A stretch of 64,000 bases of DNA, taken from NCBI RefSeq assembly GCF_035474595.1, contig NZ_DATIND010000046.1, forward strand, positions 1-64,000, written 5' to 3'. Positions 1 to 64,000 of this stretch are shown here, one piece after another. The stretch is from Longimicrobium sp. (GTDB lineage Bacteria > Gemmatimonadota > Gemmatimonadetes > Longimicrobiales > Longimicrobiaceae). Both the position numbers and the translations under genes were made by a program. The number at the start of each line of letters is the position of its first letter. Within the stretch, counting starts at the first letter, position 1. The notes below the pieces were generated by a model. That model saw nothing but the letters and a program-made list of their open reading frames with translations, did not search any database and had not been told where the DNA came from.

Positions 1-145
<145 letters not shown>

Positions 146-165
146 AGGCCGGCCGGTTCATACAG

Positions 166-195
166 GCGCGGCGGGGGGACCGCTCCCCGCCGCGC
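166..195 (+). terminator. GC-rich hairpin after tuf
   Basis: An 11-bp perfect stem (GCGCGGCGGGG paired with CCCCGCCGCGC) closes an 8-nt loop, 20 nt after the tuf stop and 39 nt before rpmG. There is no run of T after it, so it is either a weak intrinsic terminator/attenuator or an RNA-stability hairpin at the tuf 3' end. Confidence 0.55.
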
Positions 196-234
196 GCCGT
201 CTAGAGAGCGGTCATAGAAACAGGAGCTGGAGCC

Positions 235-384
235 ATGCGCGACAAGGTCATCCTCGCCTGCACCGAGTGCAAGGAGAGGAACTACCACCAGACCAAGAAC
301 AAGCGGAAGCACCCCGAGCGTCTGGAGTACAGCAAGTACTGCCCGCGGTGCAACAAGCACCAGCCGCACCGCGAGACCAAGTAG
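235..384 (+). CDS. rpmG: 50S ribosomal protein L33
   Basis: A 49-residue protein beginning [17 protein letters not shown], of normal size for L33, a small protein of the large ribosomal subunit near the E site. Two CxxC pairs (Cys9/Cys12 and Cys36/Cys39) mark the zinc-binding form of L33. An AGGAG motif lies just upstream of the ATG. It sits between tuf and secE as in many bacteria. A zinc-independent paralogue may exist elsewhere, since many genomes carry both, but none is visible here. Confidence 0.95.
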
Positions 385-396
385 GTCTTTCGCGCC

Positions 397-424
397 GCGC
401 GCCGGCCCACCGGGCCGGCCGCGC
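397..424 (+). other. Hairpin between rpmG and secE
   Basis: GCCGGCCC-ACC-GGGCCGGC forms an 8-bp perfect stem, extended by GCGC/GCGC outside a single bulge. It occupies the rpmG-secE spacer, where many bacteria carry tRNA-Trp; no tRNA is present here. It could attenuate readthrough into secE-nusG. No T tract follows. Confidence 0.4.
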
Positions 425-490
425 GAGCCGGTGCTTCGCAGCAGGCAGGAACCAAGACAGGAAACGCTTCCCCCGGCCCCCTGGAAGGGA

Positions 491-700
491 ATGGCAGAGA
501 CGACCCGCACCACCGTGTTCGACTTCTTCCACGAAGTCTCCGAGCAGGTCCGCAAGGTGACCTGGCCGGACCGCGCGCAGCTGCAGAGCTCCACCGGCGT
601 GATCGTGGTGTTCGTGCTGACGGTCGCGGTCGTCATCTTCGGGATGGATCGCATCATCATGGCCATCCTGGGACTGGTCACCTCCCTCTTCACCGGCTGA
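491..700 (+). CDS. secE: Preprotein translocase subunit SecE
   Basis: A 69-residue single-span SecE of the short bacterial type. Residues about 10-30 (FFHEVSEQVRKVTWPDRAQL) are the cytosolic amphipathic helix with the conserved KVTWP motif, and about 35-62 form one transmembrane helix. SecE clamps the two halves of SecY in the inner-membrane SecYEG channel. The ATG at 491 was chosen because a GGAAGGGA Shine-Dalgarno precedes it and SecE homologues start close to the helix; an in-frame upstream ATG at 431 would add unrelated residues. nusG follows after 8 nt, so the two are cotranscribed. Confidence 0.93.
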   Translation: MAETTRTTVFDFFHEVSEQVRKVTWPDRAQLQSSTGVIVVFVLTVAVVIFGMDRIIMAILGLVTSLFTG

Positions 701-708
701 GGGCGGCG

Positions 709-1257
709 ATGGCGGAGGCCAGGTGGTACGCCATCCAGAGCTACTCGGGGCACGAGAACAAGGTCCAGCGGCTGATCCAGCGCCGGATCGACGAGGAGCC
801 GGGTGAGCCGGACCAGAAGCAGATCCAGGAAGTGCTGGTGCCCACGCAGGAGCAGGTGGAGCTGCGCAACGGGAAGCGGGTGACCGTGACCCGCAAGCTC
901 TACCCCGGCTACGTGCTGGTGAAGATGGTGTACAACCAGCGCACCATGCACACCATCTCCGGGATCCAGGGGGTGCTGAAGTTCCTGGGGTCGGGCACCG
1001 AGCCGCAGCCGCTGTCCGACGACGAGCTGTCGAAGATCTTCGGGCAGGAAGCCGAGGCCCCCGTGGCCGAGGAGCCGCAGATCCTGATCCCCTTCACCAG
1101 CGGGCAGGTGGTGGAGGTGACCGACGGGCCGTTCAAGGAGTTCAGCGGCACGGTGCAGGACATCGACCACGACAAGGGGAAGGTGAAGGTGGAAGTCAGC
1201 CTCTTCGGGCGCCCCACCTCCATCGAGCTCGACTACACCCAGCTCCGCGGCTTCTGA
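709..1257 (+). CDS. nusG: Transcription termination/antitermination protein NusG
   Basis: A 182-residue protein with the NGN domain at the start (RWYAIQSYSGHENKVQ, later KLYPGYVLVKM, which contacts RNA polymerase) and a C-terminal KOW domain (about 125-182; the core DGPFKEFSGTV and the end VSLFGRPTSIELDYTQL). NusG suppresses pausing through the NGN domain and links polymerase to Rho or ribosomal protein S10 through KOW. Its length is normal. It follows secE by 8 nt and precedes rplK by 51 nt, the conserved arrangement. Confidence 0.97.
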   Translation: MAEARWYAIQSYSGHENKVQRLIQRRIDEEPGEPDQKQIQEVLVPTQEQVELRNGKRVTVTRKLYPGYVLVKMVYNQRTMHTISGIQGVLKFLGSGTEPQPLSDDELSKIFGQEAEAPVAEEPQILIPFTSGQVVEVTDGPFKEFSGTVQDIDHDKGKVKVEVSLFGRPTSIELDYTQLRGF

Positions 1258-1308
1258 ACCGTCTTCACGGACGGCGGGGCGCGGACTTAAACGACCGAGG
1301 GTCGCGAC

Positions 1309-1734
1309 ATGGCGAAGAAGGTTACCGGATTCATCAAGCTCCAGGTTCCGGCCGGGGCGGCCAACCCGGCGCCCCCCGTGGGCCCCGCGCTGGGCCAGCA
1401 CGGCGTGAACATCATGGAGTTCTGCAAGCAGTTCAACGCGCGGACGCAGGGCCAGCCGGGGATGATCATCCCCGTGGAGATCACGGTCTACGCCGACCGC
1501 TCGTTCACGTTCATCACCAAGACGCCGCCGGCGGCCGTGCTGCTGAAGAAGGCGGCGGGGCTGGACAAGGGCTCGGCGTCGTCCAAGAAGACCAAGGTCG
1601 GCCGCGTCACGAAGGACCAGGTCCGGCAGATCGCCGAGACCAAGATGCCCGACCTGAACGCCGCCGACATCGACGGCGCCATGCGCATGATCGCGGGCAC
1701 TGCCCGCTCGATGGGGCTCGAAGTCGTCGACTGA
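1309..1734 (+). CDS. rplK: 50S ribosomal protein L11
   Basis: A 141-residue protein starting [20 protein letters not shown]. It contains the classic N-terminal signature [19 protein letters not shown] and a C-terminal RNA-binding domain ([17 protein letters not shown], then [20 protein letters not shown]). L11 forms the stalk base with 23S rRNA helices 43/44 and is the thiostrepton and RelA-activation site. Length and motifs are normal. Unusually, 245 nt separate it from rplA instead of the near-contiguous arrangement common elsewhere. Confidence 0.98.
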
Positions 1735-1979
1735 CGGGCCATCCCCGTCCCCAGGCTCTTGGCCATGGGACGGATTGACGACGACGACGGAGCATGCGTT
1801 GTGGCATTGCGTGCTCCGCCGGAGGCAGGAGAAGCGAAGCCGGTGTTCGGACCACAGGGAGCGGTCTCCTGCCCTCCCGTGACTCCGGTCGCCCGACCCG
1901 GCTTCCGTCCGCTTGACCACCGCGCGCGGGGCGACGCAGCGGCGGGAGGACTTGTTCAAGGCTTCGCCTGAGGGAGTAC
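1735..1979 (+). promoter_or_regulatory. Structured leader between rplK and rplA
   Basis: This 245-nt non-coding stretch separates two genes that are usually adjacent. A strong stem lies at 1789-1817 (GGAGCATGC with GCGTGCTCC, one G-U pair, 11-nt loop). A possible longer-range pairing joins AAGCCGG near 1838 to CCGGCTT near 1900. A good Shine-Dalgarno (GAGGGAG) precedes the rplA ATG. In E. coli the L10(L12)4 complex represses through a leader just before rplJ, but rplJ here lies only 4 nt after rplA. I infer that control of rplA-rplJ-rplL could lie in this leader. Whether L1 or L10 binds cannot be told by eye. Confidence 0.45.
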
Positions 1980-2675
1980 ATGCCCAAGCACGGAAAGAAA
2001 TTCCGCGACGCACAGGCGCGTGTGCCCCAGGGGTCTGCCTTCTCCCCCACCGAGGCGGTGGGGCTGGTGAAGGAGCTCAGCTACGCCAAGTTCGACGAGA
2101 CCGTGGAAGCGGCCGTCCGGCTCGGCGTGGACCCCCGGCACGCGGACCAGATCGTCCGCGGAGCGGTAGTCCTTCCCCACGGTACGGGGAAGACCGCGCG
2201 CGTGCTCGTGATCGCCCAGGGCGACAAGGCGCGCGAGGCGGAGGAAGCCGGGGCCGACTTCGTCGGCACCGAGTACGTCCAGCGCATCAAGGACGGGTGG
2301 CTGGACTTCGACGTGGTGGTGGCCACCCCCGACATGATGGGCCAGGTGGGACAGCTGGGGCGCATCCTGGGGCCCCGCGGCCTGATGCCCACGCCCAAGG
2401 CCGGCACGGTCACCCCGGACGTGACCCGCGCGGTGCGCGAGATCAAGGCCGGCAAGATCGAGTTCCGCGTGGACCGCACGGGGAACGTGCACGTGCCGAT
2501 CGGGAAGGTCTCGTTCGATCCCGGGAAGCTGGAGGAGAACCTCACCGCGTTCATGGACACGGTGATCCGCGCCAAGCCCGCCGCCGCCAAGGGGACCTAC
2601 GTCCGCGCGGTGACGGTGAGCAGCACCATGGGGCCGGGCGTGCCCGTCGACGCCAACCTGTTCCGCAGGAGCTAG
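1980..2675 (+). CDS. rplA: 50S ribosomal protein L1
   Basis: A 231-residue protein starting [15 protein letters not shown]. It carries the L1 hallmarks: [27 protein letters not shown] in the first domain, [19 protein letters not shown] followed by PKAGTVT in the second, and a C-terminal part ending [12 protein letters not shown]1 builds the mobile L1 stalk that moves deacylated tRNA out of the E site, and in many bacteria it represses its own operon. Length is normal. The ATG at 1980 is favoured by GAGGGAG just upstream. rplJ begins 4 nt after the stop. Confidence 0.98.
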
Positions 2676-2679
2676 CCCG

Positions 2680-3210
2680 ATGAAGAGGAGCGAGAAGGAC
2701 GAGTTCATCGGCGAGCTCCAGCAGAAGCTGGAGGGCGCCAGCGCCTTCTACCTGACGGACTTCACGGGGCTGAGCGTCAAGCAGATGACGCAGTTCCGCG
2801 CCCGCCTGCGCAAGCAGGGGGTGGAGTACGTCGTGGTGAAGAACACGCTGGCCCAGCGGGCCCTGCAGGGACTCGACGTGCCCGACGTGGCGGCGTTCTT
2901 CACCGGCCCCACCGGGCTGGTGATCGGGCGCCACGACGCGGTGGCCGCCGCCAAGGCGGTGACCGACTTCGCCCGCGAGTTCGGCGACAGGCCGGCCGTG
3001 AAGGTGGGGGTGGTGGAGCGCCGCGAGGTGAACGCCGACCAGGTGAAGAAGCTGGCCGAGCTTCCTCCCCGCGAGGTCCTGCTGGCGCAGATCGCCGGCG
3101 GGCTGCAGGCGCCCATGTCGCGCCTGGTGGGCGGGATGAGCCAGATCCTGGCGGGATTCGCCCGCGCGGTCGACGCGCTGCGGCAGCAGAAGGAGGGCGC
3201 CGGCGCCTGA
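2680..3210 (+). CDS. rplJ: 50S ribosomal protein L10
   Basis: A 176-residue protein starting [20 protein letters not shown], with the conserved [20 protein letters not shown] and [11 protein letters not shown] segments of the rRNA-binding N-terminal domain. Its C-terminal helix ([19 protein letters not shown], about 150-172) is where L7/L12 dimers attach. It anchors the stalk that recruits translation GTPases. The gene starts 4 nt after rplA, so it is translationally coupled, and no room remains for the usual L10 leader RNA directly upstream. Confidence 0.97.
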
Positions 3211-3286
3211 AATGGCGCGGGTAGCCCGACCAACGACAACCGGTTTTCCGAACCACGTACCGTTTAGACTGAAGGAGCCCACTGCA

Positions 3287-3673
3287 ATGGCTACGCTTAC
3301 CCGTGACGAGCTGCTCGACGCGATCGGCAACATGACCGTCCTGGAGCTCGCCGAGTTCGTGAAGGCGTTCGAGGACAAGTTCGGCGTGACCGCCGCGGCC
3401 CCCATGGCCATGGCCGCCGCCCCCGCCGCGGGCGGCCCCGCCGCCCCGGCCGCCGAGGAGCAGACGGAGTTCACCGTCGTGCTTCAGGGTGCCGGCGACA
3501 AGAAGATCCAGGTCATCAAGGTGGTCCGCGAGATCACCGGCCTGGGGCTGAAGGAGGCCAAGGACCTGGTCGACGGCGCGCCCAAGCCCGTGAAGGAGGG
3601 CGTTTCGAAGGACGAGGCCAATCAGATCAAGGCCAAGCTCGAGGAGCAGGGCGCTGCGGTCGAGCTGAAGTAG
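3287..3673 (+). CDS. rplL: 50S ribosomal protein L7/L12
   Basis: A 128-residue protein starting [20 protein letters not shown]. The N-terminal dimerisation domain (1-32) is followed by an Ala/Pro/Gly hinge (about 38-60) and the compact C-terminal domain ([19 protein letters not shown], then [20 protein letters not shown]). It recruits and stimulates EF-Tu, EF-G and IF2. The ATG at 3287 was chosen because GAAGGAG lies 8-14 nt upstream and homologues begin there; an in-frame upstream ATG (3212) would add 25 residues unlike any L12. Confidence 0.97.
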
Positions 3674-3682
3674 TGGACGGCT

Positions 3683-3724
3683 GCCCGGCGAAGCATCTCC
3701 CGGAACGGAGGCGCTTCGCCGGGC
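3683..3724 (+). terminator. 12-bp hairpin between rplL and rpoB (attenuator candidate)
   Basis: GCCCGGCGAAGC and GCTTCGCCGGGC form a perfect 12-bp stem around an 18-nt loop, starting 10 nt after the rplL stop. No T-run follows. In E. coli the same spacer contains a partial terminator and an RNase III site that lower rpoBC expression relative to rplJL. The position suggests the same job here; that is inference. Confidence 0.6.
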
Positions 3725-3907
3725 GGGCGCCCGACCGCTTCCGCGGGCAGAAGCGCCCCCAAGCACGTCCAACTTCAGCCTGAAAGAATCGATGGCGCGC
3801 ACGCAGCCTCTTCAATAGATACGGACGGCACGTAACCCCGCCGGGGCTTCCGGTCGGGGTCGTTTGCGCTTCCGGTTTGGTTCCACGCGCTCGAGAGGGA
3901 GACCCAC

Positions 3908-9235
<5,328 letters not shown>

Positions 9236-9236
9236 A

Positions 9237-9310
9237 GAAGTGCCAAGTGCCCAGTGCCTAGTGCCTAGTATTCTTTAACTTGGCACTTGGCACTGGGAAC
9301 TGGGCACTTC
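9237..9310 (+). repeat. Family E heptamer inverted repeat between rpoB and rpoC
   Basis: Two 32-nt arms (9237-9268 and 9279-9310) are reverse complements at 28 of 32 positions and enclose the AT-rich loop TATTCTTTAA. Each arm is built from a heptamer of the form AGTGCCN (AAGTGCC, CAGTGCC, TAGTGCC). It begins 1 nt after the rpoB stop and ends 84 nt before rpoC. As RNA it would make a very stable hairpin within the rpoBC transcript. Related heptamer runs occur at 22877, 38852, 54238 and 56253. Confidence 0.85.
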
Positions 9311-9394
9311 CTCGGCCCCGACCTTGACGACTTTGGTAGACTTGACCGCACGGCGCACCACCGCCGGCGGAACACCCGATACAGCAAGGGGACC

Positions 9395-13654
<4,260 letters not shown>

Positions 13655-13682
13655 GCCGGCGGAGGGTTTCGGCTGGATGCGG

Positions 13683-13716
13683 AACGGCCCCGGGGCTCAC
13701 CAGCCCCGGGGCCGTT
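13683..13716 (+). terminator. Terminator hairpin after rpoC
   Basis: AACGGCCCCGGGGCT and AGCCCCGGGGCCGTT form a perfect 15-bp stem with loop CACC, 28 nt after the rpoC stop. It probably ends the rpo transcript. Only TTCT follows, so it lacks a classical T tract; the A/T pairs at the stem base also allow it to act on the other strand. Confidence 0.75.
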
Positions 13717-13811
13717 CTGCGTCTCGCGCACTCTGGACGGGAAACGTTCTCCCTGTATCTTTGCCTCTCCTCGTTTCCTCCGTTCATACCTTGACCGATG
13801 GGTGGGGAAGG

Positions 13812-15209
13812 ATGCTTTCGGACGAGCTCAGGGCGCTCGTGTCGGGCGGAGAGTCACAGCAGGTCGAGTTCAAGCGCTCCACCGGCCAGCGCACCGAGAG
13901 CGCGCGGACGGTCTGCGCGATGCTGAACACGCGCGGCGGATTCGTGCTGTTCGGCGTGACGGACTCGGGCGAGGTGCGCGGGCAGGAGGTGACCGCGGGC
14001 ACGCTCGCCGACGTCGTACGCGAGATTTCGCGGATCGAGCCGCGGCCGCTCATCGCCCCCGACGTGCTGCCGGTGGACGAGCGTCGCTCCGTGGTCCTGC
14101 TGCGCGTGCCCGAAGCAAGCGGCGGGGCGGTGTACACGTTCGAAGGCCGGCCGTATGTCCGTATCGGCCCCACCACCGTGGCGATGGGACAGGCCGAGTA
14201 CCGCCAGCGGCTGCTCGATGCCATGCATCCGACCAGCCGATGGGAGACTCAGCGCGCGCACGGAATCGGGCTCGACGATCTTGACCACGCGCAGATCGTC
14301 ACCACGATCGAGGCGGGGATCACGAACGGAAGGATCGGCGATCCCGGCACGCGGGAGCCGCGCGCGCTGCTGCGCGGGCTGGGTCTGCTCGACGGGGAGC
14401 ACCTTCTGAACGCCGCGGTCGCGCTGTTCGGCCGGAGCGAGCGGCTGCTCCCGTTCTATCCGCAATGCAGTCTGCGGCTGGCCGCCTTCAAGGGCGTGGA
14501 CAAGTCCGAGTTCCTCGACAATCGGCAGGTCACCGGTAACGTGTTCGACGTCCTGGACGCAGCGGACCGGTTCATCCGGATGCACGTGCCCGTGGCCGGC
14601 CGTGTGGTTCCGAATCTCTTCGAGCGCCGCGACGATCCGCTGTATCCGCCCGTCGCGTTGCGCGAGGCACTCGCGAACGCAGTCTGCCACCGCGACTACG
14701 CCGCACACGGCGGGTCGATCGCCGTGGCGATCTTCGACGACCGCATGGAGATCTCCAATCCCGGCCGGCTTCCTGCCGGGTTCACACTGGAAGATCTGGC
14801 GCGGCCTCACGTATCCGTGGCGATGAACCCCCTGATCGCGTCGGCGTTGTACCGCCGCGGAATCATCGAGCAGTGGGGGAGCGGAACGCTGAAGATCCTG
14901 GAACTCACCGAGCGCGCGGGCTTGGCCGTCGCCGAGTTCGAGGTGCGCGGGCCTGAGCTCGTTGCGCGGTTCAGCCCGAACGGTTACGTACCTCCGTCAC
15001 GCGCGGGGTACGATCTGACCCCGCTTCAGCAGGAGATTCTGGAGGTGCTCGCGAGAGAAGGCGGTCTTTCTTCCGATCGGCTTCGGCCGTTCCTCTCGCA
15101 GAAAATCTCCGACTTCAAGGCCTTGGCGGAACTTCGCACGCTCGTTCATCTCGGCCTGGTACGGAAGGTGGGAGTTACGCGCGGGGTACGCTGGATCGTC
15201 GCAGCGTGA
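13812..15209 (+). CDS. AlbA_2/Schlafen-type ATP-binding transcriptional regulator-like protein
   Basis: A 465-residue protein starting MLSDELRALVSGGESQQVEF. The N-terminal 120 residues match the AlbA_2 (Schlafen AAA_4) pattern: QQVEFKRS followed by CAMLNTRGGFVLFGVTDSGEV. A GHKL-type ATPase-like segment follows at about 275-360 (PVALREALANAVCHRDYA, MEISNPGRLPAGF, WGSGTLKI). The C-terminal 90 residues look like a winged helix (LTPLQQEILEVLAREGGL). Members of this family are annotated as putative transcriptional regulators or helicase-like proteins with little experimental support. The ATG at 13812 has GGGGAAGG upstream. It lies after the rpoC terminator as a separate unit. Confidence 0.82.
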   Translation: MLSDELRALVSGGESQQVEFKRSTGQRTESARTVCAMLNTRGGFVLFGVTDSGEVRGQEVTAGTLADVVREISRIEPRPLIAPDVLPVDERRSVVLLRVPEASGGAVYTFEGRPYVRIGPTTVAMGQAEYRQRLLDAMHPTSRWETQRAHGIGLDDLDHAQIVTTIEAGITNGRIGDPGTREPRALLRGLGLLDGEHLLNAAVALFGRSERLLPFYPQCSLRLAAFKGVDKSEFLDNRQVTGNVFDVLDAADRFIRMHVPVAGRVVPNLFERRDDPLYPPVALREALANAVCHRDYAAHGGSIAVAIFDDRMEISNPGRLPAGFTLEDLARPHVSVAMNPLIASALYRRGIIEQWGSGTLKILELTERAGLAVAEFEVRGPELVARFSPNGYVPPSRAGYDLTPLQQEILEVLAREGGLSSDRLRPFLSQKISDFKALAELRTLVHLGLVRKVGVTRGVRWIVAA

Positions 15210-15240
15210 CCGCCTCGCGCGAGGACGCGGGAAGTCGCAC

Positions 15241-15280
15241 ATTCCGAGGTATTCCGAGGTATTCCGAGGTATTCCGAGGA
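15241..15280 (+). repeat. Four tandem copies of a 10-bp unit
   Basis: ATTCCGAGGT is repeated four times in a row (the last copy ends in A instead of T), 31 nt after the preceding stop and 27 nt before the next start. Its 10-bp period is close to one helical turn, so it could be a binding array or a slippage-prone tract. It is less GC-rich than its surroundings. Confidence 0.95.
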
Positions 15281-15306
15281 AACTCCCATCTGAAGAGTAG
15301 ATTCCC

Positions 15307-15795
15307 ATGCGACGCATCGCCCAACGCCGGCCGCTTTCCGAGAACCCGCGCGAGTTCGTGCTGGCGGCGCTGCTGTTCACCACGGGCGCGGTGCTGCTGG
15401 CGGGGTTCGGGGTGACGACGCTGGCGGGGAGCGCGTACTCCGACAGCGACCTGCGGGGCGCGGACTTCGCCTACCAGGCGATCGGGTGGGGGAAGTACGT
15501 GGCCGGGCTGACGCTGCTCTGGCTGGGCGACCGGGCGACGCTGCACCGCGGGTACATCGGGTGGAAGCGGGTGGCGCTGCTCTGGATGCCGCTGGTGCTG
15601 TTCATCTTCTACTCGTACCTGCAGTGGATGGTGATCGGGGACGCGCGCATCCACTACCTCCAGCGCACGGACCACTGGGGCGGCGGCTTCTCGGGCTCGG
15701 TGCTCTTCATGGCGTTCGTCTACCCCGTCGCCATCGCGGTCGCGGCGGTGAACGCGCTGTGGATCCAGCGGCGGCAGCTCCGGGTGGCGCTGTAG
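15307..15795 (+). CDS. Four-helix integral membrane protein, unknown function
   Basis: A 162-residue hydrophobic protein starting MRRIAQRRPLSENPREFVLA. Four likely transmembrane helices lie at about 18-40, 58-74, 86-108 and 128-150, with a positively charged N-terminus and the C-terminal end RRQLRVAL suggesting cytoplasmic ends. The loop after helix 3 carries HYLQRTDHWGGGF. I do not recognise a family. It lies alone between the 10-bp tandem array and the 15817 palindrome. The ATG has no strong Shine-Dalgarno, so the start is moderately certain. Confidence 0.7.
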   Translation: MRRIAQRRPLSENPREFVLAALLFTTGAVLLAGFGVTTLAGSAYSDSDLRGADFAYQAIGWGKYVAGLTLLWLGDRATLHRGYIGWKRVALLWMPLVLFIFYSYLQWMVIGDARIHYLQRTDHWGGGFSGSVLFMAFVYPVAIAVAAVNALWIQRRQLRVAL

Positions 15796-15816
15796 CGGGC
15801 GAAACATCCTGTACCT

Positions 15817-15880
15817 CGCGCAGAGACGCAGAGCCGCGGAGAACGACGATCGGTTCTCCGCGGCTCTGCTTCTCAGCGTG
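15817..15880. repeat. Family B palindrome (copy 1)
   Basis: Arms 15817-15844 and 15853-15880 are near-perfect reverse complements (core CAGAGCCGCGGAGAAC with GTTCTCCGCGGCTCTG) with an 8-nt loop. It lies between two convergent genes, 12 nt from the 3' end of the minus-strand gene, so a bidirectional terminator role is plausible. Related copies are at 25205, 30208, 34241, 49073 and 49828. Confidence 0.85.
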
Positions 15881-15892
15881 AAACCCGTCTTC

Positions 15893-17185
15893 TCAGCCCG
15901 GGTGGTGCATCGTCCCGTGCTCGTGCGCCGGGGCGGGAGAGGCCGGCGCGGGCGGGGGACTCGCGGCGGCGGCCTGGGCGACGACGTCCGGGGCGTGCTC
16001 GGACTCGGCGGCGGAAGTGCAGGCGGCGGCGTACGCATCTCCCGCCTTCGCGCAGGCGGCGCGGATGGCGGCGGGGGCGGGGTCGATCCACGCGAGGCGC
16101 TCGCCGACGGCGCGGTAGCATCCCTCCTTCTCCGCCGATGGCACCTGCGCGCAGAAGGCGAACGCGGGCTCGGCCTTCCACTCCTTGTCGACGAAGAACT
16201 CCACCGCGCCGGCCAGGCAGTCGCCCGTGTAGGCGGCGCCGGCCTGGCGGCAGATGCGCACCACTCGCAGCGGCTGGGTGGGCATCCGCCCCATGGTCTG
16301 CTTCCCCAGCCCGCGGAAGCAGGCGGCGGCGGAGGCGGCGGGGGCCCGGTCGCAGGCGCGGACCACGCGGTCCATGTCTCCCCCGAACGAGACGAAGAAG
16401 ACGACGGGCTGGTACGCCCAGCACGAGGGCTGGTGCCCCGCGGCGGCGATGCTGTCGCAGGGGAACCAGGGATCGTCCGCCTTCAGCAGCTTGCGGTCGG
16501 CGGCGGCGTGGGCGTGGTGCCCGGCCATCGCGTCGCCCACGTTCACGTCCATCGTCCCCATCCCGTGCACCACGTTCTCCATGAACGCGCCGTCGTAGCA
16601 CTCGCGCCGCGCGAGGCCCGCGGGGAGCACCGCGTCGCAATCCCCCAGCGTGGCGAAGAGGTCGTGCGCGCGCACGCCCATGAGCCCGTGCCCCATCCCG
16701 TGCGCGCACTCGCGGAAGGCGTACGGCGGCATCGCGCGCACCGCGGCCGAGGTGCACGCGCCCCGCAGCGAGGCGACGTCGCCCGCGCGCCGGATGGACA
16801 TGTAGCCCTCCAGCACGCCGTGGTAGCAGCCGGAGAGGAAGGTGGGCCGGCACTCCGCGAACACCGCCAGGTCGTAGCCGCGCCGCGCGACGGCGAAGCG
16901 GCCCAGCCCGTGCGCGATCGCGTGCCCCTGCAGCTCCAGCTGCGGGTCGGCGCGGGTGAGCACGGAAAGGCTGTCGAGCGCCTGCCGCACCCCCGCGTCG
17001 CGGGCGACCAGGAAGACGGAGGCGATGTTCAGGTCGCGGTCGCCGACGCTGGCCCAGTCGACCGCGGCGTGGCCCGCGTGCGCGGCCGACGACTGCGCGT
17101 GGCTGCCGCCGCGGCAGGCGGTGGCGGCCGGCACCAGCGCGAGCGCGGCGCATGCCAGGCGAAGGAGACGGCAGAGGGGACGCAT
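15893..17185 (-). CDS. Cys/His-rich secreted lipoprotein-like protein, unknown
   Basis: A 430-residue protein starting MRPLCRLLRLACAALALVPA, with a signal sequence ending at ATAC, a plausible but imperfect lipobox. The mature part has repeated Cys-His signatures: SGCYHGVLEGYM, FRECAHGMGHGLMG, GDCDAVL, ECYDGAFMENVVHGMG, then further spaced cysteines (FPCDSI, PSCWAYQ, ACDRAP, CFRGLG, CRQAG, CLAGA, CAQVP, CYRAVG). The end is His-rich (HEHGTMHH). Pairs of Cys about 30-40 residues apart suggest helical repeats stapled by disulfides, Sel1-like in style. I do not recognise a named family. The frame stays open far upstream into the MarR gene region, but the signal peptide fixes the start. It is divergent from marR. 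Confidence 0.72.
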   Translation of the reverse strand: MRPLCRLLRLACAALALVPAATACRGGSHAQSSAAHAGHAAVDWASVGDRDLNIASVFLVARDAGVRQALDSLSVLTRADPQLELQGHAIAHGLGRFAVARRGYDLAVFAECRPTFLSGCYHGVLEGYMSIRRAGDVASLRGACTSAAVRAMPPYAFRECAHGMGHGLMGVRAHDLFATLGDCDAVLPAGLARRECYDGAFMENVVHGMGTMDVNVGDAMAGHHAHAAADRKLLKADDPWFPCDSIAAAGHQPSCWAYQPVVFFVSFGGDMDRVVRACDRAPAASAAACFRGLGKQTMGRMPTQPLRVVRICRQAGAAYTGDCLAGAVEFFVDKEWKAEPAFAFCAQVPSAEKEGCYRAVGERLAWIDPAPAAIRAACAKAGDAYAAACTSAAESEHAPDVVAQAAAASPPPAPASPAPAHEHGTMHHPG

Positions 17186-17444
17186 GGCGGATGCGTGTTC
17201 ACGAAGCGGTGCACGGCGCGCCCAAGTCGTTGGGCCGCAACCGGAAGAAGGGTGGGAGCCGAAAGGTATCCGCGCCGCCGCCGCGCGGGCAAGCGCCGCC
17301 GCCCCCTTGGACTTTGCGCGCGCGGTCGCCATACTGCGCAAACCCGATGCATCCGCGCGGCCGCCCGGCCCGTACGCGCATCGGGCCCTGCGGAATCCCG
17401 GACGCTTGAGGACGCCCACCCGAACCGCTAAGTTTGAGACACGT

Positions 17445-17951
17445 ATGGGAGCCCAACAGATCGCAGGGCAGGTTTCGGCCGAGGACCTCACCGCGGTGAT
17501 GGACTCGCTCCGGTCGCTGGTGCGGGCGCTGCGGATCTCCACCCGCGCGGTGGAGAAGGAGATCGGGATCAGCGGCGCGCAGCTGTTCGTGCTGCAGCAG
17601 CTGCAGGACGCGCCGGCGCGCTCGGTGAACGAGCTGGCCGAGCGCACCAGCACCCACCAGAGCTCGGTCTCCACCGTGGTGTCGCGGCTGGTGGAGCGGG
17701 GGATGGTGAAGCGCGAGCCCAGCGCCGACGACGCGCGGCGGATGGAGATCTCCATCACCGAGCGCGGCCTGGCGCTGCTGGGCGCGGCGCCGCGGACGGC
17801 GCAGATCCGGATGATGGAGGCGCTCCGGCGCATGCCGCAGCCGCGGCTGCACGAGCTGGCCGAGGCGCTGGAGACGCTGGTGCGCGACGCGGGGTTCGCG
17901 GGCGAGGGGGCCCCCATGTTCTTCGAGGACGAGGGTCCCGGGGATGGCTGA
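17445..17951 (+). CDS. MarR-family transcriptional regulator
   Basis: A 168-residue protein with the MarR winged-helix core: LFVLQQLQDAPARSVNELAE, then the recognition helix region THQSSVSTVVSRLVERGMVKR and the wing SADDARRMEISITERG. Such proteins are dimeric repressors that respond to small phenolic or oxidant ligands. The stop lies 25 nt before the CLC gene on the same strand, so the two are probably cotranscribed. It is also divergent from the Cys/His-rich lipoprotein with a 259-nt spacer, a usual layout for a MarR controlling a neighbour. Ligand and targets are unknown. Confidence 0.9.
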   Translation: MGAQQIAGQVSAEDLTAVMDSLRSLVRALRISTRAVEKEIGISGAQLFVLQQLQDAPARSVNELAERTSTHQSSVSTVVSRLVERGMVKREPSADDARRMEISITERGLALLGAAPRTAQIRMMEALRRMPQPRLHELAEALETLVRDAGFAGEGAPMFFEDEGPGDG

Positions 17952-17976
17952 ACGGTAGCTAAAGGATGGCGGACGG

Positions 17977-19872
17977 ATGCCGGAGCGGGTGGAAGCAAGC
18001 GCCACGGGCGATGGGCTGGCGGTGGCGCCGTCGATGGGCCCCGCGCTGGCGTCGGTGCGCGCGCCGCGGGTGCATCCGCGGGTGGACCGGCGCACGGTGG
18101 CGATCTGCGGGGTGGCCATCGCCGTGGCCATCGCGGCGGGGTTCATCGCCGAGCTGCTGACGCGGCTCATCGGGCTCATCACCAACCTGGCCTTCTACGG
18201 GCGCGCCGAGGCGCGCTTCGTCTCGCCCGCGGGGAACCACCTGGGTGCGTGGGTGATCCTGGTCCCCATCGCCGGCGCGCTGGTGGTGGGGGTGATGGCG
18301 CGCTGGGGCTCGGCCGCCATTCGCGGGCACGGGATCCCGGAGGTGATGGAGAAGGTGCTGCACGGCGAAAGCCGCATCCCCCCGCGGGTGATGTTCCTGA
18401 AGCCGCTCTCGGCCGCGGTGGCCATCGGCACCGGCGGCCCGTTCGGCGCCGAGGGGCCCATCATCGCCACCGGCGGGGCGCTGGGCTCCATCGTGGGCCA
18501 GGTGCTCCGCATCACCACCGACGAGCGCAAGACGCTGCTGGCCGCCGGGGCCGCGGCGGGGATGGCGGCCACCTTCGGCTCCCCCGTCTCCGCCGTCCTT
18601 CTCGCCGTAGAGCTCCTCCTCTTCGAATACCGCGCGCGCTCCGTCATTCCCGTGGCCCTCGCGGCCGCGGCGGCCACGGGGGTGCGGATGGCGCTGATGG
18701 GCTCGGCGCCGGTGTTCCCCATGCCGGTCGTCGCGCAGCCGGGCGGGGCGGCGCTGGCGGCCTACGTGGTTTTGGGCGCGGTGATCGGCCTGCTCGCGGC
18801 GGGGATCACGCGGCTGGTGTACGCGGTGGAGGACGCGTTCGAGCGCATCCCGCTGCACTGGATGTGGTGGCCGGCCATCGGCGCGGTGGCGGTGGGGGTG
18901 ATCGGGTGGATGGAGCCGCGCACGCTGGGGGTGGGCTACTCCAACATCGACCAGATCCTGTCCGGGGGGATCGTGGGGCGCGCGCTGATCGTGCTGGTGG
19001 TGCTGAAGTTCGTTTCCTGGTCGGTGTACCTGGGAAGCGGGACGAGCGGGGGGACGCTGGCGCCGCTCTTCACCATCGGCGGCGGGGCGGGGGCGGCGAT
19101 CGGCGCGGTGACGGCGGCGGCGGTCCCCGCGCTGGGGGTGGACCCGCACGTTGCCGCGCTGGTGGGGATGGCGGCCATCTTCGCCGGGGCCAGCCACGCG
19201 CTGCTGGCGTCGGTGGTCTTCGCCTTCGAGACCACGCGCCAGCCGCTGGGGCTCCTGCCGCTCCTGGCCGGATGCAGCGCTGCGTACCTCGTCTCGCTGC
19301 TGGTGAGCCGCAACTCCATCATGACCGAGAAGCTGGCGCGGCGCGGCACCGAGGCGGGCACCGAGTTCGTGAGCGACTACCTGCGCCACGTGCGCGTGGG
19401 CGACGTGGCCGCGCGCGAGGTGGTGACGCTGCAAGCGGGGGAGACGCTGGAGCGGGTGCGCGCCTGGCTGGGCACGCACGGGCCGGGGACGTCGCACCAG
19501 GGCTTTCCCGTGGTCGATGCGGACGGTCGCCTGGCGGGCGTGGTGACGCGCCGCGACCTGCTGGATGCGGACGCGCCGGGCGAGCGGCGCATCGGCGAGC
19601 TGGTGCGGCGCGCGCCGGTGGTGGCGTACGAGGACAACTCGCTGCGCGAGGCGGCGGACCACATGGTGGGCGAGGGGGTCGGCCGGCTGGTGGTGGTCTC
19701 GCGCGAAGACCCGGGCGAGCTGCTGGGGATCATCTCCCGCAGCGACCTGCTGAACGCGCACGCCCGCCGCATCGAGGCGTCGCGCCGCGCCCGCGTGGTG
19801 CTGCGCCGCCCCGTCCGCCGCCGCCGCGGCACGCCGTCCGACCGTCGCGCGGACGTGCCGGTGGAGCGGTAG
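17977..19872 (+). CDS. CLC-family chloride channel/transporter with CBS domains
   Basis: A 631-residue CLC protein. Conserved selectivity motifs are present: GHGIPE (near residue 120), the GAEGP motif with the external gating Glu, and GTSGGTLAPLFTIGG. About ten membrane helices end near residue 460, followed by two CBS-like segments (about 475-540 and 545-610; HQGFPVVDADGRLAGVVTRR, GRLVVVSRE). The position of the E. coli internal proton glutamate (E203 in IIEE) reads AVEL here, so the second Glu is replaced by Leu. That change is found in CLC channels and in some uncoupled members, so coupling is uncertain. The gene is 25 nt downstream of marR. Confidence 0.92.
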   Translation: MPERVEASATGDGLAVAPSMGPALASVRAPRVHPRVDRRTVAICGVAIAVAIAAGFIAELLTRLIGLITNLAFYGRAEARFVSPAGNHLGAWVILVPIAGALVVGVMARWGSAAIRGHGIPEVMEKVLHGESRIPPRVMFLKPLSAAVAIGTGGPFGAEGPIIATGGALGSIVGQVLRITTDERKTLLAAGAAAGMAATFGSPVSAVLLAVELLLFEYRARSVIPVALAAAAATGVRMALMGSAPVFPMPVVAQPGGAALAAYVVLGAVIGLLAAGITRLVYAVEDAFERIPLHWMWWPAIGAVAVGVIGWMEPRTLGVGYSNIDQILSGGIVGRALIVLVVLKFVSWSVYLGSGTSGGTLAPLFTIGGGAGAAIGAVTAAAVPALGVDPHVAALVGMAAIFAGASHALLASVVFAFETTRQPLGLLPLLAGCSAAYLVSLLVSRNSIMTEKLARRGTEAGTEFVSDYLRHVRVGDVAAREVVTLQAGETLERVRAWLGTHGPGTSHQGFPVVDADGRLAGVVTRRDLLDADAPGERRIGELVRRAPVVAYEDNSLREAADHMVGEGVGRLVVVSREDPGELLGIISRSDLLNAHARRIEASRRARVVLRRPVRRRRGTPSDRRADVPVER

Positions 19873-19908
19873 CCTGGCGAGAGTCAGCCGTGCTGCGCGT
19901 GGCCCCAA

Positions 19909-19978
19909 GACGTCATCCTGAGGCCGGCCACAGTGTAACTTTTATCCACCCAGATGGTTGCAGGCCGAAGGATCTATA
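19909..19978 (+). repeat. Family A dispersed element (copy 1)
   Basis: A 70-bp element starting GACGTCATCCTGAGGCCGGC and ending CAGGCCGAAGGATCTATA. The two ends contain short inverted matches (GGCC, ATCCT/AGGAT). Copies of nearly the same length are at 38936, 39109 (inverted) and 57235, plus one interrupted copy at 33960. No coding potential. It resembles REP-type elements in size, position and copy behaviour. Confidence 0.85.
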
Positions 19979-20059
19979 ACCAGGGTCGCACGTGAGCTGG
20001 GGAGACTCGCTGTTGTCTCCGGTTCTGCCGGTCAGGGGGATGGAGAGCAAAAGAAGATG

Positions 20060-20092
20060 GGCCCCGGGCTGCGGCTCGGGGCCTTTGGTTTT
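20060..20092 (+). terminator. Intrinsic-type terminator after the CLC gene
   Basis: GGCCCCG and CGGGGCC enclose a 10-nt loop and are followed by TTTGGTTTT. Outer complementary A-rich and T-rich flanks (GCAAAAG on the left, TTTTGTGC on the right) extend the hairpin. It lies about 190 nt after the CLC stop, beyond family A copy 1, and can also face the minus-strand MFS gene. It is among the few hairpins here with a true T-rich tail. Confidence 0.6.
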
Positions 20093-20100
20093 GTGCTCGG

Positions 20101-20190
20101 AGATGCTGGAAAGGCGAATGAATTCGCGGCAACAACTGCACAAAGTCCCTTCGGGACTGCGGCCTTGGCATCCCCGCGCTCGATAAAGAT
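20101..20190. repeat. Family C dispersed element (copy 1)
   Basis: The stretch AGATGCTGGAAAGGCGAATG, followed by TTCGCGGCAACAACTGCACA and the small hairpin AGTCCCTTCGGGACT, matches 43663-43755 closely. Family C elements combine GGCGAATGAA, CGCGGCAAC and a GTCCC/GGGAC hairpin. This copy ends just before the stop of the minus-strand MFS gene. Confidence 0.75.
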
Positions 20191-20207
20191 TCGTGTGGCC
20201 CTGGATC

Positions 20208-21830
20208 TCAACTTGTGGGGGATGATGCGGTGGCGCGGAGGGCGGGGGTGGGGTCGATCATCATCCACCCGATGATCCCGCTGGCGGCGGCCATCGCGGC
20301 GGCCACCAGCATCACCACGCGGAAGGCGTGCACGAAGGCCTCGTCCACCGCGCGGTCAGCGGCGGCGCGGACGGCGGGCGGGGCGCCGGGCGGCGCCGCG
20401 GCGGCGGCCAGGCGGACGTGCTGCGCCTCGACCGCGCGGCCCACATCGGCGGGGACGCGGTTGGCGGCGAGGCGATCAGGGAGCGCGCCGCCGAACGCAC
20501 CGATGGCCACCAGCCCGAACGCGGCGATGGAGAGGAGCCCGGCGGCGCGCGAGACGGCGTTGTTGATCCCCGAGGCGACCCCGGCGTGGCGCGACTCCAC
20601 CGCGCCCATCACCGCCGTCGTCAGCGGCGCCACCGCAATGGACATTCCCGCGCCCAGCACCACCACGGCGGGGAAGAAGGTGGTCCAGTAGCTCCCGCCG
20701 ATCCCCGGCAGCGCGAAGAGCGCGAACCCCGCCGCGGCCACCATCGGCCCCACGGTCAGCGGGAGCCGCGCGCCGAAGCGGTCCACCAGCCCGCCAGACC
20801 AGCGCGACAGCACCGACATCAGCACGATGAAGGGGAGGAAGGCGGCGCCCGCGGCGGCGGGGCCGTAGCCCTGCACGTCGATCAGGTCGAAGGGGATGAA
20901 GAACATCGCCCCGCCGAGCGCCGCGTACAGCAGCAGCGTCAGCAGGTTGGCGCCGGTGAAGGTGCGCGAGCGGAAGAGCCCGGGCGGCACCATCGGTGCG
21001 CGGGAGCGGTGCTCGACAGCGACGAAGCCGGCGAGCGCCGCCGCCCCGCCCGCGATCCCGCCCAGCACCAGCGGCGAGGTCCAGCCGCGGTGCGCGGACT
21101 CTACCAGCCCCAGCGTCACCCCGCCCAGGCCGAGCGTCGTCAGCACGGCGCCGGCCACGTCGAGCGGGGCGTGCGCCGCCTCGTCGTCGCGGCTCTCGGG
21201 GACGCGCAGCAGGATCGCCAGCACCGCCGCGGCCATGGGAACGTTCACGAAGAAGATCCATCGCCACGACGCGCTCTGCACCAGCCATCCGCCCAGCACC
21301 GGCCCCAGCCCCGCCGCGATGGCCGTCCCCCCCGACCAGGTGCCGATGGCGCGGCCACGCTGCTCGGGCGTGAAGGAGGCGCTGATCAGCGCCAGGCTTC
21401 CCGGCACCAGCAGCGCCCCGCCCACGCCCTGCACCGCGCGCGCGGCCACCAGCCACGCCAGCGACGGCGCCAGCCCGCACGCCACGGAGGCGAGGCCGAA
21501 CACGCCCACGCCGATGGCGAACACGCGCTTGCGCCCGTAGCGGTCCCCCAGCGACCCGCCGACCAGGAGGAGCGCCGAGAGGAGGAGCGCGTAGGCCTCC
21601 ACCACCCACTGCACCCCCGCCACGTCGGCCCGCAGTGCGCGCTGCAGCACCGGCAGCGCCACGTTCACCACCGTGCCGTCGATGAACGCCATGCTGGAGC
21701 CCAGCATCGCCGCCACCAGCACCCATGTGCCCGCGCGCGGCCCGGCCGCGGCGGAGACGCCGCGCGCGGGCGCATCCCCGGCGCGGATCACGCCCTCGTC
21801 GCACGGCGCGCGGACGGCGGTGGTGCTCAT
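20208..21830 (-). CDS. DHA2-type (EmrB/QacA-like) MFS drug exporter
   Basis: A 540-residue, about 14-helix major-facilitator protein. Motifs typical of the drug:H+ antiporter-2 subfamily are present: MLGSSMAFIDGTVVNVALPV in helix 1, QWVVEAYALLLSALLLVGG, the A motif GSLGDRYGRKRVF and the C motif in helix 5 (GPVLGGWLV). Likely role: proton-driven export of toxic organic compounds across the inner membrane. The ATG at 21830 (MSTTAV) is chosen; an in-frame GTG at 21866 would add 12 residues (MAEVGGGRG). No TetR or MarR repressor is adjacent, and no paired HlyD adaptor is present. Confidence 0.9.
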   Translation of the reverse strand: MSTTAVRAPCDEGVIRAGDAPARGVSAAAGPRAGTWVLVAAMLGSSMAFIDGTVVNVALPVLQRALRADVAGVQWVVEAYALLLSALLLVGGSLGDRYGRKRVFAIGVGVFGLASVACGLAPSLAWLVAARAVQGVGGALLVPGSLALISASFTPEQRGRAIGTWSGGTAIAAGLGPVLGGWLVQSASWRWIFFVNVPMAAAVLAILLRVPESRDDEAAHAPLDVAGAVLTTLGLGGVTLGLVESAHRGWTSPLVLGGIAGGAAALAGFVAVEHRSRAPMVPPGLFRSRTFTGANLLTLLLYAALGGAMFFIPFDLIDVQGYGPAAAGAAFLPFIVLMSVLSRWSGGLVDRFGARLPLTVGPMVAAAGFALFALPGIGGSYWTTFFPAVVVLGAGMSIAVAPLTTAVMGAVESRHAGVASGINNAVSRAAGLLSIAAFGLVAIGAFGGALPDRLAANRVPADVGRAVEAQHVRLAAAAAPPGAPPAVRAAADRAVDEAFVHAFRVVMLVAAAMAAASGIIGWMMIDPTPALRATASSPTS

Positions 21831-22030
21831 CGCTGCGCTGCCTCGCCCACCGCCCACCTCCGCCACGCGAGAGTCTGTCCCTGGGAGAGCGACGAAGGTA
21901 GGCGGGCGATCGCGGGGGCAGCAAGGAAACAGATCGCGCGAAGAGCCCGTTCACTTTCGCGATGTGCGTCCGCGGTGTAGGATTCGCCCCCTTCCGTCCA
22001 TGCGCACCCCGATCATCTCTCCCGCGGCCC

Positions 22031-22771
22031 ATGCCCCGATTCGACGACTACGTGATATTTGGCGACGAGAGCGGCGACCACGGGATGGAATCCATCGATC
22101 CCAACTACCCGATGTTCGTGCTGCCGCTGTGCGTCTTCGACAAGCAGAGCTACGCCTGCGCGGCCATCCCCGCGGTGACGGCGCTGAAGTTCCGCCACTT
22201 CGGCCACGACCAGGTGATCCTGCACGAGACCGACATCCGCAAGAACCGCGGGCCGTTCGCCATGCTGCGGGACCCGACGCGCCGCGACGGCTTCCTGGAG
22301 GATCTGAACGAACGGATGCGAACGGTGGAGTTCCGGATCATCGCCAGCGCCATCCGCAAGGAGCAGCACCGGCAGCGCTATCCGCAGCCGCCGAACCCGT
22401 ATCACGTGGCGATGGGCTTCGGGCTGGAGCGTGCCTACCTGGAGCTGCGCGGACTTGGATGCAGAGACGGGACGACGCACATCCTGTTCGAGCGCCGGGG
22501 CGCGAGGGAGGACGCCGATCTGGAGGCGGAGTTCCGGCGGATCTGCGGCGGCGCGAACGCGACGGGGAAGAAGCTGCCGTTCGAGCTGGTGATGTGCGAC
22601 AAGAGGTGCAACTCCGCCGGCCTGCAGCTGGCGGACCTCGTCGCCCGGCCGATCGGCCGCAAGATCCTCGCGCCCGGCCAGCCCAACCGCGCCTACGACA
22701 TCATCCACCCGAAGTTCCGGCGCAGTCCGGACGGACGGGTCACCGGGTGGGGACTCAAGGTGTTTCCCTGA
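22031..22771 (+). CDS. DUF3800-family protein
   Basis: A 246-residue protein starting MPRFDDYVIFGDESGDHGME. The N-terminal DESGDHG, the middle HETDIRKN and the late SAGLQLADLVARP match the DUF3800 pattern, a family predicted to have an RNase H-like fold with acidic residues at the motif ends. No biochemical role is established for the family. The ATG at 22031 was chosen because the motif begins within 12 residues; a further 23 residues upstream are low-complexity. It is monocistronic, followed by a strong hairpin. Confidence 0.8.
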   Translation: MPRFDDYVIFGDESGDHGMESIDPNYPMFVLPLCVFDKQSYACAAIPAVTALKFRHFGHDQVILHETDIRKNRGPFAMLRDPTRRDGFLEDLNERMRTVEFRIIASAIRKEQHRQRYPQPPNPYHVAMGFGLERAYLELRGLGCRDGTTHILFERRGAREDADLEAEFRRICGGANATGKKLPFELVMCDKRCNSAGLQLADLVARPIGRKILAPGQPNRAYDIIHPKFRRSPDGRVTGWGLKVFP

Positions 22772-22783
22772 AGCTCCCGGACA

Positions 22784-22821
22784 GCAAAAGGCCCCGGTGA
22801 CGAGTCACCGAGGCCTTTTGC
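22784..22821. terminator. Bidirectional terminator after the DUF3800 gene
   Basis: GCAAAAGGCC pairs with GGCCTTTTGC, and the inner CGGTGAC with GTCACCG, separated by one mismatch. The A run on the left and T run on the right allow intrinsic termination on both strands. It starts 13 nt after the DUF3800 stop and faces the minus-strand response-regulator gene. Confidence 0.8.
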
Positions 22822-22876
22822 CGACCGGGTATGCCCAGTCCACACGAGAAGTATAGTGAACGGGGTGCGGGGTGTC

Positions 22877-22900
22877 AAGCGCCGCACTTCCGCACTTCCG
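22877..22900. repeat. Family E heptamer run (single arm)
   Basis: CGCACTTC CGCACTTC (the complement of AGTGCGGA) abuts the stop codon of the minus-strand LytTR gene. Only one arm is present, so it cannot form the long hairpin seen at 9237 and 56253. Confidence 0.65.
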
Positions 22901-23701
22901 TTATGCGTACTCCGGCACCCGGTCGAGCAAACGCTTGCGGTAGCCGCGGGAGAGCTTGACCTCGCTGCCGTCGCGGAGGATGAGGATGCCGTCGCCGGCG
23001 GCCATGGGGTGCAGCTCGGCGACCCGGTCCAGCTGCACGATGGCCGAGCGGTGCACGCGCAGGAAGCGGTCGGGGTCCAGCCGCTCCTCCAGCATCCCGA
23101 TCTTCTCGCGGATCAGGTAGCCCTTGGTGCCGGTGTGCAGGCGCACGTAGTTCCCCTCGGCCTCCACCCAGTCGATGTCGGCGGTGCGCAGGAACTCCAC
23201 CTTGCCGCGCACCTTCACCATCACCCAGTCCAGGTAGCGCCGGCCGGGCGTGGCCGCCGCGTGGCCGTTGCGGTCGCGCGCCAGCTCCTCGAGCAGCGAA
23301 ACCAGGCGGTTGGGGCCGTCGGCGGCGCGGCTCTCCAGCTGGGTGCGGCCGCGCTCCAGCGCCTGGTTGAAGCGCTCCACGTCGAACGGCTTCAGCAGGT
23401 AGTCCAGCGCGTGCACCTCGAAGGCGCGCAGGGCGTAGCGGTCGTGCGCGGTCACGAAGATCACCGCCGGAAGCTCGCCGCCCAGGTGCTCCAGCACCTC
23501 GAAGCCGTCCATCTCCGGCATCTGCACGTCCAGGAACACCAGGTCGGGGCGGGTCTCGCGGATGGCCTCGACCGCCTGGGCGCCGCTTTCGCACACGGCC
23601 ACCACGTCCACCTGGTCGTCGTGCTCGCGCAGCAGGCGCAGCACCCGGCGCCGGGCCAGGGGCTCGTCGTCGGCCACCACCACGCGCATCGGCTCGCTCA
23701 T
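22901..23701 (-). CDS. LytTR-family response regulator
   Basis: A 266-residue regulator. The receiver domain (5-125) has the acidic pair DDEPLARRR, the phosphoacceptor in LVFLDVQMPEMDG, the Thr in IFVTAHD and the Lys in LLKPFD. A linker with several arginines leads to a C-terminal LytTR DNA-binding domain (about 160-264; VKVRGKVEFLRTADIDWVEA, RVHRSAIVQLDRV, LSRGYRKRL). LytTR regulators bind direct repeats with a beta-fold domain. Its ATG overlaps the upstream kinase stop by 4 nt (ATGA), so the two form a translationally coupled pair. Confidence 0.95.
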   Translation of the reverse strand: MSEPMRVVVADDEPLARRRVLRLLREHDDQVDVVAVCESGAQAVEAIRETRPDLVFLDVQMPEMDGFEVLEHLGGELPAVIFVTAHDRYALRAFEVHALDYLLKPFDVERFNQALERGRTQLESRAADGPNRLVSLLEELARDRNGHAAATPGRRYLDWVMVKVRGKVEFLRTADIDWVEAEGNYVRLHTGTKGYLIREKIGMLEERLDPDRFLRVHRSAIVQLDRVAELHPMAAGDGILILRDGSEVKLSRGYRKRLLDRVPEYA

Positions 23702-24831
23702 GCGGCAACCTCCACGGGAAGCGCCGCGGCGGGGTCGGTCTCCGCGCGGCGGAAGGGGATCTCGACGGCGGCGATGGTGCCGCCGATGGGGCAGTGCGTG
23801 AGCTCCAGCCGGCCGCGCGCGCCGTACATCTGCTCCAGCCGCGCGCGGGTGTTGCGCACGCCCACGCCCTGGCGCTGGCGCGGCCGGGTCTCGGGCTGGG
23901 GCCCGCGCCCGTTGTCGTGCACCTCCATGCGCAGCCGGCCGTCCTCGCGCACGGTCTTCACCAGGATGCGCCCCTGCCCGCCCAGCGAGGCGGTGCCGTG
24001 GCGGATGGCGTTCTCCACCAGCGGCTGCAGCACCAGGTTGGGAACCAGGGCGTCGCGGGTGTCGGGGTCCACGTTCACCATCACCTCCAGCCGGTCGTGG
24101 AAGCGGGTCCGCTGGATCTCCAGGTACGCCTCCAGGAACTCCATCTCCTGCGCCAGCGGCACCTCGTGCGTCTGCGCGTTGTCCACCGTCAGGCGCAGCA
24201 GGTCGCCCAGCCGCGCGATCATCCGCTCGGCGGCGTGGGGGTCCTCGTGCACCAGCTCGGAGATGGTGTGCAGGGTGTTGAACAGGAAGTGCGGCTGGAT
24301 CTGCATCTTCAGCGCTTCCAGCCGCGCCTCGGCCAGGCGCTCGTCCATGCGCACGCCGTGCACCTCGCGGTCGCGGTAGCGCCGGTAGTAGTCGAAGGCG
24401 TAGGCCGCGCCCACGATCACCAGGTACCACTGCATGTCGTAGTAGAACGCGGTGCGGAAGTACATGAAGAACGAGCCGGGGTCGCCGGGCCACAGCGCGT
24501 TGCCCAGCGCGCGGTTGAACACCACCGAGAACACGCCGATGGCCAGCGCGGCGCTCACGTGCACCGCCAGCGCCAGCGGCCAGCCGCGGCGCGTGAAGCG
24601 GAACCGCAGGCCCAGCCAGAAGATGGGAAAGCAGAAGAGGCCCCAGTAGTACGCGTCGGCCAGGTTGCCGACGAACGAGAGCAGGCTGGGGTCCTTCGGG
24701 ACGCCGAACAGCGACCGGTTGATGAACGGCCGCGCGCCGAAGAACAGGCCCACGGCGGTCCAGAACAGGAAGAGCCAGCGCGCGCGCGGAAAGCGGCGGG
24801 CCACGCGGGGCGCGGGGGAGGGTTCGGGCAT
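23698..24831 (-). CDS. LytS/YehU-type sensor histidine kinase
   Basis: A 377-residue membrane kinase starting MPEPSPAPRVARRFPRARWL. Four membrane helices occupy about 18-160, followed by a His_kinase domain with QIQPHFLFNTLHTISELV (phosphoacceptor His) and an ATPase domain (NLVLQPLVENAIRHG, then VHDNGRGP). No extracellular sensor domain of size is visible, so the membrane part may be the sensor. This is the typical partner of a LytTR regulator, and the overlapping stop/start confirms pairing. Other in-frame starts lie upstream to 25041, but they precede the membrane region with low-complexity sequence. The stimulus is unknown. Confidence 0.93.
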   Translation of the reverse strand: MPEPSPAPRVARRFPRARWLFLFWTAVGLFFGARPFINRSLFGVPKDPSLLSFVGNLADAYYWGLFCFPIFWLGLRFRFTRRGWPLALAVHVSAALAIGVFSVVFNRALGNALWPGDPGSFFMYFRTAFYYDMQWYLVIVGAAYAFDYYRRYRDREVHGVRMDERLAEARLEALKMQIQPHFLFNTLHTISELVHEDPHAAERMIARLGDLLRLTVDNAQTHEVPLAQEMEFLEAYLEIQRTRFHDRLEVMVNVDPDTRDALVPNLVLQPLVENAIRHGTASLGGQGRILVKTVREDGRLRMEVHDNGRGPQPETRPRQRQGVGVRNTRARLEQMYGARGRLELTHCPIGGTIAAVEIPFRRAETDPAAALPVEVAA

Positions 24832-25204
24832 CGGGATGGCCGGTTCGCGGAGCGATGCTGCGGCCGATGTCGCGCGGAGTGCGCGGGACCGGGGCGGGGC
24901 GGGGGGAGAGGGGACGCGCCCACTCTCTCCAACGCCTGAGGACGGATTTATTTGACCGGGAGTTTCGCGTCGCACGCCTTCCGCGATGCGATCTCCGTCT
25001 ACTTCGGATGGATCGAGAAACGCCTGTATTCGCGCGTCCATTCGCGGTGTTCTGCTAAAATCTTACCCGGGCGTCCTCGGAGAAGATCCATTCAGTTTCG
25101 ATGAAGATTTCGAAGCGGCTGCCATTCCTTTGGATGCATCTCGGGGAGAGAAGGTTGGCAGTCGCGTCGAGAGAGGATTTCGGTCGTTTCGACGATCAGG
25201 GAGA
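24832..25204. other. Non-coding region upstream of the LytS-type kinase
   Basis: This 373-nt stretch holds no convincing gene. It is clearly less GC-rich than the genes around it in 24940-25150 (GGATTTATTTGACC, CTGCTAAAATCTTACC). The promoter of the minus-strand kinase/regulator operon should lie here, but I could not settle on a -35/-10 pair. It ends at family B copy 2. Confidence 0.5.
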
Positions 25205-25281
25205 TCTCACGCGGAGACGCGGAGACGCGGGGAGCTCTGTGGCGCGATGAGTTCTCTGCGTCTCCGCGTCTCCGCGTGAGA
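25205..25281. repeat. Family B palindrome (copy 2)
   Basis: TCTCACGCGGAGACGCGGAG on the left is answered by CTCCGCGTCTCCGCGTGAGA on the right, with GACGC/GCGTC repeated twice in each arm. It sits 28 nt beyond the 3' end of the giant minus-strand kinase, where it could end transcription. Its arms are nearly identical to those of copy 3, which lies just upstream of the same gene. Confidence 0.9.
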
Positions 25282-25309
25282 AATTGCGATGCCGGAGCCG
25301 CGGGAAGGA

Positions 25310-28300
25310 CTACGCCTCGCCGTCGGCGGAGCGGGGGAGGGTGAGCGTGAAGGTGGAGCCGCTGCCGACGGTGCTGGCCGCCGCCAGGTCGCCGCCCATC
25401 GCCCGGGCCAGGTCGCGGGAGATGGCGAGGCCCAGCCCCGTCCCCTCGTGGCGGCTGGTCAGGTTGCGCCCGAGCTGCACGAACGGCTCGAAGATGCTCT
25501 CCAGCCGGTCCGGCGGGATTCCCATCCCCGTGTCGGTGACGCGCACGTGCACGGCGTCGGCCGCGGCGTGCGCCTCGAGCGTCACCGAGCCGCCCTGCGA
25601 GGTGAACTTCACCGCGTTGGACAGGACGTTCAGCAGCACCTGGCGCAGCTTCTCGGCGTCGGCGCGGACGCGGAGCCGCGGGTCGGCGCCCAGGTACCGG
25701 TAGACCAGGCCGCGCTCGCGCAGCTGCGGGGCGACGAGGGATTCCACCTCGGCCAGCGCCGCGTCGACGCCCACGTCGGCCAGGTGCAGCTCCACGCGGC
25801 CGGCCTCGATGCGCGCGAAGTTCAGCACGTCGTTGATCAGCCCCAGCAGGTGGCGCTGGCTGCGCTGGATGCGGCCCAGGTCCTCGGCCTGCTCCGGCGT
25901 CACCGGCCCGCGGATCCCCATCGCCATCAGCTCGGCGTACCCGGCGATGGCGTTCAGCGGGGTGCGCAGCTCGTGGCTCATCACCGCCAGGAACTCGGTC
26001 TTGGCGCGGTTGGCACCCTCGGCGTCGGCGCGGGCGTGGCGCTCGGCCTCGTACGCCCGCGCCCGCTCGAACGCCTGCGAGGCCAGCTCGGCCAGGGTGA
26101 GCAGGAAGGTGCGCTGGTCGGCCCCCAGCTCCCGCGCGCGCCGGAAGCCGAAGGAGAGCCCGCCCAGCACGCGGTCGCCCCCCGAGACGGGGACGGCGGC
26201 GTAGGCCTCGTACCGCTCGCGCTCCGCCAGCCCCACCGCCTCGGGATAGCGCCCGCGCACCTCGTCCGGGGTGGAGATGAGGACGGGGCGCCGCGTGAGG
26301 ACGGCGTCGGAGAGCGGGCGGCCGGGAACCACGGGGAAGCGCGCCCAGCGGGCGGCGGCGGCGGGGCCGAAGCCGCGCATGGCCAGCGTCTCCAGCTCCG
26401 TTCCGTCGGCGCTGAGGGTGGCGAACTTGGCGGTGTCGGCGCCCAGCTCGGCGGCGCCGTGGTCGACCACCACGCGCGCCACGTCGGCCGGGGTGGCGGC
26501 CTCGGAAAGGTCGGCGGCCAGGCGCTGCAGGCGGAGCGCGCGGGCGGCGGCGGCCTCGGCGGCGGCGCGGGCGGCGCGCTCGGCCTCGTACAACCGCGAG
26601 CGCTCCAGCGCCTGCCCCGCCTGCCCCGCCAGGGTGCGCAGGAAGGCGCGCTCCTCGCCGCTGAAGCGGTGCGGGCCGCGGAAGCTGAAGCTCAGGCCCG
26701 CCAGCGGGATGTCGCCGCGGTAGATGGGGATGGCGGCGTAGGCCTCGAACCCCGTGGCGCGCAGGGCCTCGGCCACGCCGGGGAAGCGCGCGGCGACCTC
26801 GTCCACCGTCTCCAGCAGCACCGGGGTGCCGGTGAGCACGGCGTCGGAGACGGGGCGCCCCGGCTGCACGGGAAAGTGCTCGTACGCGTGGGCTACGGAC
26901 TCGGGGTAGCCGGTGCTGGCCAGCATGCGGAATCCGGCCGTTCCCGGCTCCAGCAATGCGAGCGATCCCCCGGCGGCGCCCAGCGCCTCGGCGCCGTTCA
27001 CCACGATGACCTCGGCCACCTCGCGCGGGGTGGCGGCCTCGCTGAGCGCGGCCGTCACGCCCTGCAGCCGGCGCGCGGCCGCGGCGCTGCGCTCGGCGGC
27101 GGCGCGCGCGTCGTGCTCGGCCGCGAAGAGTCGGGCGCGCTCCAGCGCCTGCGCCGCCTGCCGCGCGATCGCGGTCACGAACGCCTCGTCCTCGGCCGTG
27201 AACTCGCGCGCGTCGCGGAAGTTGAAGCCAAGGGCGCCCAGCGCGCGCCCCTCCACCTCCAGCGGCGCCACGGCGTAGGCGTGCAGCCCGGAGCGCTGCA
27301 TCAGCTCCGCGGCGATGGGGTAGTGCAGGCGCCACTCGTCCAGCGAGCGGAGGAAGACCACTTCGCGGCGGCGCACGGCCTCGCAGGCGGCCAGCGGGGC
27401 GTTCAGGGGAAAGCGCAGCCAGCCGTTGCGGTCGGCCGTGTCCATGGTGAACCCCTCGATCGCCACCAGCTCCAGCGCGTCGCCCGCCGGGGTGAGCATC
27501 GACAGCCCGCCGGCCGTGGCGCCGAGCGCGGCGATCCCCTGCTCCAGCACGGCGCGCGCGGCCCCGGCGGGGGTGGAGGCCTGCGCCAGCGCGGCGGTGA
27601 TGGACTGGAGGCGCCGGGTGCGCTCGGCGGCGGTCTCGGCGGCGGCGCGGGCGGCCTGCTCGGCGCCGTACAGCCGCGCGTTGTCCAGCGCCGCGCCGGC
27701 GCGGCGGGCCAGCGACCCGGCCATCGCCAGGTCCGCCTCGTCGTAGCGGCGCCCGCTCTCGGTGTGGCAGAGAGTGATGGCGCCCAGCGTCCGCCCGCGG
27801 GCGACCAGGGGGACGATGATGAGCGAGGAGAAGCCGACCTCGCGCAGCAGCGCCAGGTGCTCCGGGTCCCGCGCGGCGGCCACCAGCATGTTGTCGGTGA
27901 TGGCGGGATGGAACGCGGGCTCGCCGGTGCGGAGAACGCGCGGGAGGCCGGCGTCCGCGCTCCAGTGGGGGGGATTGCGCTCGGCGAGCCGCCGCGCCCA
28001 CTCCACCTTCGCGGGGTCCTGGTGCGCGACGACCACGCGGCGGACCACCGGGGGCCACGCGGCCGAGTCGGGGTCGCCCACCAGGTCCACCGCGCACCAG
28101 TCGGCCAGCCCGGGCACGGCGGCGCGGGCGACCGCCTCCAGCGTTTCCTCGGCGTCCAGCGTGGCGGCCAGGAGGCGGCTGGTCTCGGCCAGGAAGGAGG
28201 CGCGGCGCTCGGCGGCCTCGGAGGCGGCGCGGGCGCGCTGCCCGGCCTCGTGCAGCCGCACGCGGTCCAGCGCCTGCGCGCACTGCTGCGCCACCGTGGC

Positions 28301-30109
28301 GAAGAAGGCCAGCTCGGCGTCGCCGGGCGCCTGGCCGATTTCGAAGCTGAGCGCCAGCGTGCCCACCACGCGCTGGTCCACGGCCAGCGGGAGCGCCAGC
28401 CGGGCCGCGGTGCGCTCCATCGCCGGATAGCCCGTCGACGCCTCGTCCACCAGTACCGGCCCGCGGGTGCGCGCCGCCCGGGCCATGGGAACGCCGGAGT
28501 CCAGCGGGACGCGCGCGAAGGGCCGCGTCATCCCCTCGGGGTACCCCGCCGTGGCGATGAGCTCCAGCGCCGCGCCGTCTTCCGTCACCACCGCCACGCC
28601 GCCGGCGTAGGCGCCGAACACCTCCAGCCCGCGCTCCAGCACCACGCGTCCCACGTCGGCCGCCGTCATCGCGCCGGAGAGGGCGGCGGTGAGCGCCTGC
28701 AGCCGGGCCACGCGGCCGGCGGCCTCCTCGGCGGCGTGGCGGGCGTGCTGCTCGGCCTGGTAGAGGCGCGCGTTCTCCAGCGCCAGCGCGGCGCGGTGGG
28801 CCACCTCGCGCAGCGCGCGGTACTCGGCCTCGGTGTGGCGGCGGCCGGTTTGCGTCGCCATGGACACCAGCATCACCCCCACCGTCTCGCCGCGCGCGGC
28901 CAGGGGGGCGATGACGGACGACGCGGGACGCACCGTGGCGGCCAGCCGCAGGCCGGGGTCCACGGCGGCCACGCTGGCGACGTGCTCGGGCGTCACGTGC
29001 ACCCACGCGGGCTCGCCGGTGGCCAGCGCGGCGCCGATGTGCGTGCCGTCGCCGGGGAGCGGATGGAAGGTCGCCATCATCTCGTCCAGCCGCGCTTCCA
29101 TCCCGGTGTCGGCGTGGCGCCAGGCCGCGGCGCGGAAAACGCCGTCCTCGCCCTTCAGCATCACCACGCAGAAGTCGCCGAAGCGGGGGACGAGGAGATC
29201 CACGGTCCGCCGCAGCGTGGCGTCCAGGTCCAGCGAGGCGGAGAGCACCTGCCCGGCCTCGGCCAGCAGGCGCTCCGTCTCCAGCACCTCGTGCTCCAGC
29301 GTGACGTCCTCCACGATCCCGGCGCTGCGCACCACGCGCCCGTCGCCGCCGAACACCGGGAAGAGGCGGTCGCGGACGCGGCGCACGGTGCCGTCGGGGC
29401 GGACGATGCGGTAGTGCAGGTCCAGCGTTCCCGTGCGGGCGCGCGGGATCGCGGCCTCGATGCGCGCGCGGTCGTCGGGGTGCACGCTGGCCAGGAAGGA
29501 GCGCGGGTCGGCGTACAGGCTCTCGGCGCTGCGCCCGAACATCCCGGCGTAGGCGGGCGAGACGTACAGCGTGTTCCCCGCCGCATCGTCCACGTAGAAG
29601 GTCTGGGCGATGTTGTCGACGAGCAGCGACAGCATCTCGCCCTGGTCGCGGAGCGCGTCCTCGGCGCGGCGGCGCTCGGTGGTCTCCTGGACGACGGCGA
29701 GCACGCCGGCGACCCGGCCGCCCACGTGCAGCGGAAAGTAGCCGGCGGTGAAGGTGCGGGGCCGCCCGGCCGGGTATTCGCCGCTCAGCTCCACGTCGGT
29801 CACCGGCGCGCCGCTCTCCAGCACGCCGCGGATCACCGCCTCCAGCCCGGCCGTGCCGCCCGGCACGACCTCGGCCAGCCGGCGGCCGAAGTGCGCGGAG
29901 ACGGGGAGAAGGTTGATCTCCGCCATCCGCGCGTTCACCCGCACGAAGCGCAGCTCGCGGTCGAACAGCGCCACGCCGGCCCCGGCGGTGCGCAGGAGCA
30001 GGTCCAGCAGCGCGTCGGCGTGCTCCGCGGGAAGGTCGGGAAGGCCGGGAACGGCGTCGCGGCCGCGGTCGGACTCGGGCGGGGCGGTGAGAGCCTGCGG
30101 CTCGTCCAT
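25310..30109 (-). CDS. Giant PAS-GAF(6) hybrid-length sensor histidine kinase
   Basis: A 1599-residue cytosolic-looking kinase with no membrane segment. Order: PAS 1 (about 25-150), PAS 2 with PAC (about 160-290; VHPDDRARIE), six GAF-like units of roughly 170-185 residues (about 295-1355), HisKA with MSHELRTPLNAIAGY (His near 1375), and HATPase (VLLNVLSNAVKFTSQGG, DTGMGIPPD, GTGLGLAISR). GAF units 2-6 each begin after an Ala/Arg-rich linker such as ARAAAEAAAARALRLQ, which suggests expansion by tandem duplication. No receiver domain and no adjacent regulator is present, so the partner is unknown. The ATG at 30109 (MDEPQALTAP) lacks a clear Shine-Dalgarno; an in-frame ATG at 30202 would add 31 residues. 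Confidence 0.92.
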   Translation of the reverse strand: MDEPQALTAPPESDRGRDAVPGLPDLPAEHADALLDLLLRTAGAGVALFDRELRFVRVNARMAEINLLPVSAHFGRRLAEVVPGGTAGLEAVIRGVLESGAPVTDVELSGEYPAGRPRTFTAGYFPLHVGGRVAGVLAVVQETTERRRAEDALRDQGEMLSLLVDNIAQTFYVDDAAGNTLYVSPAYAGMFGRSAESLYADPRSFLASVHPDDRARIEAAIPRARTGTLDLHYRIVRPDGTVRRVRDRLFPVFGGDGRVVRSAGIVEDVTLEHEVLETERLLAEAGQVLSASLDLDATLRRTVDLLVPRFGDFCVVMLKGEDGVFRAAAWRHADTGMEARLDEMMATFHPLPGDGTHIGAALATGEPAWVHVTPEHVASVAAVDPGLRLAATVRPASSVIAPLAARGETVGVMLVSMATQTGRRHTEAEYRALREVAHRAALALENARLYQAEQHARHAAEEAAGRVARLQALTAALSGAMTAADVGRVVLERGLEVFGAYAGGVAVVTEDGAALELIATAGYPEGMTRPFARVPLDSGVPMARAARTRGPVLVDEASTGYPAMERTAARLALPLAVDQRVVGTLALSFEIGQAPGDAELAFFATVAQQCAQALDRVRLHEAGQRARAASEAAERRASFLAETSRLLAATLDAEETLEAVARAAVPGLADWCAVDLVGDPDSAAWPPVVRRVVVAHQDPAKVEWARRLAERNPPHWSADAGLPRVLRTGEPAFHPAITDNMLVAAARDPEHLALLREVGFSSLIIVPLVARGRTLGAITLCHTESGRRYDEADLAMAGSLARRAGAALDNARLYGAEQAARAAAETAAERTRRLQSITAALAQASTPAGAARAVLEQGIAALGATAGGLSMLTPAGDALELVAIEGFTMDTADRNGWLRFPLNAPLAACEAVRRREVVFLRSLDEWRLHYPIAAELMQRSGLHAYAVAPLEVEGRALGALGFNFRDAREFTAEDEAFVTAIARQAAQALERARLFAAEHDARAAAERSAAAARRLQGVTAALSEAATPREVAEVIVVNGAEALGAAGGSLALLEPGTAGFRMLASTGYPESVAHAYEHFPVQPGRPVSDAVLTGTPVLLETVDEVAARFPGVAEALRATGFEAYAAIPIYRGDIPLAGLSFSFRGPHRFSGEERAFLRTLAGQAGQALERSRLYEAERAARAAAEAAAARALRLQRLAADLSEAATPADVARVVVDHGAAELGADTAKFATLSADGTELETLAMRGFGPAAAARWARFPVVPGRPLSDAVLTRRPVLISTPDEVRGRYPEAVGLAERERYEAYAAVPVSGGDRVLGGLSFGFRRARELGADQRTFLLTLAELASQAFERARAYEAERHARADAEGANRAKTEFLAVMSHELRTPLNAIAGYAELMAMGIRGPVTPEQAEDLGRIQRSQRHLLGLINDVLNFARIEAGRVELHLADVGVDAALAEVESLVAPQLRERGLVYRYLGADPRLRVRADAEKLRQVLLNVLSNAVKFTSQGGSVTLEAHAAADAVHVRVTDTGMGIPPDRLESIFEPFVQLGRNLTSRHEGTGLGLAISRDLARAMGGDLAAASTVGSGSTFTLTLPRSADGEA

Positions 30110-30207
30110 CGGGAAGGCTGGGAGGAGGGTGCTGGCCGGGCGGTGCGCCGCGCGGCATCTCCAAAATTGGCCGAATGTTTTGCGCCGCGCAACGACGGGC
30201 ATCGCTG

Positions 30208-30287
30208 GATCTCACGCGGAGACGCGGAGACGCGGGGACTGATCGCCGGGTTGAGTTCCCTGCGTCTCCGCGTCTCCGCGTGAGATC
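30208..30287. repeat. Family B palindrome (copy 3)
   Basis: Arms GATCTCACGCGGAGACGCGG and CCGCGTCTCCGCGTGAGATC are perfect complements over most of their length. It lies in the divergent spacer between the giant kinase and the GMC operon, unlike the other copies, which sit at 3' ends. Copies 2 and 3 thus bracket the 4.8-kb kinase gene. Confidence 0.9.
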
Positions 30288-30462
30288 TTTCGTATCGTTC
30301 GAAACGCACGAAAAGTCCTCCCGCGCGTGGCGGCCCGGACGGGTGGTTTTCGCCAGCGCCGCAAAGGGTTAGATTGTCGGCCGATCGTGCAGTCGGCGGC
30401 GCCCCGCGAGGGCGCCGCTTCGCTTGACGGCAGGTTCTCCGACCCGATCCCGGCCTCAGATC

Positions 30463-32058
30463 ATGGTGGTTCCCAGCACGGCGGACGAGTTCGACGCCGT
30501 CGTCGTCGGCAGCGGCTTCGGCGGGTGCATGGCCGCGCTCGAGCTGGTCGACGCCGGGTGGCGCGTGCTGATGCTGGAGCGCGGCGGCTGGGTGGAGCGC
30601 GGCCCGCACAACTGGACCGGCGAGGGCGCCTTCGTCCGCACGCCGTACTACGCCGCCGACACCGCGTTCGACCTCCGCCACGCGTCGCAGGTCTCCTCGC
30701 AGAACCTCTGCACCTGCGTGGGCGGGCCGTCCGTGTTCTACGGGGGCGCCAGCTTCCGCTTCCGCGAGCGCGACTTCGACGCCGCGCCGGAGATCGTGGG
30801 CGGCACCGGCGCCGCGTGGCCGGTGGACTACGCGGCGCTGGAGCCCTTCTACACCCGCGCCGAGCGGCTGCTGGGCGTGGCGGGCGAGGCAGGCGTGGAC
30901 CCGACGGAGCCGCCGCGCAGCGCGCCGTATCCCCAACCGCCGTCGCGGCTCAGCGGTGCGTCACGGCGGATGGCCGAGGCCATGCGGTCGCTGGGGCTGC
31001 ACCCCTTCCGCATCCCCCTGGCGATCAACCACGCGGCCGCCGAGGGTGCGGTGTGCCAGGCGTGCACCACCTGCGACACCTTCGCCTGCGCCGTCTCGGC
31101 CAAGAACGACCTGGCCGTGCGCGTCCTCCCGCACCTGCTGGCGGGGGGGATGGAGATCCGCCCCGGCACCGTCGCCACCCGCGTGCTGGTGGACGGTGAG
31201 CGTGCCACGGGCGTGGAGTGCGTGGACAAGGCGAGCGGGGAGAAGATGGTGTTCCGCGCGGGGACGGTCGTCCTCGCGGCGGGGGCGCTGGCCACGCCGC
31301 ACCTGCTGCTCGCGTCGGGGCTGGAGAAGATGAATCCCGCGGGCGACGCCGTCGGGCGCTACCTGATGCGGCACTGCAACGCGATGACCTTCGGCGTCTT
31401 CCCGCGCCGCCCGAACCCGGAGAACGAGCACCACAAGCAGATGGCGGTGCACGACTTCTACTTCGGGTCGCCCGAGCCGGGCGCGCCCGCCGGGCCGCTG
31501 GGGAACATGCAGCAGATCATGGGTCCGCAGCCGTCGCTCATCGGCCACGTCCTCCCGAAGTGGATGAAGTGGGCGGTGCGGCTGGCCGAGGTCCCCGCCA
31601 GCCGGCTGACGGGAATCCTCTCCATCGCCGAGGACCAGCCGCGCGCAGAGAACCGCGTCCGCCTGGACCCCGAGCGGACCGACGCGTACGGGGTGCCGCG
31701 GATGGTGGTGGAGCACGACTACACCGCGCGCGACCTGGCCGCGCGCCGCTTCATGATCCGCAAGGCGAAGCAGATCCTCCGCCGCGCGGGCGCCCTCTTC
31801 TGCGTGAACTGGGACGTGAGCACCTTCTCGCACGCCGTCGGCACCGTCCGCATGGGCGAAGACGAATCCACCTCGCCGCTCGATTCCGAGTGCCGCTTCC
31901 GCGGGGTCGAGGGGCTGTACGTGACCGACGGGAGCGTCTTCCCCACCTCCGCCGGGGTGAACCCCAGCCTCACCATCGCCGCGAACGCGCTGCGCGTGGG
32001 GCGGCTGATCGCGCGCGGCGCCGGGGTGGCGGCCGCGGCGGCGGGAGGGAACGGCTGA
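30463..32058 (+). CDS. GMC-family FAD-dependent oxidoreductase
   Basis: A 531-residue flavoprotein. The N-terminal dinucleotide fold VVVGSGFGGCMAALELVDAG continues to LERGG and binds FAD; the C-terminal catalytic part has HAVGTVRMG, which contains the active-site His, and YVTDGSVFPTSAGVNPSLTI. A Cys-rich stretch (CQACTTCDTFAC, near residue 200) is unusual for the family and could bind a metal or form disulfides. Such enzymes oxidise alcohols or sugars at a C-OH group. The ATG at 30463 is chosen over a TTG at 30424. Its stop overlaps the next start (TGATG), so the next gene is coupled. The substrate is unknown. Confidence 0.92.
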   Translation: MVVPSTADEFDAVVVGSGFGGCMAALELVDAGWRVLMLERGGWVERGPHNWTGEGAFVRTPYYAADTAFDLRHASQVSSQNLCTCVGGPSVFYGGASFRFRERDFDAAPEIVGGTGAAWPVDYAALEPFYTRAERLLGVAGEAGVDPTEPPRSAPYPQPPSRLSGASRRMAEAMRSLGLHPFRIPLAINHAAAEGAVCQACTTCDTFACAVSAKNDLAVRVLPHLLAGGMEIRPGTVATRVLVDGERATGVECVDKASGEKMVFRAGTVVLAAGALATPHLLLASGLEKMNPAGDAVGRYLMRHCNAMTFGVFPRRPNPENEHHKQMAVHDFYFGSPEPGAPAGPLGNMQQIMGPQPSLIGHVLPKWMKWAVRLAEVPASRLTGILSIAEDQPRAENRVRLDPERTDAYGVPRMVVEHDYTARDLAARRFMIRKAKQILRRAGALFCVNWDVSTFSHAVGTVRMGEDESTSPLDSECRFRGVEGLYVTDGSVFPTSAGVNPSLTIAANALRVGRLIARGAGVAAAAAGGNG

Positions 32059-33047
32059 TGGCGGAAGCGAAGGGGCTGGGGATCGCCTTCCTGGGGTGCG
32101 GCTACGCGGCCACCATCCACGCCAGGCGCCTGAAGTCGTTCCCCGGCGTGCGAATGTACTTCGCCAGCCGCGACCGTGCGAAGGCCGGGGCGTTCGCGCG
32201 GAAGTGGGGCGGCGCGGGCGCGTTCGGGTCGTACGAGGAGGCGATCGGCGATCCCGGGGTCGACGCCGCGCTGGTGCTGACGCCGCCGCATCTCCACCTG
32301 GAGCTGACGCTGGCCGCGCTGGAGGCGGGAAAGCACGCGGTGGTCGAGAAGCCGCCCTTCCTGCGCGCGGCCGACTTCGACACCGTCCGCGCCGCGAAGG
32401 AGCGCGCCGGGCGGCGGGTGATGATCGCCGAGAACTACTTCTACAAGCCGCTGGCCGAGGCGCTGCGCGAGGCCATCGCCTCCGGCGCGCTGGGCGAGGT
32501 GCGCATCGTCACCGTGAACGCGCTGAAGCAGCAGAAGGTGGCGGACTGGCGCGGCGACGTGGCGGTGAGCGGCGGCGGCGCGCTGTACGAGGGCGGCATC
32601 CACTGGGTGAACTTCTTCGCCAACCTGGGGATGGAGGTCGCCGGCGTGCAGGCCTTCCGCCCCGGCGGCGACGACGGCACGCCGGACCGCTCGATGGTGG
32701 TGGGCTTCACCTACGCCAATGGCGCCGTGGGAACGCTCTACTACAGCTGGGAGATGCCGGTGCTGATGAAGGGGCTGCACCTTTCCGCCGTCTACGGCAC
32801 CGAGGGCGTGGCCACCTTCGAGAGCAACGGCATCTTCCTCATGCTCCGCGGCCGCCGGCGGTCGCTGGGCCCCAAGCTGGCCGACGTGGCCGGCTACGCG
32901 GGGATGTGGCGCGACTTCGTCCCCGCGCTGATGGAGAACCGCGAGCCGCGGTTCGATTTCGACAAGGCCCGGCGCGACCTGGTGCTGACCGAGGCCGCCT
33001 ACGCTTCACTCCGGCGGGACCTTTCCGTCCCCCACCTCAACCCATAG
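32058..33047 (+). CDS. Gfo/Idh/MocA-family NAD(P)-dependent dehydrogenase
   Basis: A 329-residue protein with an N-terminal Rossmann fold (GIAFLGCGYAATIHARRLKS), the family's EKP motif in VVEKPPFLRAADF and the C-terminal sheet domain with YEGGIHWVNFF, where the His is the usual catalytic residue. Family members oxidise sugars or cyclitols, or act as sugar-nucleotide dehydrogenases. It starts on the last base of the upstream GMC stop codon and is followed 11 nt later by a membrane protein, so all three form an operon. A joint pathway on a sugar or inositol-like substrate is inference. Confidence 0.9.
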   Translation: MAEAKGLGIAFLGCGYAATIHARRLKSFPGVRMYFASRDRAKAGAFARKWGGAGAFGSYEEAIGDPGVDAALVLTPPHLHLELTLAALEAGKHAVVEKPPFLRAADFDTVRAAKERAGRRVMIAENYFYKPLAEALREAIASGALGEVRIVTVNALKQQKVADWRGDVAVSGGGALYEGGIHWVNFFANLGMEVAGVQAFRPGGDDGTPDRSMVVGFTYANGAVGTLYYSWEMPVLMKGLHLSAVYGTEGVATFESNGIFLMLRGRRRSLGPKLADVAGYAGMWRDFVPALMENREPRFDFDKARRDLVLTEAAYASLRRDLSVPHLNP

Positions 33048-33058
33048 AACCGTTGCCG

Positions 33059-33868
33059 ATGACCATCCTGATCGGGCTGCTGGCGGGCGCCCACACCTCC
33101 AGCTGGGGGATGTACAAGGACGCGCCGCACGAGGGCTTCACCTTTCCCAAGTATTTCCGCAGCATCATCGTGGCCACGCTGGTGGCGCTGGGGATCGAGC
33201 GCTTCACCGGCTTCGGGCCGGACTCGTTCTCGCACGCCGCCGTGTTCTTCGGGATGGTGTACGCGGGCGAGCGGCTGGTGGTGGAGCTGTGGAAGACCTT
33301 CATCCGCGAGGAAGACCAGAGCAAGTACTTCATCCCCATGCAGTTCGGGGTGTTCGGCAAGCCGATCAAAAGCCGCGGCGTGCGCTGGGCCATCCTGGCG
33401 GCGGTGGTCGCGGTGATCGTGCTCACCGTCTGGGGGGTGACGCGGCTGCAGATGGCGTATCCCGACGCGCCGAAGTGGGCGGTGCTGCTGCTGGCCAGCG
33501 CGGGCGGGTGGTTCAGCGCCTTCGGCGGGGCGTGGAAGGACGCGCCGGTGGAGGGGTTCGAGACCTTCAAGTTCTTCCGCAGCCCGTTCATCGCCATGAC
33601 GTGGAGCACGGTGATGAGCTTCTTCACCCACAACTGGGTTTTCATGGGGCTGGCGGGGATCGGGTTCACCGTGGCCACCATCGAGACGTACAAGACCTTC
33701 TTCTTCCCCAACAAGCCGCGCGGCAAGTTCGCCGGCAAGCCGATCCTGTACCCGCAGATCCTGGAGAAGCGGAAGATCGTGGCCGTGCTCTACGCCTGCA
33801 TCTGGCTGGCCGTCGCCACCATGCTGGTCCTGGGCTTCGTCAACCCGCACGACGGCGTCCTGCCGTAA
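33059..33868 (+). CDS. Internally duplicated membrane protein of the GMC/Gfo operon
   Basis: A 269-residue protein with about six membrane helices. Two copies of one motif are visible: SSWGMYKDAPHEGFTFPKYF (residues about 14-33) and FGGAWKDAPVEGFETFKFF (about 156-174), each followed by a phenylalanine- and arginine-containing start of a helix. The shared pattern is W-x(1-2)-KDAP-x-EGF-x(3)-K-x-FRS. Such internal symmetry is typical of transporters built by gene duplication. I do not recognise the family. It begins 11 nt after the dehydrogenase and closes the operon; a terminator follows. Transport of the substrate used by the two oxidoreductases is possible but unproven. Confidence 0.75.
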   Translation: MTILIGLLAGAHTSSWGMYKDAPHEGFTFPKYFRSIIVATLVALGIERFTGFGPDSFSHAAVFFGMVYAGERLVVELWKTFIREEDQSKYFIPMQFGVFGKPIKSRGVRWAILAAVVAVIVLTVWGVTRLQMAYPDAPKWAVLLLASAGGWFSAFGGAWKDAPVEGFETFKFFRSPFIAMTWSTVMSFFTHNWVFMGLAGIGFTVATIETYKTFFFPNKPRGKFAGKPILYPQILEKRKIVAVLYACIWLAVATMLVLGFVNPHDGVLP

Positions 33869-33892
33869 CCCGCATCCGCGGCACGAAAAGAC

Positions 33893-33938
33893 GAAGGGGC
33901 GGGCACGCGATCGTGCCTGCCCCCTTCGCTTTCTTTCC
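33893..33938 (+). terminator. Intrinsic terminator of the GMC/Gfo operon
   Basis: GAAGGGGCGGGCACG faces CGTGCCTGCCCCCTTC with one bulged base and loop CGAT, then GCTTTCTTTCC supplies a pyrimidine-rich tail. It starts 24 nt after the operon's last stop. Confidence 0.75.
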
Positions 33939-33959
33939 AAATCACGTGCTGCGGCGCCG

Positions 33960-34193
33960 ATAGATCCTTCGGCCTGCAACCTCCCGTCTAGACGCTGGTT
34001 ATGGTGTGGTCGGCCTGAATAGAAAGTTCGCGGCCTTGCCCCTCACCGGCGACTAAAGTCGCAGCAACAACTACGGGAAGCCTCGCAAACTGCGCGAGGC
34101 TGCTCAGCTCGGAAGCCAGTTCCGGCTGCGGAGGGCGCCTCCCTTTCATCCTCCTTGGACGCGGGCAGCGCGGGGACGACTCAGGATGACGTC
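33960..34193. repeat. Interrupted family A element with a family C-like insert
   Basis: 33960-34016 carries ATAGATCCTTCGGCCTGC and TGGTCGGCCT, the left part of an inverted family A element. The missing right end TCAGGATGACGTC appears at 34181-34193. The roughly 164 nt between them include CGCGGCC, GCGACTAAAGTCGC and GCAGCAACAACTAC, similar to family C, plus the hairpins CCTCGCAAACTGCGCGAGG and GGAGGGCGCCTCC. No gene is present in 33939-34318. The nested-insertion reading is inference from where the element breaks. Confidence 0.6.
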
Positions 34194-34240
34194 GGCTCGA
34201 TGCGGCGAGGATGCACGAACTGAATTCCCGGATTCGGTAC

Positions 34241-34291
34241 CACGCGGAGACGCGGAGGATGCGAAGGAGGACCCCTCCGCGTCTCCGCGTG
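34241..34291. repeat. Family B palindrome (copy 4, short)
   Basis: CACGCGGAGACGCGGAGG and CCTCCGCGTCTCCGCGTG are exact complements with a 15-nt loop. It lies 28 nt beyond the 3' end of the minus-strand regulator gene at 34319, again a terminator-like position. Confidence 0.9.
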
Positions 34292-34318
34292 AGATCCCGC
34301 GATGCCGGGGAAACGCAC

Positions 34319-34861
34319 CTATGCCGCGTTGGCGCGCATCACCGGCTCGTCGCCCGCGTCGTGGGCGGCGCCGAAGTGGGGAACCATCGCCCGCTCCAGC
34401 GCCAGGGCGGCGGAAGCGGGGTCGGTGGCCACGGCGCGCAGGCCGCGCCGGGCGAACTGGCGGGCGAACCGCGCCAGCGTCTGCGGATGCACGGCGACCT
34501 CGGCGGCCACCTCGATCCAGGTGCGGTGCGGCGACTTGGCCTCCAGGGCGCGGGCCAGGATCACCCAGTGCAGCACGTCTTCCAGCCGCACCGGCGAGGC
34601 CTCGCCCATGGCGGTGCGCCAGTCGCGCCACAGGGTGCGCCGGTCGCACCCCGCCGCGGCTGCCAGGCGGCAGACGCTGCGGAAGGGCTGCGCGGCGGTG
34701 CAGGCCAGCAGCAGCGCGGCGCGCAGCCGCTGCGGCAGGCGGGGGTCCAGCCGGATGGCGGCGGCCAGGCGGCGGGTTGCGGGGGATGGGGTGCCCCCGC
34801 CGGCGGACACACGGCGGAGCGGGGCGGGAACGCCGAACGGACCGAGCTGGTGTGCGTGCAT
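34319..34861 (-). CDS. AraC-like small HTH regulator, paralogue 1
   Basis: A 180-residue protein. After a Pro/Ala-rich N-terminus come two HTH-like segments: SVCRLAAAAGCDRRTLWRDW (about 62-81) and TWIEVAAEVAVHPQTLARF (about 113-131), linked by a hydrophobic helix (LEDVLHWVILARALE). The spacing matches the double-HTH of AraC DNA-binding domains, with no ligand-binding domain. It aligns throughout with the gene at 35019. Function and target unknown. Confidence 0.65.
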   Translation of the reverse strand: MHAHQLGPFGVPAPLRRVSAGGGTPSPATRRLAAAIRLDPRLPQRLRAALLLACTAAQPFRSVCRLAAAAGCDRRTLWRDWRTAMGEASPVRLEDVLHWVILARALEAKSPHRTWIEVAAEVAVHPQTLARFARQFARRGLRAVATDPASAALALERAMVPHFGAAHDAGDEPVMRANAA

Positions 34862-35018
34862 CTGCGGGCGCGGCGGTGGGTCGCATTCGGGGCCCCGGCT
34901 GGACCGGGACCCCGGCGGGTCACGCCTGCAACGATGTACGCGGGGGAGGTTTCACGCATGCGATGCGGCATGGATGCGCACGGCGCGGTAGTGAGCCGCG
35001 CCGTTGCTGCCGCGAACG

Positions 35019-35585
35019 TCACCCGTGGCGGCCGTTGGGGGCCGGGGTGAGCACGAGCGGGATGACGTCGGCCTGGAAGCGCGCCTCCAGCGGGCCGTGG
35101 CCGCGCGCCGCCAGCTCGCGCAGCGAGCTGCCGGTGAGCTGCCGCGCCAGCCGCCCCAGGGTGTGCGGGTGGATGCCGATCTCGTCGGCCACGTCGGCCC
35201 AGGCGCGCGCCGCCGTCTTGCGGTGCGTGGCGCGCAGCAGGAGCAGCCAGTGCAGGAAGTCCTGCAGGCGCAGCCCGGCGCCCACCGTGTGCTTCCAGTG
35301 CGTCCACAGGGTGCGGCGGTCGCACCCGGCGGCCGATGCCAGCTTCTCCACCGTGCGGATGTTGCGCGCCTCGTCGCAGGCCAGCGCCAGCGCCTCGCGC
35401 AGCCGCGCGGGCAGGTGCGGCGCGCGGCGGATGGCGGGCGCGAGCGCCGGCGACACGGCCGCGGCGGAGCGGCGCGCCGGGCGCGCGGGTTCGGGGTGGT
35501 CGGGGCGGCTGGGGTGCGGGTTCGGTACGGCGGCGGCGGCGCGCTGCGGCGCGCGCGAGGACGGGAACGAGTACGAATCGAGCAT
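35019..35585 (-). CDS. AraC-like small HTH regulator, paralogue 2
   Basis: A 188-residue paralogue of the 34319 product. It shares AAGCDRRTLW (first HTH, about 87-106), a hydrophobic linking helix (LQDFLHWLLLLRATH) and the second HTH (WADVADEIGIHPHTLGRLAR). The two genes are on the same strand, 157 nt apart with non-coding DNA between, so they probably arose by tandem duplication and then diverged. The N-terminal 45 residues are Pro/Ala/Arg-rich and probably disordered. The 435 bp from here to btuF contain the cobalamin riboswitch on the other strand. Confidence 0.65.
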   Translation of the reverse strand: MLDSYSFPSSRAPQRAAAAVPNPHPSRPDHPEPARPARRSAAAVSPALAPAIRRAPHLPARLREALALACDEARNIRTVEKLASAAGCDRRTLWTHWKHTVGAGLRLQDFLHWLLLLRATHRKTAARAWADVADEIGIHPHTLGRLARQLTGSSLRELAARGHGPLEARFQADVIPLVLTPAPNGRHG

Positions 35586-35756
35586 CCGGTGGGCTGCGGA
35601 TCGGGGGTGCCCGGGCCGCGCGCCCGGGCGGGCGCACGACAGGTGATTTCAAACGCGCGGAGCCGGGTGTTTGTGACACCACACCATTGGCTCCCTTCCG
35701 ACTTGGATGCCGCGGGCTTGTCATTGGTTTGCCCCGCGGCTAACTTCCGGCCCGAC

Positions 35757-35950
35757 AACATGCACGCGAGGGGGCCATTCGGAAGCCGGTGTGAATCCGG
35801 CGCGGCCCCGCCACTGTGAGAGGCCCGGCGACCTCGGTCGCCGGCCCGGCCCGCTCCGCGGGGGTCAAGCCCCCGCACCGCCACTGGGTGTACCAGGCCC
35901 GGGAAGGTGGAGCGCCAGCCGCCTCGAGCCAGGAGACCGGCCCCTTCGCT
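35757..35950 (+). promoter_or_regulatory. Cobalamin (AdoCbl) riboswitch
   Basis: The conserved core is readable: GAAGCCGGTGTGAATCCGGC, then CCCGCCACTGTGAG, then at the 3' side AGCCAGGAGACCGGCC, which are the hallmark boxes of the B12 riboswitch. Peripheral stems such as CGGCGACC...GGTCGCCG lie between. It is directly upstream of btuF, 134 nt before the start. Known members repress transport or synthesis genes when adenosylcobalamin is abundant. Boundaries are approximate. Confidence 0.95.
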
Positions 35951-36083
35951 CCCGCAACGACACCCCTCGCGGGAGGGGAGCGGGTCCGACTGCCGGCCGG
36001 TGGCTCCACCTTTCGTCCCTCGGGGACGAGCCCAGCCGACTTCGCACCCGTCTCCTCCGCGACTACGTGGAAGGACGGGTCTT

Positions 36084-37028
36084 TTGTTTCCGGTCCCTCG
36101 CCGGCTCCGCATCTCCCCCGCCGCCGCGCTGGCGGCCGCGCTCCTCGCCGGGTGCGGCGGCCGCGCGGACGGCGGCGCGCGCGCGCGTTCCGCATCCGCA
36201 GACTCGGCCGTCTCGGTGGTGGACGACGCGGGGCGTACGGTGCGGCTGGACCGTCCCGCGCGGCGCATCGTCGCGCTGGTGCCCGCGGTGACCGAGACGG
36301 TGATCTCGATCGGCGCGGGCGGCTCGCTCGTCGGGCGGACGGATTACGACCGGGGGGAGATGGTGGAGCGTCTTCCCTCCGTCGGCGGCGGGCTGGACCC
36401 CAGCATCGAGAAGCTCGTCTCCCTCCATCCCGACTTGGTGCTGGGATGGGAGACGAGCGGGCGCACGGAGCTGCGCGACCGGCTGACCGCGCTCGGCATC
36501 CCCGTGTTCGCCATGAAGATCGAGGACACGACCGACGTCTTCCGCTCGGTCCGCAACCTGGGCGCGCTCACCGGGCGCGGCCGCGCGGCGGATTCCGTCT
36601 CCGCGTCGATCCGCCGCGAGCTGGACGCGGTGCGCGCGTCCGTGGCCTCGTCTCCCCGCCCTTCCGTCTTCTTCCTGGTGTGGAACGACCCGCCGATGAC
36701 CGCGGGGGCCAGGACGTTCGTGTCGCAGGTGATCGAGATCGCGGGGGGACGGAACGTCTTCGGCGACCAGGCGGCGCTCTGGCCCAGCGTGTCGATGGAG
36801 GAGATCGTCCGCCGGCAGCCGGACTTCGTGCTGGTACCCGTGGGCGAGCGGGGGATGGTGCGGCTGGAGGCGATGCGCACGGCGGTCGGCTGGCGCGAGC
36901 TGCGGGCGCTGCGCGAGGGGCGCGGCGTGCCCGTTCCCTCGCAGGTGGTGAACCAGCCGGGGCCGCACCTGGCCGAAGCGGCGCGGGCCATCCGCGACGC
37001 CATCCACCCCGGGGTGAAGGGGCGATGA
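36084..37028 (+). CDS. btuF: Cobalamin ABC transporter substrate-binding lipoprotein
   Basis: A 314-residue periplasmic-binding protein. The start is an inferred TTG at 36084 with AAGGA 8 nt upstream; the N-terminus then reads as a signal sequence ending in LLAGC, a good lipobox. The mature part follows the class III fold of BtuF/FhuD/FepB: RRIVALVPAVTETVISIGAG, DPSIEKLVSLHPDLVLGWE, then AIHP at the end. It captures B12 and passes it to BtuCD. The preceding riboswitch makes cobalamin the likely ligand. btuC overlaps by 4 nt (ATGA). Confidence 0.9.
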   Translation: MFPVPRRLRISPAAALAAALLAGCGGRADGGARARSASADSAVSVVDDAGRTVRLDRPARRIVALVPAVTETVISIGAGGSLVGRTDYDRGEMVERLPSVGGGLDPSIEKLVSLHPDLVLGWETSGRTELRDRLTALGIPVFAMKIEDTTDVFRSVRNLGALTGRGRAADSVSASIRRELDAVRASVASSPRPSVFFLVWNDPPMTAGARTFVSQVIEIAGGRNVFGDQAALWPSVSMEEIVRRQPDFVLVPVGERGMVRLEAMRTAVGWRELRALREGRGVPVPSQVVNQPGPHLAEAARAIRDAIHPGVKGR

Positions 37029-38011
37029 GGCCGCTCGCGCGCCTGGCCCTGCTCGCGGCGATCGTGGCCGCGGCGCTCCTGCTGGCCGTGCGGCTGGGTG
37101 CGGTGCCGCTCACCCTGCGCCAGGTGGTGGACGGCGTCCGCGGCGCGGGGGACCCGACCAACGTGGCCATCGTGCGCCGCCTCCGCCTCCCCCGCGCCGT
37201 GCTGGCGGCGATGGTGGGCGGCTCGCTGGCGGCCAGCGGCGCGACCTTCCAGGCGCTGCTGCGCAACCCGCTCGCGGAGCCGTACATCCTGGGGATCAGC
37301 GGCGGCGCGGCCGTGGGCGCGGTGTTCGCGATCGCGCTGGGCGGCGCGGCGGCGTCGGGGGGGATCGTGGCGGCGGCGGCGCTGGCGGGGGCGGTGATCG
37401 CCATCGTCCTCGTCTTCCGCATCGCCGCCGTCGTCGGGCGGGCGCTGGACACGCGCATCCTGCTGCTGGCGGGGGTCGTCGTCGGCGCCTTCTTCAACGC
37501 GTGCATCCTCCTGGCGCTCACCTTCGCGGACGCGGACGCCTTCCGCTCGGCCATCTTCTGGATCATGGGAAGCTTCTCCGGCGCCACCTGGCGCGGCATC
37601 TCCCTCCTGGCCGTGGCCATGGTCCCCGCGCTGGTGCTGCTGATGGCGCTGGCCCGCCCGCTCAACCTCCTTTCCGTGGGGGAAGAGACCGCCGCGTACC
37701 TGGGGACGCGGGTGGAGCGGACCAAGCTGCTCGCCTACGGGACGGCGTCGCTGCTGACGGCGGGCGCGGTCGCCGTGAGCGGGGTGATCGGCTTCGTCGG
37801 CCTCGTCGTCCCCCACGTGGTGCGGATGCTGTGGGGGCCCGACCACCGCTTCCTCATTCCGGCGTCGGTGTTGCTGGGCGCAGCGTTCGTGGTGCTGGCG
37901 GACACGCTGGCGCGCACCGCCGCCGCGCCGACCGAGCTGCCCGTGGGCGTGGTGACGGCGTTCGTCGGCGTCCCCTTCTTCGTCTGGCTCCTGCGCGGGA
38001 GGGGCGCGTGA
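37025..38011 (+). CDS. btuC: Cobalamin ABC transporter permease
   Basis: A 328-residue FecCD-family permease with about ten membrane helices. Typical sequence includes IVRRLRLPRAVLAAMVGGSL, GATFQALLRNPLAEPYILG and PHVVRMLWGPDHRFLIP. It forms the inner-membrane channel of the BtuCD transporter. Start and stop overlap btuF and btuD (ATGA and GTGA), so all three are coupled. Length is normal. Confidence 0.93.
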   Translation: MRPLARLALLAAIVAAALLLAVRLGAVPLTLRQVVDGVRGAGDPTNVAIVRRLRLPRAVLAAMVGGSLAASGATFQALLRNPLAEPYILGISGGAAVGAVFAIALGGAAASGGIVAAAALAGAVIAIVLVFRIAAVVGRALDTRILLLAGVVVGAFFNACILLALTFADADAFRSAIFWIMGSFSGATWRGISLLAVAMVPALVLLMALARPLNLLSVGEETAAYLGTRVERTKLLAYGTASLLTAGAVAVSGVIGFVGLVVPHVVRMLWGPDHRFLIPASVLLGAAFVVLADTLARTAAAPTELPVGVVTAFVGVPFFVWLLRGRGA

Positions 38012-38850
38012 ACGGCTGGAGCTGCCGCGGCGTCACCTTCCGCTATCCCGAGTCGAATCGCCCCGCGGTGGACGGGGTGACGGTGGAGATCCCGGCGGGG
38101 ACGTGCACCGCCGTGCTGGGGCCCAATGGCTCGGGAAAGTCGACGCTGCTGCGGCTGCTGCTGGGAACGCTGAGGCCGTCGGCGGGATCGGTGGAGCTGG
38201 ACGGGCGGGCGGTGGGGGATTGGGGACGGGAGGAGATCGCGCGCGCCGTGGGCGTGGTGCCGCAGGGCGAGGAGGCGGCGTTCCCGATGACCGTGCGGGA
38301 GATGGTGGCGATGGGCCGCTACCCGCACCTGGGCCCCTGGCGCCGCGAGGGCGACGCCGACCGCCGCGCGGTGGAGCGGGCCATGCGCCGCTGCGACGTG
38401 CTGGCCTTCGCGCACCGCCCCATCTCCACCCTTTCCGGCGGCGAGCGGCAGCGGGCGCGGGTGGCGCGCGCGCTGGCGCAGGAGCCCCGCGCGCTGGCGC
38501 TGGACGAGCCCACGGCGGCGCTCGACATCAGCCACGAGATGGCGATCTTCGAGCTGCTGCGCGACCTGGGCCGCGCGGGGACCACGGTGCTGCTGGTGAC
38601 GCACAACCTGAACCTGGCCGCGCGCTACGCCGACCGCCTGGTGCTGCTGGACCGCGGCCGCATCGCCGCGGCGGGCGCGCCGGAGGAGGTGCTCACCCGG
38701 GAGACGGTGGAGCGCGTGTACGGCTGGCCCGTGCGCATCGACCGGCACCCCGGCCCCGGCCCGGACGCCGGCGCGCCGCAGGTCGTCCCCCTCTCCGGCG
38801 AGGCGTGCGCGCAGATGTCCGGCGCGCGGGAGGCGGCGGATGCGGCGTAA
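38008..38850 (+). CDS. btuD: Cobalamin ABC transporter ATPase
   Basis: A 280-residue ATPase beginning at a GTG that overlaps the btuC stop. Walker A is GPNGSGKST (about 37-45), the signature LSGGERQRARVARAL, Walker B ALALDEPTAALD, and the H-loop TVLLVTHNL. It powers BtuC. The C-terminal tail (after about 245) is longer than in the E. coli protein (249 aa). Downstream, the operon is followed by heptamers and a large inverted repeat before the TonB receptor gene. Confidence 0.92.
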   Translation: MNGWSCRGVTFRYPESNRPAVDGVTVEIPAGTCTAVLGPNGSGKSTLLRLLLGTLRPSAGSVELDGRAVGDWGREEIARAVGVVPQGEEAAFPMTVREMVAMGRYPHLGPWRREGDADRRAVERAMRRCDVLAFAHRPISTLSGGERQRARVARALAQEPRALALDEPTAALDISHEMAIFELLRDLGRAGTTVLLVTHNLNLAARYADRLVLLDRGRIAAAGAPEEVLTRETVERVYGWPVRIDRHPGPGPDAGAPQVVPLSGEACAQMSGAREAADAA

Positions 38851-38851
38851 T

Positions 38852-38882
38852 CAGTGCCCAGTGCCGAGTGCCCAGTGCCAGG
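38852..38882. repeat. Family E heptamer run after btuD
   Basis: CAGTGCCCAGTGCCGAGTGC and CCAGTGCCA repeat the heptamer AGTGCCN about four times, 1-2 nt after the btuD stop. It matches the left arm of the rpoB-rpoC hairpin but has no right arm here. Confidence 0.8.
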
Positions 38883-38935
38883 TGGGTTGGGGCGCATCCG
38901 CGCCCGAGTTGCGCGATTCAGACATCACCACCGCG

Positions 38936-39178
38936 GACGTCATCCTGAGGCCGGCCGCGCCGAACTCTGGTTCGCACGGATGCGTGCAGGCCGAAGGATC
39001 CATAGTCGCCCCCAGCACTCAGCCGAAGACGCGCTCCGATGCCAGGCGGTCGTCGGCTGGACGCGGCCATGCTTCCGCGCGCTTCGGCTGCTCAGTGCTG
39101 GCGGATGCTATAGATCCTTCGGCCTGCGAAGTGTCGCGCATGCCGCGCCGTCGGGGTGGCCGGCCTCAGGATGACGTC
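38936..39178. repeat. Large composite inverted repeat of two family A elements
   Basis: A direct family A copy (38936-39004) faces an inverted copy (39109-39178) across 104 nt. The inner DNA is also palindromic: CCAGCACTCAGCCGAAG near 39012 is answered by CTTCGGCTGCTCAGTGCTGG ending near 39102. The whole 243-bp unit is therefore one extended inverted repeat, like a small MITE. It has no gene and separates btuD from the TonB receptor gene. 38851-39211 is otherwise empty except for the heptamers. Confidence 0.85.
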
Positions 39179-39211
39179 TCCTTTGTCGGGTTCCAACGAT
39201 CGCGCCCTCCA

Positions 39212-41359
39212 TTGCGGACCGCGCTGCTCGTCATCGCCCTGCTGCTCATCTCCCGCACGCCCTTGCTGGCGCAGTTCCCGGGGGAGCTGGCGGGGACGGT
39301 GACGGATGCGGCGACGGGGGCGCCGGTCGCGGCGGCGGCGGTGGAGCTGGCGGGGACGGCGCTGGCGGCGCGGACCGACGGCGCGGGGGCGTTCCGGCTG
39401 CGCGGGCTGGAGCCCGGATCGTATCACGTCGTCATTCGCCGGGCGGGATATGCGTTACAGGATGTCGCCGCGACGGTGCGCAACGGCGAGACGGCGCGTA
39501 TCTCCATCACCCTCCAGCCGGTTCCGGTCACCCTCTCCGCCCTCACGGTGACGGCGGAAGCCGAGGCGGCGGGTGGCAGCGTGGGACGCGCGGAGATCGA
39601 GGCGAGCGGCGCGCGCACCGCCGCCGAGGTGGTGGAGCGCGTCCCCGGCGTGGTGGTGCGGGGGAGCGGGCCGACTGGTGCGCGCACCGTCAGTATCCGC
39701 GGGAGCGCGGCCGACGAGGTGCTGGTGCTGGTGGACGGCGCCGCGCTGAACGACCCCGTGACCGGCGAGGCGGACCTGAGCGCCGTCCCCGCGTCGAGCG
39801 TGGAGCGCGTGACCGTGCTCCCCGGTGCGCGGACGGCGCGGTACGGGCCGCGGGCGCAGGCCGGCGTGGTGCTGGTGGAGACGCGCGCCGCCGCGGCGCG
39901 GCAATCGCTGGAGCTTTCCGCCGGCACCCTCGGCGAATGGTCGGGAGGAGGGGAGATGGGGATGGCGGTGGGGCGGACGGCGTGGAGCGCGGGCGGCCAC
40001 CTGCGCCGCATCGGTGGCGGCTTCGACTACCTCCGCGACGCGAACGACCCCACCAGGGTCCGCCGCACCAACGACGACCTGGGCGAGTGGAGCGCGTTCG
40101 GCGCGGTGTCCTCTCCCCTCGCGGGCGGCGAGCTGCGGGTGCGGGGGGGATGGGACGCCCTCCGCCGCGGCCTTCCCGGCACCGGGCACACGCCCTCGCC
40201 GGACGCGAGGGAGGAGATGGGGCGCGGGCGGGCGTCGCTGGGCTGGCGGCGCGTGGGCGCGCGGACGACGCTCTCCGCGCGGGTGACGGGCGCCGCGCAG
40301 CGCGTCCGCTTCGCCGACCCGGCGCCGCCGTTCGGCCTGCCGTACGACGACACCACCCGCGTGCGCACCGGCGACGTGCGCGTGGAGGCGGAGCGGGCGC
40401 TGGGCGATGTCGGTCTCGTGCGGACCGTCGGCGGCGGGATCGACGCGGGGGCGCAGCACGTGGACGCCGGCGCGCTGTCGGACCGCGCGCCGCGGACGCG
40501 GCATGACTTCGGCGCGTTCGCGCACGCGGCGGGGGGCATCTCCATCTCCCGTCTCCCGCTCGACCTCTCCGCGGAGGGGCGGGTGGACCGCGACGGGGTG
40601 GCGCGCGAGTGGTTCGCCTCGCGCGCGCTGGCGGCCGGGACGCGGGTGGGCGCGCTGCGGGTGCAGGTGGCCAACCGCAGCTCGTTCAGCCCGCCGTCGC
40701 TGGGCGACCAGTTCTTCCGCGAGGGAGTGGGCGTGGTCCCCAACCCGGCGCTCCGCCCCGAGCGCGTGCCCAGCGAGTGGGAGATCTCGTCGTCGCTGGG
40801 CGTGGAGAGGGGCGGCGCGGGGCTCACCGTCTCGGCTGCCGGGTACACGGGAGACGTGAAGGGGATGATCGTGTGGCTCCCCGACTTCGCCTTCCGCTGG
40901 AGCCCGCGCAACGTGGACGTCGCGCGCCGGGGGATGGACGCGCGGGCGGAGGCGAACTTCCCCGCGGCCGGCCTGCGCGTGGCCGGCTCGTGGTCCATCG
41001 CCCGCATCACCTACATCCTGGACGGGCGGGACAGCGGGATCCAGGTGGCGTACCGCCCCGCGCGCAGCGGCCTGCTCACGGCCGCGTGGGCGCCGGGGCC
41101 GTGGCGCGCGGAGCTGGCCGCGCGCTACACGGGGCTGAGGTACCCGGCCCCGGCGAAGGTAAACGCGCTCCCCGGCTTCTGGAGCGCGGACCTGGGCGTG
41201 TCGCGGGCGTGGCGGCTGGGCCGCTGGGCCGCGACGGGCGCCCTGACGATCGACCGAATCTTCGACGAGAAGCAGTCGCTGATCGCCGGCTATCCCGAGC
41301 CGGGGCGGCGGGTGCGTTTCGACCTGCGCCTGACGCGCGCGGGGATCCATCACCCCTGA
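39212..41359 (+). CDS. TonB-dependent receptor, probable cobalamin receptor (BtuB-like)
   Basis: A 715-residue outer-membrane receptor if a TTG at 39212 is used; the exact start is uncertain because the upstream frame is open into the repeat. A signal peptide (LLVIALLLISRTPLLAQ) is followed by a carboxypeptidase-regulatory-like beta-sandwich (about 22-105), a plug (residues about 125-240; VVERVPGVVVRG, VSIRGSAADEVLVLVDGAAL) and a beta-barrel ending VRFDLRLTRAG. It pairs with the btuFCD genes just upstream and a surface lipoprotein downstream. Substrate is inferred from the riboswitch context. Known TonB boxes could not be recognised with confidence. Confidence 0.85.
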   Translation: MRTALLVIALLLISRTPLLAQFPGELAGTVTDAATGAPVAAAAVELAGTALAARTDGAGAFRLRGLEPGSYHVVIRRAGYALQDVAATVRNGETARISITLQPVPVTLSALTVTAEAEAAGGSVGRAEIEASGARTAAEVVERVPGVVVRGSGPTGARTVSIRGSAADEVLVLVDGAALNDPVTGEADLSAVPASSVERVTVLPGARTARYGPRAQAGVVLVETRAAAARQSLELSAGTLGEWSGGGEMGMAVGRTAWSAGGHLRRIGGGFDYLRDANDPTRVRRTNDDLGEWSAFGAVSSPLAGGELRVRGGWDALRRGLPGTGHTPSPDAREEMGRGRASLGWRRVGARTTLSARVTGAAQRVRFADPAPPFGLPYDDTTRVRTGDVRVEAERALGDVGLVRTVGGGIDAGAQHVDAGALSDRAPRTRHDFGAFAHAAGGISISRLPLDLSAEGRVDRDGVAREWFASRALAAGTRVGALRVQVANRSSFSPPSLGDQFFREGVGVVPNPALRPERVPSEWEISSSLGVERGGAGLTVSAAGYTGDVKGMIVWLPDFAFRWSPRNVDVARRGMDARAEANFPAAGLRVAGSWSIARITYILDGRDSGIQVAYRPARSGLLTAAWAPGPWRAELAARYTGLRYPAPAKVNALPGFWSADLGVSRAWRLGRWAATGALTIDRIFDEKQSLIAGYPEPGRRVRFDLRLTRAGIHHP

Positions 41360-41377
41360 CGTACACTGGAAAGCTCG

Positions 41378-42442
41378 ATGACGAACGAAAGCTTCCGCCG
41401 GCTCGGCCGGCTCGCGGTTCTCTCCCTGGCCGCCACGCTGGCCGCCTGCAGCGGCGGCGACGGCCCCGGCGACCCCGGCGGCGGCGGCGCCCCCGAGCGG
41501 GTGGAGGTGATCGTCAACAGCGTGAGCCGCACGCTCAGCATCCTCTCCCCCGACAGCGCCAGCCCGGTGGTGCGCACGGTGGAGCTGGGCTCGCAGGGGA
41601 GCCCGGTGGCCGCGGCGGTGCGCGGCGGGCTGGCCGTGGTGCCGATGGGCACCTATCCCTTCGCGGTGGTGGTGGACCTGCGCACCGGCGTGGTCACCCA
41701 CACCGTGGCGCTCCCCGCGAACTCGGGGGCCACCGGCGCGGCGTTCCTGAACGACTCCATCGTCATGATCGCCAACCCCAACCGCAACACCGTCTCGCCG
41801 GTGAACGCGGTGACGGGGACGATCAAGCCCGAGCTGGCGGTGGGAACGTATCCGCAGACGGTGGTGCCGGGGCCCGACGTGGTGTTCGTGCTGAACGCCA
41901 ACCTGGTGAACTTCGCGCCGGCCGGCCCCGGCTCGGTGAGCGTGATCACCGCGGCCAACAAGGTCGACGCCACCGCGTCGCTGCAGGGGATCAACCCCAC
42001 GGCGGGGGTGGTGAGCGGGGCGCGGCTCTTCATCGTGAACGCGGGCCACTTCGGCGGGAACGACGGCACGCTGTCGGTGCTGAACCTGGCCACGGCCACC
42101 GAGGAGGTGTTCACCGGCTTCGGCGAGTTCCCCGGCTCGGTCGACGTGGGGGTGTCGGGGAACGTGTACGTGGGCGTGTACGGCACCGGGATCCTGGAGT
42201 GGAACCCCGGCGTCCACCAGTTCGTGCGCGGGCTGGACAACCCGATCGTGCCGGCGGGGGGGCCGCCGGTGTCGGCGGTGGCGGTGGACTACGCGGGGCG
42301 GCTGCACACGCTGAACCCGGGGAGCTGCAACGCCCCCGGCAAGGAGTACCGCCTGGTCGGCAGCACGGCGAACCGCACAGTCACCACGGGCGTGTGCCCG
42401 TTCGACATCAAGTTCACCCAGCTCGCGGCGCCGACGGATTGA
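41378..42442 (+). CDS. Beta-propeller-like lipoprotein of the B12 uptake operon (BtuG-like candidate)
   Basis: A 354-residue lipoprotein; signal peptide and lipobox LAACSGG (Cys24). The mature part repeats about 40-45-residue units with endings such as LSILSPDSASPVVRTVELGS, VVVDLRTGVVTHTVAL, VNAVTGTIKPELAVGTYPQT and VITAANKVDATASLQG, the YncE-like pattern of a roughly seven-bladed beta-propeller. It starts 18 nt after the receptor gene and ends before a strong terminator. In Bacteroides, BtuG is a surface beta-propeller lipoprotein that binds cobalamin very tightly and docks on BtuB. The same position and architecture make this a BtuG analogue candidate; sequence identity was not tested. Confidence 0.8.
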   Translation: MTNESFRRLGRLAVLSLAATLAACSGGDGPGDPGGGGAPERVEVIVNSVSRTLSILSPDSASPVVRTVELGSQGSPVAAAVRGGLAVVPMGTYPFAVVVDLRTGVVTHTVALPANSGATGAAFLNDSIVMIANPNRNTVSPVNAVTGTIKPELAVGTYPQTVVPGPDVVFVLNANLVNFAPAGPGSVSVITAANKVDATASLQGINPTAGVVSGARLFIVNAGHFGGNDGTLSVLNLATATEEVFTGFGEFPGSVDVGVSGNVYVGVYGTGILEWNPGVHQFVRGLDNPIVPAGGPPVSAVAVDYAGRLHTLNPGSCNAPGKEYRLVGSTANRTVTTGVCPFDIKFTQLAAPTD

Positions 42443-42522
42443 CGGAGATCGTGCATTCCTGAACCGGGCGTAACGGAGGACGGGACAGCAGCTCTCCGCT
42501 ACCTCGTGAGAGATAGGAACGA

Positions 42523-42559
42523 GAAGCGAGTCGAGACACGGGTTGTCTCGACTCGCTTC
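42523..42559. terminator. 16-bp terminator hairpin closing the B12 operon
   Basis: GAAGCGAGTCGAGACA and TGTCTCGACTCGCTTC form a perfect 16-bp stem with loop CGGGT. It lies 81 nt after the lipoprotein stop and 90 nt from the 3' end of the opposing gene, so it may serve both. Confidence 0.75.
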
Positions 42560-42648
42560 ATCGTCAGGGCGCGCCTCAGGTCATCCGGGGACGAACATCA
42601 GGCTCTCAGACTCGCGCCGTTCTGTCCCTGTCCCCTATTCCCTGCCGT

Positions 42649-43539
42649 TCACGTCCCCGCCCGGCGCAGCGTGATCGAGCCGTTGCCGGTGGAGATGTGC
42701 AGCCGGCGCCCGCCCTGGCCGATGGTGCCGGACACGCGGTGCGACGACATCCGCCCGACCACGCGCAGCGGGAAGTCGCTCTGGAAGCCGCCGTTCCCCG
42801 TGCTCGCCTCGACGTCGGCCGAGAAGTCGGCCGGCAGCGTGAGCACCACCGGGCCGTTGCCGCTGGAGAAGCTCATGTCGCCCGCGCCGCGCAGCGACGC
42901 CAGCGCCACCTCGATGCGCCCGTTGCCGGTGGACGCGCTCACCGGGCCGTTCGACGTGGTCACGGCCACGCGGCCGTTCCCCGAGCTGGCGTTCACGGGG
43001 CCGCGGGCGCCGTCCACCATCACCGCCCCGTTGCCGGTGCTCACGCGCACCTGGGCGGCGCCGGTGCCCACGCGCACGTCGCCGTTGCCGCTGCTGGCGT
43101 GCACGTCGGCGGTGGCGCCGTCCACCGTCACGTCGCCGTTGCCGCTGGACACGCGCACCACCACGCCGCGCGGCACCTCCACGGTGAAGTTCCCCTTCGC
43201 CCTGCGGTTGCGCCAGGCCGTGCCGCGGCCGCTGTGCACGCCGTTGTCGTCGCAGGTGGCGTCGCCGCGCACGGCGCAGACGCGCACGTCGCCGCCGCTG
43301 CGGGCGGTGACGTAGCGGATCTCGTCGCCGGAGCTCGCGTTCTGGGTCTCGGCGTGGATGCGCGCGGTGCCGCCCGACGACTGCCGCACGGTGACGGTGC
43401 CGTTCACGGTGAAGACGCGGAGCGTGGCGCCGGGGGCGACCGCGCCCGACCAGTCGAAGTCGCGCTGCGCGTGCGCGGGGGCGGCCAGCGCGAGCATGGC
43501 CACCGCCGCAACGGCGATCGGGTTGACGGACAGCTTCAT
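42649..43539 (-). CDS. DUF4097-like secreted beta-repeat protein
   Basis: A 296-residue exported protein: signal peptide MKLSVNPIAVAAVAMLALAA ending at AHAQ. The body is a series of short strands with the recurring motif S-[ST]-GNG (VSSGNGDVTV, ASSGNGDVRV, VSTGNGAVMV, ASSGNGRVAV, ASTGNGRIEV, FSSGNGPVVL, ASTGNGGFQS, ISTGNGSITL) spaced about 16-30 residues apart, which should stack as a right-handed parallel beta structure. This matches the DUF4097 (putative adhesin-like) pattern. The ATG at 43539 has GGAGGGGG upstream. It has no operon partners; family C copy 2 lies upstream. Function unknown. Confidence 0.82.
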   Translation of the reverse strand: MKLSVNPIAVAAVAMLALAAPAHAQRDFDWSGAVAPGATLRVFTVNGTVTVRQSSGGTARIHAETQNASSGDEIRYVTARSGGDVRVCAVRGDATCDDNGVHSGRGTAWRNRRAKGNFTVEVPRGVVVRVSSGNGDVTVDGATADVHASSGNGDVRVGTGAAQVRVSTGNGAVMVDGARGPVNASSGNGRVAVTTSNGPVSASTGNGRIEVALASLRGAGDMSFSSGNGPVVLTLPADFSADVEASTGNGGFQSDFPLRVVGRMSSHRVSGTIGQGGRRLHISTGNGSITLRRAGT

Positions 43540-43662
43540 GGCAGGGTCCCCCTCCGGGAGGGTGATGGGGTGATGGAGATCAACATGGCGCACGACGATC
43601 ATTCAGCCGGATTGGATGCGCGCCGCCGCGCCAGGGTTTGAGCCGCCCGGGGACGAACCGCG

Positions 43663-43755
43663 GGAAGGCGAATGAAATCGCGGCAACGACAGCACAAAGT
43701 CCCTGCGGGACTGCTCCCCGGCATCCCGGCGTAAGCCCGCCCCGATGCTGGAAAG
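43663..43755. repeat. Family C dispersed element (copy 2)
   Basis: GGGAAGGCGAATGAAATCGC followed by GGCAACGACAGCACAAAGTC and the hairpin GTCCCTGCGGGAC closely matches the copy at 20101; GATGCTGGAAAGG also recurs at its end. It fills most of the 263 nt between the adaptor and the DUF4097-like gene; the rest shows nothing else. Confidence 0.8.
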
Positions 43756-43802
43756 GGTCCCGCGGGGGGCGCGGCCTTCGCTGTTGAGGTCCCGTCGCGC
43801 CG

Positions 43803-45047
43803 CTACTTCAGCTTCACCCGCGCGTTCCCGTCGTACTGGCTCATGTCGGACAGGATCACCACGTCGCCCGCGTTGAGCCCGCCCAGCACCTCCACCGTGC
43901 TGGCCGAGCCGCGGCCCAGGCGCACGCTCACGCGCTCCGCCTCGCCGCCGCCGGGAAGGAGGCGGAACATCGCCACCGTCGACTCGGCCTGCCCGTAGGC
44001 GGGGCGACCGACGAAAAGCGCGTTGGGAATGCGGTCGATCTCCACGGTTCCGTCCACCGACAGGTCCGGCCGGGTGCCGCGCGGCAGGGCGCCGTCCAGG
44101 GCCACGTCCACCGTCACCGTGCCGTTCTGCGACGCGGGGTCGATGCGGGCCACGTGGCCGGCCACCACGCCGTTGTGCGTGTCGACCGAGGCGCGCTGGC
44201 CCACCGTCAGGTCCTTCGCCTGCGTCTCGGGGATGCGGAGGACGGCCTTCAGCCGGCCAGGCTGCACCACCTTGGCCAGCGTGGCGCCCGAGTTCACCCA
44301 CTGCCCCAGCTCCACCGGAAGCTCCTGCAGCACGCCGTTCTGCGGCGACCGCACCTGCATCGACGCGATCTGCGTCTGGTTGAACGCCGCCAGCCGCCGC
44401 AGCATGGTCACCTGGCTCTCCTGCCCGGCCACCTGCTGCCGCATGGAGCCCCGCATGAAGTCCAGCCGCTGGCGCTCCACGTTCAGCCGCGTCTCCAGGT
44501 CGGCCGCGTCGTCGCGCGCCTTGGCCAGCTCCTGCGACGAAACCATGTTCTGCCGCGCCAGCGCCTCGGCGGACTGCGCCTGCCGCTGCGCCTGGTTGTG
44601 CAGCGCCTGGATCTGCGCCACGGCGCCCTGCTGCGTGAGAAGCTGGTTCTGGAGATTCGTCCGCAGCGTGGTCAGCTCCGCCTGCGCGGCGGTCAGCTGG
44701 CGCTGTGCCTCGAGCGCCTGCCGCTCCACGTCGGGGTTGCTGAGGGTGACCAGGATGGTTCCCGCCGCCACGGAGGTTCCCGGCTGCACCGCCTTGCTCT
44801 CCACGCGCCCCTGCGTGACGGCGCTGATCCAGCGGATGTCCTCGGCCACCAGCGTGCCGGGGCCGCGCACCTGCCGCGCCATGTCGCCGCGGCGCACGGT
44901 GTCGGTCCACACGGTGGCGCGGTCCACGCCGGGCGCGGCCGGGCCGATGCGGGTGAGCGCGAGCGTCACCAGCGCCACCGCGGCAAGGGCGCCGCCGCCG
45001 TAAACCCAGCGCCGGCGGCTTTTCGCCGGCTTGCGGGGGATGTCCAC
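43803..45047 (-). CDS. HlyD/MacA-type periplasmic adaptor (membrane fusion protein), orphan
   Basis: A 414-residue adaptor from a GTG start preceded by AGGAGA. One membrane helix (about 10-30) is followed by a lipoyl-like half-motif (GTLVAEDIRWISAVTQGRV), a long coiled-coil hairpin of Gln/Ala/Glu (about 105-225; RQLTAAQAELTTLRTNLQNQ), the second lipoyl half (VRSPQNGVLQELPVELGQWV) and a beta-barrel region. Adaptors of this kind connect an inner-membrane transporter to an outer-membrane channel. No ABC or RND transporter is adjacent, which is unusual; a partner may be elsewhere. It ends 264 nt from the DUF4097-like gene. Confidence 0.85.
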   Translation of the reverse strand: MDIPRKPAKSRRRWVYGGGALAAVALVTLALTRIGPAAPGVDRATVWTDTVRRGDMARQVRGPGTLVAEDIRWISAVTQGRVESKAVQPGTSVAAGTILVTLSNPDVERQALEAQRQLTAAQAELTTLRTNLQNQLLTQQGAVAQIQALHNQAQRQAQSAEALARQNMVSSQELAKARDDAADLETRLNVERQRLDFMRGSMRQQVAGQESQVTMLRRLAAFNQTQIASMQVRSPQNGVLQELPVELGQWVNSGATLAKVVQPGRLKAVLRIPETQAKDLTVGQRASVDTHNGVVAGHVARIDPASQNGTVTVDVALDGALPRGTRPDLSVDGTVEIDRIPNALFVGRPAYGQAESTVAMFRLLPGGGEAERVSVRLGRGSASTVEVLGGLNAGDVVILSDMSQYDGNARVKLK

Positions 45048-45169
45048 GGGTTGTCTCCTGGAGCTGCGTGCGAGCGGGTGCTGCCACTGCGGATGCGCCG
45101 GTCTACGCGCTCCCCGCGCGGAAAGATTCAGGCACTCACGCGGCGCGGATCGGCCGGCGACGGCGGAAT

Positions 45170-45392
45170 CTCCATCTCCCCCGATCTCCATCTTTCACGG
45201 CAACGGAGGGGGAAGACGGTGGAGGATTTCGCGCGCGGACGCTCGGTCTCCATCTCCATCCTGCAAGGTGCGAGCGGATGGGGGATGGGGGAAGATTCGT
45301 GATCGGACCCGCGATCTTCATCCTCTCGACCCCGTCTTCGACCCACGGCGGGCGGGGAAGATGGAGGAAGAATTCGCGCGCGGCACTTGACC
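45170..45392. repeat. Three degenerate palindromic units upstream of the acidic protein
   Basis: Three units of about 65-75 nt share (T/C)TCCATC near the left and a GGGGGAAGA-type purine run near the right: GATCTCCATC...GGGGGAAGAC, GGTCTCCATC...GGGGGAAGAT, GATCTTCATC...GGGGAAGATG. TTTCGCGCGCGGA and AATTCGCGCGCGG recur as unit ends. They occupy most of the 465-nt non-coding region 45048-45512; no gene is visible there. Confidence 0.55.
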
Positions 45393-45415
45393 ATCCCCCA
45401 CCCATCCTTTACGCT
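45387..45415 (+). promoter_or_regulatory. Possible sigma-70 promoter for the acidic protein gene
   Basis: TTGACC, a 17-nt spacer and TACGCT. The -35 box is 5 of 6; the -10 box is only 3 of 6. It would start transcription about 90 nt before the ATG at 45513. Confidence 0.35.
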
Positions 45416-45512
45416 GTGTCCCGCACGTGGACAGCCACGGATCTTTCGCACGCGGACCGGGCCCCCGGGCCTGTCTGACCTTACATCGAGAACGGCCAAG
45501 GAGAGCGCGGGA

Positions 45513-45854
45513 ATGGCGGACTCACGGGTGGACGAGCGTTTCGACGAGCTGGTCTCGCAGACGCACGACTGGGTGGAATCGGCGGTGGCGCTGGACGAGG
45601 GGCACTTTCCCACCGAGCTGCTGAGCGACCTGCGCGACCTGATCGAGGAGCTGAAGGAGTTCCTGGAGGAAGAGGCCGGGCGGCGCAGCGAGGTGCTGGA
45701 GCTGTTCGTGAGCCCCGAGATGGCCGAGATCATGGGCCGCTTCCCCCGCGTGCGGCGCCTGCTGGAAAGCGCCTGGGGGTCGCAGCTCACCGAGATGATC
45801 GAGGAGGAGAGCGGCTACGAGCCCGAGGGCGACGACGACGATGACGACGATTAG
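45513..45854 (+). CDS. Small acidic helical protein with poly-Asp tail, unknown
   Basis: A 113-residue protein starting MADSRVDERFDELVSQTHDW. It is almost entirely predicted helix, rich in Glu/Leu (LLSDLRDLIEELKEFLEEEA) and ends in a run of seven Asp. No membrane segment, signal or cysteine pairs are present. AAGGAGAG lies 6-13 nt upstream of the ATG. I recognise no family. The acidic tail could serve as an ion-binding or chaperone-like patch; that is speculation. It is followed by a GC-rich hairpin and then a convergent HTH gene. Confidence 0.75.
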   Translation: MADSRVDERFDELVSQTHDWVESAVALDEGHFPTELLSDLRDLIEELKEFLEEEAGRRSEVLELFVSPEMAEIMGRFPRVRRLLESAWGSQLTEMIEEESGYEPEGDDDDDDD

Positions 45855-45894
45855 CCGGCGAGCGTAGCCGTCTTTCGGAGCGGTCGGACGCGAG

Positions 45895-45922
45895 CGGGGC
45901 CCGCGCAGCGGCGCGGGCCCCG
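45895..45922. terminator. GC-rich hairpin between convergent genes
   Basis: CGGGGCCCGCGC and GCGCGGGCCCCG form a 12-bp stem with loop AGCG, 41 nt after the acidic-protein stop and 16 nt before the 3' end of the minus-strand HTH gene. No T-run is present on either side. Confidence 0.55.
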
Positions 45923-45937
45923 CCGCGTTGGCGCGCG

Positions 45938-46399
45938 TCAGGCGTCGTCCGCGTCCAGGTCGTCGAGCTCCCCGGAGTCCGGATCGCCCCGCTCGGGCCA
46001 CCCGCCGCCCGCCTCCTCGTCCAGCCAGGTGGCCGAGAGCTGGTCCAGCCAGTCGGGGGGCGACGTGCCCTGCCCCTGGTACACCGCCCGCAGCGTGCGC
46101 ACCAGCCGGGCGATGGCCTCCACGCGGTGTTCCGCGGGGATGTCGCGCACCAGCGCGCCGATGGCGATCTCCACGCCCTCGAGCGTCAGGTCGCTGCTGG
46201 GGCGTCCAGTTTCGCGCTCGGCCCAGTCCTGCAGCTTCTGGCGGCTGCGCGTGTAGGGGGTGCCGCCGGCCAGGAACTTCTCCAGCCCGGTGGGGCTCAT
46301 CCCCACCTGCCGCGCCACCGCCCGCAGCGAGGTGGCCTGCACCCGCGTGGTCACCTGCTCGCGCAGCCGCTCGAGGTTTCCCAGGGGCCGATCCGTCAT
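45938..46399 (-). CDS. Small HTH (XRE-like) regulator
   Basis: A 153-residue protein starting MTDRPLGNLERLREQVTTRV. A helix-turn-helix is seen in LRAVARQVGMSPTGLEKFLA (about 27-46), of the lambda-repressor type, followed by a helical region (EHRVEAIARLVRTLRAVYQ) and a very acidic C-terminal end (DSGELDDLDADDA). The ATG at 46399 has a GGAGG 8 nt upstream and is preferred to the in-frame ATG at 46444. It is divergent from the TPR gene at 46613 and may control it. Target unknown. Confidence 0.75.
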   Translation of the reverse strand: MTDRPLGNLERLREQVTTRVQATSLRAVARQVGMSPTGLEKFLAGGTPYTRSRQKLQDWAERETGRPSSDLTLEGVEIAIGALVRDIPAEHRVEAIARLVRTLRAVYQGQGTSPPDWLDQLSATWLDEEAGGGWPERGDPDSGELDDLDADDA

Positions 46400-46460
46400 G
46401 GCGGTTGCCTCCGCAATGAAGCCGACGTCAGGTCGGGGGGACATAATGGACGTGACTTCA

Positions 46461-46489
46461 AGTTTACTCTGTCCGGTTTATCCGCGCAA
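46461..46489 (-). promoter_or_regulatory. Possible promoter of the HTH regulator gene
   Basis: On the minus strand TTGCGC, a 17-nt spacer and TAAACT, each 4 of 6 against consensus. It would direct transcription into the gene starting at 46399. Confidence 0.4.
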
Positions 46490-46540
46490 GGCGTGATTCG
46501 CGGTCTTCGATGGCCTATCCGGGGCGGTCGGTTCTCGCTG

Positions 46541-46569
46541 TGGACGAGACGCACTTTTCCGCTTAGAAT
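46541..46569 (+). promoter_or_regulatory. Possible promoter of the TPR gene
   Basis: TGGACG, a 17-nt spacer and TAGAAT (5 of 6 at -10). Transcription would begin near 46576, too close to an ATG at 46583 for a normal leader, which supports a start at 46613 or later. Confidence 0.45.
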
Positions 46570-46612
46570 ACGCCGCAAAAGTATGCCCATCGTTTCCCCC
46601 GCGAGTGGAGCC

Positions 46613-47887
46613 ATGATGCCCCCCCAAACCGCCGCCACCGACGACCCCGCGACCTCCGCCTTTCCCACCGGCAGCGCCCTTCCGCCCGACCTGCTGGCCG
46701 AGCTTCCGCACGATGCGGCCTTCGCGGTGTGGCAGGTGCTGCGCTGCCTGCAGCTGTGGACGGCCGAGCCCGAGGGGGCGCGGCGCGAGGTGTTCGACCG
46801 CGACTACATGGAGCGGTGGGAGCACCGCCTGCTGAGCGGGTCGCTGGAGGCGGAGGCGCGCTTCCCGCTGGCGGTGGTGGTGGGCGAGCTGGCGGCGGCC
46901 CCGGCCGCGGGGGGCGGGCGGCTGCCGTGGGCGTGCGTGTGCGTGGCCGACTGGGCGCTGGGGCGCGGGGCCCGGCGCGTGGGGCTGGCCTTCGCCGAGG
47001 CCGCGGCGCGGACGGCGCCGCAGCATCCGCGCTATGCCTGGCTCGCGGGAAGGCTCCTTCGCGGCCACGGCAACGCCCGCGACGGCGAGCGGTGGCTCCG
47101 CCGCGCGCACCGCCTGGCCGTGGCGCAGCGCGACTGGGAGACGCAGGCGAGGTCGCTCACGTCGATGGGAAACCTGCTGCTGGAAGTCGGGCGCCACGGT
47201 GACGCGCGCCAGTACCACGTTCGCGCGCTCCGGATCTCGCAACGCTTCCACCTGCGCGAGCAGGAGGCGATGGCGATGCACGACCTGTTCGCCATCGCCG
47301 TCCAGGAGAGCAACCGCGCCGACGCGGAGTTCTACGCGCGTGGCGCGCTCGCGGCGTATCGTCCCACCGACCGCAGGATTCCGAAGCTGGCGCACGACGT
47401 TGCGTACTTCTGGATGACGCAGGGTTACTTCCACCGCGCACTCTCCGTCTTCCAGGCTGTCCGGCCCTACTTCTCCGCTCCGGACGACGCGCTGCGAGTG
47501 GTCGCGAACGCCGCCCGTGCGGTGGCCGGAACCGGAGATCGCGCGGGATTCGCAGCGTTCCGCAGCGAGGCGGAGGAGCTCGTTCCGCAACTGGTGACCA
47601 GAGAAGCGCTCGCGGTGGCGATTCTGGAGATGGCATATGGGGCGGCATCACTCCGCGACTGGCCGGAGGCACTTGCCCTGGCGCACGACGCTGGTGAAGC
47701 CGCAAAGCTGCGCAGCGAGTCGAATGTGATCGTTCGTGCCGACGCGCTGGCCGCCGCGGTCGAGCAACAGGAGATGGAGGGCGTCGAGGGCTTCGTCCCC
47801 GAGCGCCGTGCCTCCGGGTCTTCCGGTGAGGAGCTTGCCGACGAGTTGGTCGCCTCGCTGGAGCGCGGCCGCTCGGATGGCGAATAA
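46613..47887 (+). CDS. Tetratricopeptide-like helical repeat protein
   Basis: A 424-residue protein from ATG 46613 (MMPPQTAATDD; an adjacent in-frame ATG at 46616 is also possible, and another lies at 46583). Residues about 150-290 form repeated helix pairs of TPR type (SLTSMGNLLLEVGRHGDARQ, RADAEFYARGALAAY). The N-terminal part looks like a helical domain with no recognised motif. No signal peptide, so it is probably cytosolic. Base composition is somewhat less GC-rich after about 47300. It is divergent from the XRE-like gene and convergent with a small lipoprotein gene. Confidence 0.72.
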   Translation: MMPPQTAATDDPATSAFPTGSALPPDLLAELPHDAAFAVWQVLRCLQLWTAEPEGARREVFDRDYMERWEHRLLSGSLEAEARFPLAVVVGELAAAPAAGGGRLPWACVCVADWALGRGARRVGLAFAEAAARTAPQHPRYAWLAGRLLRGHGNARDGERWLRRAHRLAVAQRDWETQARSLTSMGNLLLEVGRHGDARQYHVRALRISQRFHLREQEAMAMHDLFAIAVQESNRADAEFYARGALAAYRPTDRRIPKLAHDVAYFWMTQGYFHRALSVFQAVRPYFSAPDDALRVVANAARAVAGTGDRAGFAAFRSEAEELVPQLVTREALAVAILEMAYGAASLRDWPEALALAHDAGEAAKLRSESNVIVRADALAAAVEQQEMEGVEGFVPERRASGSSGEELADELVASLERGRSDGE

Positions 47888-47914
47888 CGCCCCCCGCGCG
47901 GCCGCGCGCCTCGC

Positions 47915-48091
47915 TCAGTGGCCGCCTTCGGTCTTGGTGGTGTCACTGAACCCGCCGGAGCCAAACGTACCCACTCCGTCCATCGCCGGCGTGTTCGGCG
48001 AGCGGCTGGACGGGGCGGTCGGCGTGGTGGCGTTGCAGGCGGCAACGGCCAGCGACACGGCGCAGATGGCAAGCAGGACCTTGGCTTTCAT
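47915..48091 (-). CDS. Small lipoprotein, 58 residues
   Basis: Begins MKAKVLLAICAVSLAVAACN with GGAGG 7-11 nt upstream. The lipobox AVAAC predicts Cys20 as the lipidated residue. The mature part is a short, Thr/Ser/Pro/Gly-rich, probably disordered tail (TPTAPSSRSPNTPAMDG) ending in TEGGH. No function can be assigned. It overlaps no other gene and lies 28 nt from the TPR gene's 3' end. Confidence 0.65.
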   Translation of the reverse strand: MKAKVLLAICAVSLAVAACNATTPTAPSSRSPNTPAMDGVGTFGSGGFSDTTKTEGGH

Positions 48092-48217
48092 GGCTTCCTC
48101 CGAGGAGTGTGGGATGGCGGGATGCCCGTTCGCGCGGCTAAGGTCGCCGTGGAAAGTGGACACCGTCAACGCATACCCCGGAGAAAAAGACCGCCCCGAA
48201 CGCGACGAACGGTCTGG

Positions 48218-49057
48218 ATGAAGCGGCGTAACGCGCGGCGCGTCATCGTTTTGGACGGACTCCGGCTGAACGGGCTGGACCGTCTGGACCCCCCGTACGT
48301 GGTGGAGCCGCCGGTGGGGTGGGAGGAGCTGGAGACGGCGGTGCGCACCGCACCGCCGTCGGCCGTGGTGCTGCTGGACCCGTACGCCGGCCGCCGCGCG
48401 GGCGACGCCTTTCCACGGCTGCGCGAGCTGCTGCGGCACTACCCGTCGCTCACGGTGGTGGCCGCCTTCGAGCTGGGCGCCGACACCGTGGCCGACGTGC
48501 AGACGCTGCTGGAGTGGGGCGTGTCAGAGATGATCGACACCGGGCCCGAGGGCACGCCGCGCGGGATCCACGCGCGGCTGCGGCAGGCGCACGCGCGCCC
48601 GCTGAAGCGGCGGCTGGAGAAGTCGTTCCTGACCTTCGTGGGGGCCGAAGCGAGGAACCTGCTGATGGGCGCGGCCGAGGTGGCCGTGGAGGGGGGCGGG
48701 GCGCCGGACCTGGCGCGGGCGCTGTCGGTGGCGCCGCGCACGCTCACCGAGCGGTGCGCGCGCGCCGACCTGCCGCCGCCGCGCCAGGTGCAGGCGTGGA
48801 TGCGCATCCTGCTGGCGTGCATGCTCCTGGACGACCCCGGCCGCACCGTGTACGCGGCGGCCTGGGCGTGCGGCTACTCCACCGACCGCTCGCTGCGGCG
48901 CGCGGTGTCGGCCTTCGTGGGCGCCGACGCCACCACGCTGCGCCGCGGCGGCGCCTTCGCGCAGGCGGCCGGCGCCTTCAACGCCGTGCTGCGGGAGATC
49001 CGCGAGGCCGCCCGCGAGCGCCGCCGCGCCGAACGGGTGTCGCGCGTGGAGGATTAG
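48218..49057 (+). CDS. AraC-like transcriptional regulator with N-terminal receiver-like region
   Basis: A 279-residue protein starting MKRRNARRVIVLDGLRLNGL. Residues about 1-115 alternate strands and helices (AVVLLDPYAGRRAG, LTVVAAFELGADTVADVQTL, WGVSEMIDTG) like a receiver fold, but the acidic pocket is incomplete. The C-terminal third is an AraC-style double HTH (LARALSVAPRTLTERCARAD, then YAAAWACGYSTDRSLRRAVS). The HTH resembles those of the 34319 and 35019 proteins in spacing. Ligand and targets are unknown. Confidence 0.75.
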   Translation: MKRRNARRVIVLDGLRLNGLDRLDPPYVVEPPVGWEELETAVRTAPPSAVVLLDPYAGRRAGDAFPRLRELLRHYPSLTVVAAFELGADTVADVQTLLEWGVSEMIDTGPEGTPRGIHARLRQAHARPLKRRLEKSFLTFVGAEARNLLMGAAEVAVEGGGAPDLARALSVAPRTLTERCARADLPPPRQVQAWMRILLACMLLDDPGRTVYAAAWACGYSTDRSLRRAVSAFVGADATTLRRGGAFAQAAGAFNAVLREIREAARERRRAERVSRVED

Positions 49058-49072
49058 GCGGGGATCTCATAT

Positions 49073-49137
49073 CACGCAAAGAAGCGGAGGAGCGGAAGAC
49101 GTGGTTCGTCTCTGCTCCTCCGCTTCTCCGCGTTGCA
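49073..49137. repeat. Family B palindrome (copy 5)
   Basis: GCAAAGAAGCGGAGGAGCGG faces TGCTCCTCCGCTTCTCCGCG with a few mismatches. It lies between two convergent genes, 15 nt after the regulator stop and 19 nt before the sodC stop, so it probably acts as a bidirectional terminator. Confidence 0.85.
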
Positions 49138-49156
49138 CGATCTTACAAAATCGTCC

Positions 49157-49723
49157 TCAGCTCCCCACGGCGGGGGTGGCAATGACGGCGCAGGCGATGC
49201 GCGCGCCGGAGTTGCCCGACGGGTCGGTGACCATGTCGTCGGCGCCGGCGTGGACGACCAGCGCGGTGCCGTCGACGTCGAAGATCGGCGGCTGGCCGGG
49301 GCGCAGCGAGGCGAGGATGCGCGCCTCCATGTGCCCCTGCCCGTTCGCGCCCACCACCAGGTTGGGAAGGTCGCCCAGGTGCGGGCCCTGCGGGTTGCGC
49401 AGGCCGTGCTTGCGCGCCAGCGGGTTCAGGTGCCCGCCCGCCGTGGTGAACTGCGGTGGCTCGCAGCGCCCGGCCTCGTGCAGGTGCGTGCCGTGCGTTC
49501 CCGCGGGCAGGCGCGTGGCGTCCACCGCCAGGTGCACGGTGTCGCGCCCGGCCTGCGTGAGCGTGGCGCGGGCGACTTCCTGTCCCTGCGCGTCGTACAG
49601 CGGCACCGTGAAGGTGAGCGGCGTAGGCGATCCCCCGCCGCCCCCCGGCGCCGCCGAGCCGCACGCCGCCAGCACCATCACCGCCGCGCCGCCCAGCGCG
49701 GTCCGGATCATCCCCTTCATCAT
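49157..49723 (-). CDS. sodC: Cu/Zn superoxide dismutase (lipoprotein type)
   Basis: A 188-residue lipoprotein (lipobox LAAC). The SodC pattern is clear: the copper ligands in HGTHLHEAGRC, the next block FTTAGGHLNPLARKHG, then GPHLGDLPNLVV with metal His/Asp residues, and the late GTALVVHAGADDM followed by GNSGARIACAVI. The two cysteines (in AGRCEPP and IACAVI) form the usual disulfide. It removes superoxide at the cell surface or periplasm. Start 49723; an in-frame Met two residues on is equally possible. It ends against family B copy 5. Confidence 0.93.
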   Translation of the reverse strand: MMKGMIRTALGGAAVMVLAACGSAAPGGGGGSPTPLTFTVPLYDAQGQEVARATLTQAGRDTVHLAVDATRLPAGTHGTHLHEAGRCEPPQFTTAGGHLNPLARKHGLRNPQGPHLGDLPNLVVGANGQGHMEARILASLRPGQPPIFDVDGTALVVHAGADDMVTDPSGNSGARIACAVIATPAVGS

Positions 49724-49827
49724 CCCCTCCTCCGTCGGTCCATTCGGTCGTCGAACATCTCCGGTAGCGCGACGCGAGCAAATGTCGTGCAGCCGGCATC
49801 CACGACCGGTTCCACGGGGAGAAAAGA

Positions 49828-49880
49828 AGAGAAGCAGGGCGGCGGAGGATGATGGATCTCCTCTACTGCCCTGCTTCTCT
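49828..49880. repeat. Family B-like palindrome (copy 6)
   Basis: AGAGAAGCAGGGC pairs with GCCCTGCTTCTCT exactly; the inner part GGCGGAGGATGATGGATCTC pairs loosely. It lies 23 nt beyond the 3' end of the minus-strand TPR gene, a terminator-like position. Confidence 0.75.
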
Positions 49881-49903
49881 GTGCGGAACCCTGCCGTTCC
49901 GGA

Positions 49904-50905
49904 TCAGCCGTCGAGCGCGTCGATGAGGCCGCGGATGGCCTCGGCCTCGGCGGCGGCGCCGATCTGCGCGAAGTTCTCCATCGAATCCGCCAGCGCTTCC
50001 CGTGCCGCGGCCAGGTCGCCGCGGTCGCGGAGGAGGGTGCCGCGGTCGCGCTGCACCTCGGCGCGCAGGAGGGCGTCGTCGTGCGTCCGGGCGATCTCCA
50101 GCGCCTCGTCGAAGCGCGCGGCCGCGTCGTCGTCGCGCTCCTCCGCGCGCGCGGCAAGGCCCAGGACGCGGATGGCCTGCGCGGCGCCGGTGGGGTCGGA
50201 GATGCGGCGGAAGCGCTCCAGCGCGCGGCGCGCCATCTCCCCCGCCAGCCGCCCGTCGCCCCAGCGCACCCGCAGGTTGGCGCGCTCCACCTCGGCCAGC
50301 GCGACCACGTCCTCCTGCTGCGACTGCTCGGCCAGCTCCACCGCCCGCCCGAAGTGCGCGTCGGCCTCGCGGTCGAAGCGCAGGTCGCGGTACGAGATCC
50401 CCAGGTTGTGGTGCGTCTGCGAGAGGCCGCCCACGTTCCCCAGCCGCTGGTAGGCCGCCAGCGCGCGCTGGTAGTAGGTGAGCGCCAAGTCGCGCCGCCC
50501 GCGCACATTGGCCAGCACGCCCAGGTTGTTGCAGGCGCGTGCCGTGGCCTCCTCGTCGCCCCACTCCACCGCCGACTCCAGCAGCTCGCCGAAGCGGACC
50601 TCGGCCTCGGCGGAGCGGCCCGATTCCCAGAGCACGATGCCGGTGAGGTTCACCACCTCGGCCAGCAGCCGCTGGTCGCCACGGCGGCGGGCCTCGGGCT
50701 CCACCTGGCGCAGCAGCTCGAGCGCACGCGTGGTGCGCCCGATGCGGCGGTGGCCCACCGCGCTCAGGAAAGCGAGCTCGGGTTCCCGGAACAGCTCCTC
50801 GTCGCCCAGGGCGGTGGTCCGCTCGGCCAGCGGCTGCCACTGGCCGGACGCACGGAGCGCGCGGGCTTCGTCGAGCGAAAGGACGGGAGCGGTCGGGGCG
50901 TCCAT
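49904..50905 (-). CDS. TPR-repeat protein
   Basis: A 333-residue, all-helical protein starting MDAPTAPVLSLDEARALRAS. It has about seven 40-residue TPR units (for example ACNNLGVLANVRGRRDLALT, THHNLGISYRDLRFDREADA, LGLAARAEERDDDAAARFDE). No signal peptide or catalytic motif, so it probably mediates protein contacts in the cytosol. It begins 12 nt after the upstream lipoprotein gene on the same strand, so the two probably form an operon. The partner is unknown. Confidence 0.85.
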   Translation of the reverse strand: MDAPTAPVLSLDEARALRASGQWQPLAERTTALGDEELFREPELAFLSAVGHRRIGRTTRALELLRQVEPEARRRGDQRLLAEVVNLTGIVLWESGRSAEAEVRFGELLESAVEWGDEEATARACNNLGVLANVRGRRDLALTYYQRALAAYQRLGNVGGLSQTHHNLGISYRDLRFDREADAHFGRAVELAEQSQQEDVVALAEVERANLRVRWGDGRLAGEMARRALERFRRISDPTGAAQAIRVLGLAARAEERDDDAAARFDEALEIARTHDDALLRAEVQRDRGTLLRDRGDLAAAREALADSMENFAQIGAAAEAEAIRGLIDALDG

Positions 50906-50916
50906 CGGTCCGTGTC

Positions 50917-51534
50917 TCAGCCGCCGGCCATGGCGTACTTCGTGAACCCCGAGATGTCGGCGCGCAGCTCCTGCAGGTCGCTGTCGCGGCTGGTGCCGAT
51001 GCGCACCCACGGAAGGCCGTCGGCCTCCTGCTTCCAGATCCCGAAGTTGAAGCTGCGGTCGCGGTCGTCCACCACGCCGTCGCCGTTCAGGTCGGGGTCG
51101 GCCCAGCGGAAGGACAGGCGCAGCTCGGCCGGGTGGTCGGGGCTGAAGCGCAGCCCCGCCGGCTGGAACTCGAAGGAGAAGTGCTGCAGGTCCACCACGC
51201 GGATGGAGATGAGCACCGAGTCGCCCCGCTGGAAGAGCGAGCCGTCGGGCTTCTTCCACAGGCCGTTGCCGGGGATCTTGAACTCCAGGCACTCGTCGCC
51301 GTTGTAGCCCGGCTCGGTGTTGGCGTAGCGGATCTCCCGCTCGATCCCGTCGCCCACCTTGGCCCAGAACTGGATGCGGTCGGTCTGCAGCGCGGGGGCG
51401 TTGCCGGCCACGCGCAGGAAGACCAGCTCGCTGCCGGGCTTCTCGGTGGGGCCGGAGGGCGAGCCGTCGCCGCAGGAGGACAGGACACCGGCCAGGAGCA
51501 GCGCGGCGGCTGGAAGGATACGTCGGATCAGCAT
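50917..51534 (-). CDS. Lipoprotein with a calcium-loop (dockerin/EF-hand-like) motif
   Basis: A 205-residue lipoprotein starting MLIRRILPAAALLLAGVLSS with Cys21. The body is rich in strands (SELVFLRVAGNAPALQTDRI, LQHFSFEFQPAGLRF). Near residue 155, DPDLNGDGVVDDRD has the alternating Asp/Asn of a calcium-binding loop as in dockerin or EF-hand motifs. Function unknown. It lies in operon order just upstream of the TPR gene, and 132 nt downstream of the sigma-54-type activator. Confidence 0.75.
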   Translation of the reverse strand: MLIRRILPAAALLLAGVLSSCGDGSPSGPTEKPGSELVFLRVAGNAPALQTDRIQFWAKVGDGIEREIRYANTEPGYNGDECLEFKIPGNGLWKKPDGSLFQRGDSVLISIRVVDLQHFSFEFQPAGLRFSPDHPAELRLSFRWADPDLNGDGVVDDRDRSFNFGIWKQEADGLPWVRIGTSRDSDLQELRADISGFTKYAMAGG

Positions 51535-51666
51535 GGCAGGCACTTCACGGTGGGTGCGGTGGATCGCGTTCCGTCCCCCAACGGGGCAAGCCGCGAACCG
51601 CGCGGAAACCCGCGCCACGCCTGTACTTCGCGCGACGGCGTATGTTCCGGGGCGGGACGGCTTGTC

Positions 51667-53013
51667 TCATTCCGCAACATCGTCGTCCGTCCCCTCCAGC
51701 AGCCGGTACAGCCGCGACCGGGAGATGCCCAGCCCCTCGGCGGCCGCGCTCTTGTTCCCCTCCATCCGCTCCATCATGGCGAAGGCGGCGCTGCGCTCGA
51801 TCTCGGCCAGGGTGGCGGGGAAGGGGATGGCGCCGCCTCCGCCGCCCGTGCCCTCCGCTCCGCCGAGGGAGGGAAAGAGGTCGGCCGGGTCCAGCCCGCC
51901 GTCGCCCAGCAGGAGGGCGCGCTCCACGCTGTTGCGCAGCTCGCGCACGTTCCCCGGCCAGGTGTGCACCAGCAGCGCGCGCCGCACGTCGGGCGCCAGC
52001 GCGGGCGGGTCCATGGCGTACTGGTCGGCCAGCGTGCGCAGGAAGTGCTCGGCCAGGAACACCACGTCGTCGCCCCGCTCCCGCAAGGGGGGGAGGTGGA
52101 TGGGGATGACGCTCAGGCGGTAGAACAGGTCCTCGCGGAACTCGCCCTTGCGCACCGCCGACGCCAGGTCGACGTGCGTGGCGGCGATGATGCGCACGTC
52201 CACCTCGCGCCCGCGCACGGCGCCCACGCGGCGCACCTGCTTCTCCTCCAGCGCCTTCAGGATCTTCCCCTGCAGCGGCAGCGGCAGGTCGCCGATCTCG
52301 TCCAGGAAGAGCGTGCCCCCGTCGGCCGCCTCGAACAGGCCGGGCTTGGCGGTGCGCGCGTCGGTGAAGGCGCCGCGCTCGTGGCCGAACAGCTCGGTCT
52401 CCAGCAGCCCGGCGGGAACGGCGGCGCAGTTCAGCTCCACGAAGGGCGCGGGGCCGCGCGGGCCGTTGTAGTGGATGGCCTGGGCCAGCAATTCCTTCCC
52501 GGTCCCCGTCTCGCCGGTGACCAGGATGGTGGCGCGGTCGCGGGGGATGATGCGCGCGGCGCGGTCGAGCGCGGCGCGCAGCTGCGGGCTGCGGCCGATG
52601 ATGCGCGAGAAGTCGAAGTGGTGCTTCTCGGCCGCCGCCAGCCGCCCGCCCGCCTCGCGCGCCTGCCGCCGCTTCGCCCGGTCGGCGACCTCCGCGCGGA
52701 GCGCCTCCAGGTCGCCGGGGAGCGCGAAGTAGTCCGCCGCGCCCGCGCGCACGAGGGCCACCGCTAGCCGGTGGTCCGCCCGCGCGCCGATGACCAGGGG
52801 CGCGGGCGCGCCCGCGGCGGCGAGCGCGCGGATGGCCGGCTCCGCCTCTTCCTCCACCCCGGCCACGGAGAGGAGGACGGCGAGGGCGTCGGCGGCGCCG
52901 GCGGCCTCGTCGGGGGCGCCCACCACGCGTGCTTCCGCCCCCGCGCCCTCGGCCAGCTGAGGCCAGAGCTGCGAGAAGGAATCGGAGCGGGCGACGACCA
53001 GGAGCTGGGTCAC
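51667..53013 (-). CDS. Sigma-54-type transcriptional activator with degenerate receiver
   Basis: A 448-residue regulator. The N-terminal 115 residues (VTQLLVVARSDSFSQLWPQL) have a receiver-like fold lacking the phosphoacceptor Asp in a normal context. The AAA+ domain has Walker A GETGTGKE, Walker B GGTLFLDEIGD and the loop GAFTDA in place of the usual GAFTGA. A Fis-type HTH ends the protein (AAAEGLGISRSRLYRLL). It probably activates sigma-54 promoters, though the D for G change in the loop means binding to sigma-54 needs testing. The GTG at 53013 is chosen; an in-frame ATG at 53082 would add 23 residues. No Shine-Dalgarno favours either. Confidence 0.88.
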   Translation of the reverse strand: MTQLLVVARSDSFSQLWPQLAEGAGAEARVVGAPDEAAGAADALAVLLSVAGVEEEAEPAIRALAAAGAPAPLVIGARADHRLAVALVRAGAADYFALPGDLEALRAEVADRAKRRQAREAGGRLAAAEKHHFDFSRIIGRSPQLRAALDRAARIIPRDRATILVTGETGTGKELLAQAIHYNGPRGPAPFVELNCAAVPAGLLETELFGHERGAFTDARTAKPGLFEAADGGTLFLDEIGDLPLPLQGKILKALEEKQVRRVGAVRGREVDVRIIAATHVDLASAVRKGEFREDLFYRLSVIPIHLPPLRERGDDVVFLAEHFLRTLADQYAMDPPALAPDVRRALLVHTWPGNVRELRNSVERALLLGDGGLDPADLFPSLGGAEGTGGGGGAIPFPATLAEIERSAAFAMMERMEGNKSAAAEGLGISRSRLYRLLEGTDDDVAE

Positions 53014-53288
53014 GGGCGGCGAGTGCGCGGTGGGACGGGGTGGAGTGGCGGTTCGGGGGCGGCGTGGCTCGCCGCACGTCATGGAGTGTAGCGTGGCGAG
53101 ACAATGATCGCCAGCGGAACCGGACGGCGCCCATTCTCCGTTGTCACGATTATCCAGACGCGGCGCGGGTTTCCGGCGGTGGTAAACGTCCGTAGTCGCC
53201 CACGGTCCACCCGTTGCACCCTGTGCCTGCCGAACCCGACCCACACCGCGGCCGCCCCGAGGCGCCGCCGAACCCGCAGGAGCACACC

Positions 53289-54164
53289 ATGAAGTTCCGA
53301 TCCATCCTCGCGTTCCCCGTCGTGCTGGCGCCGCTGGCGCTGGCCGCCTGCAGCGGCGACGGCACCGGCGCCTCGGCGCCCGGACAGGTGCAGATCCGCA
53401 TGGGCGTCTCGACCGGCGTGAGCGCCTCGCGCGCCGCCGCCGGCCCGCTCTTCGCCACCGGCACCGGGCTGACGGTGACGGGAACGAACGGCACCCTCAA
53501 CATCACCGACATCAAGCTGGTGGTCAGCCGCTTCGAGCTGCGCGGCGCCGACGGCTCCAGCTGCGGAGCCACGACCACGGCGGCGGTGAGCGCCGACCGC
53601 TCGGGCGGGAGCGACGACGGCCCGAACCACGAGGCCGGCGAGTGCGAGTTCCAGGCGGGGCCGCAGTTCCTGACGCTGCCGCTGGACGGGAGCCAGCTTA
53701 CGGTGACCACCGGCACGGTGCCGCCGGGGACCTTCACCGCGGTGCGCTTCCGCGTGAAGAACCTGGACCTGCGCGACGACGACGACCACGAGGACGACGA
53801 CGACGTGAGCCAGCAGGCGGTGGCGGCGCTCTTCACCAGCATCCGCCAGCAGGTGCCGGACTGGCCGGCCAACGCCAGCATGCTGGTGACGGGCACCTTC
53901 ACGCCCACCGGCGGCACCGCGACGGACTTCCGCGTGTTCGCCCGCGCCGAGGTGAAGCTGACGCTGCCGCTGAACCCGCCGCTGACCGTGGCCGAGGGGA
54001 ACACCAGCGCGCAGGTGGCGGTGCTGCTGGACCCGGCCGCCTTCTTCCGCACGGGGGCCAACGTGCTGGACCTGACGCAGTTCAACGGCCGCGTGGCCGA
54101 GCTCGAGGCCGAGGCCGAGCACGGCTTCGAGAGCGAGGGGCACCACGGCAGCGGGCACAACTGA
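53289..54164 (+). CDS. Lipoprotein with internal acidic stretch
   Basis: A 291-residue lipoprotein starting MKFRSILAFPVVLAPLALAA with Cys21. The mature part is strand-rich (GTLNITDIKLVVSRFELRGA, FTAVRFRVKNLDL) and carries a run of acidic residues DDDDHEDDDD near residue 160. It ends His/Ser/Gly-rich (EHGFESEGHHGSGHN). It may belong to DUF4382-like surface lipoproteins; I am not sure. It is transcribed away from the sigma-54 activator across 275 nt of non-coding DNA. Confidence 0.7.
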   Translation: MKFRSILAFPVVLAPLALAACSGDGTGASAPGQVQIRMGVSTGVSASRAAAGPLFATGTGLTVTGTNGTLNITDIKLVVSRFELRGADGSSCGATTTAAVSADRSGGSDDGPNHEAGECEFQAGPQFLTLPLDGSQLTVTTGTVPPGTFTAVRFRVKNLDLRDDDDHEDDDDVSQQAVAALFTSIRQQVPDWPANASMLVTGTFTPTGGTATDFRVFARAEVKLTLPLNPPLTVAEGNTSAQVAVLLDPAAFFRTGANVLDLTQFNGRVAELEAEAEHGFESEGHHGSGHN

Positions 54165-54237
54165 CTGCCGGCTTCGGCGCGGCGGAGATGGCGGTGCGAG
54201 GGGGAGGCTCGGGTGCGGGCCTCCCCTTCGCATTGGG

Positions 54238-54273
54238 TGCGAAAGTGCGAAAGTGCGAAAGTGCGGGAGTGCG
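54238..54273. repeat. Family E heptamer run
   Basis: Four to five heptamers (GAAAGTGC, AGTGCGA, AGTGCGG) follow the lipoprotein gene by 74 nt, on one arm only. Consensus AGTGCGN. Confidence 0.75.
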
Positions 54274-54280
54274 TCCGATG

Positions 54281-54341
54281 CCTCGCGCCCTCTCCGGCCG
54301 GCATAGGCCGTCCACCTCTCCCGTACCGGGAGAGGTAGCTT
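54281..54341. repeat. Family D palindrome (copy 1)
   Basis: CCTCGCGCCCTCTCCGGCCG leads to CACCTCTCCCGTACCGGGAG and AGGTAGC. The palindrome is CCTCTCCCGTACCGGGAGAGG, a perfect inverted repeat around GTAC. Related elements occur at 54411, 60751 and 60881. Confidence 0.8.
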
Positions 54342-54410
54342 GACCGGCATCCCGGCACGTCTGAACTGATGGTGTGACCAGAGATTGCAGGCCGCGCCGA
54401 TAGCCGGGCA

Positions 54411-54466
54411 GCCCCCCTCGCCCGGTACGGGAGAGGGCGAGCGCTCTAAGGCGCGGGGAGAGGGCG
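54411..54466. repeat. Family D palindrome (copy 2)
   Basis: CCCTCGCCCGGTACGGGAGA and GGGCGAGCGCTCTAAGGCGC, with GGGAGAGGGCG at the end. The centre is CGGTACGG. With copy 1, heptamers and the hairpin at 54548 it fills the 439-nt region 54165-54603, which has no gene. Confidence 0.65.
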
Positions 54467-54547
54467 GCGCGAGGCCGAGGAGACGCATGGATGCCGGGCA
54501 GCAGCATCCCGAGCCCCCGCAAGCCGTCTCGTTCGCTCCAACGGAAC

Positions 54548-54579
54548 CGGCCCCCGCCCAGGAATGTGGGCGAGGGCCG
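54548..54579 (-). terminator. Terminator-like hairpin beyond the 54604 gene
   Basis: CGGCCCCCGCCCA and TGGGCGAGGGCCG (one mismatch) around a 6-nt loop. It is 25 nt past the 3' end of the minus-strand gene at 54604. No T-run follows in that direction. Confidence 0.55.
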
Positions 54580-54603
54580 ATCGTCGTTCCGCGTCGAACG
54601 AAC

Positions 54604-55122
54604 CTAAGGCGTTACAGGCTTCAGCAATCCCCGCTCGATGGCGGCCTCGGCGGGCGTGGGGACGCTGTAGTAGGGGTCGCCCATGCGCGTGGCCAGGTCG
54701 CGGATGCTGTCGCTGAGCACGTTGTAGCGGCCCACCGCGGCGTGGTTGCGGGCCAGGATCTCCTGCCACACGCCCAGCTTGGCGTTGCGCCGCACCACGT
54801 GGTCGTTGTACCGGCGCAGCTCCACGCGGTAGCGCTCGTACACGTCGGGAGGAAGCGCGCCGTCCTGCGCCTGCGCGTCGTAGCGGCGCAATCCGGCCTG
54901 CTCGCGCTCCAGCGCCGCGTCGTCGGCGTGGATCACGCTGCGCATGCTGTCGCTTTCCTGCCGCGTGCGCACCATCTGCGCGCCGGCGTCCACCAGCTGC
55001 GTGCGCAGCGTCTTCACCTGCTCGCGCTCGGGGCCGAAGCGCAGCCACCGGTACACCGAGTCCGACAGCTTGACGCCCACGATCACCAGCAGCAGGAAGA
55101 TCAGCGGGGTGACGTACTTCAT
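54604..55122 (-). CDS. Membrane-anchored coiled-coil protein, unknown
   Basis: A 172-residue protein starting MKYVTPLIFLLLVIVGVKLS; the first 18-20 residues form one membrane anchor. Residues about 30-130 are heptad-patterned helix (EQVKTLRTQLVDAGAQMVRT, REQAGLRRYDAQAQ), so a coiled coil in the periplasm is likely. No family recognised. An in-frame upstream Met at 55275 was rejected because the anchor begins at 55122. It is divergent from the lytic transglycosylase gene by 238 nt. Confidence 0.72.
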   Translation of the reverse strand: MKYVTPLIFLLLVIVGVKLSDSVYRWLRFGPEREQVKTLRTQLVDAGAQMVRTRQESDSMRSVIHADDAALEREQAGLRRYDAQAQDGALPPDVYERYRVELRRYNDHVVRRNAKLGVWQEILARNHAAVGRYNVLSDSIRDLATRMGDPYYSVPTPAEAAIERGLLKPVTP

Positions 55123-55360
55123 GGCCGTCCGGCGCTGCGAGCCGCGGACATGCACCACCTCCGCGCCTGGGGATCTGCGACTGCGTGGACCGCGAAAGAT
55201 GGCCGCGCGGGAGACGGATCGCAACGCCCGACCCGCTGGGGACGATCTCCGTGTAAACGGATGCTTCGACGGCACGCAAACTGCATCGGTGGACAGCGCT
55301 TGGATGGGATGGTAAGTTATTGGCAGATGCTAACTTGCAGCTCTGGAGGGCGAGGCCCCG

Positions 55361-56242
55361 ATGCAACCCACCCGCAGACGTCCCCCGCCACCCTGGGAGC
55401 GCGGCGCCCCGGCGCCGAAGCATTCCGTGGGCCGCGCGCACCGCCGCTTTCCCGCCGTGGAGGCGCTCGACGCGCCGCAGCGGCCGCCGCACCGCTACCG
55501 CCGCGCCTACGACGGCGCCGGCGACCGCCGCGTGGACGAAGGGATCCGGCTGCGCCGCAAGCGCAGCTCGGCGTTCGACCGCCTGCGCCGCAATCCGGTG
55601 CGCCACGGGCTGATCGGCCTGGGCGTGGCCGGCGCCGCGGCGCCGCTGGCGGTGGCCCGCTACAGCCAGCAGCGCGTGGACCCCGCGCACGAGCAGCAGG
55701 TGGGGATCATGCCCCACGTGGTGCCGATCAACGACCAGGCGGTGGGCAACGCTTGGCGCGCGGTGGCCACCGAGCAGGCCGAGACCCGGACCACGGCGCG
55801 CGAGCAGGTGATCCAGGACAAGCTGCAGCGCTACGGCGAGATGGGGCTGAGCCGCGAGCTGGCCGAGAACATCTACGACCTGGCGCTGCAGGAGAACATC
55901 GAGCCGGACGTGGCCTTCGGGCTGGTGCGCACCGAGAGCGAGTTCAAGACCAGCGCCACCAGCCACGTGGGCGCCATCGGCCTGACGCAGCTGATGCCCG
56001 CCACGGCGCGCGGGATGCGCAAGGGCGTCACGATCTCGGACCTGCGCGACCCGCAGGTGAACCTGAGCATCGGATTCAAGTTCCTGCGCGAGCTGCTGGA
56101 CCACTACAAGGGCGACAAGCGGATGGCGCTGGTGGCGTACAACCGCGGCCCCGGCATCGTGGACCGCATCCTGAAGCGCGGCGGCGACCCCGACAACGGC
56201 TACGCCGACGCGGTGATCTCGGGCGAGGGCGTCCACCGCTAG
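55361..56242 (+). CDS. Lytic transglycosylase (SLT/Slt70-type domain)
   Basis: A 293-residue protein. A long basic, Arg/Pro-rich N-terminus (1-80) precedes a short hydrophobic stretch (GLIGLGVAGAAAPLAV, about 85-100), which may anchor it. The SLT domain occupies about 165-285: the catalytic Glu is in RTESEFKTSATSHVGAIGLT, then QLMPATA and the AYNRGPG motif. It cuts the glycan strands of peptidoglycan between MurNAc and GlcNAc. The basic N-terminus is unlike a classical signal peptide, so topology is uncertain. A large heptamer hairpin follows at 56253. Confidence 0.88.
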   Translation: MQPTRRRPPPPWERGAPAPKHSVGRAHRRFPAVEALDAPQRPPHRYRRAYDGAGDRRVDEGIRLRRKRSSAFDRLRRNPVRHGLIGLGVAGAAAPLAVARYSQQRVDPAHEQQVGIMPHVVPINDQAVGNAWRAVATEQAETRTTAREQVIQDKLQRYGEMGLSRELAENIYDLALQENIEPDVAFGLVRTESEFKTSATSHVGAIGLTQLMPATARGMRKGVTISDLRDPQVNLSIGFKFLRELLDHYKGDKRMALVAYNRGPGIVDRILKRGGDPDNGYADAVISGEGVHR

Positions 56243-56252
56243 GAAAAGTGCG

Positions 56253-56320
56253 GAAGTGCGTGAGTGCGGAAGTGCGCTGGTTCCAGGCGAGCCAGCGCAC
56301 TTTCCGCACTTCCGCACTTC
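56253..56320. repeat. Family E heptamer inverted repeat
   Basis: Arms 56253-56280 and 56292-56320 pair with one bulge and few mismatches, both made of AGTGCGN heptamers, around an 11-nt loop. It lies between two convergent genes: 10 nt after the SLT stop and 2 nt before the 56322 stop. It is the second two-armed family E element and probably terminates both transcripts. Confidence 0.85.
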
Positions 56321-56321
56321 G

Positions 56322-57014
56322 TCAGTGCACCAGCCCTTCGGCGATCTCGGGGCGGACGAGGAAGGTGAGCTCCCAGCCGTTGGGGCCGCGGCGGAAGCCG
56401 GCGCGCAGGTCGGCGTAGCCGCGCTGGGTGACGAACTCGGGGGGCGCGGCCCAGATCCCTCCGCCGCCGGTGCTCACGATGCCCCGGTCCAGCAGCCCCG
56501 GCAGCCGCTCGATGTCGCCCGAGCGGCGGCCCTGCCACGCGGCCATCGCCTCCAGCACGCCCTCCGGATAATCCAGCGAATACACGAAGTCGCGCGACAT
56601 CACCCGGCGCAGCGCCTCCAGGTCGCGGCGGCGGGCGGCGTCGCGCACGGCCAGCGCGAAGTCCGGCAGCTCCAGCTTCTGCGCGTCGGCCACGCCGCGG
56701 ACCTCGTACACCACGCGGTCGCGCGGCACGCGGCCCTGCGGGAAGCCGCGGCACACCATGCAGCGCACCACCAGCTCGGAGCTGTCCACGCGCACCACCG
56801 CCAGCCGCATGAACATCCACGGCAGCGTGGTGGACGACGAGTCGCCGCGCAGCACCACGCCGGGCTGCGCCGTCCACACCTCCGCCGCGGTGAACGCGGG
56901 CGTGGCGGGCGGCGGAGGCGGCGCGGGGGGCGGAACCGGCGCGGGGCGGGGACGGGGGGCGCATCCCATCCCCGCGAGCAGCGCGGCGACGGCGAGGGTG
57001 GCGGCGCGGTGCAT
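56322..57014 (-). CDS. Lipoprotein, unknown
   Basis: A 230-residue protein starting MHRAATLAVAALLAGMGCAP with Cys18, then a Pro-rich stretch (PAPVPPPAPPPPPATP) that may span the periplasm. The mature domain includes VVRCMVCRGFPQGRVPRDRV, where a CxxC pair stands out, and ends VRPEIAEGLVH. The CxxC could bind metal or take part in disulfide exchange; no thioredoxin fold is evident. No family recognised. The stop lies 2 nt from the heptamer hairpin. Confidence 0.72.
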   Translation of the reverse strand: MHRAATLAVAALLAGMGCAPRPRPAPVPPPAPPPPPATPAFTAAEVWTAQPGVVLRGDSSSTTLPWMFMRLAVVRVDSSELVVRCMVCRGFPQGRVPRDRVVYEVRGVADAQKLELPDFALAVRDAARRRDLEALRRVMSRDFVYSLDYPEGVLEAMAAWQGRRSGDIERLPGLLDRGIVSTGGGGIWAAPPEFVTQRGYADLRAGFRRGPNGWELTFLVRPEIAEGLVH

Positions 57015-57234
57015 CAGGCCCCGGCGCGCGGGTGGGGGCGGTCGATGGAACGAGCGGTCGGCATCCACGGTCCTTCGCGGGTGGGGCGGTGGGTGGCCCG
57101 GCGCGGTTGGCCGCGCGGCGCCCGGGGCGGTAAATTCAGCGCTCGCAACGCTCCCGGCAACCCGCGCGCCCCCGGCCCCGGCCGACGGTGATGCCAGATC
57201 TCGAGATCGACCGTGCATTCGACACACTCCCCCA

Positions 57235-57303
57235 GACGTCATCCTGAGGCCGGCCACGCTGAACGGGTCCACACGCCGGAGACGGCAGGCCGAAGGATCC
57301 ATA
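57235..57303 (+). repeat. Family A dispersed element (copy 4)
   Basis: GACGTCATCCTGAGGCCGGC to GGCAGGCCGAAGGATCCATA, 69 bp, in the same orientation as copies 1 and 2. It sits in the 335-nt divergent region 57015-57349 upstream of mqnB, which has nothing else of note. Confidence 0.85.
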
Positions 57304-57349
57304 GCCGGTCGTCACACGTGCGTTGGGAATTCCGCACGTTCGACCGGGC

Positions 57350-58093
57350 ATGACGACTCCCATCGCCCTGATCTGCTCCGTTCCGCTGGAGTGCCGGCGG
57401 CTGGTGGACGGCCTGGCCCGCGCCGCGGAGGTGGAGATCGGCCGCAAGGCGGCGTGGACCGGCGTGCTGGACGGCGCGCCCGTGATCGTCTTTCCCGCGG
57501 GGATGGGGAAGACGAACGCGGCGCAGGGGCTGACCGCGCTGCTGGAGACGCGCACGGTGCGCGGGGTGATCGGTTTCGGCGTGGGCGGCGCGTACGACGG
57601 CTCCGGCCTCCGCATCGGCGACGTGGCGCTGGCCTCGCGCGCCGTCTATGGCGACGAGGGAGTGGAGGCGCCGGGCGGGTGGATGTCGACGGAGGGGATC
57701 GGCATCCCCCTGATCGACCGCGGAGGCCGGCGCGTGTTCAACGAGATCGTCCTCGACGCCGCCCGCGTGCAGCGCGCCGCGGACGCGCTCACGTCCGCCG
57801 GCGTGTACGTGCGCGTGGGCCCGTTCGTCACCGTGTCCGCGTGCTCGGGGACGGCCGCGCGAGGCGCCGAGATGGCCGGGCGCATCGACGACGCGCTGTG
57901 CGAGGGGATGGAGGGCGCCGCGCTGGCCCACGTCGCCGCGATCTACGACGTCCCTTTCCTGGAACTGCGCGCGGTCAGCAACCTGGTCGAGGACCGCGAC
58001 CTCTCGCGCTGGCGCCTGGCCGCCGCGGCGGAAGCGGCGCAGCGGGCGGTCCGCGCCCTCGTCGCCGCGCGGGAAACGGTGTTCGCGGGGTAG
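57350..58093 (+). CDS. mqnB: Futalosine hydrolase
   Basis: A 247-residue protein of the nucleoside phosphorylase/hydrolase fold: PIALICSVPLECRRLVDGLA at the start, the pattern VIGFGVGGAYDGSGLRIGDV, and CEGMEGAALAHVAAIYDVPF with the catalytic Glu. MqnB splits futalosine (or its aminodeoxy form) to release dehypoxanthinylfutalosine, an early step of the alternative menaquinone pathway. It is followed by mqnD after 61 nt, which confirms the pathway. The ATG at 57350 (MTTPIALI) is chosen; a TTG at 57323 would add 9 residues. Confidence 0.88.
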   Translation: MTTPIALICSVPLECRRLVDGLARAAEVEIGRKAAWTGVLDGAPVIVFPAGMGKTNAAQGLTALLETRTVRGVIGFGVGGAYDGSGLRIGDVALASRAVYGDEGVEAPGGWMSTEGIGIPLIDRGGRRVFNEIVLDAARVQRAADALTSAGVYVRVGPFVTVSACSGTAARGAEMAGRIDDALCEGMEGAALAHVAAIYDVPFLELRAVSNLVEDRDLSRWRLAAAAEAAQRAVRALVAARETVFAG

Positions 58094-58154
58094 AAGGTGT
58101 GGAAGCGGCAGTTCGAGGCTTCTTGGCGACACGAATGCAGACTCAGGATCCACG

Positions 58155-59012
58155 ATGACGATCACCGGGACGGATATCGATACACGCACGCTCACGCTCG
58201 GCTTCTCGCCGTGCCCGAACGACACGTTCATCTTCCACGCGCTGGTGAGCGGGCTGGTGGGCGCGGAGGGGCTGGCGTTCCGCGAACGGCTGGAGGACGT
58301 GGAGACGCTGAACCGGCTGGCGGGCGAGGCTGTGCTGGACGTGACGAAGGTGTCGTACGGCGCCACCCCCCACCTGGTGCGCAACTACGTGCTCCTGCGC
58401 AGCGGCGGCGCGCTGGGGCGCGGGTGCGGCCCGCTGGTCGTCGCGCGGCAGCCGTTCACCGCGGAGGAGCTGGCGGGGAAGCGCATCGCCATCCCCGGCC
58501 GCAACACGACAGCGAACCTGCTGCTGCGCCTCTTCGCGCCGGGCGCGGCGGCGGGCGTGGAGATGGTGTACAGCGACATCATGCCCGCGGTGGAGCGTGG
58601 GGATGTGGACGCGGGGCTCATCATCCACGAGTCGCGCTTCACCTATCCGCAGCACGGGCTGGTGAAGGTGGTGGACCTGGGCGAGTGGTGGGAGCGGACG
58701 ACGGGGCTGCCGATCCCGCTCGGCGGCATCCTGGCGCGCCGCGACCTGGGCGCGGACACCATCCGCGCGGTGGACGACGCCATCCGCCGCTCCGTCGAGC
58801 ACGCCTTCGCGCATCCGGACGCATGGAAGGACTATGTCCGCGCCCACGCGCAGGAGATGGACGAAGCCGTGCAGCGCCAGCACATCGACCTGTACGTCAA
58901 CCGCTTCACCGCGGACCTGGGCGACGAAGGCGTGCGCGCGATCCACGAGCTGTTCGCTCGGGCCGGCGCCGCCGGCATCATCGCCGAGGACGTTCCGTCT
59001 CCCTTCCTCTGA
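58155..59012 (+). CDS. mqnD: 1,4-dihydroxy-6-naphthoate synthase
   Basis: A 285-residue protein with the MqnD/MqnA-like fold of periplasmic-binding-protein type but acting in the cytoplasm. The signature GFSPCPNDTFIFHALVSGLV opens the protein, then DVTKVSYGATPHLVRNY, GPLVVARQPFT and GLIIHESRFTYPQHG with the catalytic His candidate. MqnD converts cyclic dehypoxanthinylfutalosine to 1,4-dihydroxy-6-naphthoate. Together with mqnB it shows the futalosine route to menaquinone. mqnA and mqnC are not in the window. Confidence 0.9.
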   Translation: MTITGTDIDTRTLTLGFSPCPNDTFIFHALVSGLVGAEGLAFRERLEDVETLNRLAGEAVLDVTKVSYGATPHLVRNYVLLRSGGALGRGCGPLVVARQPFTAEELAGKRIAIPGRNTTANLLLRLFAPGAAAGVEMVYSDIMPAVERGDVDAGLIIHESRFTYPQHGLVKVVDLGEWWERTTGLPIPLGGILARRDLGADTIRAVDDAIRRSVEHAFAHPDAWKDYVRAHAQEMDEAVQRQHIDLYVNRFTADLGDEGVRAIHELFARAGAAGIIAEDVPSPFL

Positions 59013-59034
59013 TTCCTGAACCTCGCCGCGCCGG

Positions 59035-60648
<1,614 letters not shown>

Positions 60649-60750
60649 CCAGTCTCCGGCTCCCGGGGTCGAGTCTCCGATCTACGCGGTCTCCGCCAAC
60701 ATCCGCGGGTTCGACACAGCGCGTCCTCATGCCTCCGCGCGGGTCCTCGC

Positions 60751-60948
60751 CCTCGCGCCCTCCCCCCGCGCCGGAGGGCGCGACCCCCTCCCGTTCCGGG
60801 AGGAGGTGGCTCCCGCGCTCCCGCGCACGCTCCAGGCCGGGTTGCGAGGATGCTGGGGAGTAGCGGTGATCTGTCCTGGCTACCTCTCCCGGTACGGGCC
60901 CGGTACGGGAGAGGTGGACGGCCTCGGCCGGCCGGAGAGGGCGCGGCG
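60751..60948. repeat. Family D palindromes (two copies)
   Basis: 60751-60812 carries CCTCGCGCCCTCCCCCCGCG and CCCCCTCCCGTTCCGGGAGG. 60881-60948 carries TACCTCTCCCGGTACGGGCC, CGGTACGGGAGAGGTGGACG and GGCCTCGGCCGGCCGGAGAG. The second matches copy 1 at 54281 in reverse. Together they fill most of the 377-nt non-coding region 60649-61025. Confidence 0.7.
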
Positions 60949-61025
60949 TCGCGGACGGACTGCGAATCCCACCCCCACGCTGAGTTTCGTATCTTTTCTG
61001 CCCCGGATTGCCCGAACGATGCTTT

Positions 61026-62000
61026 CTACGCCTTCCGCAACTGCGGCAGCACGTGCTCGCCGAACACCTCGATGAAGCGCTCCTGCTCGCGGCGGTTCAC
61101 GCAGTGGAGGTTGATCTCCTCGAACCCCAGCTCGGTGTCGCCCAACAGCCACTCCAGGTGCCGCTCCGGGTCCGCGGAGATGCGCATCTTCTTCGCCACG
61201 TCCTCGCGGCGCGTGTACTCGGCCGCCGCGTCGAATTCCGCGGGGAGCTTCAGCTGGGCCAGGACGGGGCTGGGATGCATCGCCGCGCGCCACTGCCGCC
61301 ACGCCGCCTCCAGCGCCTCGCCATCCGTCTTCGCGAACGAGAGCTGCGCCTGCAGGTACAGCGGCTTCCCCTCGCCGCCGCCGCGGTGGAAGGCGTCGAT
61401 GATCTTTTGCATCCCCTCCTTCTCGCCCACCACGGTGATGAGCCCGTCGGCCCACTCGCCCGCCCACTCCGCCGTCTCCTCGCTGAGCGCGGCGGCCACC
61501 ACCTTCGGCGGCTCGGACGGGCGGACGTAGAGCTTCGCCTCGTCCACGGTGATCAGGCCGCGGTGCGTCACCGTCTCGCCCGCCCAGAGCGCGCGCATGA
61601 CGTCCACGCCCTCGCGCAGCCGCGCGTTGCGCTCGGCCTTGGGCGGCCACGAGTCGCCGACGACGTGCTCGTTCAGCCACTCGCCGCTCCCGCACGCCAT
61701 CCAGAAGCGCCCGGGGAACATCTCCGCCAGCGTGGCCGCCGCCTGCGCGTGCACCGCGGGGTGGTATCTCCATCCCCCCGGCACGGTGACCACGCCGAAC
61801 GGCAGCTGCGTGGCCTGCAGCGCGGCGCCCAGCCAGCTCCACGCGAAGCCGCTCTGTCCCTCCTCCTCGCTCCACGGCATCAGGTGGTCCGAGCACATCC
61901 CGCTCGCGAACCCCGCGCGCTCAGCCAGCGTCACCAGGCGCAGCAGCTCGCCCGGCGCGTACTGCTCGTGGCTGGCGTGGTATCCGATGCGGCAGGCCAT
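61026..62000 (-). CDS. LLM-class flavin/F420-dependent oxidoreductase
   Basis: A 324-residue protein of the luciferase-like monooxygenase TIM-barrel family (starts MACRIGYHASHEQYAPGELL). The class pattern includes SDHLMPW, ALQATQLPFGVVTVPGGWRY, MFPGRFWMACGSGEWLNEHV and VVAAALSEETAEWAGEWADG. It resembles F420-dependent glucose-6-phosphate dehydrogenase-like members; use of FMN or F420 cannot be told from sequence by eye. Its ATG shares one base with the upstream SDR stop codon (TGATG), so translation is coupled. Substrate unknown. Confidence 0.88.
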   Translation of the reverse strand: MACRIGYHASHEQYAPGELLRLVTLAERAGFASGMCSDHLMPWSEEEGQSGFAWSWLGAALQATQLPFGVVTVPGGWRYHPAVHAQAAATLAEMFPGRFWMACGSGEWLNEHVVGDSWPPKAERNARLREGVDVMRALWAGETVTHRGLITVDEAKLYVRPSEPPKVVAAALSEETAEWAGEWADGLITVVGEKEGMQKIIDAFHRGGGEGKPLYLQAQLSFAKTDGEALEAAWRQWRAAMHPSPVLAQLKLPAEFDAAAEYTRREDVAKKMRISADPERHLEWLLGDTELGFEEINLHCVNRREQERFIEVFGEHVLPQLRKA

Positions 62001-62881
62001 CAGCGGGACGTGGCCTGGCCGGTGGGATACAGCACCTCGCCGGAGTAGAAGCGCGCGCCGGCGCTGGCGAGGAAGACGTAGCTGGGCGCGATCTCGGCCG
62101 GCTGCGCGGGGCGGCCCCACAGCGTGTCCTCGCCGAACTTCCGCACGTGCTCGCGGCTCATGGTGCTGGGGATGAGCGGCGTCCACACCGGACCGGGGGC
62201 CACGCAGTTCACGCGGATCCCCCGCCTGGCCACGCTCCGTGCCAGCGACTTGGTGAAGACGTGGATGGCGCCCTTGGTCGCCGAGTAGTCGATCAGCCCC
62301 TCGTTGCCGTCGATGGCCGTCACGCTCCCGGTGTTGAGGATGACGGAGCCCTCCTTCAGGCGCGGGAGCGCGGCCTGCGCCATCCAGATGTAGCCGTAGA
62401 TGTTGGTGCGGAAGGTCCGGTCCAGTTGCTCGGGGGTGATGTCCTCCAGCCCGTCCTGCTCCATCTGATACGCGGCGTTGTTGACGAGGATGTCGAGCCT
62501 GCCCAGCTCGGCGACCACGCGGTCCACGAACGCGCGGCACTCCGCCGGCTCGCGCACGTCGAAGCGGTGTGCGATGCAGCGGCGCCCGGCCTGTTCCACC
62601 CAGCGCCGCGTCTCCCGCGCGTCCGCGTCCTCCTCGTCGCCGAGATAGCCGATCGCCACGTCCGCCCCCTCGCGCGCGAAGGCGATGGCCACCGCGCGCC
62701 CGATCCCGCTGTCGCCGCCGGTGATGAGGGCGACCAGCCCGTCCAGCCTGCCGCAGCCGCGGTAGCTTTCCTCGCCGTGGTCGGGCTTCTGCTTCATCTC
62801 CTGCTCGGAGCCGGGCGGCTCCTGCTGGCGCTCGTTCTTCTCGGCCCTGGGCCCCTCGGTCGGGTCGCGCTCGTCCTCCAT
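62000..62881 (-). CDS. SDR oxidoreductase (general stress protein 39-like)
   Basis: A 293-residue short-chain dehydrogenase with a charged N-terminal extension (RDPTEGPRAEKNERQQEPPG). Cofactor motif ALITGGDSGIGRAVAIAFAR, NNAAYQ, catalytic Ser in NTGSVTA, and YSATKGA supply the usual Ser-Tyr-Lys. The extension and sequence are like the YdaD/GSP39 group of bacterial stress SDRs. The ATG at 62881 has GAGG upstream and is chosen over a GTG at 62938. It is the first gene of a two-gene unit with the LLM oxidoreductase. Confidence 0.9.
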   Translation of the reverse strand: MEDERDPTEGPRAEKNERQQEPPGSEQEMKQKPDHGEESYRGCGRLDGLVALITGGDSGIGRAVAIAFAREGADVAIGYLGDEEDADARETRRWVEQAGRRCIAHRFDVREPAECRAFVDRVVAELGRLDILVNNAAYQMEQDGLEDITPEQLDRTFRTNIYGYIWMAQAALPRLKEGSVILNTGSVTAIDGNEGLIDYSATKGAIHVFTKSLARSVARRGIRVNCVAPGPVWTPLIPSTMSREHVRKFGEDTLWGRPAQPAEIAPSYVFLASAGARFYSGEVLYPTGQATSR

Positions 62882-63351
62882 CACCACCTCGAAGCCTGCT
62901 CGCGTGGGCGTTTTTTCCGGGCCGCGCACCCGGTGCACGACCCGTACCGGGTGGGGATGCAGGGGGAGATGGGGATTCGTGGAAGATGTTATGACAGATG
63001 ATACCCATTAGTCGGTTAGCTGTGCATTATGTATCATTCTGGGCTGACCTCAACCCAGGAGAGCCCATGCGCAGAGCGTTGCGCGGTTCGCGAGCCGCTG
63101 CTGGCCGGCGAAGGATGCGAAGCGCAAGCGCCGGATCCCGCTGCTGGTCCTCATCCGCTCGGGAGAGGTGAGGTGCGGAGCGGGCTGCCGCGGCCCGGCA
63201 CCTGGGGAATGGTGTTGCCGCGGCTTCAGCCGCCTTGTGGGAGATTGGATTCGCGGCCGGGGTTCGGTTGCGGGGAGGCGTTGGCGCGTCTACACTTGGG
63301 GCCCCGCGGCCGCGCGACGGCCGGAAGCTGCCGACCGCACCGACGTCGATC
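62882..63351. other. Non-coding region between divergent SDR and Nfu-like genes
   Basis: A 470-nt stretch with no convincing gene. 62980-63050 is AT-richer than the surroundings (ACCCATTAGTCGGTTAGCTG, GCATTATGTATCATTCTGG) and probably holds the promoters. 63200-63240 contains GTGTTGCCGCGGCTTCAGCC, weakly like family C. Otherwise nothing recognisable. Confidence 0.5.
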
Positions 63352-63624
63352 GTGGCCAAGCCGAAGGTTCGTTTCCAGGAGACGCCGAACCCGCACGCGG
63401 CCAAGTTCATCGTCGGGCGGACGCTGGTGGAGGGGCGGCGCGGGCTGACCTTCGCGTCGGCCGAGGCGGCGGCGGGCGACGCGATCGCCGAGCGGCTGTT
63501 CGCCGTGCCGGGCGTCGCCTCCGTGTTCGTGGTCGCGGATTTCGTCACTGTCACGAAAGACGCGGGCGCCGCGTGGGCGGAGCTGGCCCCGCGCGTACAG
63601 GCCGCGCTCCGCGAGGTGCTCTGA
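63352..63624 (+). CDS. Nfu/NifU N-terminal-domain protein
   Basis: A 90-residue protein from an inferred GTG (MAKPKVRFQETPNPHAAKF). ETPNPHAAKFIVGRTLVEG is the Nfu_N signature, followed by AERLFAVPGVASVFVVADFV and VTKDAGAAWAELAP. This domain occurs at the N-terminus of Nfu iron-sulfur carriers; here it stands alone, without the C-terminal CxxC-bearing NifU domain. It may act with another Fe-S protein. The start lacks a clear Shine-Dalgarno. Confidence 0.8.
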   Translation: MAKPKVRFQETPNPHAAKFIVGRTLVEGRRGLTFASAEAAAGDAIAERLFAVPGVASVFVVADFVTVTKDAGAAWAELAPRVQAALREVL

Positions 63625-63651
63625 ATCCCCATACCGCGGTTGAACTTACCG

Positions 63652-64000
63652 ATGGCCACCATTCTCGCCGGGACGCCGGAGACGCGCACGCCGGCCGGCG
63701 CGCCCGACGATCCCCGCGCGCGGCGCCGCGAGCGCTTCCTGGAGCGGATGGGCCGCGGCGTGGCCGTGCTCTGCTCCGCGCCCGAGCTGATCAAGTCGCG
63801 CGACACCGAGGTGCTGTACCGGCAGGACAGCGACTTCTTCTATCTCACCGGCTTTTCCGAGCCCGGTGTGGCCGTGCTGACGCCGCACGACGGCAGGCAC
63901 CGCTTTACCCTCTTCGTCCGCCCGCGCGACCCCGAGCGGGAGACATGGAACGGTCCGCGCGCCGGCGTGGAAGGCGCGACCGAGCGCTTCGGCGCCGACG
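63652..64000 (+). CDS. pepP: Xaa-Pro aminopeptidase, N-terminal part (cut at window edge)
   Basis: The first 116 codons are present. Residues about 22-110 (RRRERFLERMGRGVAVLCSA, YRQDSDFFYLTGFSEPGVAV, FVRPRDPERETWNGPRAGVE) match the AMP_N domain of PepP-type aminopeptidase P, which removes an N-terminal residue before proline using two manganese ions. The metal-binding C-terminal domain lies beyond the edge. It starts 27 nt after the Nfu-like gene, so the two may be cotranscribed. Confidence 0.88.
   Translation, partial: MATILAGTPETRTPAGAPDDPRARRRERFLERMGRGVAVLCSAPELIKSRDTEVLYRQDSDFFYLTGFSEPGVAVLTPHDGRHRFTLFVRPRDPERETWNGPRAGVEGATERFGAD

Follow-up and report, generated by a model that had tools for sequence, protein, structure and literature searches.

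BtuG2 of Bacteroides holds corrinoid in a central pocket and sits as a lid on the receptor BtuB (PMC10404256). Descriptions of BtuG have so far confined it to Bacteroidetes and cast it as a gut adaptation that captures B12; in a BlastP search of 313 gut genomes, Wexler et al. saw it nowhere else (PMC6143338). A cobalamin locus in Longimicrobium sp. raises the question of whether a partner of this kind also serves BtuB in Gemmatimonadota and, if it does, whether it is BtuG itself or another propeller in the same role. A search of an open-access library turned up no description of such a protein from Gemmatimonadota. The window, the whole 64-kb stretch that was analysed, comes from a 6.57-Mb draft genome that is 96.85% complete, and the locus within it is laid out as follows.

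35781-35937, plus strand: cobalamin riboswitch RF00174 (cmscan 39.7 bits, gathering score 31.5)
36084-37028, plus strand: btuF-like gene for a corrinoid-binding protein, TTG start (Peripla_BP_2 PF01497, 5e-31)
37025-38011, plus strand: btuC permease gene (FecCD 2e-91; best NCBIfam match vitamin B12 permease BtuC, 2.5e-83)
38008-38850, plus strand: btuD ATPase gene (ABC_tran 3e-32; corrinoid ABC ATPase within the best models)
38936-39178, no strand: dispersed palindromic repeat between btuD and btuB (28-bp and 62-bp inverted repeats)
39212-41359, plus strand: gene for a BtuB-type TonB-dependent receptor with N-terminal CarboxypepD_reg, TTG start (CarboxypepD_reg 5e-18, Plug 3e-22; best NCBIfam match TonB-B12)
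41378-42442, plus strand: gene for a BtuG-like beta-propeller lipoprotein of 354 aa (lipobox LAA|C24, AF2, Foldseek, linkage to btu genes)
42523-42538 and 42544-42559, no strand: arms of a perfect hairpin with a 5-nt loop (16/16 pairs, folding z = -3.7)

Every part that the first-pass annotation had named, from the riboswitch, btuFCD and the TonB receptor to the propeller lipoprotein and the 16-bp hairpin, was recovered by Rfam, Pfam, NCBIfam and AF2 and by the 100% complementarity of the hairpin arms. The riboswitch was the sole Rfam match within the window and the one cobalamin riboswitch found genome-wide. Adjoining genes of btuF, btuC and btuD share overlaps of a few bases, the nearest named families of the btuF product include BtuF (PRK03379 and related models), and this product, too, is predicted to be a lipoprotein (LLAGC). 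The receptor stop codon and the start of the propeller lipoprotein gene are 18 bp apart. The hairpin lies between convergent genes with no T-run after it and is a probable terminator lacking that run. The claim of one riboswitch-led region held for gene order, but a transcript that joins btuFCD to btuB and the lipoprotein gene is less certain here, as the btuD-btuB gap spans 361 bp and contains the repeat, while in close relatives of the same order it is mostly about 0-170 bp. Thus, btuB and the lipoprotein gene may be under a separate promoter in this strain. The inner motif of the repeat occurs in 383 copies genome-wide, compared with 0 for the reversed control, and the element has no part in the uptake function.

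The receptor is BtuB-type and belongs to the vitamin B12 family. Searched as a single sequence, its matches to vitamin B12 receptors fell chiefly in the plug, and it scored under the curated cut-off of TIGR01779, as did two Bacteroidota BtuBs. A profile built from nine relatives matched B. thetaiotaomicron BtuB1 (6.7e-36) and E. coli BtuB (3.5e-32) over both plug and barrel; the same profile matched FepA, FecA and others chiefly over the plug region. Foldseek placed BtuB3, BtuB1 and E. coli BtuB as the best matches to the AF2 model (pLDDT 74.7). The carboxypeptidase-regulatory-like domain, previously singled out as an extra, proved ordinary: comparison of two genome searches indicated, by manual count, that about 19 of the 29 receptors of this genome have a CarboxypepD_reg-like domain just upstream of the plug, and we discarded it as a distinctive feature.

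The lipoprotein itself was silent in single-sequence searches, with no significant match in Pfam, NCBIfam or PDB sequences and nothing found when it was used as a single query against plasmids and against genome contigs. The propeller fold, on which the earlier reading had been staked beforehand, was nevertheless what AF2 predicted from 18 sequences (pLDDT 90.8, pTM 0.87), and manual reading of the DSSP strand order in this model gave seven blades and a C-terminal closing strand. When the model was searched against 350,542 PDB chains with Foldseek, BtuG structures led the fold matches: BtuG1, BtuG2 and BtuG3 made up 15 of the 18 top matches, with E values of 5e-13 to 4e-11 and TM of about 0.7. 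This predicted likeness could be generic to propellers. The details also differ, as the window model has three to four strands in all blades whereas blade 6 of BtuG2 has two, and the entire window protein has one Trp, against two Trp and one Tyr in the BtuG2 pocket. By a strict pattern, 72 of 93 family matches carry a lipobox. Acidic residues after the lipid Cys were considered as a surface signal and ruled out, since BtuF proteins encoded at the lipoprotein loci show them almost as often (32/41) as the lipoproteins do (61/72); this feature therefore gives no specific pointer to surface display.

To place the lipoprotein in its genomic setting, we followed the family across genomes. When 84,980 species genomes were scanned, all 16 relatives returned were from Gemmatimonadota, the phylum that the first-pass annotation had supposed. 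Among 298 Gemmatimonadota genomes searched with a profile, 81 had a match at E <= 1e-34 (manual count), below which scores drop to those of generic propellers. At 79 of 84 lipoprotein loci, btuF, btuC, btuD or btuB lay within 10 kb; the other five were four contigs cut near the gene and L056, in which a cobalamin riboswitch immediately precedes a lone lipoprotein gene. The annotation would have been undermined by pairs found mainly apart from cobalamin riboswitches, and the pair was instead found with them: 62/84 loci have one no more than 10 kb upstream, in the same orientation. In the remaining 22 the contig mostly ends before the operon start, and in about six of these no riboswitch was found despite roughly 8 kb of upstream sequence (L062, L097, L108, L119, L139, L143). 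Since a genome holds roughly one or two riboswitches, chance co-occurrence was estimated at far under one in 84. Weaker propeller matches in six genomes (G120, G144, G301, G182, G141, G254), the set covered by this comparison, were on different contigs from the listed riboswitches.

In all 20 of the loci inspected first, btuB was upstream of the lipoprotein gene, and in most loci the lipoprotein gene directly follows it. The commonest order was riboswitch-btuFCD-btuB-lipoprotein (23 loci), followed by riboswitch-btuB-lipoprotein (11). Bacteroidota, including the marine Persicobacter, have the same order of btuB and btuG. The claim of the same partner in the same place thus stood for this order but not throughout, as some loci lack btuB and in others the lipoprotein adjoins a classical BtuB. 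Several loci pair the lipoprotein with btuFCD and have no adjacent btuB, an arrangement that a strict role as BtuB lid does not predict.

A comparison set of 20 riboswitch loci from Gemmatimonadota genomes without the lipoprotein contained mostly btuFCD and/or a receptor, and no lipoprotein relative was found in these loci. Their receptors formed one clade with the BtuBs of E. coli and Shinella (100/98); partnered Gemmatimonadota receptors formed a separate clade (100/100), and Bacteroidota BtuBs another (96/90). A classical receptor also sits beside the lipoprotein in some loci (L112, L117, L138, L141, L150, L151, L153-L155). This makes the lipoprotein an accessory found in only part of the phylum, one that can accompany receptors of more than one lineage. 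Adding outgroups to the receptor tree did not resolve the relation between the Bacteroidota and Gemmatimonadota receptors, and without outgroups the three clades join at a single node with no root. Grouping of the partnered receptors with those of Bacteroidota was dropped as evidence of co-descent because it depends on the drawing root.

Is the lipoprotein then BtuG itself? The sequence comparisons did not bear this out. PF16819 (DUF5074) had no match in the window protein at E <= 10 and matched only 5 of 24 relatives, weakly (best 0.011), compared with 1e-13 and 2e-10 for two Bacteroidota BtuGs. Searching PDB sequences with the family profile ranked the S-layer YVTN propeller 1l0q first and BtuG as the main solved group next, a promising order for specific kinship that was undone by the YVTN control. 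An HMM of four Bacteroidota BtuG proteins gave Gemmatimonadota YVTN propellers 49-73 bits, whereas the lipoprotein family reached at most 33 bits; in hhalign, the family profile scored 121 to YVTN propellers and 87 to BtuG. In an unrooted propeller tree, the lipoprotein family, BtuG and YVTN controls formed three well-supported separate clades, with the lipoprotein clade split from the YVTN controls at 100/99. The lipoprotein is therefore a clade of its own that is BtuG-like in fold and context.

Several characterized systems resemble this one in part. BtuG1, BtuG2 and BtuG3 with BtuB of Bacteroides thetaiotaomicron (PMC6143338, PMC10404256) share the seven-bladed propeller lipoprotein, its gene right after that of a BtuB-type receptor, and loci with a cobalamin riboswitch and btuFCD. 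They differ in that the window lipoprotein is only 13-16% identical, and in that its family sometimes lacks btuB and yielded no lipoprotein-specific export signal. XusB/XusA of Bacteroides (PMC13142918; 9gbc) likewise combine a TonB receptor with a seven-bladed propeller lipoprotein, and the window receptor profile matched XusA also over the CarboxypepD-like N-terminus; XusB, however, binds iron siderophores, carries DUF4374 and does not appear in the 50 listed fold matches of the window lipoprotein. BtuH and BtuJ (DUF4465), which bind B12 at the surface, are likewise accessory lipoproteins of riboswitch loci (PMC8941943, PMC13398666). B12 scavenging by DUF4465 proteins, whose genes lie beside PF16819 propellers, has been argued to reach several phyla beyond Bacteroidota (2026, PMC13398666). 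None of the five proteins encoded at the window locus matched DUF4465. Finally, E. coli YncE, whose gene adjoins the TonB receptor gene pqqU, and archaeal S-layer 1l0q are YVTN-type propellers. YncE is periplasmic and falls with the YVTN controls in the clade apart from the window lipoprotein; 1l0q scores as high as BtuG against the lipoprotein profile. To our knowledge, neither YncE nor the S-layer YVTN propeller is B12-regulated.

Together, these data make a role for the lipoprotein in corrinoid uptake well supported. We think it probable that these genes make up a complete corrinoid-uptake locus under riboswitch control, in which the lipoprotein captures corrinoid and hands it to BtuB, with BtuF and BtuCD finishing import. 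When corrinoid is scarce, the riboswitch would permit expression of the locus; the lipid-anchored propeller in the outer membrane would take corrinoid into its central pocket and pass it to the BtuB-type TonB receptor, and BtuF with BtuCD would complete import. Corrinoid binding, a location in the outer leaflet, a complex with BtuB and the hand-over are what we infer from fold and context. By analogy with Bacteroides, the lipoprotein might also show femtomolar affinity for B12 and surface display. The genome encodes five B12-binding domains, and CbiC, the sole synthesis marker looked for, was not found in it, which is consistent with a host that probably has to obtain its B12 by scavenging.

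Two other roles have to be weighed against this one. The protein might instead be an outer-membrane lipoprotein facing the periplasm that relays corrinoid from the receptor to BtuF and forms no surface lid. The loci that have btuFCD and the lipoprotein but no neighbouring btuB would suit such a relay, as would the failure to find a surface-export signature and the precedent of periplasmic YncE, encoded next to pqqU. We nonetheless regard it as unlikely, given that the best fold matches are surface BtuGs, that the gene directly follows btuB in most loci as it does in Bacteroidota, and that BtuF already occupies the periplasmic role. Still less probable, in our view, is an ordinary YVTN/YncE-type propeller lipoprotein with another ligand or a scaffold function, whose membership of the B12 regulon is incidental. 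The hhalign scores and the higher ranking of YVTN controls by the BtuG HMM point that way, and XusB demonstrates that a seven-bladed propeller lipoprotein can bind siderophores (PMC13142918). Against it stand the clade apart from the YVTN controls, B12 genes or a riboswitch at essentially every locus with a long enough contig, the lone gene under a cobalamin riboswitch in L056, and the absence of XusB structures among the 50 fold matches listed.

The BtuG-like role leaves two accounts of origin, which compete with each other. Because the window protein lacks a PF16819 match and the propellers form three separate clades by sequence, shared descent and independent recruitment both fit. In the former, compatible with the BtuG-like role, an ancestor of Gemmatimonadota and Bacteroidota already had a btuB-btuG pair, and the lipoprotein is a true BtuG ortholog that diverged past Pfam recognition. 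Profile alignment to BtuG is full-length and in register (20-349 against 14-363, with the next register far lower), gene order is the same, and in neither phylum do the partnered receptors fall within the clade of classical BtuBs (100/98). These points are offset by the three-clade tree, unrooted as it is, by the receptor relation that outgroups leave unresolved, and by the missing DUF5074 match, so that we hold orthology to be an evenly poised prospect. In the latter, a second propeller lipoprotein family was independently recruited to the BtuG role in Gemmatimonadota, and the use of a propeller lid on BtuB to capture B12 arose twice; we consider this possible, though somewhat doubtful.

The classical BtuB lineage, which is mostly without the lipoprotein, provides a natural control within the phylum, as the contribution of the lipoprotein can be compared between relatives. 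Annotators gain a name for a family left hypothetical in current libraries. If a BtuG-like partner does span another, largely environmental phylum, lipoprotein-assisted B12 capture would be a general strategy for obtaining a scarce vitamin.

In four loci from other genomes (L045:2063-4314, L046:8259-10510, L047:951-3149 and L066:44-2322, each in its own coordinates), the propeller lipoprotein gene is present as a tandem pair of diverged copies, and these pairs sit behind btuB wherever the contig extends that far. The arrangement looks like a duplication that would serve two ligands or two receptors. The lipoprotein of L050:3599-4969 is N-terminally extended, at 457 aa, and the extension resembles an Ig/PKD domain; PKD families are matched at 2.5e-4 by one of the aligned sequences. 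At L056:8053-9574, a lone lipoprotein gene lies immediately downstream of a cobalamin riboswitch with no btu genes nearby, and in L140, L142 and L146 an additional BtuF-like gene separates btuB from the lipoprotein gene. The Persicobacter (Bacteroidota) locus L176:2818-6972 carries a stand-alone gene upstream of btuB-btuG that, by eye, resembles the BtuH-like domain that is fused at the C-terminus of BtuG in L157.

Further features of the window flank the receptor and lipoprotein genes:

38936-39178, palindromic dispersed repeat filling the btuD-btuB gap, with inverted arms of 28 bp and 62 bp
42649-43602, (-) strand, gene convergent with the lipoprotein gene across the hairpin, with numerous SSGNG/STGNG repeats

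The gap repeat is REP/MITE-like and highly abundant: at <=2 mismatches, the genome contains 383 copies of the repeat's inner motif, ATAGATCCTTCGGCCTGCG, several of them close to contig ends, and the reversed control gave 0 copies in the same count. Immediately 3' of btuD, AGTGCCCAGTGCC(G/A) is present twice in tandem (38853-38880). The convergent gene appears DUF4097-like by eye.

Riboswitch loci L189-L196, L198-L200 and L203-L206, also from Gemmatimonadota, lack the lipoprotein and encode a classical E. coli-type BtuB, which constitutes a second receptor lineage within this phylum.
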